Origin: Hericium rajendrae
Lineage: Eukaryota > Basidiomycota > Agaricomycetes > Russulales > Hericiaceae
Assembly (NCBI GenBank): GCA_033439255.1
Contig: CM065888.1
Span: 868,001-932,000 of the forward strand
Direction: 5' to 3'
DNA length: 64,000 nt
The translations under genes were made by a program, and so were the position numbers. Below are positions 1 to 64,000 of the stretch, one piece after another. Position 1 is the first letter of the stretch, and each line of letters opens with the position of its first letter. The notes under the pieces were generated by a model. It was given only the letters and a program-made list of their open reading frames with translations, searched no databases and was not told where the DNA came from.

Positions 1-2414
1 CGCACCAGATACCCATACTTCTTGAAGCGAAGTAAATCACCCTGGCTCGGAGGGAGAGAGGAAAACACTGGGACGAGATAGCCATCGCTACCTCCCTCCA
101 TTGGTTGGACTCAAACAGAATCTGGTTTAAAATAGCACGCCACAGAGAGCGAAGAGGACCTTCTCCCACCCCATCTCCGCTAATAAAGATATTGTTAGTG
201 CCAAAGCAAAGGAGATGCGCAAAGTTGAAGGACTTACATCCGAATATCAGGTTTTCCAGCCATCAATGAAGCCTCCGTAAAATTTCTTGCCTGGATGCCT
301 TCCTCAAGCTGAGTAGGTGCGCTTCCTGGAGCTAAAAGGGCACAAAGAAGCTTCTGAAATGCATTTGCAGCCGCGATTGGAGTCGGAGCAGTCAAAACAA
401 GTGGGTCACAGTTTGAGGCCAAGGAAGACACCCTCTTCCTCCAATCTTGAAACGCATCACTGGCAGCTTGAATACGTTGGATCCAAAGTGCAGAGGAGTC
501 AGACGAAGATGAGGAGGAGCTGAATGACGTTGCTGTGGTGGAAGGTGTTGCTGGGATGGAAGACGGAGTGGAAGACGAAGCTGAGGGGGCTGCAAGAAGC
601 TCACGAAGAGTCGGAAAGATAGGAGAGGGAGGTGGAGAGCCTGAGAGAGCTGCGCTTGTATTAGTAGAGGAGGAAACAGTTGCTGTACAGGAGGAAGTCA
701 AGGCTGCAGTGGGTAAGGGCGTCATATCATGGGCAGTTGCACCCTGCAAAGTAGAAGGAGCTTCTCCCTCTAAAGTCGAAGAATGAGCATCTGTCCGAGA
801 AAAATACCCTGCAGGTCCCAAGTACGCAGAGGGCTGAGACGGTGAAATTTGAGATGTTAAAGCTGGCCGCCCCTGAAAACATGGGAATTAGCCTGTAATT
901 GAAGGTCAGGACTAAATAGACATGTCTTACCGCATGCATGGGTCCTATACTACAGCTGACGTAGCACTGCGGATATTCTGATCCCTCCTGGATAGAGACA
1001 GTCCGATGGCCATCCCAGCTACGGCGTGCGAGGCAAACATGTTGACCAGAGCCTTGAAGTGGGCCAACAATAACAGAACGAGTTGGTACTAAGAGCATAT
1101 CAGAAAATGCCTGAGACATGCAAATGAAACGCACCGATGAATAACAAAGAATATCCCTCGTACTTTCCTGTTGGAGCTGAGAAACGCTTTGCCAGAGCGA
1201 TAAGAGCCTCGTATGTCTGAGATGTAGGTGAGGCGGTGGAGGCCTTGAGCAGAACGCCCCTGCTGGGTGACCGTGCCGTTTTTCCAGTCCAAAGAAAAGT
1301 CCAGGGAAGCTCGCCTGAGGGAAGATCTCCCGAAGAAAAGGAGAGCTGAGCAGAGGAAAAATGGCTATTGATATGTTGGCTGAAATCGCCATAGGCCAGA
1401 TCTTTCATCCGACGGGAGACATTTACAGAGAACGCCAGACCCAGATCTTCAAACTGAGCGATGAGCGAGTTCACTTTTTGAATTGGAGGACCTCGAAGCT
1501 CAGAGAAAGCATCTTCGCTCTCCGTCTCTAGGATTCCAAAAGGCTAGGATAATTATCAGCAATAATTATGACATTGGTAATAAAAGAATTACACACCGGT
1601 TCTGCATGGATCAAAACGATAAACTTCAAGGTTCGCGTCTGATTGCGAGGACCGCGAGAAGATGCAGGTGCAGCTGGGCGAAATGGCATGCTCCCAGCAA
1701 CGTCGCTGAGGCGAGCAGAGGCAGAGGCTTGCGTACTAGAGCCAGCCGTGGAGAGTTGCTGATATCTTGGAAAGGGAGGCTGCGAGACGCCAGGTGGAAG
1801 GTGAGAAGCAGGTCCATGAGGGGCGAGGCGTCTTGCGTTAGGTGGACCCGGCATTGGCAGACCGGGAGGAGCCCAAGGCTGTAGGCCAACAAATGGGGAG
1901 ATGTCTGCAGATGACGGCAGAGCAGTACCCTGATCAGGAACAAAGCGCTGGGTGGAAAACGGAAGGGGTGGAGCAGGAGCAGGAGCAGGAAGCCTTAACT
2001 CGGAGGCCTCCTCATCGATGGGATGGTGCGTCCAATACGTGCCACCACAGATGCAGACAGAGCGAACGGTAGGGTTCCGTGCATTCTGTGCAATTTCATA
2101 TATATATATTATTTGGCGTCCTCAAAAAAATGGTACTCACAGTATGGAACATATCTCCACTAGCACAACGACGCGGTGCCAAGGAATCTCCATGCATGGC
2201 CTGGCTATGACCACAGGCGCATTCCTGATCGCCTTCCTGTTTTTTTCAGAGGTTCTGACTTCAGCGGAAGACATACCGACAGAAAAAAGCTTACCTGAAG
2301 AGGCGTAAATGTCGGGCACATCGAGCAGCCTCGACACGGGTTGCGAGTGGCAGGCATACTGGCGATGAGAGCAGTTGGGGGAGGGGAGCAAGCCAGGACG
2401 GCCCCAACTGGCAT
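1..2414 (-). CDS. Cys/His-rich agaricomycete protein, possible HECT-like C-terminus (C-terminal part off the window)
   Basis: Multi-exon minus-strand gene running off the left edge. Exons read as 2295-2414, 2141-2236, 1597-2085, about 1164-1543, 931-1110, 238-872 and <1-179. The start is ATG 2414 or, more likely, the in-frame ATG at 2357, just before the Cys-rich block. That block (NPCRGCSMCPTFTPLQ, then ECACGHSQAMH, then VCICGGTYWTHHP) is a C-x2-C / C-x-C-G-H / C-x-C...W-x-H array typical of a large agaricomycete-only family. A Pro/Ser-rich linker follows, then a folded region and a second Ser-rich stretch. The last visible exon has GEGPLRSLW, which recalls the glycine/proline turn opening HECT-like domains; that link is inference. 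All junctions join in phase except the one between about 1164 and 1110, where canonical sites leave the frame off by two bases, so the gene may be misread there or damaged. Function unknown. Confidence 0.55.
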
Positions 2415-3402
2415 GAAATGCCTTAGACCCTGTCAGCTGAAAGAGCATAAATTCGTTTTAATTACAGTCTTATCAAAAAGTTCGGTTTTCAGACCTAATC
2501 ACGTAGCTTGACATGCTTTGGATTTAGGAAACCAGATTTGAGCTTTGCTACAGGGTCCGAAAGGCAAAGCCATCTGCGAAACACGAGGCACGGCTGCAAA
2601 GTGGCAATGCTATTTCCCAAAACACAAGACTGGTGACGACAGATCTACCTGTCAATCCAATTCAGACGGGCAAAGCCTATCTTCAGCGCCTTTCAAAGCC
2701 AAAGCCTGATCTCGGCCGGTTCTAATCTATCACGCAAAGCCAAACGCTTCCCCGAAAGCATATCAATTTTGTCCGCTCCCGCCCCTCATACACCACACAA
2801 TTGGTCTAGCTTGGGGATACGTACGTATTTCAAGGACTGGCGAGAGCACTGGGTGCAATTGTATGAAACGTCGTCAACCGTTCACTGCAACGGTACGTGG
2901 CGTATGTAGGACAGTTGCCATGTTCACTGTTTTGAACCCAGCCTATCATTGTATAGGCGGAGCTCAAACTTCCCCGCCGCTTTTTGTCGGAGTTGTTCGA
3001 TGTCGAACAAGCCGAAGCAAGATATCTTCCCGGCTCTCTACTCGAGTATCGACGTATGTGTGTGCAGTACTACTTAGCACATAACCATAATCCATCGAAC
3101 ACTATTTACGACCGATTCCCTAGCCCTCTTCGACCGGCATATAGCTCTCAAATCCATTAATGCGAGTGTGCCTGATTTGGTCCTGGGGAGTTCATGACAT
3201 ATCGACTTTTCGTTTGTATGTACTTTTAGCTGTATGCTCTTCGGTTTTTCAAGTCTTCACCGTTTTCGGGCCCTACATTTGAAAACCAATACCTGAGGCC
3301 TGATGTTTAAAAGACCAATGAATACTCCGTAAATCGAGCCGTAAAAATCGTGACGCTGGTAAATTACACAATCCAATGCGTATCTTACATCCCAACCCCG
3401 GC
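2415..3402. other. intergenic, no gene seen
   Basis: About 1 kb between the start of the left-edge gene and the stop of the TMEM184-like gene. Only short unsupported reading frames are present. It should hold the promoter of the left-edge gene and the 3' end of the TMEM184-like gene, but no clear TATA box or repeat stands out. Confidence 0.5.
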
Positions 3403-5908
3403 TCAAGCCCACGGATTGTCCTCATCAGCGGGTATATCCACTCGTGCATGCACAGGCGGCGTATGCACCCTCGCAACCCTCGCATCCGCATCCTCATGCA
3501 CAACCTCCCCAAGCCGCGCCTCTTCCTCCTCGTCCACCTCCGCCACCGCCCTCGCAACCCGCCCCAAGTCCGCCTCGCGGCCCACACGCACGCGCTCCTC
3601 GCGCTCCTCCTCGATCTCCTCCGCGCGCTCGTCCTCCCCCGGCACGAACCGCCTTCGATACACCGTGCGCCGCCCCGGCCCGCGCACCGCGGGCTCGCCG
3701 TGTCGCCGCTCGCGACTCACGGCCGCCTCCGCCGCGCGCCCGTCCTCGACGACGAGGTCAACCGCGTCCGGCCGCGGCGACTGCCGCAACTGCGCGCGCG
3801 CCGGGCCGGGGCTGCTGCCCAGCGACGACGTGCGCGAGCGCGCTTCCGGCGGCTTCAAGTGGCGCGGGGAGCTCGACGCGCCTGAGGTCGTGCGCGTGGC
3901 CTTCGTCCACCTGAGCTTGACGTCGGACGGGTCGTCCTCAACGATGCGGTCCGCCTCGTAGTCGATGTGGCGCTCGCCCGCGGAGGCGTCCGAGTCGTGC
4001 CGCGTGCGCTGCGACGTCCCCAGTGCGCCGTAGCCGTTCGCACCCCCCTGCGCGCGCCGCGGCTGGCTCGGGCTGGCTGCGCTGGCGCGGTTATGGTATC
4101 CCGAGAACCAAGCGCTGCGCTCGTCGCGCAAAATGCGCTCCTCCTCGTCCCACATCTGCATGCGCGCGGCCTCGGAGCTCACGTCGATGCATGGGTAGTG
4201 GTAGTCCCCAAACAAATATTGCTTGCTGTCCTGGAACAGCGCCTCGTCCTCCTCGTCGACGTCCCCGAACGGCAGCTCGAAGCCGTCTGTGTCCCCATAC
4301 TCCGTCATATCGTCTTCATTGTGCCAGACGTCGTCGGCCTCGTGCGAGAGGAGAGGGGCCTGCACCTCCTCCGTATGGTCGCGCCCCGCGAACCGCGCGA
4401 TCGTGTTGCTGACGCCCCGCTCGACGCGCCCTGGCTCCGCGGGCTGCGGGAGCCAGTACTTGCCCTTGCCGCCTTTGCTGTAGCGCAGGCCTGCGCGGAT
4501 GCGGCGTTCGCGCCCCAGACCCTGGTGGATGTGTCCTTCGCTGGGCTCGAACTCGCGGTAGTCCATGCCTTTGCCGAATAAGGTCGCCTTGGTGTCTTCG
4601 ACGACGTCTTTGATTCCGAATGCATCGCGGATGGCGTAGAACATGGGCATGCGGCCGGCGAAAGACACATGGGGGTCCATGTAGTCCCTGTGCGAGAAGG
4701 CGTACATATGCGCGAAGGCGAAGATCGGCATCTCGAGACAGATGAGGGTATCCGTAAGAGCCAGTGAAATGTGTTCCTTGTCTGTATATGGACCTAGTTG
4801 CTTGATCGCACCAGCGGAGACCAATATGGAGATGGCGATTGATTGCCAGAAGGAAAAGAACAGGATGCCTTTGACACAGAGGAACTTCGGCATAGGACTG
4901 CAAGGATCGAGGGATTAGCTGCTGGTAGGGAGGCTAGGAAGTAGACACACACCGGAAAGGTTTTAGGTCGTCATTGATACATAACCAGAACATGGCCAGA
5001 CAATACAGAGCCAAACAGATACTGGCGTTGTAGACGATGCTGACATAGAGGTAGCCGGAATCGGCACGAAAGTTACCCTCGTTGTACTTTCCGGTTGCCT
5101 TGAGAATGAGAGTGGCAACAGCTAAAACCGGCTTCACTTGGACATACTCTAAAGGCCAGCTGAGTCGTGAGTGGGATAGAAGAAAAATACGAGTGGAATT
5201 CACGCACGCAGAATGCCTCGTTTAAGGAAAAGAAATGTGTGCGGATCACTGATATCAAGTTCCGGTTGAAATATGCTCATGGGGAAGGGCGGATGTTTTG
5301 GAGGTCTCCCATGCACAGATATGAGGAGTGATCGTTCGCCGCCGAGGTATCCCAGAAGTAGTTGGAAGAAGCAATAAATTACAAACGCCTGAACAACTGT
5401 CAGTCGCTGTGACAAAGAAAGGATGCGCGAATACGAACGTACCTCGTATATGTCGCGTATGACATCTATAACAAAGGCGGCCTCCAGCGAGAATAGCGAT
5501 ATGAGAGACGATATTGCATATATCGGTACCATTAGGATTATGCGTACGACCATTCTAAGACAATAGGATGAATGGAAATGTCAGTAGAGATTCAAGATTA
5601 GGCTCGCGACCAGCAGGTTACCATCGCTCGAACAAGGAGATATCACCGTCTCTGCTATAGTCTATGCCACCACGTAGCAGTTGCACGAAGAGCGATGGCC
5701 ATGCGATAGAACGAGACACACAAGAATTGCACACACACCTCTGAAGCATAGGCTTCCGGTAGTTCTTGACATGCAGATAAATGGACATGGAAGAGACCAC
5801 GGTGGCCACCAATGTCGCAGTGCCTGCGACGATGAGGATCGCGGGATGCAAAGCAGAGCCCGAACCTCCTCCTGGAACATCTAATCCAGCGCCATTCGCG
5901 TCGAACAT
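3403..5908 (-). CDS. TMEM184 / organic solute transporter alpha-type (DUF300) membrane protein
   Basis: Five exons (5739-5908, 5443-5554, 5208-5388, 4953-5148, 3403-4897) join in phase to 717 codons. The N-terminal part is a multi-pass membrane domain: hydrophobic spans lie near residues 22-46, 58-80 and 93-110, with more in exons 4 and 5. Family landmarks include MVVRIILMVPIYA, RDIYEAFVIYCFFQLLLGYL, HGRPPKHPPFPM, LKRGILQYVQVKPVLA and MPKFLCVKGILFFSFWQ, which match the TMEM184/LAZ1/OST-alpha family very closely. The last 300 or so residues form a hydrophilic, acidic and Arg-rich tail with little complexity, as in other fungal members. The family sits in plasma or endomembranes; the exact solute is unknown. 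The start at 5908 is the first ATG before the first membrane span. It is transcribed away from the unknown nuclear protein gene at 6668. Confidence 0.92.
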
Positions 5909-6667
5909 TAAAGCAGGATTGAAACCGCCCCAATGAACTGCTCGCTGAATCTTGCTAGAGTCTTCGACGCGGGGTAATTCTGCAAAGACACGGATCCCAG
6001 GGAAAGAGATGGACAATAAGAGCTCGCCAGGTAACGTTGGTAGGAGGAGAACGCGAGCGCGTATGATAGAGGAAGCTGCGCACTCAGGCTGCGCAATGAC
6101 GCGGAACCGGAGTGAAACAGTGTGAAACCGATAATTGATTAGATTGTTATTTAGTTTGGGCGAACAACCGTCTATCATTACATAATTGTTGCTGATAAGT
6201 CTCTGGCTTGTTGCTCGGAACTTAATATTGCTCCAGCACCAATTTCCCTCGTTTTCTTTCTTGCAATCGTCCATCGTCTTCAAAGCCTTGCTCGTCAATA
6301 CGTTACATCGTCTACTCTTCTTCAGGTAAACATAGGATGCCATATTCGTCTGGCTTCTTATGCTTTAGTGTGAAGAACTCGAGGGTTACATGCAAAGGTT
6401 CATCAAATCGTCCTAGAATCTACTGCGACGGGGAACGAGGAAATTGTCTCTGGTTGCTCATGGTATAAGTACTGGTAATTACCCACGTCTGTTGAGATAC
6501 TGATCAAAGCAGGTGGTTGCGTGTTTGAAATTATCCGAATGGTTTTAGACTAGGTTGAAATTGTCCTCAGGCTGGTGTCAGCCCTGGTCGATTTCGCAAT
6601 CTTTGCTGTAAAGGCTGCTGCACATTCGGTAATACATCTCCTTTCTACCCATTCATCCCCTTACACC
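5909..6667. promoter_or_regulatory. divergent intergenic region
   Basis: About 760 bp lie between the starts of the TMEM184-like gene (-) and the next gene (+), so both promoters must be here. The minus frame stays open upstream of 5908 for some distance, but its composition does not look coding and the resemblance to the family begins only after 5908. No certain regulatory motif was seen. Confidence 0.4.
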
Positions 6668-7660
6668 ATGCCCAAACTACCCACTCTAAAGCTGCCTTTT
6701 ACCCCAGTGCGAAAGCTCCTCCGCCTCGACCTCCTCAACCCCACCGCAGCCCTGGGGAAACGCCGCTCCTCCACCCGCTACCAGTCGCAAATGGCGCTGC
6801 CCTCGCGCCAGTCCGTCCGCTCGCCCTTCGACGTCGTCTCCTCGTCCAACAGCTACTGCATCGCCCTGCTCAACGAGGTCGAGGACGCCGTGATTGTCAC
6901 CGCGCTCGACGCGATCCCCTTCTGCTGCCACGCGGACCTCCTCACGATGACGCGCCCGCAGCTCGTCGGCGTCGCGCTCAAGCTCAACGCGCGCCTGCCC
7001 GTCGCGCTGCAGATCGACCTCGACCCCGCCCGCCCGGACGCATACATCCGCAACGCCGTCGAGCTGCTCGTCGGCCTGAAGCGCGTCGCGCCCGCCGCGC
7101 CCAACCCGCCGCCCGCGCGCGCCCTGGAGTCGCCGCTCGCCGCGCGCAGCCGCTCGCAGAGCTCGTACCTCTCCGTCGGCAGCCCGCTGGGCGCGGTCGC
7201 CGAGGAGGACGAGGACGCCGCGCCGCCCGTGCGCCCGTCGAAGAAGCGCAAGCTCGAAGGCGACGCCGGCCAGTCGGACCCCGGACTTCTGCTCACGCCC
7301 GCGACGCTCGTGCGCGCGCAGACGGAGCGCCTCGTGCTCGACGAGCCCGACAGCCCGACGCCGCGCCGCGTGCTGCGCGCGCTGAGCCACCCCGTGCGCG
7401 GTGCGGAGGACGCAAATGCGCTCGTCGACACGGCGTTCGTCACGACCAGCCGCCCGCGCCGCCGCTACCGGCCCAAGGGCTTCGTGCGCACGTCCACGCC
7501 GAAGAAGTTCAGGCCTGCGGCGGACGCGGCGGGGGCGGAGCAGGGCGGGTCGTTCGTCGCTGCGGACCAGAGCGAGTTGACGTTTGGGCTTGAGGGGCTC
7601 ACGATGCTGCCGGCTTCTGAGTCTGAGCGCTCCGGCATGGAGATTACGGTCAATCTGTGA
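6668..7660 (+). CDS. uncharacterised basidiomycete protein with a nuclear localisation signal
   Basis: Single-exon frame of 330 codons. I chose the ATG at 6668, in a CACCATGC context, over the in-frame upstream extension because that leader is not GC-rich coding-like sequence. The middle part (about residues 50-125) looks folded, with NSYCIALLNEVEDAVIVTAL, CCHADLLTMTRPQLVGVALK and a conserved-looking LPVALQIDLDP. The rest is Arg/Ser/Pro-rich and disordered, with a clear basic patch RPSKKRKLEGD. I do not recognise a named family. A nuclear, DNA- or chromatin-associated role is only a guess from the basic signal. Third-position GC is very high, as in its neighbours. It converges with pex19 across a 234-bp gap. 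Confidence 0.75.
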   Translation: MPKLPTLKLPFTPVRKLLRLDLLNPTAALGKRRSSTRYQSQMALPSRQSVRSPFDVVSSSNSYCIALLNEVEDAVIVTALDAIPFCCHADLLTMTRPQLVGVALKLNARLPVALQIDLDPARPDAYIRNAVELLVGLKRVAPAAPNPPPARALESPLAARSRSQSSYLSVGSPLGAVAEEDEDAAPPVRPSKKRKLEGDAGQSDPGLLLTPATLVRAQTERLVLDEPDSPTPRRVLRALSHPVRGAEDANALVDTAFVTTSRPRRRYRPKGFVRTSTPKKFRPAADAAGAEQGGSFVAADQSELTFGLEGLTMLPASESERSGMEITVNL

Positions 7661-7894
7661 AGTTTGTGTTCGTTCTGTCTGTGCCCTCTGCATCTTTTGT
7701 CTGTCGCGCTACATTGCCTGTCGTCCATGTTTCCTTTTTGTTATTCCTGCCAGTGACTGCTCGAATGTCTTTCTATACCTATACCACACGGATTCCATGT
7801 ATCCTACATAGTCGAAACCTCGCCGATAATATACACAATAAGTGCCATAATTTCACGCTAGGGTAACAGTACCACCATGCCTCGACCACACCGC

Positions 7895-9105
7895 TCACGC
7901 GACGACGCACCCGTCAGGTAAATTTGGCATACCGTCTGCACCGAGATCGAGGCCAGGTGGTAATGGGCCCATGATCTCCGCAGGCGGCGCACCGTAAGAT
8001 TGCATCTGAGGTGGTAAAGATGTCAGAACACTGGCGAGCGTAAATATGGAGAACGCACCTCTGTCATGAGAGTGACGATCTGTCCATTCTTTTCTGTATT
8101 TTCGTCCTTGTATCCAGGCTCGTCGAAGATGGCCAGGATCTTTACTATGCTCGCCTGCTGAGACACATAGCGTTTCTTATCCTCGGCACTGAGCGTCCCT
8201 GCATTCTTCTCAAGGTATGGTGGGAACTGGATCACAGAGATGAGATCCATTGGGAAAAGAAAGAACGGAAGACTTACCGATTCGTGTAGCTGCTTGAGAG
8301 GCTCGTAAAGAATGTCTTTGCTCATAAGTTGGCCCATCATATTCGCGAGTATACCTTCAAGCTCGCCGTCCCCATCTCCCTCTCCCCCAAGCTGCGCCAG
8401 CATCTTCTCAAGATCATCGGTCGGCGCCGCGGCGCCCGCCTATGAACAAATGATTAGATCAGGAGACATGACGAACAGCAAGGCCACGTACTCTCCCCTC
8501 CGCATCGCTCGCCTTGAGCCGCTCCATCGCCTCCCGAATATTCTTCTGGAACTCATCCTCATCCGCCTTCGCCTTCGGCCCTTCCTTCGGCCCCTCCTTC
8601 GCCTTCGCTTTTGCCTTCTCCTTCGGCCCCGCATACTCCTCGCCAATATCACCTACCCCGTCCATGCCCTCGACAAGCATCGCCTCCCACGCCTTGCGGA
8701 ACGCCGCCTCGCGCTGCCGCTCCTCCTCCGTCTGCGCGGCCTTGGGCGCGCCCGCGCCGTCCTTGGGCGCCTCGTCCTCGACGGCGCCGAGCTCGCGCAT
8801 GACGGACTCCATCTGCCGCGCAAACTCCGTCGCGAAGTCGGCCGAGAGGGGGTCATCGCCTGGGGGCGCGGAGGACGAGGCGGGCGCGGGTTGTGGCGAG
8901 GGCGCGGCCGCCGGCGCCTTTGCCTTCGCGTCTTTGGGGCTGGAGAACTCGTCTAGGATATCTGCACGGTGATGATGCGCGAACGGGCGAGCGCGTTTGG
9001 TTAGTCGGCAGGCGGGCGGGGCGAAGTGAGCACGCGACGCTCACCATCGAGATCGTCGACGTCCTCTTCGTCGTCGACGCGCGGTTTGCGTTTATCGTCG
9101 GGCAT
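7895..9105 (-). CDS. pex19: peroxisomal membrane protein import receptor PEX19
   Basis: Five exons (9045-9105, 8492-8961, 8278-8439, 8059-8226, 7895-8005) add up to 323 codons. PEX19 is the cytosolic chaperone and receptor that carries newly made peroxisomal membrane proteins to PEX3. The N-terminus is acidic (MPDDKRKPRVDDEEDVDDLD), as expected for the PEX3-binding part. The C-terminal half has the helical cargo-binding domain: EGILANMMGQLMSKDILYEP, SAEDKKRYVSQQ, IFDEPGY, then GPLPPGLDLGADGMPNLPDG. The protein ends in CVVA, a CaaX box, as in most PEX19 proteins, which are farnesylated there. Length and domain order are normal for fungi. It shares a 672-bp divergent upstream region with the secreted esterase gene. 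Confidence 0.95.
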
Positions 9106-9777
9106 GGTTATTAGCTTTGCGCTGTGGCCAGATTTTGGTTGCGAGGTGTACAAAGCGGGGGAGTGTTGGCGAGAACAAGGTGCGAACGCGAGCTCGACGT
9201 CAACTCGACATCGCGATTTCACGCGCCTCGGCTTTGCGCGGTCGGCGAACTTGACCAATCACAGGCTCTCTGCTCCGACCGTCGACGGCGACGAGCTCTT
9301 TTCCAAGCTCTTCCTCAGGACGACTGTCTTCAGGTCTTCTTTCGTGATGTGTCTCTTGACATGCTAATGTCGAAATAACTTCCAAGCGGGTACAATGTTA
9401 GAGCTTGCAAGGAGGAGCACAGATCCTTGCCACGACCTTCGTGCCTTGATCAAGGATTGTCAGGGTATCATCTAGCCCTTACAGCCCTCTCTATGCAAAA
9501 CTGCTCAGCTGTTGTTTACAAAAATAAAATGCCAATCCGAGAAAGCAATGCCTCCAAGTTGCGGGCACCGGCGGAAGCTGGTGGATGGATCGAAACGGCT
9601 TCATTCAGAGTTTCCTCTCCCCGTCTAAACACCTCACTGCTGTCATCTACTCTGGCCAACAGCTCTTTGCAGAGGGACCAGCTCTGTCTTAAAGTGCGGA
9701 ACGTCGTCGGATGACTGACATATAAACCACCTAACGATCCGCCAGGCTGAGACAAGATACCACTTGCCTCGCTCGTC
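9106..9777. promoter_or_regulatory. divergent promoter region of pex19 and the GDSL esterase
   Basis: The gap separates two divergent starts. A TATA box (TATAAA, 9721-9726) lies 52 bp before the esterase ATG, a normal distance for a fungal core promoter with a very short leader. No TATA is obvious on the pex19 side. No other gene is seen. Confidence 0.5.
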
Positions 9778-10932
9778 ATGCGTTCAACGTCTCTGCTCGT
9801 CTTCGCGTCTCTGCTCGCCATCGCACCCTGGCCGACGGCCGCAGCTGACGGACCCAAGAAAGGCCAGATCAAGAACCTCGTCACTTTCGGCGACTCCTAC
9901 ACAGATGTAGGCGGACCCGCTGGGTCGAGCAACAATGGCACGCAGTGGCCGGTCTATGTCGCAGGCTATGCGCAGGTCAACCTCTTCCCGTTCGCCCGCT
10001 CTGGGGCTGCGTGCTCCGATCAACTTACCCCAAAGGCGGGCCCGTACCTCGTGCAGAACGAGCTGCCAGAGTACATGTCCGCGACGGGCAACGGCAGCAT
10101 CAAGGTGAAGCCGGATGAGACCATCTATACCCTGTGGATCGGCACGAACGACCTCGGCGTGAATGCGATATTGAATAATGAGGTCAAGAACAACGCAACA
10201 ATCGTAGACGTGACGAAATGCGCCGTTGGCTGGGTGAACACGCTGTACAAGAACGGCGCGAGGCATTTCCTGTATCAAAATGTGAGTCGTCACCGCGATG
10301 AACAGGTGTAACCCGTTCGTTGCTGAACTGAGCATGCCATGCTCCCAGATTATTCCACTTCAGCGGACGCCGCTTTACCAAGTCGACAGCTACTTGTCTC
10401 GCTACTGGAGCGCGCCGCGGAACAGTACCGCATGGAACCTTATGATCGACCAGCTTGCAGTCGGGGGGAACGCAATCGCAGCGCTGATGCTTCAGGCCCT
10501 GCCCTCGTCGCTACCAGACGCCCACATCGGTCAGTCTGCAAATGAGAGGGCCCCACGCACGATACTGAAAATATATATCTAAGGTCTCTTTGACTCCCAC
10601 AGTCTGTTCAACGACATCCTTGACCACCCATCCAATTATCTCAATGGCAGCGCGCCATTGAATGTCACAGGCTCGGCGCATGGCTGCAGGTTCGATGTCT
10701 ATGAGTCCACCAGTGGTGTGGATGGCAATTGTACCGACGCAAAGGGTACGGCCGTAGACAGCTTCGCCTGGTCAGTTTTGATCGTTATTTCACATAGCGT
10801 AAGAGACGCTGATAATATCACCGAAGGTACGATGAGATACACCCGTCTGAACAGTCGGATCGTGTGGTGGCCCGGGAGATTGCCAACGTCATCTCAGGGA
10901 AGGGGAGTAAATGGGCGACGTGGTATAGTTGA
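9778..10932 (+). CDS. secreted GDSL/SGNH esterase, CE16 acetylesterase type
   Basis: Four exons (9778-10281, 10349-10529, 10584-10770, 10827-10932) give 325 codons. Residues 1-23 are a signal peptide (MRSTSLLVFASLLAIAPWPT, then AAADG). The catalytic Ser40 lies in VTFGDSYTD (block I), the oxyanion Asn in WIGTNDLG near residues 120-126 (block III), and the Asp-His pair in WYDEIHPS (block V) close to the C-terminus. This order and length fit fungal CE16 acetylesterases, which remove acetyl groups from xylo-oligosaccharides at non-reducing ends. It should be secreted and has several N-x-S/T sites. The exact substrate is inferred from family likeness, not visible in the sequence. Together with the GH71 gene it fits a plant- or wall-degrading lifestyle. 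Confidence 0.9.
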
Positions 10933-12833
10933 GCGACATTCGAATGCATTGAGAGGGAGAGTATAGAAAGAATGGCCAGAATGGCCACAGACTAGTACTG
11001 CACGCTTAGACTAGAATTTCAAACATATACAAATCACAGTTGGCTGAGCTCTCGTGTCTGTTGCCCTCTTGGTCGTACATTGGTGTTGATGACAATCCAG
11101 AAACCCAGAGATAAAAGATGACTGTGAAGAATAGTCGTCAGCAAACGTGAAAAAGAAAGAGCGCGAGATGGATATCAGAAAAGCATGAATGGTATTTAAG
11201 GATATCTCGTCAATGGGCACACAAGCGAAGGAACTTCGCATGTACACGTTCAGACTCGTCATCTATATGGACTCATCGTGAAATTGAATAATGGAAGTAT
11301 GACTTACCTCCGACGGTATACCGATAGACGACCTGGGAAACAAGACTGAAGATGCTCTCGCACTCGCAGTCGATGGAGAGTCGGGAAAAAAATCTGACGC
11401 TCGAGAAATTTACCTTCCGGCATTGGCCGTATCGGAATTCCAAAAACTTGCCAGTTGCTGTTGATGAAACCAGAAAGAGGGCGGCGTTCCTTGGCGGGTC
11501 GGAAAGAAGGAACGAAAGTACAGTAGTCGGCAATTGCCGGTGACTGGAAGAAACTTCGCCTACTCCGCGTCACCGAATCGACGTGGAATATCTCTTGAAC
11601 GCTTTCGTATACCTTGTCTTTCATACCCGTCCAACGCACCATGTCGAACAATAACATGTGCCACTTCACACCATGGAAAGGTAAAATGGACAAATTGGTT
11701 CAAAAATTGCCTATCTGCATCCGCCCCCTGCGGCTCGAGACGGTTCGTTCCTATTCAGCCACTACGGCACACATGCCTCGAGTCCATGGGCGACCTGCTG
11801 CCCTGTAAGTCCACAATCATGAGCGCGAAGGAAATTGTGGCTGTTATATAGCTCATACTGCAGATACCATTGGTGGGAATAAAGGTCAGAGTGTGACCCC
11901 TCCGCACTCTTCGCACTCTTCGCACGCTCGTCGTGGAGAGCCCGTGCTAGAGGCCAAAGCGCGATACAACAAAGGTCCATGCATCGGCTTGAGCAGGTAC
12001 GCTTTCGTGGCAAGCAGTCTACACTGACCTGGGTGTTTCCGCCGTCAATGCGTGCGGTCCAAAGCGGCACGTCATAGCGAGCATCGAGATCTTCCTACAC
12101 CCAGTACAAGACGCGCATTTACATTCCATTATATCCTGTATATGGTATGCCACACGTGCAAAATGCATTGAGCTGCTGGCAATGACCAATCTCTGGTTGG
12201 TTTTTTATGCCACATCAACTATGTTGTATGCCACTGAGTTACTCCCTCTAGACCTAGATCGATGCGGTCCTTGATTGCTCTGAAACAGCTCTAAGGATAA
12301 GCGGTACCTTAACACGCCAAATGTTATTGTACGTTATTTCTGTCTTGCTTTTAAATCGCACAATGAACTAGAATTGCCGCCAGTGTGACTTTCCCGGCTG
12401 CAGTGTTGAAATAAGTCCACCCCCTCGTGCCAGGTACGCTTTCATTCCGTTCCCGGGTAGCAACAGTGCTGAATGAAAACGTTGCAGGCTCAATGACACA
12501 AAGGAATTTTAGCATCTCTGCGCAATGCCACCTCTATTGTCCGTTGCTCTAGCGACGACTGGTTATTGCAGGCTGCATGATAATGGACACGTGTTGGTAT
12601 AAGTGGACTTCATTGTCTCTCTGTTTATACAAATTGTCTTCAACGCTCTAGCCAAGGTCGCTTTTCGAACATATAAGACGAGGTCGCCCTTGCCCTTCCC
12701 TCCTCATCTTCCCCGCTGACCCACCCCGGATATCAGATTCATAGTCGAGCTCCACGACACGTCTCTCTGCCGTCGTCTACAGTCTTGTCTCGTCCGATTT
12801 GTTTTGAATTGTCTGTTGTCTCTTACCCGCATC
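10933..12833. other. 1.9-kb intergenic stretch, possible degenerate minus-strand gene
   Basis: No convincing gene. On the minus strand between about 12,105 and 11,280 there are several short open pieces with splice-like ends. One is DLDARYDVPLWTARIDGG near 12,050-12,105, ending in CAG|gtcagt. Another is WHMLLFDMVRWTGM near 11,650. I could not chain them in phase or place them in a family, so they are left unassigned. The right-hand 700 bp should hold the promoter of the zinc-finger gene. Confidence 0.35.
12671..12678 (+). promoter_or_regulatory. TATA-like element upstream of the zinc-finger gene
   Basis: ATATAAGA lies about 160 bp before the ATG at 12834, followed by a pyrimidine-rich stretch. 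Its position suits a core promoter with a leader of about 130 nt. It was found by eye only. Confidence 0.4.
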
Positions 12834-14498
12834 ATGGCCTACAACTCCCGATACCGTTATGGTTCGCCTTCTCGCGACGCTATGCACGCCGACCCGCGCG
12901 CTGGTGCACCTTCCCAAGGTGGCATCCACATTAATGTCACCTATCCTCAACATCATACAGGTCCGATGTACCAATACGATCCGTGAGCATCATTTCCGCC
13001 TTGATTTATCATTCATCACTCACTGCGCTGTCCTTCAGCGCCGCGCATGGACCAAGCGGACCCCATGCCGGTTACGACCCCGCTGTCCCGCGTGGTTATC
13101 AGCTCCCGAGCTTTGACAGCCGTGCCGCTATGTCTGCTGATGCGAGCGCTCCACGTCGGTACCCAACGCACGCCCCAGAGCCTCTGAGAGGCCACACGGT
13201 CGATGCCGAGCACAATGGATACGTGGCGGCCTACGGCCCGCCGTATATTCCGGGTGCGACGTCACAATTCTCGGACAGCAATATCGACCCTCGGTAAGTG
13301 ACCAACACTCCCCGTTCACTCGCATGTACTAATTCATGATCTATCCTCCCATCCACAGGCTTCGTCGCCCTGATTCGTCCATGCGGTCATCCTACCGCTT
13401 GAGCGAGGTTACGGACGAGGAGTGGAGGAGTTCGAGTCCCGATGACATCGCCGACATGGGCCAGATGGGCGGGTACGGCCGTCTTCCCATGTGAGTGTTT
13501 GTGCCTTCGTCGGGCCTGGTATGATACTGACAAAAAAAAATAGGACGACTGCAACTTCTCGTGCGACGACGGAAAGTACCCTCACGCCCGTCTCAGACAT
13601 GTGAGTGAAGTCGTCTTACCTCATTTTGTGACGTGACTTAGTCTTCAACTTTAGCTCGTCCGCTCCGTGGTCTGAACCAGAGCCTACCGCGCCCACTCCC
13701 ACCCCCGTGCCTGCGATGGCGCCTCCCGCCGTCCCCGAATGCGCGCGCGAGGAAGCAAGCTCGGCTGACGAGGCAGCCCCGACCATCGTCCCCGCCCCCA
13801 AGGGCGCAACCGTTCGGCGCAGATCACGTCGCAAATCCTCTGCGGGCAAGAACCCTTCCTCATCGACTCCTCCCGCCGCCACCACCGCTGGTCCCGAGTC
13901 TGGGCCTTCATCGTCCACTGCGAAGGGGCGCAGAGGCAAGAAGCGGGCCCTAGAGGACGACGCTCCTACATCCGCGGCCCAGCGCCGCAAAGCCGCTGAC
14001 CCTGAGCCCGAGCCTGAGGCTGGTCCCTCTCCTTCTTCTGCCGAGGCTACGACGTCTTGCACCCCTGCCGCCGTGGCATCCCCAGGGGAGATGAAGTGCC
14101 GTTGGGCCGGCTGCGGAGAGCCCGTGCTGGCCGCGGCGCACAACCTCGGGAAGCATCTCAAGGACTGCCACGTGAAGCGTAAGGAGGGTCAGGACATCTA
14201 CCCTTGCATGTGGGACGGATGCAAGGAGGAGATGAAGTTCGGGTCCGTCATTCGGCACGTCACGACGCGCCACCTCACCTTCGGGGCCTCCAGCTGCACG
14301 GTGTGCGGAGCGACCTTGAGCCGGCTGGATTCTGGGGATAGGCATCTTCTGGAGGCGTGCTGCCGATGCAGGGACTGCAAGAAGAAGTTCGCTACACCGG
14401 ACGAGTTGAAAGATCATGGCAAATTGTCCTGCCCGGGTCGTCCGAAAGGTTTATCTCGCAAAGGACGGGGGAAGAAGGCGACGAAGGCGAAGAAGTAG
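12834..14498 (+). CDS. C2H2-type zinc-finger protein, probable transcription regulator
   Basis: Five exons (12834-12982, 13039-13293, 13359-13490, 13544-13600, 13655-14498) add up to 478 codons. The N-terminal 250 residues are Pro/Ser/Tyr-rich and disordered. A basic region (RRRSRRKSSAGK, GRRGKKRALEDD) should act as a nuclear signal. The C-terminal part has three Cys/His units. The first is C-R-W-x-G-C-G-E-P with H-x-L-G-K-H-L-K-D-C-H. The second is CMWDGC with H-V-T-T-R-H. The third is a Cys-rich piece around CTVCGATLSRLDSGDRHLLE and CRCRDCKKKF. It ends in a Lys/Arg-rich tail. This layout occurs in many basidiomycete-specific regulators, but no target is known. The start is the first ATG after a pyrimidine-rich leader. 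Confidence 0.85.
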
Positions 14499-15222
14499 TA
14501 ATTTCTTGTTGTAAACTTGTAATGTGCGGCGAACCGTGATCTTAGTGTTGTAATGTGCGTATAAGTATTTTCTGTTCTATTCTGTTCTGTGTCAGTTTGA
14601 TACTGTCAATGGCTCTTCACTCTTTACTACTTGTGATGTCGGTACTGTACTTAATGAATACACTTGATGCTATACGGACTTTTGACAAGAGCGCGTGGGC
14701 GACATGGGCAATTGACGAAATGTCCGACCTGTGATCGATGAATCGATGCTGGGGCTCGCCGACGGGCGTCGACATCTCGCAGAATCTGCTCGCGCTGTCC
14801 CTATGTGCTTTTCTTATTCTCTCAGTATGGCATTCATGAGCGTTCAGATTGCATTGCTTGGTATCTGCTACGTCGTGCATCTCAGTCTTCTGCGCGGCAG
14901 ACAACCCGGTCGCGACTCGCGTTTGCCTGAATGACATCAGCATGTTTGCGTGATAAGCTCGAACCAACAACGGCGGGGAATTGAACGCATCATGTTAGAC
15001 ACGTCAATCCTGAGGCATGAAGCTTTAAAGATTGAGTCAAGTGAATAATCTGCCTTTGAGTACTACTTAGTCCTTGGAATACTCCGCGCAACGCGAACTT
15101 CTGATGTTTCGTAAACTGTGACGTCAGCACCTTTGCGTGAGCGCGCGCTGGTGTTTGTCGCGGGATTGAATCACCACTTGACGCCGCGCACCGCCAACCA
15201 CCGTCGTCCCCTCCTCATACCA
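14499..15222. other. intergenic, no gene seen
   Basis: About 720 bp between the zinc-finger gene and uba2, both on the plus strand. It should hold the 3' end of the first and the promoter of the second. The frame before the uba2 ATG stays open for 35 codons, but it lacks E1 features and the ATG at 15223 fits the family better. Confidence 0.4.
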
Positions 15223-17847
15223 ATGGCCTCGGAAGCCACTGCTGCCACAAAACACGCTGGATCGCGTACTTCGCATGCGCGCGCAATACTGGGACCTGCA
15301 CTTCATGAACGCTTACCAGAGACCAAAGTTTTGCTGGTCGGCGCGGGCGGAATTGGATGCGAGCTGCGTGCGTATTTTGGCTTTGCTTCTATGGGCCGGA
15401 GCCACTGGCAGACGAACATGGTGCTAGAGCAACATACTGATTCCTGAATGTAGTCAAAAACATCGTTCTTGTGGGCTTTGGTCACATCACGCTCCTCGAC
15501 CTCGATACAATCGATCTGTCCAATTTGAACCGGCAATTTCTGTTCAGGAAAAAGGATGTGAAGCAGAGCAAGGCTCTGGTACGTCTTTGTACTGTCTCTG
15601 CACGTTTTGACGCGTCTTATCTCTGACTTCCATCCAGGTCGCAGCGCGCACAGCGAGCGCTTTCAATCCTAACGTACACATCCATCCTATACACGGCAAC
15701 ATCAAGGACCCACAGTTTGATTTGAGCTGGTTCAAGAATTTTGACATAGTGCTGAATGCACTAGACAATCTAGGTGGCGTCCTACTACCTTCGCCATACG
15801 ACATGGCCCCTCACATCGCAAATGTTCAGATGCCAGACGACACGTCAACAAGATGTGCATGGCTGGCGGAATTCCGCTGGTAGAGTCTGGGACTGCCGGG
15901 TATCTCGGGCAGGTCCAGCCATTGCTCAAGGACCGAACGGAGTGCTTCGACTGTATTCCGAAGCCATCGCCGAAGACATTCCCAGTCTGCACCATCCGAT
16001 CGACGCCCTCTCAGCCAATACATTGTATTGTGTGGGCAAAGAGCTACCTGATGGGGTGAGTACGTGCGTCCTTCTCACCATCACTTTCCCTTTCTTTTGC
16101 CGTCGCTTTCATCACATGTCAAGCGATCCCGCTCTTGCATTCGCTCTTTTCCCCTTTGAAGAGGCACTTATGGTATTAATAGACAACTTTTTGGCGAGGA
16201 CGAAGATGCCACAGGAGAGCTAGATGACGCTGAGAAGCAAGGAGAAAACGGCAAGTTTCCGCATGTCTTATCCGATGCCCAGGGGTTTACTGATGCGCCG
16301 TACCTCCCAACAGCAAAAGAGATAGCGACTTTGCGAAAAGAAGCTCAAGCATTCAGAGCAGTTCGTGCTGCGTTGCGCTCATCCAAAGGTTCAGATGCTG
16401 CGAGGCAGGCATTTCAAAAGGTCTCGCTGACTCGCTGTCGTCGTTCTTGCTGTCGGTCTGATTTACTTCATAGGTCTTTTACAATGATATTCTGAACCTC
16501 CTATCAATGGAAGACATGTGGCGTTACCGCGACAAGCCTACTCCTCTCGACTTCGATGCTATCAAAGAGGATCGCTTCATCTTGCGCGGTGAGCCGGCAA
16601 GCCAGGCCAAGATTCCGATCAACGGCGCGCCGAATGGCACCGCGACTACCTCAAGTGCGAAGGCCGTGAACGGAGACATGGCCAATGGCTCCAGTGCGAA
16701 TGGTCTGAAGGACCAGCGCGAGCTCTCGTTGCGCGACAGCTGGGAGATGTTCGTCAATAGGTATGTCCTGTGCATTGTCTCGTCTGTGCCTTTTGGCTCA
16801 TGAACTCGTGTAGTACAGATCGCTTGGCAGCGCGTTTGAGGACGGGCGAGGAGACGATCAGCTTCGACAAAGACGATGACGATACCCTCGACTTTGTCAC
16901 CGCAGCAGCGAATCTGCGCTCAGCAGCGTACGGCATCCAAGGCAAGAGTCGCTGGGCGATCAAAGGTGCGTCTCTGGCCATGGGTCCCTTTGCTGTTCGC
17001 TGATCACCTGAATGCAGAGATGGCTGGGAACATCATCCCCGCCATCGCAACCACGAACGCCATCATCTCGGGTCTCATCGTCCTGCAGGCCCTACACCTC
17101 CTCCGCAAGTCGTACGACCGCCTGCGCAACGTGCACCTGCAGTTCAAGCCCGCCGTGCCGCTCAGCACCATTACGCTCTCGCCGCCGAATCCCTTGTGTG
17201 GCGTGTGCCGTGACACGTATGCTGAGATCCTGGTCGACCCGGCGCGCGTGACGCTCGGCGACGTCATTGATGGCATTCTTGGCGACGAGGACGAGGATGG
17301 GAGGAGGGACGTGAGTACGTACGAGGAGAAGCGCCTGCTGAGCGACCCCGATTTCGACGATAACCTCGGGCGGACACTCGAGAGCTTGAGCGTGACGCGC
17401 GGCAAGTTCCTCAGCATCGTGGACGAGGACGGAGAGTACGAGACTGTCACGTTGGCGATCGGTGTCTTACCGTCAGTGTCATTGCCTTCGGTCTATACTC
17501 CTGGGTACTCACGCTCTATGTGTCTGGCGAGTAGACCAAATCATCCCATTGACGGCCCGGCGCTCATCCTGCCGTCGCCATTGCCCAAGCCACCCAAGAA
17601 GCCGAAGCGCGCACCCCCTCCTGAGGCGACGCCGCCGCCGCCCTCTGCAATATCACTCAAGCGCGGTGCGCCCGACGAGGACATCATGGAGCAGCCCGCG
17701 CCGAAGCGTGCGCGCACCCTTGACGCTGCGCCCGTGACCCCGGCGCAAGTCTCGCCCAGCAAGAAGCGGCGGCTGGAGGAGGAGGGGCTCCTGCTCCTGG
17801 ACCAGCCGGACGAGAAGATGGAAGAAGACGTGATCCTCATCGACTGA
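15223..17847 (+). CDS. uba2: SUMO-activating enzyme subunit 2 (E1, UBA2)
   Basis: Ten exons: 15223-15367, 15454-15578, 15638-15773, 15830-16055, 16183-16250, 16314-16420, 16474-16760, 16814-16965, 17018-17471, 17535-17847; 670 codons. With AOS1 it activates SUMO using ATP and passes it to UBC9. Visible parts: the nucleotide-binding loop [16 protein letters not shown] (near residue 35), the Asp/Asn/Arg cluster [17 protein letters not shown], zinc-binding Cys pairs CFDC (174/177) and CGVC, the catalytic Cys189 in [10 protein letters not shown], a ubiquitin-fold region after residue 400 and basic nuclear signals near the end ([16 protein letters not shown]). Two introns deserve note. The one at 16251-16313 starts GCAAGT (a GC-AG intron), and it and the intron at 17472-17534 are each 63 nt with no in-frame stop, so retention would only add 21 residues. 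Confidence 0.95.
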
Positions 17848-18356
17848 GCGTCCTCGTGTCTGTGATTTATTCGCTTTCGTCTGTTTTCTTGGTGCATGCG
17901 TGCGGCGCATGGTACTTATTGTAGAGCCTAAAGCTTAATTACTTATGCGACTAGCATACGATGTGAATACAGCTGTTTGTGTGTTTCACCGTCTGGGATA
18001 CCAGATTCCCGGGACCCTATTGGTGAGTGGTTAAAAATCGCTACTGGTCGGGGCTTCGAGGTGCGTCCGTTGGTCCTCACATTTCTGATGTGCTGATTTT
18101 GCATATAGGTCCGACCCCCTTCCTGCAAGGCGCATCTGAACCTTTGAACGCGCGTTCAATTACGATTACAACCGATGGTGTTGAAGCAACCGCTCGATTT
18201 GGCGTTTGCTTCAGTATGAGGCCGTTAAGAACAAAGCATACGAGCAGAGGAGACCGATGGCCTGCATCTCAACCCGTCATGTAAAAATTCGGCCAGATCC
18301 ATGAAATCATCAGGCCTCCCCCGAGTCTGTACCCCCAGGCATCCCTACCTTCCCGT
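17848..18356. other. intergenic, no gene seen
   Basis: About 510 bp between uba2 and the GH71 gene, both on the plus strand. No coding-like frame and no clear repeat. The promoter of the GH71 gene should lie here. Confidence 0.4.
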
Positions 18357-20145
18357 ATGATGATGCCGGTTCTTCGCACATCTAGGCAGGCCCTTCTTGT
18401 GCTCAGCACTGCTGGCCTTTTTCTGTACGCTGGCCATGCGTCCGCCTATCCATCCCCACTGGGCGCGCCGTCCACGCCCTTACCTGACTTGAAGAACGCG
18501 AGCATGCTGGAAGTGCAAGCCAGCGGGGACAAGCTGGTCGTCGCGCATTTCGTCGTGGGTAACACGCACGACTACGCAGTCGACGACTGGAAGCGCGGTG
18601 AGTACCGAGGCGCCGTTGCACTGCGAGGCCCTCCATACTGACGGCGGCGGGATTTCAGACATCGCGCTAGCTGCGAGCAAAGGCCTCGACGGGTTCGCGC
18701 TCAACTTCGGCAAGGACGACTGGCAGCCCGCGAAGCTGGACGACGCGTACGCCGCCGCGCAGGCCGTGTCCCAGTCCGGCTCCGCGACCTTCGGTCTCTT
18801 CCTCTCGCCGGACCTGTCGTCGCTCCCCTGCGCGACGATGGACGATGCCGCGGCGCTCCGCAAGGTGGTGGAGCACTTCGGCGCGCACGCGAACCAGCTG
18901 CGCATCGGCGGGTCCGCGGTGCTGAGCTCGTTCGGCGGGGAGGGCTGTGCGTTTGGTGCGGCGGGGTGGAAGGCTGTCAGCGACGGGACGAGGTTCGTGC
19001 CTGGGTTCTTTGGGGACGTGCATACCTGGGTGGATTGGGATGGAATCGGTGGTGGATTTAACGTGCGTTTGCTTGCTATGAGATGGCGGATAGTTGCTGA
19101 CCTCAGCCGCTTCAGTGGAACGCGGCATGGCCTGCGAATAATACAGATATTACGTGGGATTCGGATGACACTTGGATACAGGCGTTGGACACTGCAGGCG
19201 GGTCGAAAACGTATATGGCGCCTGTGTCGCCTTGGTTCTTTACCGTAAGTCCCTTGGTGCTCCTCTGCGCATCTCTTGTCTAACGTTGCAACTATAGCAT
19301 TTCGGAAAGGACACCTTTAATAAAAACTTCCTCTATCGCGGTGACGACTGGTTGCTCTCCACACGGTGGGAGATGCTCATGTCGCACCGCGATAAGCTCG
19401 ACATTGTTCAGGTTGTATCCTGGAACGACTTTGGGGAGTCTCACTACGTCGGCCCTGTCGAGGGTGCGTTGCCGCAAGGATCTGACGCCTGGGTGGAGGG
19501 GTACCAGCATTTAGGTGCGTTCTGGATCGAATTTTGTGTTGGTCTCTGGTGGCTGATCTCTCATTGCAGGTTGGTTAGAAATGATGCAATACTATATTCA
19601 AGCGTTTAAAACGGGATCATATCCCGATATAAAGAAAGATCAGGCATTTTTGTGGGCGAGGCTGTTCCCTAGAGATGCTGGAGCTCCTACCGATGAAACC
19701 GGGAAGCCCGATCATTGGGACTGGGTATGTATCTTTCCAATATCCTATTCTGGCGCATAGTCTTATGGCATTTAAATCTATACAGACTGACGACTACCTC
19801 TGGTCCGAGGTTCACTTGACCGAAGCTGCAACTGTCACGCTCTTCTGCTCGCCCTCCGATCCCACGATCGTGATGAACAGCACAAACACACAGGACCTGC
19901 CGAAAGGCATGTCGCGGATGAAACTCGCTCTGGTGGATCCTCAGCACAATACGAAGGCAAATTCTAGTGGACAAGCCGGGGACGGGAAGTGCGCGCTGGG
20001 CGCGGAGGTGTGGCGCGGGGGCGGCCGCGTGCTGAGCGTCCAGCCAGGCGACATGCGCTTTGGAGTTGGGAACGGTCGCGGAGGAGGCGGAAATGGGACG
20101 GTGGATAGATATAATTTCAACGCTTTCGTAGCAAGTTCAGGATAG
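18357..20145 (+). CDS. secreted GH71 alpha-1,3-glucanase (mutanase)
   Basis: Six exons (18357-18597, 18659-19062, 19116-19244, 19298-19514, 19570-19724, 19786-20145) give 501 codons. An N-terminal signal peptide of about 30 residues (LLVLSTAGLFLYAGHASA) is followed by the GH71 barrel. Landmarks are KLVVAHFVVGNTHDYAVDDW, DIALAASKGLDGFALNFG, FVPGFFGDVHTWVDWDG, MAPVSPWFFTHFGKD, VSWNDFGESHYVGP and WVEGYQHLGWLEMM. The WNDFGES motif with its acidic residues is typical of the active-site region. The C-terminal 120 residues form a beta-rich part with a glycine-rich loop. The enzyme should cleave alpha-1,3-glucan in fungal cell walls outside the cell, either for wall turnover or for attack on other fungi. 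Three ATGs in a row open the frame; the first is given. Confidence 0.93.
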
Positions 20146-20461
20146 ATTGTGGTCGTTCCTTGCGTCAAGAGCAGATACGTTGGCTGCTTTATTTTGACTT
20201 TTATGGGCTATGGGATGCCGGTTACGATACAAACAAGGCCTAAAGGGAAAACTTATGAGCACATCGGAATGAAGAGGTTGCAGACGTGTAGCATTTGAAC
20301 GATCGCGGATACAATAATACTTCACTAGACTATGTGCATTGTCGAAGCGACGACGAAGCCGAGAAGCAGAAACAATTACAAGTCTACTAGGTACGAAAAG
20401 GGGCATAGGGCATATAAGCATAGAAAGCATAGATCATAATTTGCGAGCTCCCAGATCGCAG
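20146..20461. other. short convergent intergenic gap
   Basis: A 316-bp gap between two genes that end facing each other. Nothing but their 3' ends is expected, and nothing else is seen. Confidence 0.4.
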
Positions 20462-22152
20462 TCAGAAGAAGAACGAATCCGGTGTGAAGGACTGGTACTC
20501 GGGGCTCGGAGGGCAGGGGCTTGGAGTACGGTCATTCCCCATAGCGGCGAACATCTCGGGGTTGAGGTCCTTCTCGAGGCCAGTCTCGCGGATGGAAAAA
20601 GCGGCCGGCGACATACCGCCTAGACTGTCCTCGTCCATGCTCCGATACGAGCCAATGGCGGAGGCGTCCTCGCGAATCGGAAAAGGCGATGGCGACTTGA
20701 ACGATGCGTCGGACATTCCTGAGAAAAGTCCATAAGCGACTTCTTCAGTGCTCGTCGGAGAGGTCCCACGTGAGCTCAAGTCGTTGATGCTCGATTCGAA
20801 GTCAGTTGAAGTATCGCCGCTCGAGCCTACAGAGAACGACGACGAGCCGGAGCTGGACTCCTCGGTTCTCGCAGGCGGCGTGACCGGCCCCGAACAGGTG
20901 GACATTGGAATTTCCCCCATCCAGTTACTGACTTTTTGATCGAACGGAATACGGGAGGGCCCTGGAACTGGATCGCAGGGAGGCGAGAAGAAACGTTGAG
21001 GATTCATGAGCATCGAATCGTCAAAACAATTGTCCCAGGCCTGGTGATTGTTGTCCCTCATAGGGGGGACATACTCCTGCTGGAAGGAAGAGGAAGACAT
21101 TGCAACGGAGGGAACAGATCCGTTGTGCGAGGGTGTCGAGACAGCCATGTCGCTCTGGTCCACTGAAGGGGAAACGCTTCCAGAAGTCCACATAGCCGCA
21201 TCAGAGAACGGGGAGTTTGAACGATGCCCAAGAACAGGCTGAGCCTTCATGTTTTCCTGATATTGGCCACCAGGAGCGAGTTGCTGAGCGCCTCCAGTTT
21301 GTTCGACACTCGCACGGGTATATTCCCGAAGAGACTGGTTGACAAAAGCGTCGCTGAACAGCTCCGGGGGGAATTCGCCCTGATACAAAGGTTGTTCGGC
21401 CGGAAGGAGCGGGGCACCAGCGCCATTGAAGTTGGTCGGGTTCTGAGCCTGAGGATAAAGCTCAAAGTTCTGAGGTGCCGCCATAGGAGCCTGGAAGGCC
21501 TGCTGATCAACAAGAGGGTTGTGGAGATACGCCGGGTTGACGGCAGGCATCTGGAAGTTCTGAGGCTGAGCAGCAGCAGCACCGTATGCGGCGCCCAGAC
21601 CTTGGCCACCCGCATTCTGGAGAAAGTCCGCGTTGAAATTATTCTGCCAAGGCAGAGGCGGAGCGAGATCTTGCTGCGCGGGCGGAAGCATGCCAAAGTC
21701 CGCCGGCGCATCCGCCTCGGCGGGCTGGGGCGCGCGCTGCCGCGCAAACCACTCCAGCTCCTCGCGCATGGCCGCCGCGCCGTCCGCCCGCACCCGGCGG
21801 CGCGCGCCCGGGCTCACGCTCTGCACGAACTGCGCGTACAGCCCGGGCGTGAGGTCCGGAACAACCAGCTTCCAGGCGGCGTAGGTGTCCGGCGTGAGGC
21901 TTTGCGCGTCGCCAGTAGCGATGGAGCCGGAGAACTCGAGGGACAGCTTGACGTTGTGTTTGCCGGGCTGGGTCTTGTTCAGGCTGAGAAGGCCCTGGTT
22001 GAGGTTGAGTGGGAAGTCGTGGGCCGATTGGGCCCTGTGCGCGTAAGGGAACTTCTTGGCCTGTCATAACGATGCGTTAGATGGGACGGTCCATGAGGGA
22101 TGGTGATAATGCTTACGGCTTGGTTCTTCCTCTGAGACTTTGAGCGACCCAT
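20462..22152 (-). CDS. uncharacterised Gln/Pro/Ser-rich protein, possible regulator
   Basis: Two exons (22117-22152 and 20462-22060) give 544 codons. The tiny first exon encodes MGRSKSQRKNQA. Residues 13-110 look folded and conserved: KKFPYAHRAQSAHDFPLN, LSLEFSGSIATGD, LTPDTYAAWKLVVPDLTPG, QSVSPGARRRVRADGA. The rest is disordered, with Gln/Asn/Ala/Pro-rich stretches and then acidic Ser-rich stretches, as in transcription activators. I do not recognise the family. The GTG that could be taken as a start at 21826 lies inside this frame; the upstream ATG with its spliced first exon joins cleanly and is preferred. A regulatory role is inference from composition only. Confidence 0.7.
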
Positions 22153-23169
22153 TGTTACAATGAACGATGAGGAAGTGTTTGAGGAGAAGGTGGGTGATGG
22201 TGATAGATGTGTAGAATAACTCTGAGGGATCTCGTTTGATGAGGACTGCTGAACGACGAACGACCGCCCTTATATGCCATTCTGATCCATCGTACGCTTT
22301 GAATACGGTAACGCAAAGTCAAAGTGACCGTCCCCCATGACATAATCCCGGAAGAAGTCAGCCTAGCAACAATAGACGCAATGCGGCGACAGCATGGGGC
22401 GCCGCACGATATTGGCCTTGCAAAACGTACTTCATTGTGGCTACAAAGCACAAGCTAGGCACATTAGTGCGATGAGGCTGTGATGGAAGGCTTACGGAAA
22501 ACAAGGATGCCCAGATGAAGTAGTGAGATGGTGGCATCAGAGGTCAAAGCACCATGATCAAAGCGCGAGGGTCGCGACACGTGGTGACACGTACCTTCCT
22601 AGAAGGCAATACCGCCGGCATCTGCGCAATGGTAGCTAGAGCTTTAGCCTGATGACAATGTGTAATACTTTGTGCCAGATCCGCATTCCACGAAGCAGCG
22701 AAGTATCGATGCGCACATATGATCGTCGGATTGAACCAAAAATGACCGTAAGGGACAGGAAACTCTTGTTCATTGTTCTGCTGCAGGCGAGACATTACGC
22801 CGCAAGTGCGATGGAATGCGACAAGTCAAAGCGAGTGATGGTCAAAGCATTCGAGAACGACTAATGCACGTAAACAGGACGTCAACGCTACAGCGCACGA
22901 AACCACGAGGCAACTCACCCGCGTCTCCAGCGGCCCTCCAAGTGCACAATTAGCACAAACTAATGCCTACCTAGCAATCAAAGCGCAAAACCGAAGAGAA
23001 GCAGAACAACTAACGTCATCCGCACGCCATCACAATGGAAGCATAAAGATACAAAACCCAAAGAACGCCCCAGTTGATTCGAGAAGCACTGCTAATACAA
23101 CCTACGCACAACCGTCTTCCAGTCCACATACTTACATCCCATCACGACGGTCCACGCGAACGAGGCAAA
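22153..23169. other. 1-kb intergenic region at the edge of the duplicated zone
   Basis: Contains the promoter of the preceding minus-strand gene and the 3' flank of the first VHS gene. No gene is seen. The right end lies a few bases from the breakpoint of the segmental duplication. Confidence 0.4.
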
Positions 23170-24870
23170 TCAGAACAACCCTGCGAGATCCGCGAATGGA
23201 TCCTTCTGCGCTGGGGCCGGTGCCGCCTGTGGCTGTCGAGGCACTTGCGCTTGGGGCTGCAACGGCTGCTGCCACAGCGACGACGACTGCTGCTGCGCGA
23301 GGCTCCCCATCGACGCGCTCGAACCCGGCGAGGTGGGATTAGAGCGCACCGGCGGCGTCCCCGGCAGCATGATGTGGCCAAACTGCACCGACGTCGGCCT
23401 GGGCCCCGTGTTCGACGCCTGCATCGGCTGTGGCGACACGGCCGACGTGGCCTGGTTGAACCCGCCAAAGGCCAAAGCGCCATTCCCGTTGGACGGGGAA
23501 GAGAACGACGTGGTGGGCGCTGGCATGGACGGGAGTGGTGCGTTCGTGGAGCCGAATAGGCCCATGAGATCGTCTGCGGGATTTCCGGTGCTCGATCCGG
23601 CCTGCTGCGGAGGCGCGTCGTCGAAGTCGATGAGCGAGAGGTCGTTCTTGCCGGGCCCGAGTTCCTTCGGTATGGGATTCGACGCGGCTGCAAAGTCGCC
23701 CTTCTCGTATGCTTCGTAGCGCTCGAGGACGGTGTTGATCTGGTCGTTGATTTGGAGGTATGTATCTGTGAGAGCATGAGTACTCTGCCTGATGCACGAC
23801 CGTTGTGCGCTCACCAAGTGATTCGGGATCGTCGGACTCGGCATCGGATATCCATTTCTGTATTCTTGGTCTTGAGTTGATGAGAATCGAGGCCACTTGC
23901 TATGACATCCGTCAGGCATGAATGAAATGAAAATCTCGTAGGCAACTCACGTCGTAAACGTCGCCCTTCGCAAACTGTTCGCCGCTGGCGGTGTCCACAT
24001 TATCCAGCATCTCGTTGAGTAGGATCACCTTTTGCTCGAGCTTGTTCAGCTCGTTCAACGCCTGCGTGCGATAGTCGGGCTTTGCGTCCGGATTGGCTCC
24101 CGCCAACGATTTCATCAGCTCTTGCGCAGCCGCCAGATCTCTGGGTGTACCGCGCCGGATCAGCTCCTGCAGCTTCGCCGATTGCGCTTCTCGATCTTCC
24201 GTCTCCAGCTCCTCCGCTGACTTCAAATTCTAAGGGACTCTTTCAGTATCGTATACAAACGATCAAGGCAAGCATACGCACCGAGGCTACAGTGGCTGAA
24301 GACGACGAAGGCGTACGGGGGAGATCGCGGAAGCGATAACCCTTGAACGTCAGCAGGCGGTGCATATCCCGGATGTTTCCCAGATCATCCTTCCATCTCG
24401 AGTCCACACAGATCCCCTCCTTCCATCCGTGAATGAGCTCTAGGATCCGCGACATAACGGGTCCTGGGAACGGAGGCGGGCGTTCCGGAAACCGTCGCAC
24501 GAGTTCGTTCAGGAACTCTTTGGTCGCGATCTGAAGGTGAAAGGGGTATCCGCAGCTCTGGACGAGGGTATCGAGAAGCGCAAGGCTGAGCATGCCGATG
24601 TGCGGGTTCCGGTGGTTCACCAGCCGTGCAATCATCATGGCCGCTTCTCGAGGCCTGCTCATTGTGAGATTAGGGGCATACTGGTAGATACATAGCACAC
24701 GACACGCACGTATTGGCCTTCTTCTGGTTAATGTGCTCCGCAACCTCGAGGTGCAGGGCATAGTTCGGCTCTGGGAGAGACGCCGCGGTAGCACGGGTGA
24801 TCAGGATCTCCAGAGGCGACGCTCGTGGCCAGTTCATGTTGATCGGCGCGCCTTGCTGGTTGTTCCACAT
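23170..24870 (-). CDS. VHS-GAT domain vesicle-trafficking protein, copy A
   Basis: Five exons (24710-24870, 24282-24654, 23951-24229, 23815-23899, 23170-23765) add up to 497 codons. The N-terminal VHS domain (about residues 12-150) shows PLEILITRATAASLPEPNYA, PREAAMMIARLVNHRNPHIG, LALLDTLVQSCGYPFHLQIA and FLNELVRRFPERPP. A GAT-like helical domain follows (about 175-310; KLEQKVILLNEMLDNVDTAS, INDQINTVLERYEAYEKGD). The tail is Pro/Gln/Ser-rich with clathrin-box-like DDLMGLF and ends in KDPFADLAGLF. This is the TOM1/GGA layout, used to sort ubiquitinated cargo at the Golgi and endosomes. No adaptin-ear domain is seen, so it is nearer TOM1-like proteins. It is likely the parental copy because the gene runs past the duplication breakpoint with a natural end. 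Confidence 0.88.
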
Positions 24871-26900
24871 GACGGCAGAGAGGAACGAAACGAGCACTAG
24901 AAACACAAGAAATGGAGGGGGACGTGGAATGTCATGCCAAGCTCGCACCGCCGTCGCCCTTGGGCGCTCGTCGCCCGTGGGAAGCCACCACCGATTCATC
25001 GATCGTCGCTGCGTCGATCGTGCCCTGCTCTCCTGCCCAAATCCCTCCTCACGCTCGACTGCCTCTTCCCGTTTTCCCTCGTCGCTGCACACTTGGTCTA
25101 CGTTCTCTCATCCGTGTCCTGTCTCGCGCCTGTCCGCTCCGCTTGTCGTTCTGCAACATTCCCGTCCCCGCGCCATTTTGCTATTGCCTAGTTCTAGTGC
25201 ATGCTACTTCCGACGCTCGATAGCCCGCGCATACAGTACATCGCGTGTCTGTGCCCTCGATATACACTGCTTTTATTCTTTTGTTTTGTTATGTCTGACT
25301 GTGCATCACCTCGCAAGATGACCTCTGTCCGTCTCCCGGCGCTGCCTGCTCTTTCACGCGTCCTTCATCCTTCCGACATCCACCAGCATCTCTCGTCTAA
25401 GCAGAGTACACGCGCCCGCTATCGAGACGCGCTGCTTCCGACTGCCTAGGACACCACCCGTACAGTCCATACAGCTCCACTTCTGACTTCGCAGCTTTAA
25501 TCGCCGCGTTTGAGTGCGGCCGTGCGCTTAATTGACCGCTTCTTCCAGTTCGCCGCCGCCGTGAAATCGTCGACATGAACGTCATCCGGAGCTGCCACTT
25601 GATCTCCGACGCCGTTTCACGCAAGCTCCCCGTCTGCGGCAATCTGTCGCCTCAATACACCGGACGAAAGCTTCTTGTCACCGACCCCTCGTCCAAGGCG
25701 TTCTCGCCCTCCCGCACATATCACCGCGCCATCTCCCCCATTCCGAACGCTGATGCCCGCGTGACATTCATAACGAGCAACGCTGGTGCCATCCACCCCA
25801 CGCTCCCGACGCGAGGTAACGGCGCCTGCAGCGAATCCATGGCCTCCGCAACAAGCTCTTCGGAACGCCATTATACAACCCGACGACCATGCCGACCGCT
25901 TTCTTCCCCCTCTTACTACTCGACGCCCTCGAGCGCTACGGCTCCGCAGCCTTCGCCGCGCATCCCCACAGGCAGATTCCAACCCACAGCGCTCAAACTG
26001 AACGCCGTTCATCACGCTTACTCGATGCCCAACAGCCCACTCCTTTTCCATCGTCGCCCGCCGCCTCGTAACACTGATCCCCGCCACTCGACGACCACGA
26101 CCGGCACCCCTGGCCGCCTCAGCCTCGCTCCCACTCAGCATTGAGAACGCGCGACGTCGACGCCCGCTCGACCTTTCCCAGTTCCCCGGCGCGTCTTCTC
26201 GCAAGTCATCGCCGTCTGCAGCTACTCCGCCGGCCCTAGGCACAAACGAGAACGCCCATCAGGCCCCTCGGAATGCTCATCTTCATCTACGGCTCCATGA
26301 TCGCGCGGACCGCCTTGGTCCCGCTCTCACCGCTCGCCGCGTATGAGCACCACAGCACCGCAGCTATCTATCCAGCATTTACCACTGCATCACCCGTCGT
26401 GCGACGCGTCCTTCCACCCGCCGAAGGCCTCATCTCCATCATCACTCCTGTGCTGAACGCGACCGACACCCCGTGACCTGCTCTCCGCGTCTTCAACAGG
26501 GCTTCGACCCTCCCTGTCGTTGAAACCACGGTCAGTATGCCACCACCTCGTGCTCGACGGGACGAACACTCACCGCGTCCTCCAGATACAACCACGCGAC
26601 CTGCAGCCGCGTCGCCCTTCGAACAGCAGGAGCAGCTGTGCGTCGACCTCCTCCCCTTCTGGACCTTATATACCCGCGCGCCTCGTCCGGCGATCGGCGT
26701 GTGGATCCATCGTACTCCGCCTCGCCCACGCGTAAACGCGTCCGTGCGGAAACTCCCGCAGAGCATAGCGCTCCCGGGAACGGGCTCGCGGAACGGACGC
26801 TACGCTCACGTACGTCTGACCCCGTTCCTCCCTTGCGTCCGCGCTGACGGGTCCGCAGGAGCCGGGACTGCTCGCAGTCGACATCCCCGAGCCCGCAGGC
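24871..26900. other. non-coding GC-rich stretch upstream of VHS copy A
   Basis: The first 300 bp should hold the VHS promoter. Beyond it are many overlapping Pro/Arg/Ser-rich frames on both strands, but the matching part of unit B (37,521-39,540) has insertions and deletions that do not respect any of them. I therefore see no protein gene here, only old GC-rich sequence. Confidence 0.5.
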
Positions 26901-29650
26901 TCGACGGGGACTCATCCCAGAGAGCTCGCTCGTTCTCCTGTCGGTGTCGTGGGAGGCCGTCTTTCGTTAGCATACAACGTTTGTGCGTCGCAGATGGCCC
27001 TGTCGATTCCATGCTCGCGATGCTCCGCGCACCCCAAGGCGTGTATCCCGAATATACGCGTGGAAACAGCATGAGACACGGCATCTGCGATGCGTTACCA
27101 ACGGATCTCAACTTTCGCGAAGGCGAACTCATTCTCGCGCCGCGGCTGCCGGAGCGTGCAGAAGGAGAAGCTTGACGTGCCTCGTTTGCGAGCACATTCG
27201 GCTCTGAAAGCTATCCCCGACAGTGCAACCAACCCACAGGCTCGACGGGAACTCGCTCCAGAGCGCTCGCTCGTTCTCCCGTCAGCGTCGCCGGAGGGTC
27301 GTCTTCCCTGAGTACGTATGCAACCGCAAGGCCCCCGCGGATTTCATGCTAGCGGCGCTCCGCGCGCCCGGGTGTGCACCCCGAATATACGCGTGGACAT
27401 AGAACGAAATGCAGCCGATTTCCCACATTGCGCGCCCCGGAGTTGTACCGCAACGAAACGCCGCGGAACACGACACAACGCGAGGCTCCAGGTGCCTCGG
27501 CTGTCGAAAGCGTTCTCCGGCCGTCCGCACGCGGCAGTCTGCAGCGGATTACCCAGCGATGTCCGCCATCTGCGCGAGAACGGATTCATATCGCATCTGC
27601 GGGATGAGCGGCCCCCTGTGAGCGAAACGGATTCGCTCCGGAGAGCTCGCTCTTCCCCGCTTTTGCCATCGCTGGCGCACCGTAATCCGTGAGCGCGCGA
27701 CGCTAGCAATACACGGCGCGCCTTGGTCTCTACCTGAAGGACCCGCCGCGCAGAGTTATCACGAGATGCGACGGGTTCCGCCCCTCATCGCTGGATGACC
27801 CATTCGATGACCGGGTCCTCTGCGAGCGAAGCAGATTCACTCCAGAGAGCTCGCTCGTTCCCCGCCTTTGCCATCACGGGAGCGCCGTAATCCATGAGCG
27901 TGCGACGCTAGCAATACACGGCGCGCCTTGGTCTCTACCTGAAGGACCCGCCGTGCAGAGTTACCACGAAATGCGACGGGTTCCACCCCTCCTCGCTGGA
28001 CGATCCATTCGACGACCGGGTCCTCTGTGAGCGAAGCAGATCTGCTCCAGAGAGCTCGCTCTTCCCCACCGTTGCCGTCGCGGGAGCGCTGTAATCCATG
28101 AGCGCGCGATGCTAGCAATGCATGGCCCGCCTGGGTCGCATCCTGAAGGCCCGCCGGTCAGAAATCCATGAAATGCGACGGGTCTCGCCACTCCTTGCTA
28201 AACGACTGATTGGATGACCTGGTCCTCTGCGAGCGAAGCAGACATGCTCCAGAGAGCTCGCTCGTTTCACCCCGTTGCCATTGCGGGAGCGCCATAATCC
28301 ATGAGCGCGAGATGCTGGCAATACATGATCTGCCGACGTCGCACCCTGAAGACCTGCCAGACAGAAATGCCACGAAATGCCGCGGATCTCGCCCCTCCTC
28401 GCTGGACGACCAGGTCGATGAGCGGGTCCTCTGCGAGCGAAGCAAATTCACTCCAGAGAGCTCGCTCGTTCCCCACCTTTGCCATTGCCGGAGCGCCATA
28501 TGAGAGCGCAATGTCGGTTCGTTGTGGACACCGACACCCCTATCACTTGATTGCTAGCAACGCACCGTCCGCCCGGGTCTGACCCCCAAACACATGTCGT
28601 GCAGAATTATCACGAAACGCAATGGGTCCTTCCCCTGTTCACCATGAAACAACTCACCAGGAAGCACAAATTTGCACTCTGGGCTTCGCCCAGGTCGGAC
28701 CGACTCGATTGACTAGGGCTCCGTAGGCATAACCTGCGAGCATGCTCGCCGCTCGGCGCGGGCCTCAGACGCCTGGAATCCTGGCATCGAAAACAAGTTT
28801 TCTGCAAGCCCAAGTGAGTTTCAGGGAACCTCAACTGGATTCAGCACAAATGCACTTACCAGGACGCGAATAACATCCGCAAAGGCGGACAGTAGGCTCC
28901 GCGCGCTTCCGTCGCACACGATGTGAGCGCTGAACTGACACTCACTCGTGTGCTTAGTCCTGTGGGCGTGGAGGCTGCTCGCCGCGAGGCCTGGGGCCCA
29001 GAATTCTGAAGCAAAAAATCCGCTTTCTGGGAGCCGGGTAAGGTGCATTCTAGCTCGGCTAATCTTACACGAGAAAACTCATCAAACGGTGTCAAGCAGG
29101 TGTTAGAATGTGCCAGTGACATCGCCAGGAAGTGGACCGGTGGGCTGCGCATGCCTCGCCGGACGACCGATTCTCACATCGCAGGCCTTGCCTATGCGCG
29201 ATGCGGAAACATTCATTCCAGAAAGCTCGCTCGTTCCCCACCTTTACCATCTCGGGAGCACCATATTAATGAGTACGCGACATCGGCTCATTGCAGACAT
29301 GAATACCCCTGCCCTTTGATGCACAGCCCGCATGAGTCTCCACCCCAAAGACACACTGCACGAAAATACCATGAAATGTGACGGGTCCTGCCCTCCTCGC
29401 TGAATGACTGATTCTCGCATCGCGTGCCCGGCCTTCTCGTGGTGCGGAAGGATTACGAAATGCGCAAGCAAGAAGGCTTGACGGGCTCGGACGCAAGCAC
29501 GGTTGGCCCTGGAAACTTTCAGCCCCGGAAGCTTTTCCCGACGGTGTGTGCAGAATGACGTCTCCAAATCCAATGTATCTTGTCCCTTGCGAGCTCGAGT
29601 TAGGAAGCGGAATCCCCTGCGATCGAAACACAGTCGAGAGCTCACTCATT
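26900..29650. repeat. degenerate tandem repeat of about 200-210 bp, unit A array
   Basis: The core GAGAGCTCGCTCGTTCCC or close variants recurs near 26,920, 27,260, 27,635, 27,842, 28,050, 28,250, 28,453, 29,219 and 29,630. Between 27,600 and 28,520 whole units of about 200-208 bp repeat head to tail, sharing CGCTAGCAATACA, GACCGGGTCCTCTGCGAGCG and ACGAAATGCGACGGG. Unit lengths are not multiples of three and the open frame differs from unit to unit, so this is more likely non-coding than a repeat protein. Confidence 0.8.
28640..29045 (-). repeat. two inverted copies of the exon-intron-like 270-bp module, unit A
   Basis: Read on the minus strand, the segment shows the same parts as the array at 32,930-34,340: GGCCCGCGCCGAGCGGCGAG, the small GGGC..GCCC hairpin, then a gtaag donor, an actcac branch-like site and a cag acceptor before AAAACTTG. 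The corresponding copy in unit B is at about 41,070-41,465. Confidence 0.65.
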
Positions 29651-30715
29651 CTCCACTTGTGCAGAACTGAGAAAGCACCACATCAACGGAGCAACGAGCA
29701 TGCACGATGGCCAAGAATTTCAGGATTTCCCTCGTTACGCAAGGAGCTGGGCTCTGTGACGCGAAATGCGCGCTCCGCCGATGTCCCTACTTTTTTTATT
29801 CTGGCGACACATTCCGATCACTATCGCTTTCCAAAGCCGACGGACCTCGACCCTTCCGAGCTCGAGCTAGGAAATGGAATCCCTGTGATCCAATTGCATT
29901 TGATTTAGAGAACTTGCTCAATTCTCATTTTCACGGAATCAAGCAAGCACTGCAGCAGCAAGCCATGAGTCATGACCAGATGTTTTCAAGATTTCCCTCA
30001 TTTCGCAAGGAGTTGGGCTTCGTGAGATGCCCTACGGGTGCCCTGCAGATGTCCCTGATTTTTTCTATTCTACCGACACACCCACATCACAATGGCACAC
30101 ATCAATACGATATTGCCCGTCAATTCTGGTCTCATGCAGAGTGCGCAGCCTTCCCCATTTCCGAATTCTCCGTTCGCATCGGCAGCTTGGACAGAGCAGA
30201 ATGACATCTAGTTTGTAGACGGGCTGGGTCAGCTGTGCTGGGCTTTGTCCTGTGATGGCTGTGCACCACCGGCATATTTGAGGAGCCCATCTATTACTAC
30301 TTAGCGGACACTGAGAGTAAAGTTTGTGATCATTGCCATATAGAACAGACCAGGGGATCTGCGTGTGAACTCATCAAACTGATTTCATTTCCGCTGTGTT
30401 TCATGTGCTGGTTCTCTGACCATCCGACAAGATTGCTGATTATTCTGAGCGCTGCGTGATGCCTTGACTTCTGAAGTATCCAAAATTTGACTGCAGCTGC
30501 GGTTGCTGAGGCAGCCTCACATGAGTCTGAGTTTTCTTAAAAAGCGGCAGAGAATGTCTGTGCGCTACACCAAAAATGGACATCTGCCCGATTGTGTCAG
30601 TCTGCGGAGAGTGACGGCGACAGCCAGCATTGGAAGCGCACAACAGCGGTGAGTTCCAAAATCCTGTCTAGGCATGAGTCAGCAGCGCTTGCTAATGAGG
30701 TGACTTGACACTTAG
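29650..30715. other. conserved but unassigned stretch, unit A
   Basis: It holds a plus-strand frame (29,707-30,204, about 165 codons) that is open in both duplicate units, but the two units are almost identical here, so that says little. The frame has no recognisable domain and the composition is not typical of coding DNA. It may be 5' sequence or exons of the GWP-motif gene that follows. Confidence 0.35.
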
Positions 30716-31266
30716 CGAACTACCAGTCGCAGCGCAGCAAATACCGCACAAAGCTTCGGAGGCTGATCCATGCCTCCATCGGTGCGAATGCCCCCCTTGA
30801 TGCTTCTTGACACAATTTTGTATTCTAATATCTGCTTACAGTGAATGTAACCGGAGTCAAGAAGGCAAAGATGTCTTGGGAGAAGTATTGGGAGGATGTA
30901 GTAAAGGGATACAGAGTGGTGATTGTTGGATGGCCGACGGAGTATGCACCGTTCAAGGATCTAAGCAAGGTCTCGATCGGGCTTCCAGACCTCATCCGTC
31001 TGACAGAGTCATGGGAGCAGGGTCACACGCACTTCAGATGGCTGACTGATGCGGAATACGAAGATGCAGTGGCACAGCACGAGTCTTTGGTTGAAGCTGG
31101 GCAGATTGTCGAGAGAAAGCGGGCGCAGCGTATAGACGCTGGTGAACGGCGCCTGCACAGGCAGATGGGACCTGCCGGCCTTCGCAAGATCCCGTTTCGC
31201 ACAACGAAGACAGCTCGGATTGTGGAGGTAGAGGACGAACTTGTGCTGGATGAAGAGGATAAATAA
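30716..31266 (+). CDS. small basidiomycete GWP-motif protein, copy A (5' end unclear)
   Basis: Two exons are clear: 30716-30781 (NYQSQRSKYRTKLRRLIHAS) and 30842-31266, joined in phase. The second has MSWEKYWEDVV, VVIVGWPTEYAPFKDLSK, LPDLIRLTESWEQGHTHFRW and a basic tail rich in RKRAQR. The W-x-x-Y ... GWP ... PF ... L ... W-E-x-G pattern belongs to a family that I know from many mushroom genomes, often in repeated or transposon-rich places, with no known function. Upstream exons should exist but could not be fixed. Copy B at 43,146-43,708 differs at a few residues and reads three codons further at the end. Confidence 0.6.
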
Positions 31267-31910
31267 TCTGTGACATAGTTCACCCGCATCGTAGGATACC
31301 ACACTCATGTTATCTTGCTCTTCGTCAGTTGTACGGGACTTGGGAATAAAACTTCTTATTATGAAAGGTGTTACATACAAGAGTCACGGTGACCAGAGAC
31401 TGCAAGCGGGAGACATACGAGGCAAAGCGATGCACGGAAATCACGTACCAAGGCCCGGGTCATTCGGAGGAAGAAAGCATCCTTCGTGTCACTCGTTTAT
31501 AACTGTACTCCGTACAGATTTACCGACCTTCCCTTTCCCCGTCTTGAATCCTACCTTGCTGAATTTCCTCACTGTCTTGCCGTGAATCCACCACGTCGCT
31601 GTTGGAAGCTGCCACGCAGGCCTTCGACAATGAAGGACAGACCACAAAGCACCATAATGGTTGATAAGTGGACGTTGTTCAAGTTGTCGAGGTACGATGC
31701 GCAGCGCGAACGAGGACCGAGTGAACAGAGGTAGGCCGTTTTCAGATCAACTAGCCAGGACACTTGACACTCACCTGATAACGAAAAGCAGGCATTTTCT
31801 CGCCCGCTTCCAAGGTTCCGACCTCCACAGCAAGCCGTGGATGTCGATCAATGGCTCAAAGACGAAGCCGAGGGCATGAGAACAGTGCCGAGCGCTGCGC
31901 ATGCTGTCTC
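31267..31910. other. no gene seen; holds the empty insertion site
   Basis: 3' flank of the GWP gene in unit A. The run CTGCAAGCGGGAGAC near 31,408-31,422 is the undisturbed counterpart of the site where the LTR element sits in unit B. Confidence 0.5.
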
Positions 31911-32210
31911 TTATGCCGGCGCTGTGAACGGAGATGAGGGTGACGAAAGCGGGTAGGATGCGAACGAGAGGCTCGCAGTGTCCTCCTGCACGTCGAACAC
32001 GGGCACAGAAACGTCCGTGTCCACGTCGCACCGCCAGACCTCAACACTCGCGCGCACCATGCCCAGGTCTTTGCTCGCCAGCGGCCACGGCACGCACAGC
32101 TTGTGCTCGTCGCTCTGGCGGCTCGGCACCAGCTCGACCTCGTCCATATCATTCTCGGTGGGCAGACAGAGCCCCGGTTTCTTCGCACCGCGCGGTGTCT
32201 TCTTCGCCAA
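31911..32210 (-). CDS. conserved reading frame of unknown function, unit A copy (possibly a gene remnant)
   Basis: The frame reads AKKTPRGAKKPGLCLPTEN, DMDEVELVPSRQSDEHKLCV, PWPLASKDLGMVRASVEVWR and CDVDTDVSVPVFDVQEDT. The equivalent in unit B (49,445-49,741) stays open, and many differences are conservative or lie at CpG sites. Its sequence looks like real protein, unlike the other frames here. An upstream piece (about 32,350-32,624, MDTTSKPVSRPVSPSTPTST) could be an earlier exon, but I could not join it in phase. The start given is not an ATG. Low certainty. Confidence 0.35.
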   Translation of the reverse strand: MAKKTPRGAKKPGLCLPTENDMDEVELVPSRQSDEHKLCVPWPLASKDLGMVRASVEVWRCDVDTDVSVPVFDVQEDTASLSFASYPLSSPSSPFTAPA

Positions 32211-32929
32211 CGGGCTCGTCTTTGCGATGGAGCATCCCTATCTGCGGCATGGCCTGGGTATCGCATTCTCTGCATCGTCCTCGAGCTTGCGCTTGCTCGG
32301 GAGTATCACCTGCACGTTCTTGTCGTTCGCGACCATCTTAGCTATGATTTACCTGTGCGTTTTGGTGATGTGCGGCGGCGAAACGATCTCGACACCGTCG
32401 AAACATGAGGCTGACCGCGAGATGGAGCTCGAGCGGGTGGTGGACGAGGAGGATATGGTTCGGGAGATAGGAACAGATACGATGGGGGCGGTGCAGATAC
32501 ACGCGACGAGCGCCGCGGTGCGCGCTTTCGCGTCGGGCGTCGGCGGGTGCTCCTGCGCGGGTGAGGTGGACGTCGGCGTGCTCGGCGACACCGGTCTCGA
32601 GACGGGCTTGGACGTCGTGTCCATGTCGATGTCAAAGTCGGATGTCGGTGCAGATGTCGACAGCGGGGAAGATGGCGGGAGCGGGATGCAGGCCGGCTGC
32701 GACGGCGGGTCGGCGAGGGCAGACCCGTGTCCGTGGGCCCAGTCAGCAGCGATGTTGCGAGCGCAGGCATCGTCGGTGGGGCCGATGGGTGATTATGTCT
32801 TCCAATGGGTGGCGCGAGATTCATATTCGAAGCACAGTGCTTCGACTGACGTTGGCGACTATGTGGCAGGGCCTGATGCAGCCGGATGAGAGCTCTGCAC
32901 AAGAAAGTGAGTTCGTATTATTTGCTCAG

Positions 32930-34340
32930 TTGAAATGAGATTCACCTAAATCTCAATAAACCAGATTTTCTATCGTCATTTTTGTGGGACCCAAGGGCCC
33001 GCGCCGAGCAGCAAATGGATCCATAGGACAAGCATTCGAAATCAGCGTCCGCGGACCTCTGTCGATGCCGAGCCACCAGGCAGGAGTCGCTTGACGAACA
33101 CTGTGTTTCGCGATGTGCTGATGTCAATGTCGCATGTGTTGGGGGCAGCCCAAGCGCAATTTCTACACCAGTGAGTTGATGTCGTGAAATTAGCCAAGTG
33201 AGAATGATGCTCACTTAGCTCTTCAAAGATCCAGTTTCCGTCGCCAGATTTCCAGGATTTGACGGCCCGCGCCGAGCGGCGAGCACGTCCGTAGACCAAG
33301 CGTTCGAGGATAGCATCGAAATTCGACGGGCTTCCGTCGATGCCGACATCACCAGGCAGGAGTCGGGCGAAGCCCGACGGATGCCATCATTCGGGCTGCA
33401 TTAAAGGTCAATGTCGCGGGCTGGGCGCAGCCGAAGAACAGTTTCTGCACAGATAAGTAAGTTGATAATGTGGGATTAGCCAAGTCGAAACGATACTGAC
33501 CTAAGCCTTCACAAAATACAGTCTGTGATCGCCAAATTTCCAGTCGCGATGGCCTGCGCCGAGCAGCGAGCACGCCCGCAGCCTAAGCACTCGAAGTTGG
33601 CATGGACGCTGACACCACCAGGCGGGAATCGGGCACAGCCCGATGGACGCCGTCATTTGGGTTTACGCTGATGTCAACACGGCGAGCGCTGGGCGCAGCC
33701 CAAGCGCAATCTCTGCACAGATAGGTAAGCTGATACTGTGAAATCCACCGGATCGAAATGAGACTCACCTGAGCCTTCAAAAATCCAGATTCTGTCGCGA
33801 GTTTTCCAGAATCCAGTGGCCCGCGCTAGCGGCAAACGGGCCCGTGAGCTGATCAGTCGAAGTCAAGGATGGACGGAGTCCTGTCAATGCTGATGCCAGA
33901 GGCAGAAGTCGGGCGAAGCCCCACGGACCTGTCATTTGTGCTACGTCGATGTCGATGTCGAAGAGCACGATGTGTGCTATTCGTCTCTATGTACAGGGAT
34001 GTGAGTTATTCGCCTTGAATTTAGCCAAGCGCATTTCTGACTCACCGAGACTCCCTAAGATCGGTCTTTAACGCCTAATTCCTGGGGCTCAGGCCCTGCG
34101 GCGAGCAGCCTACATACCCTTAGGATAAGAGTGTCGAAGTGAGCATCGACAAGAGACCATCGAGGCTCATGTAGCTTCGGCGGGAGTCGGGCGCAGCCCG
34201 ACGTACGCCTCCGCTGTGCGCGTGGAGCCGCAAGTTCACGCTTTGTAGGCGCTTCTCTGTGCACTGGTAAGCTCTATCGTGCTGTGATTAGCCGGAATCC
34301 CTCGTACTCACTTAGACTCGCAGAAAACTTGATTTTGACC
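32930..34340 (+). repeat. tandem array of about 270-bp modules, each like an exon plus a short intron
   Basis: Five units begin near 32,963, 33,230, 33,532, 33,785 and 34,060, with a sixth start at 34,322. Each has a body of about 200 bp with GGCCCGCGCCGAGCRGCGAG and CACCAGGCRGGARTCG, followed by a stretch of about 65-70 bp that looks like an intron: GTRAGTTGAT-like donor, CTCAC or TGAC branch-like site, and CAG or AAG acceptor. Stem-loops GTCGGGCGAAGCCCGAC (33,362-33,378), ATCGGGCACAGCCCGAT (33,628-33,644) and GTCGGGCGCAGCCCGAC (34,186-34,202) occupy the same place in three units. The frames are not kept open across units. Confidence 0.75.
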
Positions 34341-35808
34341 CCGCAATCCCAAAGTTTCCGAGCAGTCTGTATAGCCTTCGAGCTGGGCCTTCGAAGGGGG
34401 ATCGTCCACGCAAATGTCACACTGGAAGCAGTCGCGGGGCATCTCGCAGCGAGGAATACCACGGGGGCGGAAGGTGCTCTTCGAATCCCTGCAGCACGTC
34501 CTCCGACGCCATCTCCCGGTGCTCGCCATCGCACCCGCGTCGTCTTGATCACGTCCGTGCCCTGTGAGGCCCCGGCCGATGCCCACTTCTTCTCTGGCGG
34601 TATGATTTCCGGGCGCGCAAGTCACAACTCAAGCGGTTCCTGCGACACTCTGTGGTGCCTTCCGGACCATCTCGCGCTCGAGTCGTCTTGTCCACCTCGC
34701 CGTTCGCGTTATCCATTGGTCTCAACGCGCCGGCCAGTCGTATTTCCCCTCTCCCGTGTGTCTCAGTTCTCGAGTGTCCACGGACTGATTTCCGCGCGAC
34801 CTTCGTGTCGGCGCAGCACCTATTCCCGCGCCTTCGCTGCCGCGTGCTCGCACACAACGCCAGTCGATATTGCGACGAGCTGCGGCACGCGATGAAGGGA
34901 GGGGGGGTCGGCGATCAGGCCCTCCGTCCCGACGTCACGCGCTGCAGTTCGGTCTCTCTCTGGCTTGCAAAAACCTGGCCACTGCCGGATGGATTTGACT
35001 ACAAGGACTGGCTACAGCACGTCTCGACACCGCGAATCTGCACGCCCTCATCCCTGCGTACGCGGCGCATGTGGAACGTCGTCCAACCCTCTCCGGCACC
35101 ATCTTTCGCGAGGCCGGCCGCGTTCTCGGTGCCCAAAAGTCCGACGGCAAGTCCTGGACGTAGAGCGCGTGGAGCGCTACGTGCGGTGACGTCGCTAGCC
35201 CGCCTCGTGCACTTCGAGGTCACGACTGGGCATAGTGGATGGCCAGTGCCCGCCCATCATGGCGCCATCCGACGCTTTCCGGTGTCCTTCTCTCGGTGCT
35301 CGTTGCTGGCAAGTCCTCTTCCCGACGCTATTGGCCTTTTTGCGCGGATCCAGCACGCTGATCTCGCGACAGCTGATCCCAATGACAGTGTGTCATCGAG
35401 CGCATCTTCGCGTAGAACGCATGCGGCGTCTCCAGGCTGCGGAAGGAGAGCGCGTTGGTAGCCCGGCATTTACAATGGATCCCCGTCGTTCAGATCACCC
35501 TGCCACATCTGTATGGTGTCTTCGGACGGCGCTGCTCGTGGTGACATCGCCAGCTTGACTCGTGTGTTGAGACGTCGGAAATGCGTTTCGCGGCGTCATC
35601 GCGTTTCATGCAGCGGCCGCGGTTGCAGGTCGCGCATCGCGGGGCTGCGCTGTTGTGTGCTGTATGTGAGAATGAGGAAAAGCGCGAAAGCGAGCGAAAA
35701 ATACGTACGCCGTGAAGACTGCAACAAAGAAGAATCCCAGGCCATGTAAGAGCACAGAAGACTGCTCAAGTCTAACATTTCTCCGCGGTACGTGCGAAAC
35801 TAGCACGC
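34341..35808. other. 1.5-kb spacer between the duplication units, no confident gene
   Basis: A plus-strand frame of 269 codons (34,652-35,461) exists but is of mixed Pro/Ser/Arg composition with no domain I recognise. It may contain exons of something, for example the piece DGFDYKDWLQHVSTPRIC, but I cannot support a model. Confidence 0.35.
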
Positions 35809-37520
35809 TCAGAACACGTGCAATCCTCCGAGATCGGCGAACGGGTCCTTCTGCGCTGGGGCCGGTGCCGCCTGTGGCTGTCGAGGCACTTGCGCTTGGG
35901 GCTGCAATGGCTGCTGCCACAGCGACGCGGGCTGCTGCTGCTGTGCGAGGCTGCCCATCGACGCGCTCTGACCCGGCGAGGTGGGATTAGAGCGCACCGG
36001 CGGCGTCCCCGGCAGCATGATGTGGCCAAACTGCGCCGACGCCGGCCTGGGCCCCGCGTTCGCCGCCTGCATCGGCTGTGGCGACACGGCCGACGTGGCC
36101 TGGTTGAACCCGCCAAAGGCCAAAGCGCCGTTCCCGTTGGACGGGGAAGAGAACGACGTGGTGGGCGCTGGCATTGACGGGAGCGGTGCGTTCGTGGAGC
36201 CGAAGAGGCCCATGAGGTCGTCTGCGGGATTTCCGGGGCTCGAGCCGGCCTGTTGCGGGGGTGCGTCGTCGAAGTCGATGAGCGAGAGGTCGTTCTTGCC
36301 GGGCCCTAGTTCCTTCGGTATGGGATTCGACGCGGCTGCAAAGTCGCCTTTCTCGTATGCTTCGTAGCGCTCGAGGACGGTGTTGATCTGGTCGTTTATT
36401 TGCAGGTATGTGTCTGTGAGAGTATGAGTACTCTAGCTGATGTACGACCGTTGCGCGCTCACCAAGGGATTCAGGATCGTCAGACTCGGCATCGGATATC
36501 CATTTCTGTATTCTTGGTCTTGAGTTGATGAGAATCGAGGCAACTTGCTATGAGATACGTCAGGCATGAATGAAATAAAAATCCCGCAGGCAACTCACGT
36601 CATAAACGTCGCCTTTCGCAAACTGCTCGCCGCTGGCGGTGTCGACGTTATCCAGCATCTCGTTGAGAAGGATCACCTTTTGCTCGAGCTTGTTCAACTC
36701 GTTCAACGCCTGCGTGCGATAGTCGGGCTTCGCGTCCGGATTGGCTCCCGCCAGCGACTTCATCAGCTCTTGCGCCGCCGCTAGATCTCTGGGTGTACCG
36801 CGCCGAATGAGTTCCTGAAGCTTCGCGGATTGCGCTTCTCGATCTTCCGTCTCCAACTCCTCCGCTGACTTCAAATTCTGAACAAATTTGTCAGTATGCT
36901 GAACGCAGATATCAAGAAGAGTGTACGCACCGAGGCCACGGTGGCGGACGACGATGACGGCGTACGGGGCAGATCGCGGAAGCGATAGCCCTTGAACGTC
37001 AGCAGGCGGTGCATATCCCGGATGTTCCCTAGATCATCCTTCCATCTCGAGTCCACACAGATCCCCTCCTTCCAACCGTGAATGAGCTCTAGGATCCGCG
37101 ACATGACGGGTCCTGGGAACGGAGGCGGGCGTTCCGGAAACCGTCGGACGAGCTCGTTCAGGAATTCTTTGGTGGCGATCTGAAGGTGAAACGGGTATCC
37201 GCAGCTCTGAACGAGGGTATCGAGAAGCGCAAGGCTGAGCATGCCGATGTGGGGGTTCCGGTGGTTTACCAGCCGTGCAATCATCATGGCCGCTTCTCGA
37301 GGCCTAACCCATTGAGAAATTAGGGGTATACTGGTAGATACATAGCACACGACACGCACGTATTGGCCTTCTTCTGGTTAATGTGCTCCGCAACCTCGAG
37401 GTGCAGGGCATAGTTCGGCTCTGGGAGAGACGCCGCGGTAGCACGGGTGATCAGGATCTCCAGAGGCGACGCTCGTGGCCAGTTCATGTTGATCGGCGCG
37501 CCTTGCTGGTTGTTCCACAT
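35809..37520 (-). CDS. VHS-GAT domain vesicle-trafficking protein, copy B
   Basis: Five exons (37360-37520, 36931-37303, 36599-36877, 36463-36547, 35809-36413) give 500 codons. Every exon of copy A is kept with the same length except the last, and all splice sites are intact. The VHS and GAT parts are nearly the same as in copy A, with most changes silent or in introns. The end differs: copy A stops after KDPFADLAGLF, copy B reads KDPFADLGGLHVF because the duplication breakpoint falls in the last codons and the natural 3' end was replaced. It keeps its promoter, so it could be expressed, but its transcript end must come from new sequence. Confidence 0.85.
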
Positions 37521-39540
37521 GGCGGCAGAGAGGAACGAGACGAGGACTAGAAACACAAGAAATGGAGGGGGACGTGGAATGTCATGCCAAGCTCGCACCG
37601 CCGTCGCCCTTGGGCGCTCGTCGCCCGTGGGAAGCCACCACCGATTCATCGATCGTCGCTGCCTCGATCGTGCCCCGCTCTCCTGCTCAAATCCTTCCTC
37701 ACGCTCGACTCTCTCCTCTTCCCGCTTTTCCCTCGTCGCTGCACACTCCTCATATGTTCTCTCGTCCGTGTCCTATCTCGCGCCTGTCCGCTCCACTCGT
37801 CGTTCTGCAATGTTCCCGTCCCCGCGTCATTTTGCTATTCCCTAGTTCTAGTGCATGCTACTCCCGACGCTCGATAGCCCGCGCATACAGTATATCGCGT
37901 GTCTGTGCCCTCGATATACACTGCTTTTATTCTTTTGTTTTACGTCTGACTGTGCATCACCTCGCAAGATGACCTCTGTCCGTCTCCCGACGCTGCCTGT
38001 TCTTTCACGCAGCCGACATCCTCCCGACATCCACTAGCATCTCTCGTCTAAAGAAGGTACACGCGCCCGCTATCGAGACGCGCTGCTTCCGGCTGCCTAG
38101 GACAACACCCGTACAGTCCATACATCTCCACCTCTGACTTCGCAGCTTTTATCGCCGCTTTTGAGGGCGGCCGTGTGCTTAACTGACCGCTTCTTCCAGT
38201 TCGCCGCCGCCGTGAGATCGTCGGCATGAACGTCATCCAGAGCTGCCACTTGATCTCGGACGCCGTTTCACGCAAGCTCCCCGTCTGCGGCAATCCGTCG
38301 CCTCGATACACCGACGAAAGCATTGTCACCGCCCCCTCGACCAAGGCGTTCTCGCCCCCGCATACATCACCCGTGCCATCTCCCCCGTTCCGAACGCTAA
38401 TGACCGTGCGACACTCATGACGAGCGATAGTGATGCCATCCACCCCAGGCTCGACGCGTTCCGCCTCGAGCTAACGCCGCCTACAGCGGATCCATCGCCT
38501 CCGCAACAAGCCCCTCGGAACGCCGTTTCACGACTCGCCAACCACGCCATCCGCCTTCTTTTCCTTCTTACTGCTCGACGCCCCCGAGTACTACGCTCCG
38601 CAGCCTTCGCCGCGCATCCCCATAGGCAGACTCCAACCCACAGCGCTCAAACTGAACGCCGTCCATCACGCTCACTCGATGCCCAACAGCCCACTCCTTT
38701 TCCATCGTCGCCCGCCGCCTCGGAACGCTGATCCTCGCCACCCAACGACCACGACCGGTACCCCTGGTCGCCTCAGCCCCGCTCCCATGAGAACGCATGA
38801 CATCGACGTCCGCTCGACTTTCCCCCGCTTCCCGGCGCGTCTTTCGCAAGTGATCGCCGTCTGTAGCTACTCCATCGGCCCTAGAAACGGAACGAGAACG
38901 CCCATCAGATCCCTTGGAACGCTCATTTTCATCTGCCGCTCCACGATTGCGCCGACGGCCTTGGTCCCGCTCTCACCGCTCGCCACGTACGAGTGCCACA
39001 ACGCTGCAGCTATCTATCCAGCATTTACCACTGCATCACCCGTCATGCGCATCCTTCCACCCGCCGAAGGCCTCATCTCCATCATCACTCCTGCGCTGAA
39101 TGCGACCGACATGCCTGACCTGCTCTCCGCATCTTCAACAGCGCTCCGGCCCTCCCTGTCACCGAAACCATGGTCAGTATACCATCACCTCGCGCTCAAC
39201 GGGACGAACACTCACCGCGTCCTCCAGATACAACCACAGGACCTGCAGCCACATCACCCTTCGAACAGCAGAAGCAGCTGTGCATCGACCTCCTCCCCTC
39301 CTGGGCCTTATATACACGCGCGCCTCGTCCGGCGATCGGCGCGTGGATCCATCGTACTCCGCCTCGCCCACGCGTAAACGCGTCCGTGCGGAAACTCCCG
39401 CAGAGCATAGCGCTCCCGGGAACGGGCTCGCGGAACGGACGCTACGCTCACGTACGTCCGACCCCGTCCCTCCCTCGCGTCCGCGCTGACGGGTCCGCAG
39501 GAGCCGGCATTGCTCGCGGTCGACATCCCCGAGCCCGCAG
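37521..39540. other. non-coding stretch upstream of VHS copy B
   Basis: Counterpart of 24,871-26,900. Many insertions and deletions against unit A, no frame shared throughout, no gene seen. The first part should carry the VHS promoter. Confidence 0.5.
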
Positions 39541-42085
39541 GCTCGACGGAGACTCGCCCAGAGAGCTCGCTCGTTTTCCCGTCGGCGTCGTGGGAGGCCG
39601 TCTTTCGTTAGCGTACAACGTTTATGCGTCGCAGATGGCCCTGTCAAATTCATGCTCGCGACGCTCCGCGTACCACAGGCATGTACCCCGAATATACGCG
39701 TGGAAACAGCATGAGACACGGCATCTGGGATGCATTACCAACGGATCGCAACGGTCGCGAAACTGAATTCGTTCTCGCGTCGCGGGTGCGGGCGCCGGAG
39801 CGTGCAGAAGAAGAGGCTTGACGAGCCTCGTTTGTGAGCACAGTTGGCTCTGAAAGCTATCCCCGACAGTGCAAACAACCCGCAGGCTCGACGGGGACTC
39901 GCTCGTTCTCCCGTCAGCGTCGCCGGAGGGTCGTCTTCCCTGAGTACGTATGCGACCGCAAGGCCCCCCGCAGATCTCATCCTAGCGACGCTCCGCACGT
40001 CCGGGTGTGCATCCCGAATATACGCGTGGACATAGTACGAAATGCAGCCGATTTCCCACATTGCGCGCCCCGGAGCTGTACCTCAACGAAACGCCGCGGA
40101 ACACGACACAACGCGAGGCTGCAGGTGCCTCGGCTGTCGAAAGCATTCTCCGGCCGTCCGCATGCAACACGGCCTGCAGCGAATTACGCAGCAATGTCCG
40201 CCATCTGCGCGAGAACAGATCCATATCGCATCTGCGGGATGAGCAGCCCGCTGCGAGCGAAGCGGATTCGCTCTAGAGAGCTCGCTCGTTCCCCGCTTTT
40301 GCGATTGTGGGAGCGCCGTAATCCATGAGCGCGCGATGCTAGCAATACACGGCCTGCCTTGGTCTCCACCCCAAGGACCCGCCGGTCAGAAATACCACGT
40401 AACGCGAAGGGTCCCGCCCCTCCTCGCTGGACGACCCATTCGACGACCGGGTCCTCTGCGAGCGAAGCAGATTCGTTCCAGAGAGCTCGCTCGTTCTGCA
40501 CCTTTGCCATCACGGGAGCGCCGTAATTCGTGAGCGCGCGACGCTAGCAATACATAGCCTGCCTGGGTTGTATCCTGAAGACCTACCGGTCAGAAATACC
40601 ACGAAACGGGACGGGTCCTCCCCTCCTCGCTGGACGACCGACTCGATGAGCAGGCCCCGTGCGAGCGAAGCAGATTTGCTCCAGAGAGCTCGCTCGTTCC
40701 CCGCCTTTGCCATCGCGGGAGCACCGTAATCCGTGAGTGCGCGACGCTAGCAATACACGGTGCGCCTTGGTCTCTACCTGAAGGACCCGCCGCGCAGAGT
40801 TATCACGAAATGCGACGGGTTCTGCCCCTCATCGCTGGACGACCCATTCGACGACCGGGTCCTCTGCGAGCAAAGCAGATTCGCTCAGAGAGCTCGCTCG
40901 TTCCCCGTCTTTGCAATCGCGGAAGCGCCATTTTCCATGAGTGCGCAACGTCAATTCGTTGCGGATACAGACATCCCTATCATTTCAATGCCAGCAACGC
41001 ACCGCCTGCCCGGGTCTGAACCACAAACATGCACTGCACGGCGCAACGGGCCCTGTCTCTCTTCACCACGAAGCAACTCACCAGCAAGCACGGATTCACA
41101 CGCTGGGCTTCGCCCAGAGCAACCCGCCGTGGACTTGGGCTCCGTAGGCTTAACCTTTGAGCATGCTTGCCGCTCGGCGCGGGCCTTGGATGCCTGGATC
41201 CCGGCACCGAAAACTGGTTTTCTGCAAGCCCAAGTGAGTTTCAGGAAACCTCGGCTGGATGCAGCAGAAATGCACTTATCAGGACGCGAATAACATCCAC
41301 AAAGGCGAACAGTGGGCTCCGCGCGCTTCCGTCACACGCGATGTGAGCGTCGAACCAATGCTCACTCGTATGCTCAGTCCTATGGGCACGGGGGCTGCTC
41401 GCCGCGAGGCCTGGGGCTCAGAATTCTGAAGCGAAAAATCTGTTTTTGGGGAGCCAGGTAAGGTGCATTCTAGCCCGGCTAATTTCATGCGAGAAAACTC
41501 ATCAAACGGTGTCGCGCAGGGGTTAGAATGTGCCAGCGACATCGGCAGGAAGTGGATCGGCGGGCTGCGCATGCCTCGCCGGACGACCGATTCTCACATC
41601 GCGGGCCTTGCCTACGCGCGATGCGGAAACATTCATTCCAGAAAGCTCGCTCGTTCCCCACCTTTGCCATTGCAGGAGCACCATTCTAATGAGTGCGCGA
41701 CGTCAGCTCGTTGCAGACATGAGTACCCCTGTCCCTTCGATACTAGCAATGCACAGCCCGCATGAGTCTCCACCCCAAAGACACACTGCACGAAAATACC
41801 ATGAAATGTGACGGGTCCTGCCCTCCTCGCTGAATGACTGATTCTCGCATCGCGTGCCCGGCCTTCTCGTGGTGCGGAAGGATTACGAAATGCGTGAGCA
41901 AGAAGGCTTGACGGGCTCGGACGCAAGCACGGTTGGCCCTGGAAACTTTCAGCCCCGGAAGCTTTTCCCGACGGTGTGTGCAGAATGACGTCTCCAAATC
42001 CAATGTATTTTGTCCCTTGCGAGCTCGAGTTAGGAAGCGGAATCCCCTGAGATCGAAACACAGTCGAGAGCTCACTCATTCTCCA
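39540..42085. repeat. degenerate tandem repeat of about 200-210 bp, unit B array
   Basis: The GAGAGCTCGCTCG core recurs near 39,560, 40,275, 40,470, 40,680, 40,890, 41,640 and 42,066. Whole units of about 205 bp lie between 40,230 and 40,960. The number of units is one or two lower than in unit A, as expected for a tandem array that changes by unequal exchange. Two inverted 270-bp-type modules lie inside at about 41,070-41,465. Confidence 0.75.
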
Positions 42086-43145
42086 CTTGTGCAGAACTGA
42101 GAAAGCACCACATCAACGGAGCAACGAGCATGCACGATGGCCAAGAATTTCAGGATTTCCCTCGTTACGCAAGGAGCTGGGCTCTGTGACGCGAAATGCG
42201 CGCTCCGCCGATGTCCCTACTTTTTTTATTCTGGCGACACATTCCGATCACTATCGCTTTTCAAAGCCGACGGACCTCGACCCTTCCGAGCTCGAGCTAG
42301 GAAATGGAATCCCTGTGATCCAATTGCATTTGATTTAGAGAACTTGCTCAATTCTCATTTTCACGGAACCAAGCAAGCACTGCAGCAGCAAGCCATGAGT
42401 CATGACCAGATGTTTTCAAGATTTCCCTCATTTCGCAAGGAGTTGGGCTTCGTGAGATGCCCTACAGGTGCCCCGCAGATGTCCCTGATTTTTTCTATTC
42501 TACCGACACACCCACATCACAATGGCGCACATCAATACGATATTGCCCGTCAATTCTGGTCTCACGCAGAGCACACAGCCTTCCCCATTTCCGAATTCTC
42601 TGTTTGCATCGGCAGCTTGGACAGAGCAGAATGACATCTAGTTCATAGACAGGCTGGGTCAGCTGCGCTGGTCTTTGTCCTGTGATGGCCGTGCACCACC
42701 AACGTGATTGAGAAGCCCATCTATTACTACTTAGCGAACACTGAGAGTAAAGTTTGTGATCATTGCCATATAGAACAGACCAGGGGATCTGCGTGTGAAC
42801 TCATCAAACTGATTTCATTTCCGCTGTGTTTCATGTGCTGATTCTCTGACCATCCGACAAGATTGCTGATCATTCTGAGCACTGTGTGATGCCTTGATTT
42901 CCGAAGTATCCAAAATTTGACTGCAGCTGAGATTGCTGAGGCAGCCTCACACGAGTCTGAGTTTTCTTAAAAAGCGGCAGAGAATGTCTGTGTGCTACAC
43001 CAAAAATGGACATCTGCCCGATTGTGTCAGTCTGTGGAGAGCGACGGCGACAGCCAGCATTGGAAGTGCGCAACAGCAGTGAGTTCCGAAATCCTGTCTA
43101 AGCATGAGTCAGCAGCGCTTGCTAATGAGGTGACTTGACACTTAG
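42085..43145. other. conserved but unassigned stretch, unit B
   Basis: Counterpart of 29,650-30,715, almost identical. Holds an open plus-strand frame (42,137-42,634) without a recognisable domain. No gene called. Confidence 0.35.
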
Positions 43146-43708
43146 CGAGCTACCAGTCGCAGCACAGCAAATACCGCACAAAGCTTCGGAGGCTGATCCA
43201 TGCCTCCATCGGTGCGAATGCCCCCCTTGATGCTTCTCGACACAATTTTGTATTCTAATATTTGCTCACAGTGAATGTAACCGGAGTCAAGAAGGCAAAG
43301 ATGTCTTGGGAGAAGTATTGGGAGGACGTAGTAAAGAAACACAGAGTGGTGATTGTTGGATGGCCGACGGAGTATACACCGTTCAAGGATCTAAGCAAGA
43401 TCTCGATCGGGCTTCCAGACCTCATCCGTCTGACAGAATTGTGGGAGCAGGGTCACACGCACTTCAGATGGCTGACTGATGCAGAATACGAAGATGCAGT
43501 GGCACAGCATGAGTCTTTGGTTGAAGCCGGGCAGATTGTCGAGAGAAAGTGGGCGCAGCGTATAGATGCTGGTGAACAGCGCCTGCATAGGCAGATGGGA
43601 CCTGCCGGCCTTCGCAAGATCCCATTTCGCACAACGAAGACAGCTCGGATTGTGGAGGTAGAGGACAAACTTGTGCTGGATGAAGAGGATAAACAATCTG
43701 TGACATAG
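43146..43708 (+). CDS. small basidiomycete GWP-motif protein, copy B (5' end unclear)
   Basis: Exons 43146-43211 and 43272-43708 correspond to copy A and keep its splice sites. The protein shows MSWEKYWEDVV, VVIVGWPTEYTPFKDLSK and LPDLIRLTELWEQGHTHFRW. The end reads DEEDKQSVT instead of stopping after DEEDK. The LTR element lies only 131 bp downstream, so any transcript may end inside the LTR. Function unknown. Confidence 0.55.
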
Positions 43709-43839
43709 TTTGCCCACATCATAGGATACCGCACTCAAGTTATCTTGCTCTTTGTCAGTTGTATGAGACTCAGGAATTAAACTTCTTATTATGAAAGGTG
43801 TTACATACAAGAGTCACGGTGACCAGAGACTGCAAGCGG

Positions 43840-44659
43840 TGATACGCCTCAAGCTGTGTTCAGCAACGTCAGACCTCATCTCACCATCTTCCATGCAGCT
43901 CCCCTTCACTTCCATCCAGCTTCCAGCTCCTCACCCACCAACCTCGCTCAGAGCGGTGATGTCCCTCATCTCAGGAGTTGTCAGCTACTGCAGGCCTCAC
44001 CGAGGTTTCCTCAAGTTCGCTCCAGGTCATCCTCAGCGGTTTTGGTGAGCCAATCAGGTTGCTGGCATTATGGTACCGGGTCTGTGTTGTACAGGATGCC
44101 TGGATGCCACCTTTTGATGGTTTCGGACCATAGATGTACCATAGAGCAGCCGAGTCCGAGATCGCCCGAGACCGCCAAGGGCGAGTTTCTTACTTGTATG
44201 GTAGAGAGAGTCCCAGCTTCGAATAGAACCCTTCAGTGCACCTTTCCCCCTCAGAGCTCAGACCTCAGAAGTCTCTCTCACTGTTGTTCTCATTGTTCTC
44301 CGGACTTTAGACAAGTCCGCCCTTTTTAGGCCAGTCCGCCCGCAGCGTCGTTCGTCAGATTCAGTCATATCAGCCGCTTTTCAGTCCTTTTCTCTAGGAT
44401 TAGTCCGTCGTATCGGAGACCCGTGTGTCTCGTCGTTCTCCTTGTCATTCTACAGCCGTTCCTCATCCTTCCCAGCTGCTTATCACCAGATCGCCTCAGT
44501 CTCGCCCATAGCGAACCAGTCACCCCATCGTTCCTGCTGCAGTGACCCTCAGCTGCCCTCACCTCACTCCTCACTTGAGATACTTGGTCCCCTCGCACCC
44601 CCGGTACTCTGTTGGTTTTGGTTTTGGCTGCCGCCTCCATTCCCAGGGTCCACACATCA
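43840..44659 (+). repeat. 5' long terminal repeat
   Basis: 820 bp, starting TGATACGCC and ending CACACATCA. Nearly identical to the 3' copy. It should contain the promoter of the element; no TATA box is certain. Confidence 0.93.
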
Positions 44660-44661
44660 TT

Positions 44662-44682
44662 TTGGAGCCCACCGCGAGGGTT
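44662..44682 (+). promoter_or_regulatory. candidate tRNA primer-binding site
   Basis: TGGAGCCCACCGCGAGGG follows the 5' LTR after two bases and begins with TGG, as expected for pairing with the CCA end of a tRNA. The tRNA was not identified. Confidence 0.5.
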
Positions 44683-46221
44683 CCATACTCAAAACAGTGA
44701 GGGGTGTACCCAGGCGTAGCCTCTATCGGGTCAAGACTGCCATCGAGGTCAGGACATCGCATTTTTGCTCTCCATCACATTCTCGCTCGCTATCGCCTTA
44801 GGCGGCCTTGGTGCATTCTTCAAGATCGCCATTGGTTGCAGAGCTTTCCAATCGGTTCTCATCACCATTCGTCGCACCTGATTGCCTCCTGTCGCTTTCC
44901 ACCATCCTGTCCCTTCCAGAGTCGCTTTTTGTCGCCCAGGACCATCCTCCATCTCTCTCCAGTGCCCTGTACTGGCTCAGATCGTTCTGGGTCATCTCCT
45001 ATCACCTCCTGTCACCTCCTGCCTTTCTTCGTTGTCTTTAGGTCACTCCAATCGTCTTTGATCGTCCCTTGATCACCTCAGATCATCTCAGCTCGCCTCA
45101 AGGTTGCCTTAGGCGGACTCGGTCCCCAGCATCTTCTACTGCCTAGCATCGCTTCTCACTCCGTTTGGTCACTCCAGATCGCATTTTGACGGCATTAGTT
45201 GGTCTTCAATCGCTCTTGTTTGCCTTTTTAGCACCCAGGATCATCACCTAGCGCTGTCGCCACAGAGTCGCCGATAGCGTACTAGGTCGCAGCCAGCTTT
45301 CAGCATCTTAGGTCGTCCAGGATTGCCCTTATATCCCCTTCGGCGACCTCTTCACACCATTGAGTCATCCCAGCTCCCTTCTGTTGCTCAGACTCGCCTT
45401 GGAGGTGCCTCTGTACCCCATAGCTTGCATCAGCTCCTCCTCCTATCACCTTCCAGTGCTTTGAGTCACTTTTCTTTGCCCCAGGGTGCCTATTGATCAC
45501 TCCTATCACTGTCTTTCGTTCAGGAGCCATCTCCCATCGACTTATCGCATTTTGTCTTAGGCAAGGTCACCCCAGCATCCCTAGCACTCTCCATTGGTTG
45601 CAGAGGAGTCTTGTTTCTTTCAGGTTGAGCCAGTTGTGTCCAGACCGCTTACAGTCCATCCCAAAGTCACCATTGACATTCAGGAGCCTCTCGAGTCACT
45701 CTCAGGTCATTTTCTTGGCCCCTTCTTGCTTTCTTTTGTTTCAGATTTCCGCTGGCGATCTTGACTCGCCGTCGGCGACATTGGTTGCTTTTAGCAGTTT
45801 CTCATCGCTTTTCCAGGTCATATTGTCCCAGGAGCACCCCTGGCCCCTTTGGATCATCTCTCCCTATCGCTCGTCATTCTGGTTGCCCCAGAATTGCCTT
45901 CTATTGCTTTTGAGCATTTCTCATCGCTTTTGAGCACCTTTCATCGCTTTTGAGCATTCCAGATCATCGGTTATCATCTCAGGTCGTTGTCCACCACCTT
46001 GGCTCTTCACTCATCCCTTCCAATTGTCTCGCATTGCCCTAGTCATAGCAAGATCGCCTCAAAGTCGCTCCTCATCGCCCCTGATCACCCCTAGTTCATC
46101 TCAGGCTCACTTTCCTCGCATCAGAGTCACCTCCATCGTTCCTGATTGCTCTAGCGTGCCCCCGATCACTACTGCTCACTTTCATCCTCGACATTACCCC
46201 TGTCCCGCTGCTTCTGTTACA

Positions 46222-47985
46222 ATGACGCCATCAGCGTTCATGCCAATGCGTGGAGAGAGCGGTGCTCCCAGTTTTGCCAGAGACGATCCCCGTGAACTCG
46301 GACCATATTTTGCAGATCTGGAGTTTTGTTTTCAGCGCTTTCAGGTCCAGGACGATCTGGAGAAGAAGGCTCATGCAGTCCGGCTTTTGTCGGAGTTAGA
46401 TGCCCAGGATCTCTGGCAGTCTGAACCGAGTTTTGGCACAGGCACTTGGAACGAGTTCAAGGCTGCGATCCAGAAGCTGTATCCAGGTTCCGAAGCAGGA
46501 GGCCTTTGGTCCAGGCAGGATTTGGTGGCTCTCGCTCGAAGGACGCTTCAGGCGAACTTGTCCTCCTTAGGCGAACTTGGTGCATTTCTTCGCCAGTTTT
46601 TGGTCATTTCACGTTGCCTGAAGCACCAGGGACGTCTCTCTGCTTTCGAGGAGCAGCATTTCTTCCTCTCAGCACTTCCAGATCGACTCTGCCACCAGAT
46701 TGAGGCCTATCTCACCCAGAGGCACCCAGACCACCATCCAGACGAGCCCTACCCCATTATCGACATCTATCACGCTGCTAAGCACATTCTGCATGGTACC
46801 AGCATCACATTTGGCCCTCATACAAGCTGTAATGACCTGGTTGCCGACGTTTTGCCACCGACGTTTTCACCTCCTGTCCAACCAGCGACCTCCTGTATGC
46901 CTTCGACGACCTTCAGACAGCCTCGGCGTATTCGGACTGCCCCTGGGCATTGCAGCTTCTGTGGGGCCCATGGTCACTTCCTTCGTCAGTGCGCAGCAGT
47001 TCAGACGTACCTGAAGGCTGGAAAGTGCAAGTTCAACACCAGAGGTGAGATCACTTTACCTTCTGGGGCCTGGCTACCTCGAGGTGTCCCAGGTGATCCC
47101 ATTGCAGTTCGTCTTGACCAGTTCTATCAGCGCACCCCATCCTGGCATGCCCCAGACCAGTCTTCGCCCAGCACCATCACTCAAACTGCTCCCTTTGTCC
47201 ACCAAATGCCTGCTCCGCACAAGCCCGCCCACAGCGACCTTCCTTCGACCGCAGATCAAGTGTCATTTGATGATCGAGTCTATCTCCTAAGGCGTGGCCT
47301 CTCCATCTCGACGACAATCCAGTCTTGCAGACATCAGCTTGCTCAGCTCTATCAGATGCAACTCGACTTCACCACCTACCACGCTCGAGGCGAACTTGCT
47401 CAGCTCCATGAGCCAGCAGTGATGCCAGCCCATATGTCGAGGCCATCCTTCGTCAATCGTCATGTGTCATCATCTAGGAGGCCTCTCCTGTCATCCAGAG
47501 ACCAATGCGAGCGGTTAGAGACTCAAGTTCGCTCTGCGCTCAACGTCGCCCAAAGCGAACCACCAGCGAACTTGTTTCTATTGGACTTAGAGAAGCACCA
47601 AGTCTCGAGCAGCTCATCTACCCTTTCTTCTACCGTCTCTACCGATGCAGAGTTTCTTTCTCAATGCGCAGACCTGCAGGGGGATCACCAGGGTGTCTCA
47701 GAACCTGATCTCCACCCAGGAGTCCTTGTTGGTGGCTCTGAACCCACTCCAAGCTCGCCTACAACGTCCAAGCCTATACCTGCTGACTGTCGACCTCCGT
47801 TTTCCATCACTCCACTGCTTTCAGTGTCATTTCTCCAGTCGCTTTTCAGATCTGCATCAAGTTCGCTCAGGGCACCCTTAGTCGACGACAGCGATATCAT
47901 CTTCCTTGACCATCTCACTTTCCATCAGAACCCACCAGCAGTGATCCCAGATCGTCCTCCTCTACCACGATGCATTCCCGCTTGA
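46222..47985 (+). CDS. Gag-like protein of the LTR element
   Basis: 587 codons from ATG 46222 (AATGACGCC context). The frame is open further upstream, but that part is leader sequence with repeated ATCGCTTTTGAGCA. The N-terminal half looks like a retrotransposon capsid domain (FARDDPRELGPYFADLEFCF, GTWNEFKAAIQKLYPGSEAG, GELGAFLRQFLVISRCLKHQ). A zinc knuckle of the C-x2-C-x4-H-x4-C kind, CSFCGAHGHFLRQC, follows. The C-terminal part is Ser/Pro-rich. It should form virus-like particles and bind the element RNA. No pol frame follows; only 128 bp separate the stop from the purine tract. Confidence 0.85.
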   Translation: MTPSAFMPMRGESGAPSFARDDPRELGPYFADLEFCFQRFQVQDDLEKKAHAVRLLSELDAQDLWQSEPSFGTGTWNEFKAAIQKLYPGSEAGGLWSRQDLVALARRTLQANLSSLGELGAFLRQFLVISRCLKHQGRLSAFEEQHFFLSALPDRLCHQIEAYLTQRHPDHHPDEPYPIIDIYHAAKHILHGTSITFGPHTSCNDLVADVLPPTFSPPVQPATSCMPSTTFRQPRRIRTAPGHCSFCGAHGHFLRQCAAVQTYLKAGKCKFNTRGEITLPSGAWLPRGVPGDPIAVRLDQFYQRTPSWHAPDQSSPSTITQTAPFVHQMPAPHKPAHSDLPSTADQVSFDDRVYLLRRGLSISTTIQSCRHQLAQLYQMQLDFTTYHARGELAQLHEPAVMPAHMSRPSFVNRHVSSSRRPLLSSRDQCERLETQVRSALNVAQSEPPANLFLLDLEKHQVSSSSSTLSSTVSTDAEFLSQCADLQGDHQGVSEPDLHPGVLVGGSEPTPSSPTTSKPIPADCRPPFSITPLLSVSFLQSLFRSASSSLRAPLVDDSDIIFLDHLTFHQNPPAVIPDRPPLPRCIPA

Positions 47986-48113
47986 TCATTGTCACCACCT
48001 CCACTCTCCTTCTCAGCTATAGTGAGAACACCGCTCGAAGCGTATTTGGTGTCTAGCGTCCGAATCCCTCGTGGGGCTCATTGGTTAGACTGAGGACAGT
48101 CTATTTTTCAGTT

Positions 48114-48123
48114 GGGGGGAGAA
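48114..48123 (+). promoter_or_regulatory. polypurine tract
   Basis: GGGGGGAGAA directly before the 3' LTR, the usual place for the plus-strand primer of an LTR element. Confidence 0.75.
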
Positions 48124-48943
48124 TGATACGCCTCAAGCTGTGTTCAGCAACGTCAGACCTCATCTCACCATCTTCCATGCAGCTCCCCTTCACTTCCATC
48201 CAGCTTCCAGCTCCTCACCCACCAACCTCGCTCAGAGCGGTGATGTCCCTCATCTCAGGAGTTGTCAGCTACTGCAGGCCTCACCGAGGTTTCCTCAAGT
48301 TCGCTCCAGGTCATCCTCAGCGGTTTTGGTGAGCCAATCAGGTTGCTGGCATTATGGTACCGGGTCTGTGTTGTACAGGATGCCTGGATGCCACCTTTTG
48401 ATAGTTTCGGACCATAGATGTACCATAGAGCAGCCGAGTCCGAGATCGCCCGAGACTGCCAAGGGCGAGTTTCTTACTTGTATGGTAGAGAGAGTCCCAG
48501 CTTCGAATAGAACCCTTCAGTGCACCTTTCCCCCTCAGAGCTCAGACCTCAGAAGTCTCTCTCACTGTTGTTCTCATTGTTCTCCGGACTTTAGACAAGT
48601 CCGCCCTTTTTAGGCCAGTCCGCCCGCAGCGTCGTTCGTCAGATTCAGTCATATCAGCCGCTTTTCAGTCCTTTTCTCTAGGATTAGTCCGTCGTATCGG
48701 AGACCCGTGTGTCTCGTCGTTCTCCTTGTCATTCTACAGCCGTTCCTCATCCTTCCCAGCTGCTTATCACCAGATCGCCTCAGTCTCGCCCATAGCGAAC
48801 CAGTCACCCCATCGTTCCTGCTGCAGTGACCCTCAGCTGCCCTCACCTCACTCCTCACTTGAGATACTTGGTCCCCTCGCACCCCCGGTACTCTGTTGGT
48901 TTTGGTTTTGGCTGCCGCCTCCATTCCCAGGGTCCACACATCA
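48124..48943 (+). repeat. 3' long terminal repeat
   Basis: 820 bp, same ends as the 5' copy. Unit B sequence resumes directly behind it with GCGGGAGACA. Confidence 0.93.
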
Positions 48944-49444
48944 GCGGGAGACATACAAGGCAAAGCGATGCACAGAAATCACGTACCGAGGCCCGGGTAA
49001 TTCAGAGGAAGAAAGCATCCTCCGTGTCACTCGTTTATAAATGTACTCCGTACAGATTTACCGACCTTCCCTTCCCCCATCCTGAATCCAACTTTGCTGA
49101 ATTTCCTCACTGTCTTGCCGTTTTGACCCACCATGTCACTGTTGGAAGCTGCCATGCAGGCCTTCGACAATAAAGGACAGACCACAAAGCACCATAATGG
49201 TTCATAAGCAGATGTTGTTGTCGAGGTACGATGCGTAGCATGAACAAGGACCGAGTGAACAGAGGTAAGCCATTTTCAGCTCAACTAGCCAGGACACTTG
49301 ACACTCACCTGATAACAAAAAGCAGGCATTTTCTCGCCTGCTTCCAAGGTTCCGACCTCCACAGCAAGCCGGGGATGTTGATCAATGGCTCAAAGATGAA
49401 GCCGAGGGCATGAGAGCAGTGCTGAGCGCTGCGCATGCTGTCTC

Positions 49445-49741
49445 TCATGCCGACGCTGTGAACAGAGACGAGGGTGATGAAAGCAGGGAGGATGCGAACG
49501 AGAGGCTCATGGTGTCCTCCTGCACATCGAACACAGGCACAGAAATGTCCGTGTCCACATCGCACCGCCAGACCTCGACACTCACGCGCACCATGCCCAG
49601 GTCTTTGCTTGCCAGTGGCTGCGGCACGCACAGCTCGTGCTCGTTGCTCTGGCAGCTCGGCACCAGCTCGACCTCATCCATATCATTCTCGGTGGACAGA
49701 CAGAGCCCCGGTTTCTTCGCATCGCATGGTGTCTTCTTCAC
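49445..49741 (-). CDS. conserved reading frame of unknown function, unit B copy (possibly a gene remnant)
   Basis: Counterpart of 31,911-32,210. Reads KKTPCDAKKPGLCLSTEN, DMDEVELVPSCQSNEHELCV and CDVDTDISVPVFDVQEDT. Most differences from copy A are C-to-T or G-to-A at former CpG sites. Still open, but no complete gene model could be made. Confidence 0.3.
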   Translation of the reverse strand: MKKTPCDAKKPGLCLSTENDMDEVELVPSCQSNEHELCVPQPLASKDLGMVRVSVEVWRCDVDTDISVPVFDVQEDTMSLSFASSLLSSPSSLFTASA

Positions 49742-49833
49742 TGGCAGGCTCGTCTTTACGATGGAGCATCCCTATCTGTGGCGAGGCCTGGGTATCACAT
49801 TCTCTGCATCGTTCTCGAGCTTGCGCTTGCTCG

Positions 49834-50733
49834 AGCTGCGGTGGTCCCAGTAATCACTAACCCCCTAATATATTAGAGATTACAAAGTGATCGTAGCCAC
49901 TATGAAGTAATGTCTCCTATATTATAGGTAGATAGTAGTAGTGCTTAGTATGTTAGTAGTCATTGTTTACAAAGCCTAGTCTCTGAAACAACAGTCAGAT
50001 AGTAGTGATGTATATGTATATTATATATTAGGAGGTTAGTAGTAATACATTATAGTAAATAATTAGACAGAATCAGAAGTTAGTAGTAATGTTTACTCTA
50101 ATAAGAGAAAAAAATGAATAGGCTAGTAGTAATTATAAATATGTCAGAAGGTTAGTAGTAGTACCAACAATATATAGCTAAACAGGTTCAGATGTTAGTA
50201 GTTATACTCAATCAAATATAATAGTATATAGATAGACCAGTAGTAATCATAACAATATTAGAAGGTTAGTAGTAATATGATATAGTACAAATCAGATAAT
50301 ATCAGACATTAGTAGTAATGTTTAATCTCATAGACTGATAGTAGTTATAAACATATTAGTAGGTTAGTAGTAATTATAAAAATGCTAGACAGTTAGTAGT
50401 AATATTATACTGTATGTAGCTTGATCAGTTCAGATGTTAGTAGTTATATTCAATATGATATAGTAGTATATGAATAGACCAATAGTAATCATAAAAATAT
50501 TAGGAGATTAGTAGTAAATATAACTTAGTAAAAATTCAGATAACATCAGATGTCAGTACTTATATTGAATCTAATGAGAATGTGTTACAGAATGAACTCA
50601 GCGTAGGAAGATAAAACACTGTATTAGTATATCTACCTGTTACAGAATAAACTAAGGTAGTGAATGAGCTAAATAAAATGGGAATGAGACACGAAAGATA
50701 CTCACCTCAGCACAGGAAGAGAAAATGTTGAGG
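49834..50733. repeat. AT-rich tandem repeat of about 240 bp with TTAGTAGTAAT core (left part)
   Basis: TTAGTAGTAAT or close variants recur every 30-60 bp, and a longer pattern of roughly 240 bp can be followed. An example is a block with AGACCAGTAGTAATCATAA near 50,235 and AGACCAATAGTAATCATAA near 50,475, each preceded by GTTCAGATGTTAGTAGTTAT. There is no coding-like frame. The right-hand remainder lies beyond the transposon at 62,110 and after. The first bases (GTAATCACT ... AGTGATC, 49,849-49,890) form a small inverted repeat. Confidence 0.7.
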
Positions 50734-50755
50734 CAAGGGGGGTGCGGGATGTTAA
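50734..50755 (+). repeat. left terminal inverted repeat of the P-like transposon
   Basis: 22 bp, starting CAAGGGGGGTGCGGGATG and preceded by TGTTGAGG. Identical in reverse complement to 62,088-62,109. Confidence 0.92.
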
Positions 50756-50909
50756 AAGAAAACATATGGTCGAAATTTCTGATAGTGGGTCATATGGTCG
50801 GACTAAGTACGTATGTAATCAGGCACATGTCCCAATATGGAAATTGATAAGATAAGATTTGTTGAACTCTTATCTCCTGTACCCCGCACTAGTACCCCGC
50901 ACATTGATA

Positions 50910-53900
50910 TCACTCTCTACGCTGTTTTCCCCTTTGTCCCTCGGTGCACGCCTCGCATGTCCATCGCCTTGGTACCATATCGAGGTATACGCACTCAAGA
51001 TGGTACTAAAAGACTGGTGAGTATAATGGCAGAGCTAATCCCCTTCATTAACACTCACCCATTGAGTCTCACAGCCGGGCTTTCCGCATTCAACAACGTC
51101 ATTTCCTCCAGCTTGTGCCCACTCCCCACAAATACAATTCTTTATCTCAGTGAGATCTCTCTCCTTTCGCTTTCGTTGTGGCCGGCCGGTTAACAAAGTC
51201 GACTGCAGGACTGGTGCCGTGGCACTCGATTGCTCAGGACTTGCGGCTTCATTCGGTTGCGCTTCAGTTGCAATGGCGACAGTGATTGAATTCGAGGCAG
51301 CGGAAACCAGAGGGTCCGGTATGTCTGAAAGGTCACCATTAACCAGCCGAATGATCTCACCTGTATCTGTCGCACCATTCACCGATAGCGCGCCTTTCGC
51401 ACCACCATAATCTGTTGCACCTACCCCTGTTATCGCGTCTGACGCCTTCACGGCATCCACGAACTCTTCACCTATCCCGTGGTCTTCCCGCTCTACGACA
51501 TCTTCGTCGTACAGTCCATCACTCACTGTACCATCAACAGCCTCATCTTGGGTTGCACCATATCCTTGGTTGCTGTCGCTGTCAGTTTCGGTCTGATCGG
51601 ATGCTTCCATATATTCTTCGTCCTCATCCTCCGATGGCCGTCTATGGTTTTAACTTGTCATTAGAACTACTCATACTCAAGGCTGACAAGCTCATCATAC
51701 CTTAATGTTAGGCATGAGCTATGCGCCTCTGATATATCAAGACGTGCGGTGGCATTTCTCTTGTTCCGTTTCTTCGTCTGTTTGTGCCGTTCCTGCCATA
51801 TTCTTTTTATCTCTGACTTCTTGAAGTTCTTCAGGCTCCAGAGTTTCTCGTAGGCCTCAAGGGGAGCACCAGCGTGGACCCGCTGGAAGTGGTATTTCAG
51901 GTTATATTTCCAGACTGCGGGGTCAGCCTGCGGGCAGAGTGGGCACTGTATCGGTACATTCGAACAGGGTGACGTCGGACTCGATGCTGCTGCAACTCCG
52001 TACGAGAATTTGATAAGGTTTTGGCATGTACTCTTGTTCTGATTGACGGAGAGGTTACTATTCCGTCCCCAGCCTTGTTGGAGGAATATGTGACATAGTG
52101 AGAAGGGGCGAAGGCACAAGCCACACGGTTCCAGAGTATGGTCTACGGAAGTGTCGTGGGCAATGTGACTTGCGATATGTTGGAGAGCTCACTGCCCGGA
52201 TTCGAACACGACTTCTGAAGGGCAGACAGGACACGCGTTTTGAATAAGCTCGTGCACGTCGTCACTTCTCTCAGTTATAAAGCATGCCTTCCCTGTAAAA
52301 TACCTCCGTTAGCTGAGCTCGCGGAGTGCAATATGTGCCGGATACAAACCTGACTGCTCTCGGTATGGAAAGTCATCCGTGACCTTGGTTCGCAGAATCA
52401 ATTGAACATGGCTAAGAGCCAGGCGATCATGTATGCTCGACGCCATTGCCATAAGAGTGCCGCTTGCGAATAGAAGATGAGGACAGCCAGGGATATGAGT
52501 GGAGAGCAGTGGATTGATAGGTTGCACAAGTACACCGGGGACTTTGAACTTGAGTGGCAATGGTCTAGAAGAACGCCAGTCATGTTGCTGCGACGGATCA
52601 TCATCCGAGTCCGTGGACATTATTCCAATTAGCTGGTAAGATATCATTACTGTTTTCTCTGAAAGAATCCCGATTATGATCTCGTCGACGGGCTTTGAAT
52701 CAATCCAGATACCATTGACTTCACCGATGCAAAGAAATAGTTTCCCATTGCAAGAGATAAGCGATGCGACAGGATCATGTATCAGCATACCAGGTCCAGC
52801 ATCTGCATCTCCTAAGGGTCCGTCAACGAGGAATGGTGCATCAACCGGTTTGTATCGGGCCTCCTGCTGCACTCGACGTAAGCGATCCGTTGAGTTGGCA
52901 GTTTTACGGTATTTGAATCGCATAGCGAGAGCGCGAGCTTTGTTAACCAGCGCTACTCCTTTTCCATCAAGATCGACAGCTTTCGAGAAGGGCGTAGGTG
53001 TGCCACCGCTGCCCCAATCTTCAGCTTGTGCGGCTGAGTCTTCGAGTTCTCGAACACCTTCCATTGCGTCAGCCGAACTTGTGGTCTGACCTGGGCTTGA
53101 ATCGCTTTCTGGTTCTTCAATGTCGTCTTCAGAAAGGGGCAGGTGAAAGAGCAAGGAGCCAGCAGGTGCGAAGATTGATGCTCCTTCAATGGCATCTATG
53201 TCTTTGAGTACCTTGACGCTGAATGCATGCAAATCCTCAGTTGTTCTTCGGCCCTGCTTCCAGCAGCTTGCCAGCGAGACATTCTTGACGTAGGTGTTGC
53301 CCCTCCAGAGGCGAGGACTGATGTGATCTGCGGCATCTGAAATTGCGTTGAGATCACTCGAGACAATTGGAAGATGAAGTCGACGGGGACCTTTGTCCCA
53401 TTCCAGATATCGCGCGAGTATATTGGCAACTTCAGTGGTGCCTGTCAAGCGTAAGGCAAGCTGTAGGATGTCGAGGTTCGCATCATTTCCGACCATTGTA
53501 CGAAGAATACCAAAAAGTGTTTCGAGACGGTCTGTGCCAAGTTGGATAATGAAAAATTGACTTTCAGGGAGATCTACTTTGGCCTTCGCAACGCAGAAAT
53601 AAATGTTCTTGATCATTATCATGATGTCGATATAGAGCGGGGTCGGAATGAATTGTCCATGTGCGCCTTGCCAGTTATAGAGGACCATCGCAAGATGAGT
53701 GGCAGCACTAAGATACTCGAGCTGCTCAGTTAAGGACATATCAACACAGACGTACGGGTAGATCAAACTGTAGCAAAGAATCCCGAAGACCTTGAGGGCT
53801 TCACGTGCTGCCTGAAATCCTGCACGAGTATCTGAACCAGGCTCCCGCGGCAATGTCCATATGTCCTGCAGCATGCCGTAGGCTAGCGTGACATCTTGCT

Positions 53901-56900
53901 TGTCATTGGGATTGAAGATGGCATGGATGTGATCAGCCGCCTTTCCTGCATCATGAAAATGTGCTTTGATGATTGAGGGTGTTAGCCAGACATCCTTGAT
54001 GAGGATACCTTTCTCACGCAGAAGACTATTGCGAAGCCGCTTGAAGACGTGCTTATAGTCCTTATCAGGCGTGACATCATCGTCGCCAACGTGCAGATCC
54101 ATGAGGGCGAGAGGGGACAACAAGTGATAGATTGGCGATGTCATCGAGAGCTCGTCCTTGAAGGTTAGTTGGATCAGAGCTTTGCCTCGTCGAGCTTCGC
54201 CATCTGACGCCAGACTAACAATCCGCATCTTTGTGAGCCATGCTTGTGTGTTCGTGGCATCGACTGTAGTTTGAAGAAGGCTAGCATGCTTTGAAGCACT
54301 CTCCCGCTTACAGCTGCCTGATATAAGAATTGGACGCGCACTATATAGACGAGGTGAGGAAGCTAGTAGGCCAAGAGCGCCAACTGTTGCCTGCGAAAAA
54401 GACGTCAAAATGACTGTGAGAACTACTGCCTCCGCAAATGGGATAAGCGCCTTGTAAGCGCAACTCACCTCTATCGCAAGATGAACGTCTCCACGATCCA
54501 GGTCATCAAAGAGTACTTCAAGGTCATCCTTGTTTTCAAATGTAAGGTTCGTCTTGTGTCCATGTTCATGACAGATGCCTAGAAACTGATTGCTCTTGTC
54601 ATCCCATCTCGGCCGCCCTTCTGTCGCAATCTCATCGAACATCACAACGCCGTGGAATATGATGGCAATTTTCATCATGTCCGAATCCTTGAGACTATCA
54701 AAGCATGACTGTACATTTTTTGCGATCTCTTGCAGATTTGGAGCACCGGGAGATGGGAGAAGTAGAGCAATGGCAGGACATCGATGAACAGTCTCAGCCG
54801 CTGGCATCCCAAACATGCGGTGAGCAATATTTGCGACTCGACCACCACCGAGCCTAAGAATTAATAATGCCTGCAGGTCGTCCTTCTCGTCAAAACTTTT
54901 AGGATGGTATGTTCCTTCCGCTGCTCGTTTAACAAGGTCGAGCATGTTTGACATGCCCAGATTGCGATTGAAGCCAGCACGAAGAACACGATCGATTCGT
55001 GGAATCTTCTCGCTCACCAATGCGAGGAGCATTTGCTTGTGTTGATCAAGGGAGGTATTCCGGCCAACAAGTTTCCGGGCATCGTTCAGGCGATGGAGGC
55101 GTAGATGATCAATGACAGTATTCTTGCGGCGCAGTAGATTGACGAGAGCACCACAGCCGTAGTAGGCAAATGGTGCGTTTTCATGAATGCCGTGTGAGAT
55201 TCCATCTCAAAAATGTGAAATCTACATAGCTGCCAGCCAATGCTATGTCTGGTTTCATAGTGCTATGGCTGCTATGTAGTTGGGCCACACAGCTATATAG
55301 AACTATGGTAGCTATCATAGTTATTATAGTCATGGGTGATGGGTATATAGTATTACATAGTAATAGGACACTACTATGCCTGCTATGTAACTTATGTGTT
55401 TTGAGCCTCCCTCTATGTATCTTATGTATCCTATAGATACTATGTTCCATACAGAGCTTCCATAGGTTATTATGGTCTCTCAGGCTGCTATAATATCTGC
55501 AGTTGATGTAGAGTCTATGATTTCGAGCATACTGTGCTCAAAATCAGGTCAAATTTATTTGTATTCAATTACTAATACACTCAAGTACACTACATTATAC
55601 TACAGGTGGGGCTGGCACATGTGCTCGCGGGGTGTCGACAAGGCGTGCACGCACACAACAGCGCGGCTGGTGTGCGACACTGCGCGCAAGACGCGATGGC
55701 TGCATTCGAAGACCCGGGCCCGTGCACGGGAGTGCGCATGCTGGCGGGGCCGTGCGCAAGAGCGCGGACTGCGCGCCGGAAATGCGGAGGCCCGGGGCCC
55801 GTGCGCGAGGTGTTGGGCAGCCGCGGGCTCACGCCGGGCCATAGGATGTGGGCGAGGCGCGGAGGCCCATGCGCGAGGCGCCATGCTGCCATGGGCGCGT
55901 ATGCGAGGTGCGGGGAGTGTGCGTAAGGGGTGGCGGGTGGCGGGCTCGTGCGTGAGGCGCGAGGGACGCATAAGGGGCGTGGCGGATGCACGCGAGGGGC
56001 GTGGCGGATGCACGCGAGGGGCGCGGTGGATGTGCGCGAGGTGCGGGCGGTGTGCGCGAGATGTTTCCGGATGCCGGGCACGTGCACGATGTGTTGAGAG
56101 CGTGCGCGAGATGTGGCGGGCATGCCCGAGGCCCAGGACCCGTGCGCAAGTGGTTGAGGTGCCAGGCGCATGCGCAAGATGCAGGAGGTTGGGGCGCGGC
56201 GCGGAGGCCAGTCTTGCGCGCCGGAGACGTGAGGTGGGCTGGAGACGTTGATGTGCCGACGCGGGCCCGTGCACGGCGTGGTAAGCCTGCGCGCGAGGCG
56301 CACTAGCCGCACACGGGAGGGCGACGCGGAGTGCGACGTGCGTGGCCCACGTGCGAGGCGTCGGACTGCGGGACGACTGCACACGGTCATAGGCGACGTG
56401 CGCATACGCATGCCCGTCCCGCTGGCCGTGCGCACGAACCACAGTGGGGTCGCGTGCAACGCGTCGGCCCCTGCGCGAGACGGGGAGGCCGCGCACACGG
56501 TGGCTGGCCCGCACGCCGGGCAGCAATGCGGGACGCAGGACGCGGGACGGCGAGGCCATGCGAGAGGGGCGAAGCTCATGCGCGAGGCGGCGGGCCCGCG
56601 TACGCGTTGTCCGGTGGTGTGCATGCGCCAGCGCACGCGGTAGTGGTCGTTGGAGGAAGGCGCGCCAGCCCCTGCGGGAATGGCGGCGATGTCGAGGGCT
56701 GAGTCGACGACGCGGAGGTGGCGGTGGGAGGCGAAAGGGATTCCGAAGAGGGGCACGCAAGGGGAAAGTAAAACGAGAGTATCGCTCGTGCGAGCGATAC
56801 TCTCTAAGTTAGCACGAATAAGTGAATCAAGACGTTTTTTTTTACTTACCTTTGAAACCCTCAGCATCCAAATAACCTCCTCCGGTCTTCGATCCGATGG

Positions 56901-59900
56901 GGGCGAGAAGAGGGATAGAGAGAGGAGAGACGGGCGAGAGAGGGGAGTGATAGTGGTTCCGGGTTAGGGACAAGACGAACTAAGACGCGCGTTCGGTGCT
57001 TCAGCCACCGAACGAGCGAAGCTACGTTGTTCGAGCTTCAACAAACCAAATAAAATCGTGAAAATTCAGAGAAAAAGAATGCTAAGATAGATCATACATT
57101 AAATCAGAATCAATGAGGGTTCCATTTATCTACCGCACCGTGAATTGCTGAGCAGCAGCATCAACATAATAAAGTCTAGCGCCCAGTCTCTGACGCGACG
57201 CTCGGCAAGCGCCCGGCAACCACAAATCCCGGCTCCGCCCGGGATTCGTATATAAGGCTCGCGCGACGCGCGTTGCCTCTTGCTCTTTAACTCCCACTAT
57301 CTCTTGCCATGTCGACGCTTTCGTCGACGTCCTTTGCTCGTTCGTTGTCATTTCTTACTCGTTCGTTGTCGTTTCTTACTCGTTCGTCATCATTTCTTCC
57401 TCGCTCGTCATCATCTCTTGCTCGTTTGTCGTTTTTTTCTTCTTCTTTTTGCTCGTTGTTGCTATCTCCAAGGTAACCTTTAATTGTGAGTCTCTTATTG
57501 CTTATACTAATACTAACATCTTCAAGTTAGTTTTTTAGATTTCGCTTTTTGTTACTCTGGTAAGTTTGTACATGTTATCTTTATCTCCTAAGACTGATCT
57601 TCTCTTATCTTTATATATATCTTATCTTATCTTTATATATATCTTATCTTATCTTTATATATATCTTATCTTATCTTTATATATATCTTATCTTATCTTT
57701 ATATATATCTTATCTTATCTTTATATATATCTTATCTTATCTTTATATATATCTTATCTTATCTTTATGTATCTTATCTTATCTTATCTTTTTTAAATTT
57801 CTGCTTTTTAGTTAGTAGTAGTGTTTGTAATATCAATATAATCTTGATGTATTGAAATAATTTATATTTGTGTGTGATTATATGTTATTGATTCTAATAT
57901 GATTGTAAAAAAGATTTATAGTTCTAATAGATTTTATGATTTTAATATATATATTGAGCCTACATATTGAATATAAGATATGTAAGACACATATTGAATA
58001 TAGGATATATGAGATATATATTGAGTATAAGATATGTAAGATATATAAGCCTTATAGCTTTCATAGCTAGCCATACTATCATAGCTACATAGTCAGCTCT
58101 TATAGCTATGATAGCACTCCATAGCATGACCCCTGAGCTCCATAGCACTATATAGTATCTCTCTTTAGCTATATGGGCTATGTAGAAAAGGGCAGTGCTA
58201 TGGAACTATGAAATCTATATAGACTTTATAGAGCTATGTACCACTTACACATTTATCTGATGTCGTTCTCGGATATTGACAAGCAATGTGTTCTCCTCTA
58301 GATTGTTGCACGCTATGCATCGTTGCTTGGTGACAGCCTGTCCCAAGCAAGACAGCGCCCGGAGAATCATGGTACCATTTTGCCAGGCGAAGCTCCATGG
58401 TAGGCCTCTTTTATCATGTAACATAAATGGATAACTTGTTGCCGCAGTCTGGCCAGGTGGAAAGTCAAGTGCGAACCCCTGGCATTTGCTCAAGGGCGGC
58501 GGCACAGTCTTGACGAAAATGATCTCATCGTCAGATGCGGAGCCACCTCGCTGATTGCCAGGCTGCTGCTCGATGTGCTCGGTATGTGCTTCTGCCTCTT
58601 GGTACGTCTTGTCCTTGTGCATTGTCTGATCACTTTGATTGTGAACTCCGGAACTAATTGATGGATTAGCCTGCATTGACGTGCTCAGTGCTCTGATACT
58701 CACACAGCACGAACAGCAGCCATCAACACTTCCATCTTCCCCTCAAGCAGCACCCCCTTGACTCCATTCCTCACTATGCAATGCTCAATGTAGCGATGCA
58801 GTGCCGTAAGACCTCGCTCGCCTGATCGTAGCCGAGCGGTGACTTCTTCTGCTATTGCCCCATATCCGATGGAGCAGGCCAAAGGGACACGACGCAAGCC
58901 CTAGGATAGTGGCAGGATGGGAGATATGCTACTACATGCTGGCAGCCATCTACTCAACTGCTGACTAAGCCTCAGTCTCTAGCGGTGATATCATGTGATC
59001 TCTCCCTCTAAGACCCCCTGCTCTCCCTACTCCATCATCCCCCCCTCAAACATAGGCGACGCCCTCGTCGCCCTCAGAAAAGACCTCAACACGAAGACCC
59101 ACGGACCCAGCCAAGACTCTGCAAAACCCTGGTCAACTCGACCAAACGTGGATCACCATCCCAACTCAAAGGTGAAGGCGGCACGGCAAAAGCAGAAGTT
59201 GGACTTGAAACATGCATGGTAGATGGCCGACCTGCACGTAGGCCAGCAGGATGACGACGGGTAATCACCGGCACTGACGAAAAAGTGGAACGTGGTGGAT
59301 GCAAATCGGAACGATGAGAACGACGAGCACGTCGCTGCAATGAAGCGAATGGTGATCTTGAGGATGAACGCAGAACAGAGAAGTCGCGGGGAGCTGGTAG
59401 TGGCGGCACAGAATGGATCGGGAGGGAATCTGCTTCATCAGCCCAGGACAAAAATGCAGGAGGTGCACTGTTGGCAGATGAGGGGCAGGTCTGCGTGAGA
59501 GCATCCACTCGCGAGATGGTCAACGGCACCGTAGTCTCTGTCTGTGCATCAGCATATTCAGGCCGCTGATCCAGCCACCTACGAGATTCCTCCTCGCAGC
59601 CTTTCGCATATCCCGCCGACCGAGCTTGGTTCATAGCAGACTCGAGCTCCCGATCCGACACCGTAAGACCATCTGCAAAACCCGAATTATAGGCAATGTA
59701 ACGAATTTCGCGCAAGAGCTGCTCGTCAATAGCGTCGATGGACAAGATGCGTGGGGTGGTGTTGAAGGACGAATGGGAAATGGGGGATGCGGCGCGGGCA
59801 TCCTGGCTTGCCTCGAGTCGACTCCGTGCGAGTCCTTCCTGCAGCCCTTGCTCGTGGCCCTCTGCCCTGCCCGTCCTCTTCCCGGCCTCGACGCCCTTGC

Positions 59901-61851
59901 GGAAGCCCATGTTCCGCCCTTCCTTCAAACCCACCGCGTGTCCGTCGCGCAGCGCCGTCGCCACGATCTCCTTGAGGTGCGCCGGGTCGAGCAGCTCGCC
60001 ATCGGGCTCCTCGAACAGCAGCGCGGCGGCCGCTTGGGGCTTCCTCGGTTCGAATCTGGGTGCCGGCGTTTTCGCGTTGTCGTGCGCTGGGATGGGGTCG
60101 ACGCGAGAGAAGGTGGGCTGCACTGATCGTGGGGCTCGGGGTACGGTACGCGCGTGCAGGACGTCCTCGCGGGCTGCATCGCGGCTGCGCGGCTCGTCTG
60201 CGGTCGTGGATGGCTGTGTGGTTGGCTCGCACTCGCTTGCGGACGGCGTCGTGGTGTTGTCGCGGGGTGTGGGTATGTCTTGCGTGGCCGCGGCCTGCGT
60301 GCGCGATGCAGGAGGGACGGGGGTGCGTACTGGGTTTGCCTGTCCTCCCTGCGCGTTGCTCACGGTGCGCACATCCTCCGTATGCGGCCCTGAGCCTTCC
60401 TTCGTCTCGTTCTCCGCGGCACTGGGGCATCTGGTACGTTCGGGCTGCGTACGCGAGTCGTACGGAGTCGTGATGGGCGAGTGGGACGAGGTAGGGACGG
60501 TGGGGAGCGCGGGGTTGGTGGTCACGCTGCAGACCTCGCGCGAGTCGCGTTTGGTCGTTGAGGGTGGCTTCTGTGGCTCGCGGGTGGTCGCGAATGGCGG
60601 CGGGGGACTGTTATTGGGTGTGGGCGCGTTGTTCGAGCTCGCGGAGGTGGTGTGCAACACGAGGGAGGAGGCGCGAGGTGCGGGATGCACGTTCTTCGCG
60701 TGCAGGTCGCGCGGCTGCTGTGTAGGCGCTGGCGCTGGCTCGTTCGCGGCGTTTATGCCTAGCGTGTCGGCGGAGGCGACGGTGGCGACGAGCGGGTGCC
60801 CGGTGTTCGCGATTGTGGGCAACGGGGGTGCTGATCTTGCTGCTGCTCTCCAAGCAGCTTTCGCTGCGCGCTTGTTCTTGCCCATATCGGGTAATTCCGT
60901 ATTCGTCGAACGCGAGACTCGGTGGACGAATGGCTGCGCTGGGGCACGAAAAGGGCTGTACGCACTAGAGAACCCTTCTGGAGATGATGAGAAACACGAA
61001 AGGACGCCAGAGAAACGCTAAGAGATGCAAAACAGAGACACGCGACGCAGAGAGACAGAGACGAAACACGAGGCGAGCAGAAAACGAGGCGACACTGCAC
61101 GAAAAGACAGGAAGACTGCCGAAAACCCAAGCGCAACACAACGCAACGCTAGTGGGTCGAATCCGCTCTCATCACCACGATGGAGCAGGCCAAAGGGACA
61201 CGACGCAAGCCCTAGGATAGTGGCAGGATGGGAGATATGCTACTACATGCTGGCAGCCATCTACTCAACTGCTGACTAAGCCTCAGTCTCTAGCGGTGAT
61301 ATCATGTGATCTCTCCCTCTAAGACCCCCTGCTCTCCCTACTCCACCGACAAGTCGATTAAGCATAGGGTCGAGAACCTCCCATGTGTCATCTGCTGATA
61401 GCATTGGGGGCTTGCTGGAGAATGTAATGATGATATCATTGTCGGTCGCCTCAGGCAGAGTCGATGGAGGTATGTTCTCGATAGCGATCTTCAGATCGCA
61501 AAGTTGCTGCTGACCATATTCACAGATACCGAGATCTCTAACCCTGGGGGCTTCTGTTGCAGACGATGTAGCCAGATGCGATGACGCTGCATGGGGTTTG
61601 ATGCGCAAGGGTGCTGAGACAGTCGAGGCAATCTTGGCTAGTGGCTCAGTTTGTTTTGTGAACCATGAGGTTATAGTCCTCGTACGACTGGACAATGCTT
61701 CTTTCTTCTTTCGTTTCTCTTGATTGCTGATGCACTTCTTGCTTCGTAGATGCTGCTTCTTAAAATTGTTGATACCGCCCATGCCGACCGATATCTTTGT
61801 CTGACAGTCCGGGCATAAAACACAGCCGTCGTCGTTGATTGGTGGGTCCAT
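50910..61851 (-). CDS. P-element/THAP9-like transposase with BED-like, C2H2 and PHD fingers
   Basis: Exons read as 61342-61851, 58704-58900, about 58256-58653, 54469 to about 55200, 52350-54390, 51701-52292, 51059-51641 and 50910-51005. The first has a BED-like C-x2-C...H-x5-C finger (CPDCQTKISVGM ... HLRSKKC). The core shows the three acidic places of a P/THAP9 DDE enzyme: VVMFDEIATEGRPRWDDKSN; DKDYKHVFKRLRNSLL; GTDRLETLFGILRTMVGNDA. After it come CGLC, a C2H2 finger (CPLCPQADPAVWKYNLKYHF, QRVH) and a C4HC3 PHD finger (CICGEW, VECGKPGCETQWYHLEC, WTCEAC). A TGA at 52189-52191 interrupts exon 6, probably from CGA, so this copy is likely inactive. The join across 55,208-58,254 is not settled. 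Confidence 0.75.
55600..56700. repeat. GC-rich degenerate minisatellite
   Basis: About 1.1 kb built on GTGCGCGAGG with variable linkers of 10-20 bp (for example GGGCCCGTGCGCGAGGTG, GCGGATGCACGCGAGGGGCG twice in a row near 55,980). GC is far above both flanks. Long open frames on both strands (up to 425 codons on the minus strand) follow from the lack of stop codons in such DNA and are not called as genes. Confidence 0.7.
56775..56804. repeat. perfect 14-bp palindromic arms
   Basis: GAGAGTATCGCTCG, two spacer bases, then its exact reverse complement. It could form a hairpin or be a binding site for a dimer. Confidence 0.8.
57249..57257 (+). promoter_or_regulatory. TATA box inside the nested block
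   Basis: TATATAAGG lies 52 bp before the ATG at 57309, behind a GC-rich inverted motif CCCGG...CCGGG (57,228-57,243). The best-looking core promoter in the whole accessory region. Confidence 0.5.
57309..57476 (+). CDS. short Ser/Arg repeat reading frame of unknown function
   Basis: 55 codons behind a good TATA box. The peptide repeats a seven-residue unit (RSLSFLT, RSLSFLT, RSSSFLP, RSSSSLA) after MSTLSSTSFA. The DNA is therefore a 21-bp tandem repeat. At the end, CCAAG|gtaacc with TACTAAC and CTTCAAG|ttag further on looks like an intron, so the transcript may continue. The unit could equally be a non-coding repeat in the 5' leader of an RNA. No family recognised. Confidence 0.3.
   Translation: MSTLSSTSFARSLSFLTRSLSFLTRSSSFLPRSSSSLARLSFFSSSFCSLLLSPR
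57604..57785 (+). repeat. 22-bp tandem repeat
   Basis: About eight head-to-tail copies of a unit made of CTTATC and TTTATATATATC words. Simple repeat. Confidence 0.85.
58867..59034. repeat. 168-bp direct repeat, left copy
   Basis: By eye identical to 61,178-61,345. Contains, on the minus strand, the last 4 bp of transposase exon 1, the complete 130-bp intron and the first 34 bp of exon 2. Here it supplies the acceptor that leads into exon 2. Confidence 0.9.
59086..60885 (-). CDS. uncharacterised basidiomycete protein in a block inserted in the transposase gene
   Basis: Single-exon gene of 599 codons from ATG 60885, intact. The N-terminus is basic (MGKNKRAAKAAWRAAARSA). A 230-residue Pro/Thr/Ser-rich part follows. 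The middle has a glycine-spaced helix GHAVGLKEGRNMGFRKGVEA and GRAEGHEQGLQEG, which resembles the G-x3-G repeats of Yae1-type proteins. The end has a conserved-looking RYIAYNSGFADGLTVSDREL, ESRRWLDQRPEYADAQTE and LSWDGDPRLVELTRVLQSLG. I have the impression of a family found in many mushrooms; no role is known. It is on the same strand as the transposase, lies within its intron and brings 290 bp of its own upstream DNA. Its GC content is much higher than that of the surrounding transposon. Confidence 0.65.
   Translation of the reverse strand: MGKNKRAAKAAWRAAARSAPPLPTIANTGHPLVATVASADTLGINAANEPAPAPTQQPRDLHAKNVHPAPRASSLVLHTTSASSNNAPTPNNSPPPPFATTREPQKPPSTTKRDSREVCSVTTNPALPTVPTSSHSPITTPYDSRTQPERTRCPSAAENETKEGSGPHTEDVRTVSNAQGGQANPVRTPVPPASRTQAAATQDIPTPRDNTTTPSASECEPTTQPSTTADEPRSRDAAREDVLHARTVPRAPRSVQPTFSRVDPIPAHDNAKTPAPRFEPRKPQAAAALLFEEPDGELLDPAHLKEIVATALRDGHAVGLKEGRNMGFRKGVEAGKRTGRAEGHEQGLQEGLARSRLEASQDARAASPISHSSFNTTPRILSIDAIDEQLLREIRYIAYNSGFADGLTVSDRELESAMNQARSAGYAKGCEEESRRWLDQRPEYADAQTETTVPLTISRVDALTQTCPSSANSAPPAFLSWADEADSLPIHSVPPLPAPRDFSVLRSSSRSPFASLQRRARRSHRSDLHPPRSTFSSVPVITRRHPAGLRAGRPSTMHVSSPTSAFAVPPSPLSWDGDPRLVELTRVLQSLGWVRGSSC
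61178..61345. repeat. 168-bp direct repeat, right copy
   Basis: Partner of 58,867-59,034. Here it supplies the donor that follows transposase exon 1. Confidence 0.9.
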
Positions 61852-62087
61852 CTGTGTATTAGGTGGGATAGTCAGTGTCACTACACCATCTTGTATGAAA
61901 AATAGATCAGACCTTGCTGCTTAACTGGTATCTTTGCAGCTTTCTGAGACTTTTTGATGCGAGATGGGATATGCAGTAGTATCTCAATAAGGCAACTATA
62001 GCCCTAAGCTAGGGGTTACATTGTACGGTCAATATTTCTGGTAAGCCGACCGACACTCTAACTAACTACCTAACCCCCTGTCCCGGA

Positions 62088-62109
62088 TTAACATCCCGCA
62101 CCCCCCTTG
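62088..62109 (-). repeat. right terminal inverted repeat of the P-like transposon
   Basis: 22 bp, reverse complement of 50,734-50,755, followed by the target duplication TGTTGAGG. Confidence 0.92.
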
Positions 62110-63473
62110 TGTTGAGGTGCTACAGACACGTGGTATGGACAAGTACAGTACAGTTCAGGAAGGTTCAAAAAGGAAAAACGTGCTATACGAGTGGTGGTCT
62201 GACTATCGTACTACTCTCAACAGAATGATAAATGAATAGACTGGTGATAGTCATGAAATATTCAAAGATTGACAATGTTATAATATGATATATAGTCAAA
62301 AATGATCAGATATTAGTAGTAATATTTAATCTAGTGTTCTGATTAGATTTATAATCTACATTGTTCTCTTATTGTATAATAAATATGTTAACATAGCATT
62401 AAGTCTGTTATTAAAGCAGATGCACTATTAGTGATCTCATATAACTTTTTATAGTAGAGAGTCAGAGCCATCAGACAAGTATATGAAAAGATAACAATCT
62501 AATAGTTTGATAAAAAATTACCATCAGATGAAAAGTACTAAGCCATAAAGCAATATTGTTAGATAGTACAAAGAGCTATAAGTATATGAAACAGTGAGTC
62601 AAAACTTGAATAATCATAATGAGAGACATGATGACAATGAGTAAGATTTACAAGTGAGTAAGAAGGATATGTTATTGTAGAGAATAATATATAAATAAGT
62701 AGTAGCAATATAAATATCAAGATGTTAGTAAAAATATAACACAATGTAAGATCTTATTTAAAAACTTTCTCTTTTTATATATCTAGTAATACTTGAGATT
62801 TATATCAATGCAAGAAATTCCTGTCTTCAGAAGTCTTGAGCATAGATCAATTGAGTTTATTATATTTCTGAGTACTAGTAAGAATTATTTAATCCTATGT
62901 CAATCTTTTAATTACAATCATATAGTAATCTACTGATTTAGTTGTAGTAATGCTAAGTTACGATTCCTTAGAATCGTTTACTCTAACCCGCTTTTCAACT
63001 CAAAAAAGATGACACCCAGCCAATGTAATGCCTTTTATAGTAATAATTTCTCACATCTTAAAGTAAGGTTGTAGGTTCGATTCTGGCAATTGTCATTTTT
63101 GTGATTTTAAATGTTTCTTAGAGATATCAGTCTACTAAATCAAATTTAATTAGTGTTAAACTATATGCATATGTAAATCAATGCTAGTCTTATTAGAACT
63201 GAAAGATTTTAGTATAAGAAAGTGCAAACTTGTTGAAATAACAGATAAACATATTTAATAGGATATTCTGCACCTTGTTATTGATGTAAGTGAGTGGTAT
63301 GTATGATAACATGATAAAGGCAAATTATACCTCCTCAGAACATTTTTTTCCATGAGAATAGGTTCAGAAATGACTGAGATATGAGCAAATCACTTCAAAA
63401 GATACCTTTGAGGAGAAGATCATAGTGATTGCATCATAGCGGTGCAATAAGTGGTGCTATTTACACGATAAAG

Positions 63474-63514
63474 ATACCGTTGGAAAGATCTGATTCATAC
63501 CTTTCCAACGGTAT
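63474..63514. repeat. perfect inverted repeat, 14-bp arms
   Basis: ATACCGTTGGAAAG and its reverse complement, 13 bp apart. A third partial copy (ATTGGAAAGGTAT) lies near 63,648. Confidence 0.8.
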
Positions 63515-63768
63515 ATTGTACAAGACGATCGGATATGTATTGAGAAAACGCGGTAGTGATTACTGAAGGGTTGGTGTTAGAGGTAGAGGCAAAGTTGTTG
63601 AGGCCATATCTTTTTATCGACTCATCCAATTGTAATGTACCTAGCATCATTGGAAAGGTATAATAAAGAACTTTCTGATGCAATCAAGGGACCGGTGATA
63701 TCTCCAGTATTTAAGGAGGTACACTCGAATTATCACAAAACCTCCTATTTGACTATTTTCAAGGTTTT

Positions 63769-63864
63769 ACATAATCCGCAGCACGGGCAAAATGACATAC
63801 TCCCATCCCCCTCATGATGTCATGGGACGGGAGTACGTCATTTTGCCCGTGCTGCGGATTACAT
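63769..63864. repeat. head-to-head inverted repeat, 41-bp arms
   Basis: Arms at 63,769-63,809 and 63,824-63,864 match at about 37 of 41 positions around a 14-bp centre with CTCATGATGTCAT. Each arm begins, at its inner end, GGGAYGGGAGTAYGTCATTT and so looks like the terminus of a transposon. Confidence 0.8.
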
Positions 63865-64000
63865 AAGCGATTTATAAGCAGGAAAAAATCGAAAAAATCA
63901 TTCAAGTCTAGGGGCAAATCATCAAATCATCTGAGAATAGGCACATACTGAGTAGTGTAAAAAATCAGTAAAAATCGTCTTAATATGGCCATTGATAGTA

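Follow-up and report, generated by a model that had tools for sequence, protein, structure and literature searches.

A dead copy of a probable P-like DNA transposon family whose predicted transposase carries a PHD finger

The element and its interrupted gene

The DNA analysed here, a stretch of 64,000 nucleotides referred to as the window, carries an element at 50734-62109 on contig C11 of a genome of 46.8 Mb in 19 contigs. The element is bounded by two 22-bp terminal inverted repeats (TIRs), one at the 3' side of its gene (50734..50755, + strand) and one at the 5' side (62088..62109, - strand), which are complementary at 22 of 22 positions (100%). Immediately outside the TIRs lies the exact 8-bp target site duplication TGTTGAGG, at 50726..50733 on the left and 62110..62117 on the right (no strand assigned). 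Perfect 22-bp TIRs and an exact 8-bp duplication on both flanks, as named in the original prediction, are thus confirmed.

The transposase gene is a single gene with several introns; its splice pattern was established by homology, the copies on contigs C1 and C12 being read against the window. From its N-terminus onwards, the predicted protein has a CPDC...H...C motif followed by a long core; C2H2-type motifs and an acidic linker come next, and a PHD finger forms the C-terminus. All of it is encoded on the - strand. Exon 1 starts at 61346..61851 with a methionine and the zinc-finger-like N-terminus and ends, with approximate limits, at 58702..58865; part of exon 2 follows at about 58247..58650, upstream of a nested repeat. 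A 965-codon open frame at 52309..55206 contains an HTH-like stretch, an RNase-H-like catalytic core and an insertion, and it is continuous in the window because the intron at 54391-54468 stays in frame and remains open. Next comes a region of C2H2-type zinc-finger motifs recognized by eye (51667..52300, limits approximate), which is broken by a stop and in which all Pfam matches were sub-threshold. The exon at 51059..51649 (start approximate) encodes the acidic linker and the first half of the PHD finger; the last exon, placed at 50910..51005 by its splice homology to the copies on C1 and C12, encodes the second half and the stop codon. At E 1, no THAP domain was matched in those stretches of the N-terminus that were searched.

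The window copy measures 11.4 kb between its ends because two other repeats have inserted into its single gene. Nested repeat (a), at about 55203..58246 (no strand assigned), splits the gene. Its end was found at 40 genome places, one of them its own, and a 33-bp scrap came in addition; 40 is a lower bound, since 40 of 135 candidates were scored, and the places other than its own show 85-91% identity. Within this repeat, a G+C-rich core was recognized by eye at about 55600-56760, and at about 57600-57770 there is a 22-bp minisatellite. Nested element (b), at 58870..61345, is of the LTR type, with identical terminal repeats of 165 bp, the 4-bp duplication CCGA at 58866-58869 and 61346-61349, and a single 643-codon ORF on the - strand. 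A 168-bp query from its terminal repeat gave 35 genome matches, including its own two and some partial ones, and these were often paired at a distance of about 2.3-2.8 kb. This element probably belongs to a non-autonomous LTR family, perhaps of a TR-GAG-like kind. Elsewhere in the window, a gag-like stretch with a CxxC...H...C motif lies between a second pair of long direct repeats at about 44000-48944 (by eye); a guessed frame for this stretch held 11 stops.

The window gene also has a premature stop at 52189-52191, within the zinc-finger region. Given this stop and the two nested repeats, it is very unlikely that the window copy, which we regard as dead, could supply a working enzyme. The earlier description of one gene spanning the element thus fits the ancestral state only, and not the split and prematurely stopped gene of the window.

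Copies and ends of the family

The genome contains eleven two-ended copies, the window copy and ten others. Exact 8-bp duplications flank 10 of these 11, the window copy included, and all ten duplications differ. The longer copies are found at C1 649663-655484 (CAAGCATG), C12 67056-72826 (GATATATC), C14 45759-51571 (ATTTACTC) and C14 33893-42652 (GCAGAAGA; 8.76 kb). At C15 583298-605729, perfect TIRs with the exact 8-bp duplication GCTTCGCT enclose 22.4 kb, an interval that is either one copy with extensive interruptions or a mobile unit of larger size. Short copies occur on C10 at 1.299 Mb (GCAAATGT), on C3 at 3.008 Mb (TGTCCCTC) and 3.413 Mb (ATGCAAAT; one TIR base changed at one end), and on C8 at 0.649 Mb (CTTGAGAG). 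The sole copy without an exact duplication, on C8 at 0.658 Mb, has TGTGCGAA on one side and CTTGAGAG on the other. Within C8:648766-658830, two identical 977-bp short copies lie about 9 kb apart, and their right flanks are identical over at least 1047 bp; the 0.658-Mb copy is therefore a segmental duplicate of its neighbour and not an independent insertion. Four single ends lie on C2, C4 and C6 and at 1.609 Mb on C11. The family is thus a true element with TIRs, 8-bp duplications and further copies; the additional copies with the same ends and duplications that the original prediction proposed to look for were found within the same genome.

The three copies without added length measure 5771, 5813 and 5822 bp between their ends. 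A natural element length of 11.4 kb was ruled out by these three copies of 5.8 kb. Shortened copies sharing the same ends measure about 1.0-1.2 kb, and three of them, of 1.15-1.16 kb, lie at different sites and show 98.8-99.3% identity to one another. This near-identity points to recent movement of the family, and implies that the short copies were recently mobile with a transposase that would have come from elsewhere. By eye, three groups of paralogues can be distinguished, whose identity to the window core ranges from roughly 25 to 75%.

The end pattern CAAGGGGGNNNCGGGATG, which leaves three positions free, had 25 matches in the 46.8 Mb, versus 0 for the reversed control. The three free positions within the TIR vary among subfamilies (GTG, GCT or TCG), and the triplet is identical at both ends in 10 of 10 exact pairs. 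With kinship among copies ignored, the permutation p for this agreement was about 0.001, about 0.002 without the C8 duplicate, and 0.002 on nine pairs with the C15 copy left out. Such concordance is expected if a single protein reads both ends. Inside the TIR at the gene-3' end lies a candidate transposase-binding region (50815..50858, + strand) composed of two conserved blocks, GTAATCAGGCACAT at 50815-50828 and GATAAGATAAGAT at 50846-50858, both on the + strand. Both were kept at this end in 8 of 8 aligned copies, several of which are near-identical to each other. The gene-5' end has other conserved blocks, and among the five copies compared no 8-mer was common to both subterminal regions. 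The blocks may serve as binding sites for the transposase.

Kinship of the predicted transposase

The catalytic signature of the P element, as given in PMC8230255, consists of D230, D303, a [C/D](2)H motif at D339, and E531. Candidates for all four lie on the - strand of the window, namely D1 in VMFDEIA (54634..54636, aligned with D230), D2 in ASDGEA (54202..54204, aligned with D303), the D(2)H block DYKHVFKRLRN (54028..54060, aligned with D339, H342, K345, R348 and N349), in which D-x2-H occupies 54049-54060, and the glutamate of GTDRLETLFG (53521..53523, aligned with E531). Candidate D1 falls in a predicted strand of a low-confidence model. In a seven-row alignment with two partial rows, candidates D1 and D2 are both invariant, as are D and H in the D(2)H block. 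The three sequence blocks reported earlier are thus present, with the first D at 54634-54636, D-x2-H at 54049-54060, and D-x-LE with its E at 53521-53523.

The match of these blocks to P was scored without gaps, each block being anchored on one of the published P residues, and P blocks alone were used. The background consisted of 201 six-frame ORFs, not curated proteins, from which family members had been removed by motif. For the D339 block, 0 of 1712 background positions and 0 of 11091 shuffled positions scored as high; for the E531 block, the counts were 0/1498 and 2/8147. The D230 block was marginal (15/1610 and 106/10847), and the D303 block was not significant (216/1674 and 1152/10998). 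Fisher combination over all four blocks, the non-significant one included, gave 9e-7 with the background and 9e-8 with the shuffled positions, P values that call for caution, as the windows had been chosen once the sequences were inspected. When a four-block chain was scanned freely, blocks 3 and 4 landed on D339 and E531, blocks 1 and 2 were misplaced, and 1 of 1000 shuffles reached the score. The match to the P catalytic blocks is therefore strong at D339 and E531, marginal at D230, and not significant at D303.

Profile searches gave a weaker picture. The curated core profile matched the 6p5a sequence with 10.5 bits (HMMER, single target, E 6.7e-6); parts of the HTH region and the beginning of the insertion domain were aligned, in collinear order. 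This score lay above 5000 of 5000 shuffles; because the best shuffle came close (10.1 bits, E 8.6e-6), the single-target E value is too optimistic and the honest level is below about 2e-4. Against 53 ORFs from KDZ and hAT loci, the hAT loci being represented by short pieces only, the same profile scored no higher than -2.2 bits. By sequence, the preference for P/THAP9 over hAT and KDZ was thus upheld by this difference and by the D339 and E531 blocks. A comparison by hhalign with a single P sequence gave weak matches, with p values of 0.041 and 0.014, and 1 of 200 shuffles did equally well.

None of PF21787, PF21788 and PF21789 reached its curated cut-off. Sub-threshold matches were found for PF21787 (E 0.045) and PF21789 (E 0.063), each in 1 of 23 members, and for the family consensus against P-type Pfam (E 0.091). 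Among transposase-type Pfam models, those of the P type were the only ones to match at all, and they did so at the homologous blocks. Some better scores came from unrelated families (Caveolin, E 0.00024; FCD, E 0.00071 with the consensus), which marks the noise level of the Pfam search. Genome-wide, PF21788 had no match, nor did the controls of that search match anywhere; PF21787 had two sub-threshold matches, the better one outside the P-like family. The latter, at C2:1127535-1127669 in a 471-codon frame, is the best genome-wide match of the P-type RNase-H model (E 0.18, sub-threshold).

Pfam and PDB searches with the lone window protein yielded nothing useful, and a first alignment matched nothing in the PDB up to E 10. 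An unguided PDB profile search returned five matches up to E 10, three of them to one zinc-finger protein and two to lipases, with neither P nor any other transposase among them. The clear profile match to P/THAP9 that had been anticipated did not appear, all P-type Pfam models being below cut-off and P absent from the unguided PDB search. Two structure models were poor, with mean pLDDT of 48.7 and 58.5. In a Foldseek search with the better one, ranks 1 and 3 of 234 went to the hAT transposase Hermes, at E 0.30 with probability 0.18 and at E 0.79 with probability 0.08; P was absent from the best 50 of 234. With the other model, nothing related was found among the best 50 rows.

Taken together, it is probable that the window holds a dead copy of a low-copy fungal family of cut-and-paste transposons whose transposase is a divergent P/THAP9-like member. 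Membership in P is likely and not proven, in view of the sub-threshold Pfam matches, the weak hhalign result, the absence of P from the PDB search, the poor models and the weak match to Hermes. That match is one of several points in favour of a divergent hAT-like transposon, since hAT elements likewise make 8-bp duplications and have an RNase-H core with an insertion, and ends of the CAAGG type, as found here, are compatible with hAT. However, the Hermes match came from a low-confidence model, and the family agrees with P both in DxxHxxKxxRN, which follows the second D, and in its E block, LGTDRLExLFG. Moreover, no hAT model matched any of 23 members at E 1, whereas the hAT dimerisation model was found at 33 places elsewhere in the genome. 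Target duplications of hAT elements prefer T2 and A7, and both bases occur together in only 2 of the 10 duplications. We therefore consider a hAT affiliation unlikely.

Membership in KDZ is highly improbable. The genome carries a large KDZ load, with at least 178 matches to PF18758, and Zisupton is described in PMC12730594 as making 8-bp duplications. However, 0 of 23 members matched PF18758 at E 1, and among the matches listed of the 178, none lies at a copy of the P-like family. The best profile match to hAT or KDZ that would have spoken against the original prediction was thus not seen among 23 members at E 1. Alternatively, the family could lie outside P, in a separate RNase-H-core superfamily that is sister to both P and hAT types and has inherited the [C/D](2)H and E blocks from an ancestor common to them. 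Overall similarity to P is indeed weak, only two of four blocks are strong, THAP was not found and a PHD finger has been added; against this stand the extended DxxHxxKxxRN match, the collinear HTH stretch and insertion start, and the near-equal D3-E spacing, so that a superfamily of its own also appears improbable.

The preferred assignment, a divergent P-like transposase, can be set beside Drosophila P (6p5a). The two share 8-bp duplications, TIRs, internally shortened copies and asymmetric subterminal regions; the asymmetry recalls what is described for P elements in PMC7776569. They also share the D-D-D(2)H-E order, DxxHxxKxxRN, an E block with FG, and a D3-E distance of about 180-190 residues (179 here, 192 in P). 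In P, a GTP-binding insertion domain lies between beta5 and alpha4; the candidate insertion of the present family, between D(2)H and E, is a stretch of similar length whose start aligns with P, and it may hold a comparable domain. Unlike Drosophila P, the present family has ends of 22 bp rather than 31 bp, a length of 5.8 kb rather than 2.9 kb, a D1-D2 spacing of 118 rather than 73, and, with no THAP found, C2H2-type motifs and a C-terminal PHD finger. Hermes shares with the family the 8-bp duplications and a weak fold resemblance to a poor model, and differs in the block after the second D and in the lack of a hAT profile match; Zisupton shares the 8-bp duplications, and KDZ shows no profile match to the P-like transposase. 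The host is probably a fungus, judging from this finding and the many KDZ elements.

Geneticists routinely use P elements as a tool, and textbooks cite them as an example of horizontal transfer; to our knowledge, they are thinly documented outside animals. P-superfamily elements from Puccinia and Melampsora were reported in 2011 as previously unknown in any Dikarya, and those of Melampsora have 8-bp duplications (PMC3164196). By description only, these rust-fungus elements (Repbase P-1_PSt, P-1_MLP and P-2_MLP) resemble the present family in having Basidiomycota as hosts. Because of these reports, P in a basidiomycete is already known, and the suggestion that the element would extend P beyond animals was partly pre-empted. 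A search of the open-licence PMC literature found no published P element of Agaricomycetes. What may be new is this lineage, the absence of a THAP domain and the PHD finger.

The PHD finger and its possible role

With the last two exons of the C1 copy joined, phmmer matched the PHD finger of Pho23 in the PDB (E 1.1e-6), followed by ING1-5 and Yng1/2. The Pfam PHD model remained below cut-off (0.001 for the window copy, 0.0055 for C1); the C4-H-C3 ligands and an ING-like sequence are present. By homology, the predicted transposase thus ends in an ING-type PHD finger. PHD fingers that bind H3K4me3 have an aromatic cage formed by a Tyr before the first Cys and a Trp before the His pair. Here, by eye, the Trp is retained and the Tyr is replaced by V (C1) or N (window); histone binding by this finger is plausible. 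A PHD finger also occurs in the transposase of Rehavkus, according to PMC6446971; unlike the present family, Rehavkus is MULE-like with 9-bp duplications, and the PHD finger here is ING-like and C-terminal.

A possible course of transposition can be outlined. The transposase would bind the 22-bp ends and the subterminal blocks, cut the element out by D-D-E chemistry, and insert it into target DNA that is cut with an 8-bp stagger. It would also act in trans on the shortened copies of about 1.0-1.2 kb, which have the same ends, and through the PHD finger the complex may be anchored to histone H3 tails. We know of no P element for which PHD-based insertion targeting has been described. That a fungal branch of P replaced THAP with zinc fingers of its own and gained an ING-type PHD finger by which insertions are directed to marked chromatin is a tentative and rather doubtful proposal.

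In sum, a recently mobile fungal family with full-length and short copies would show a P core recombining with DNA-binding and chromatin-binding parts, and its PHD finger would offer a testable case of target choice.
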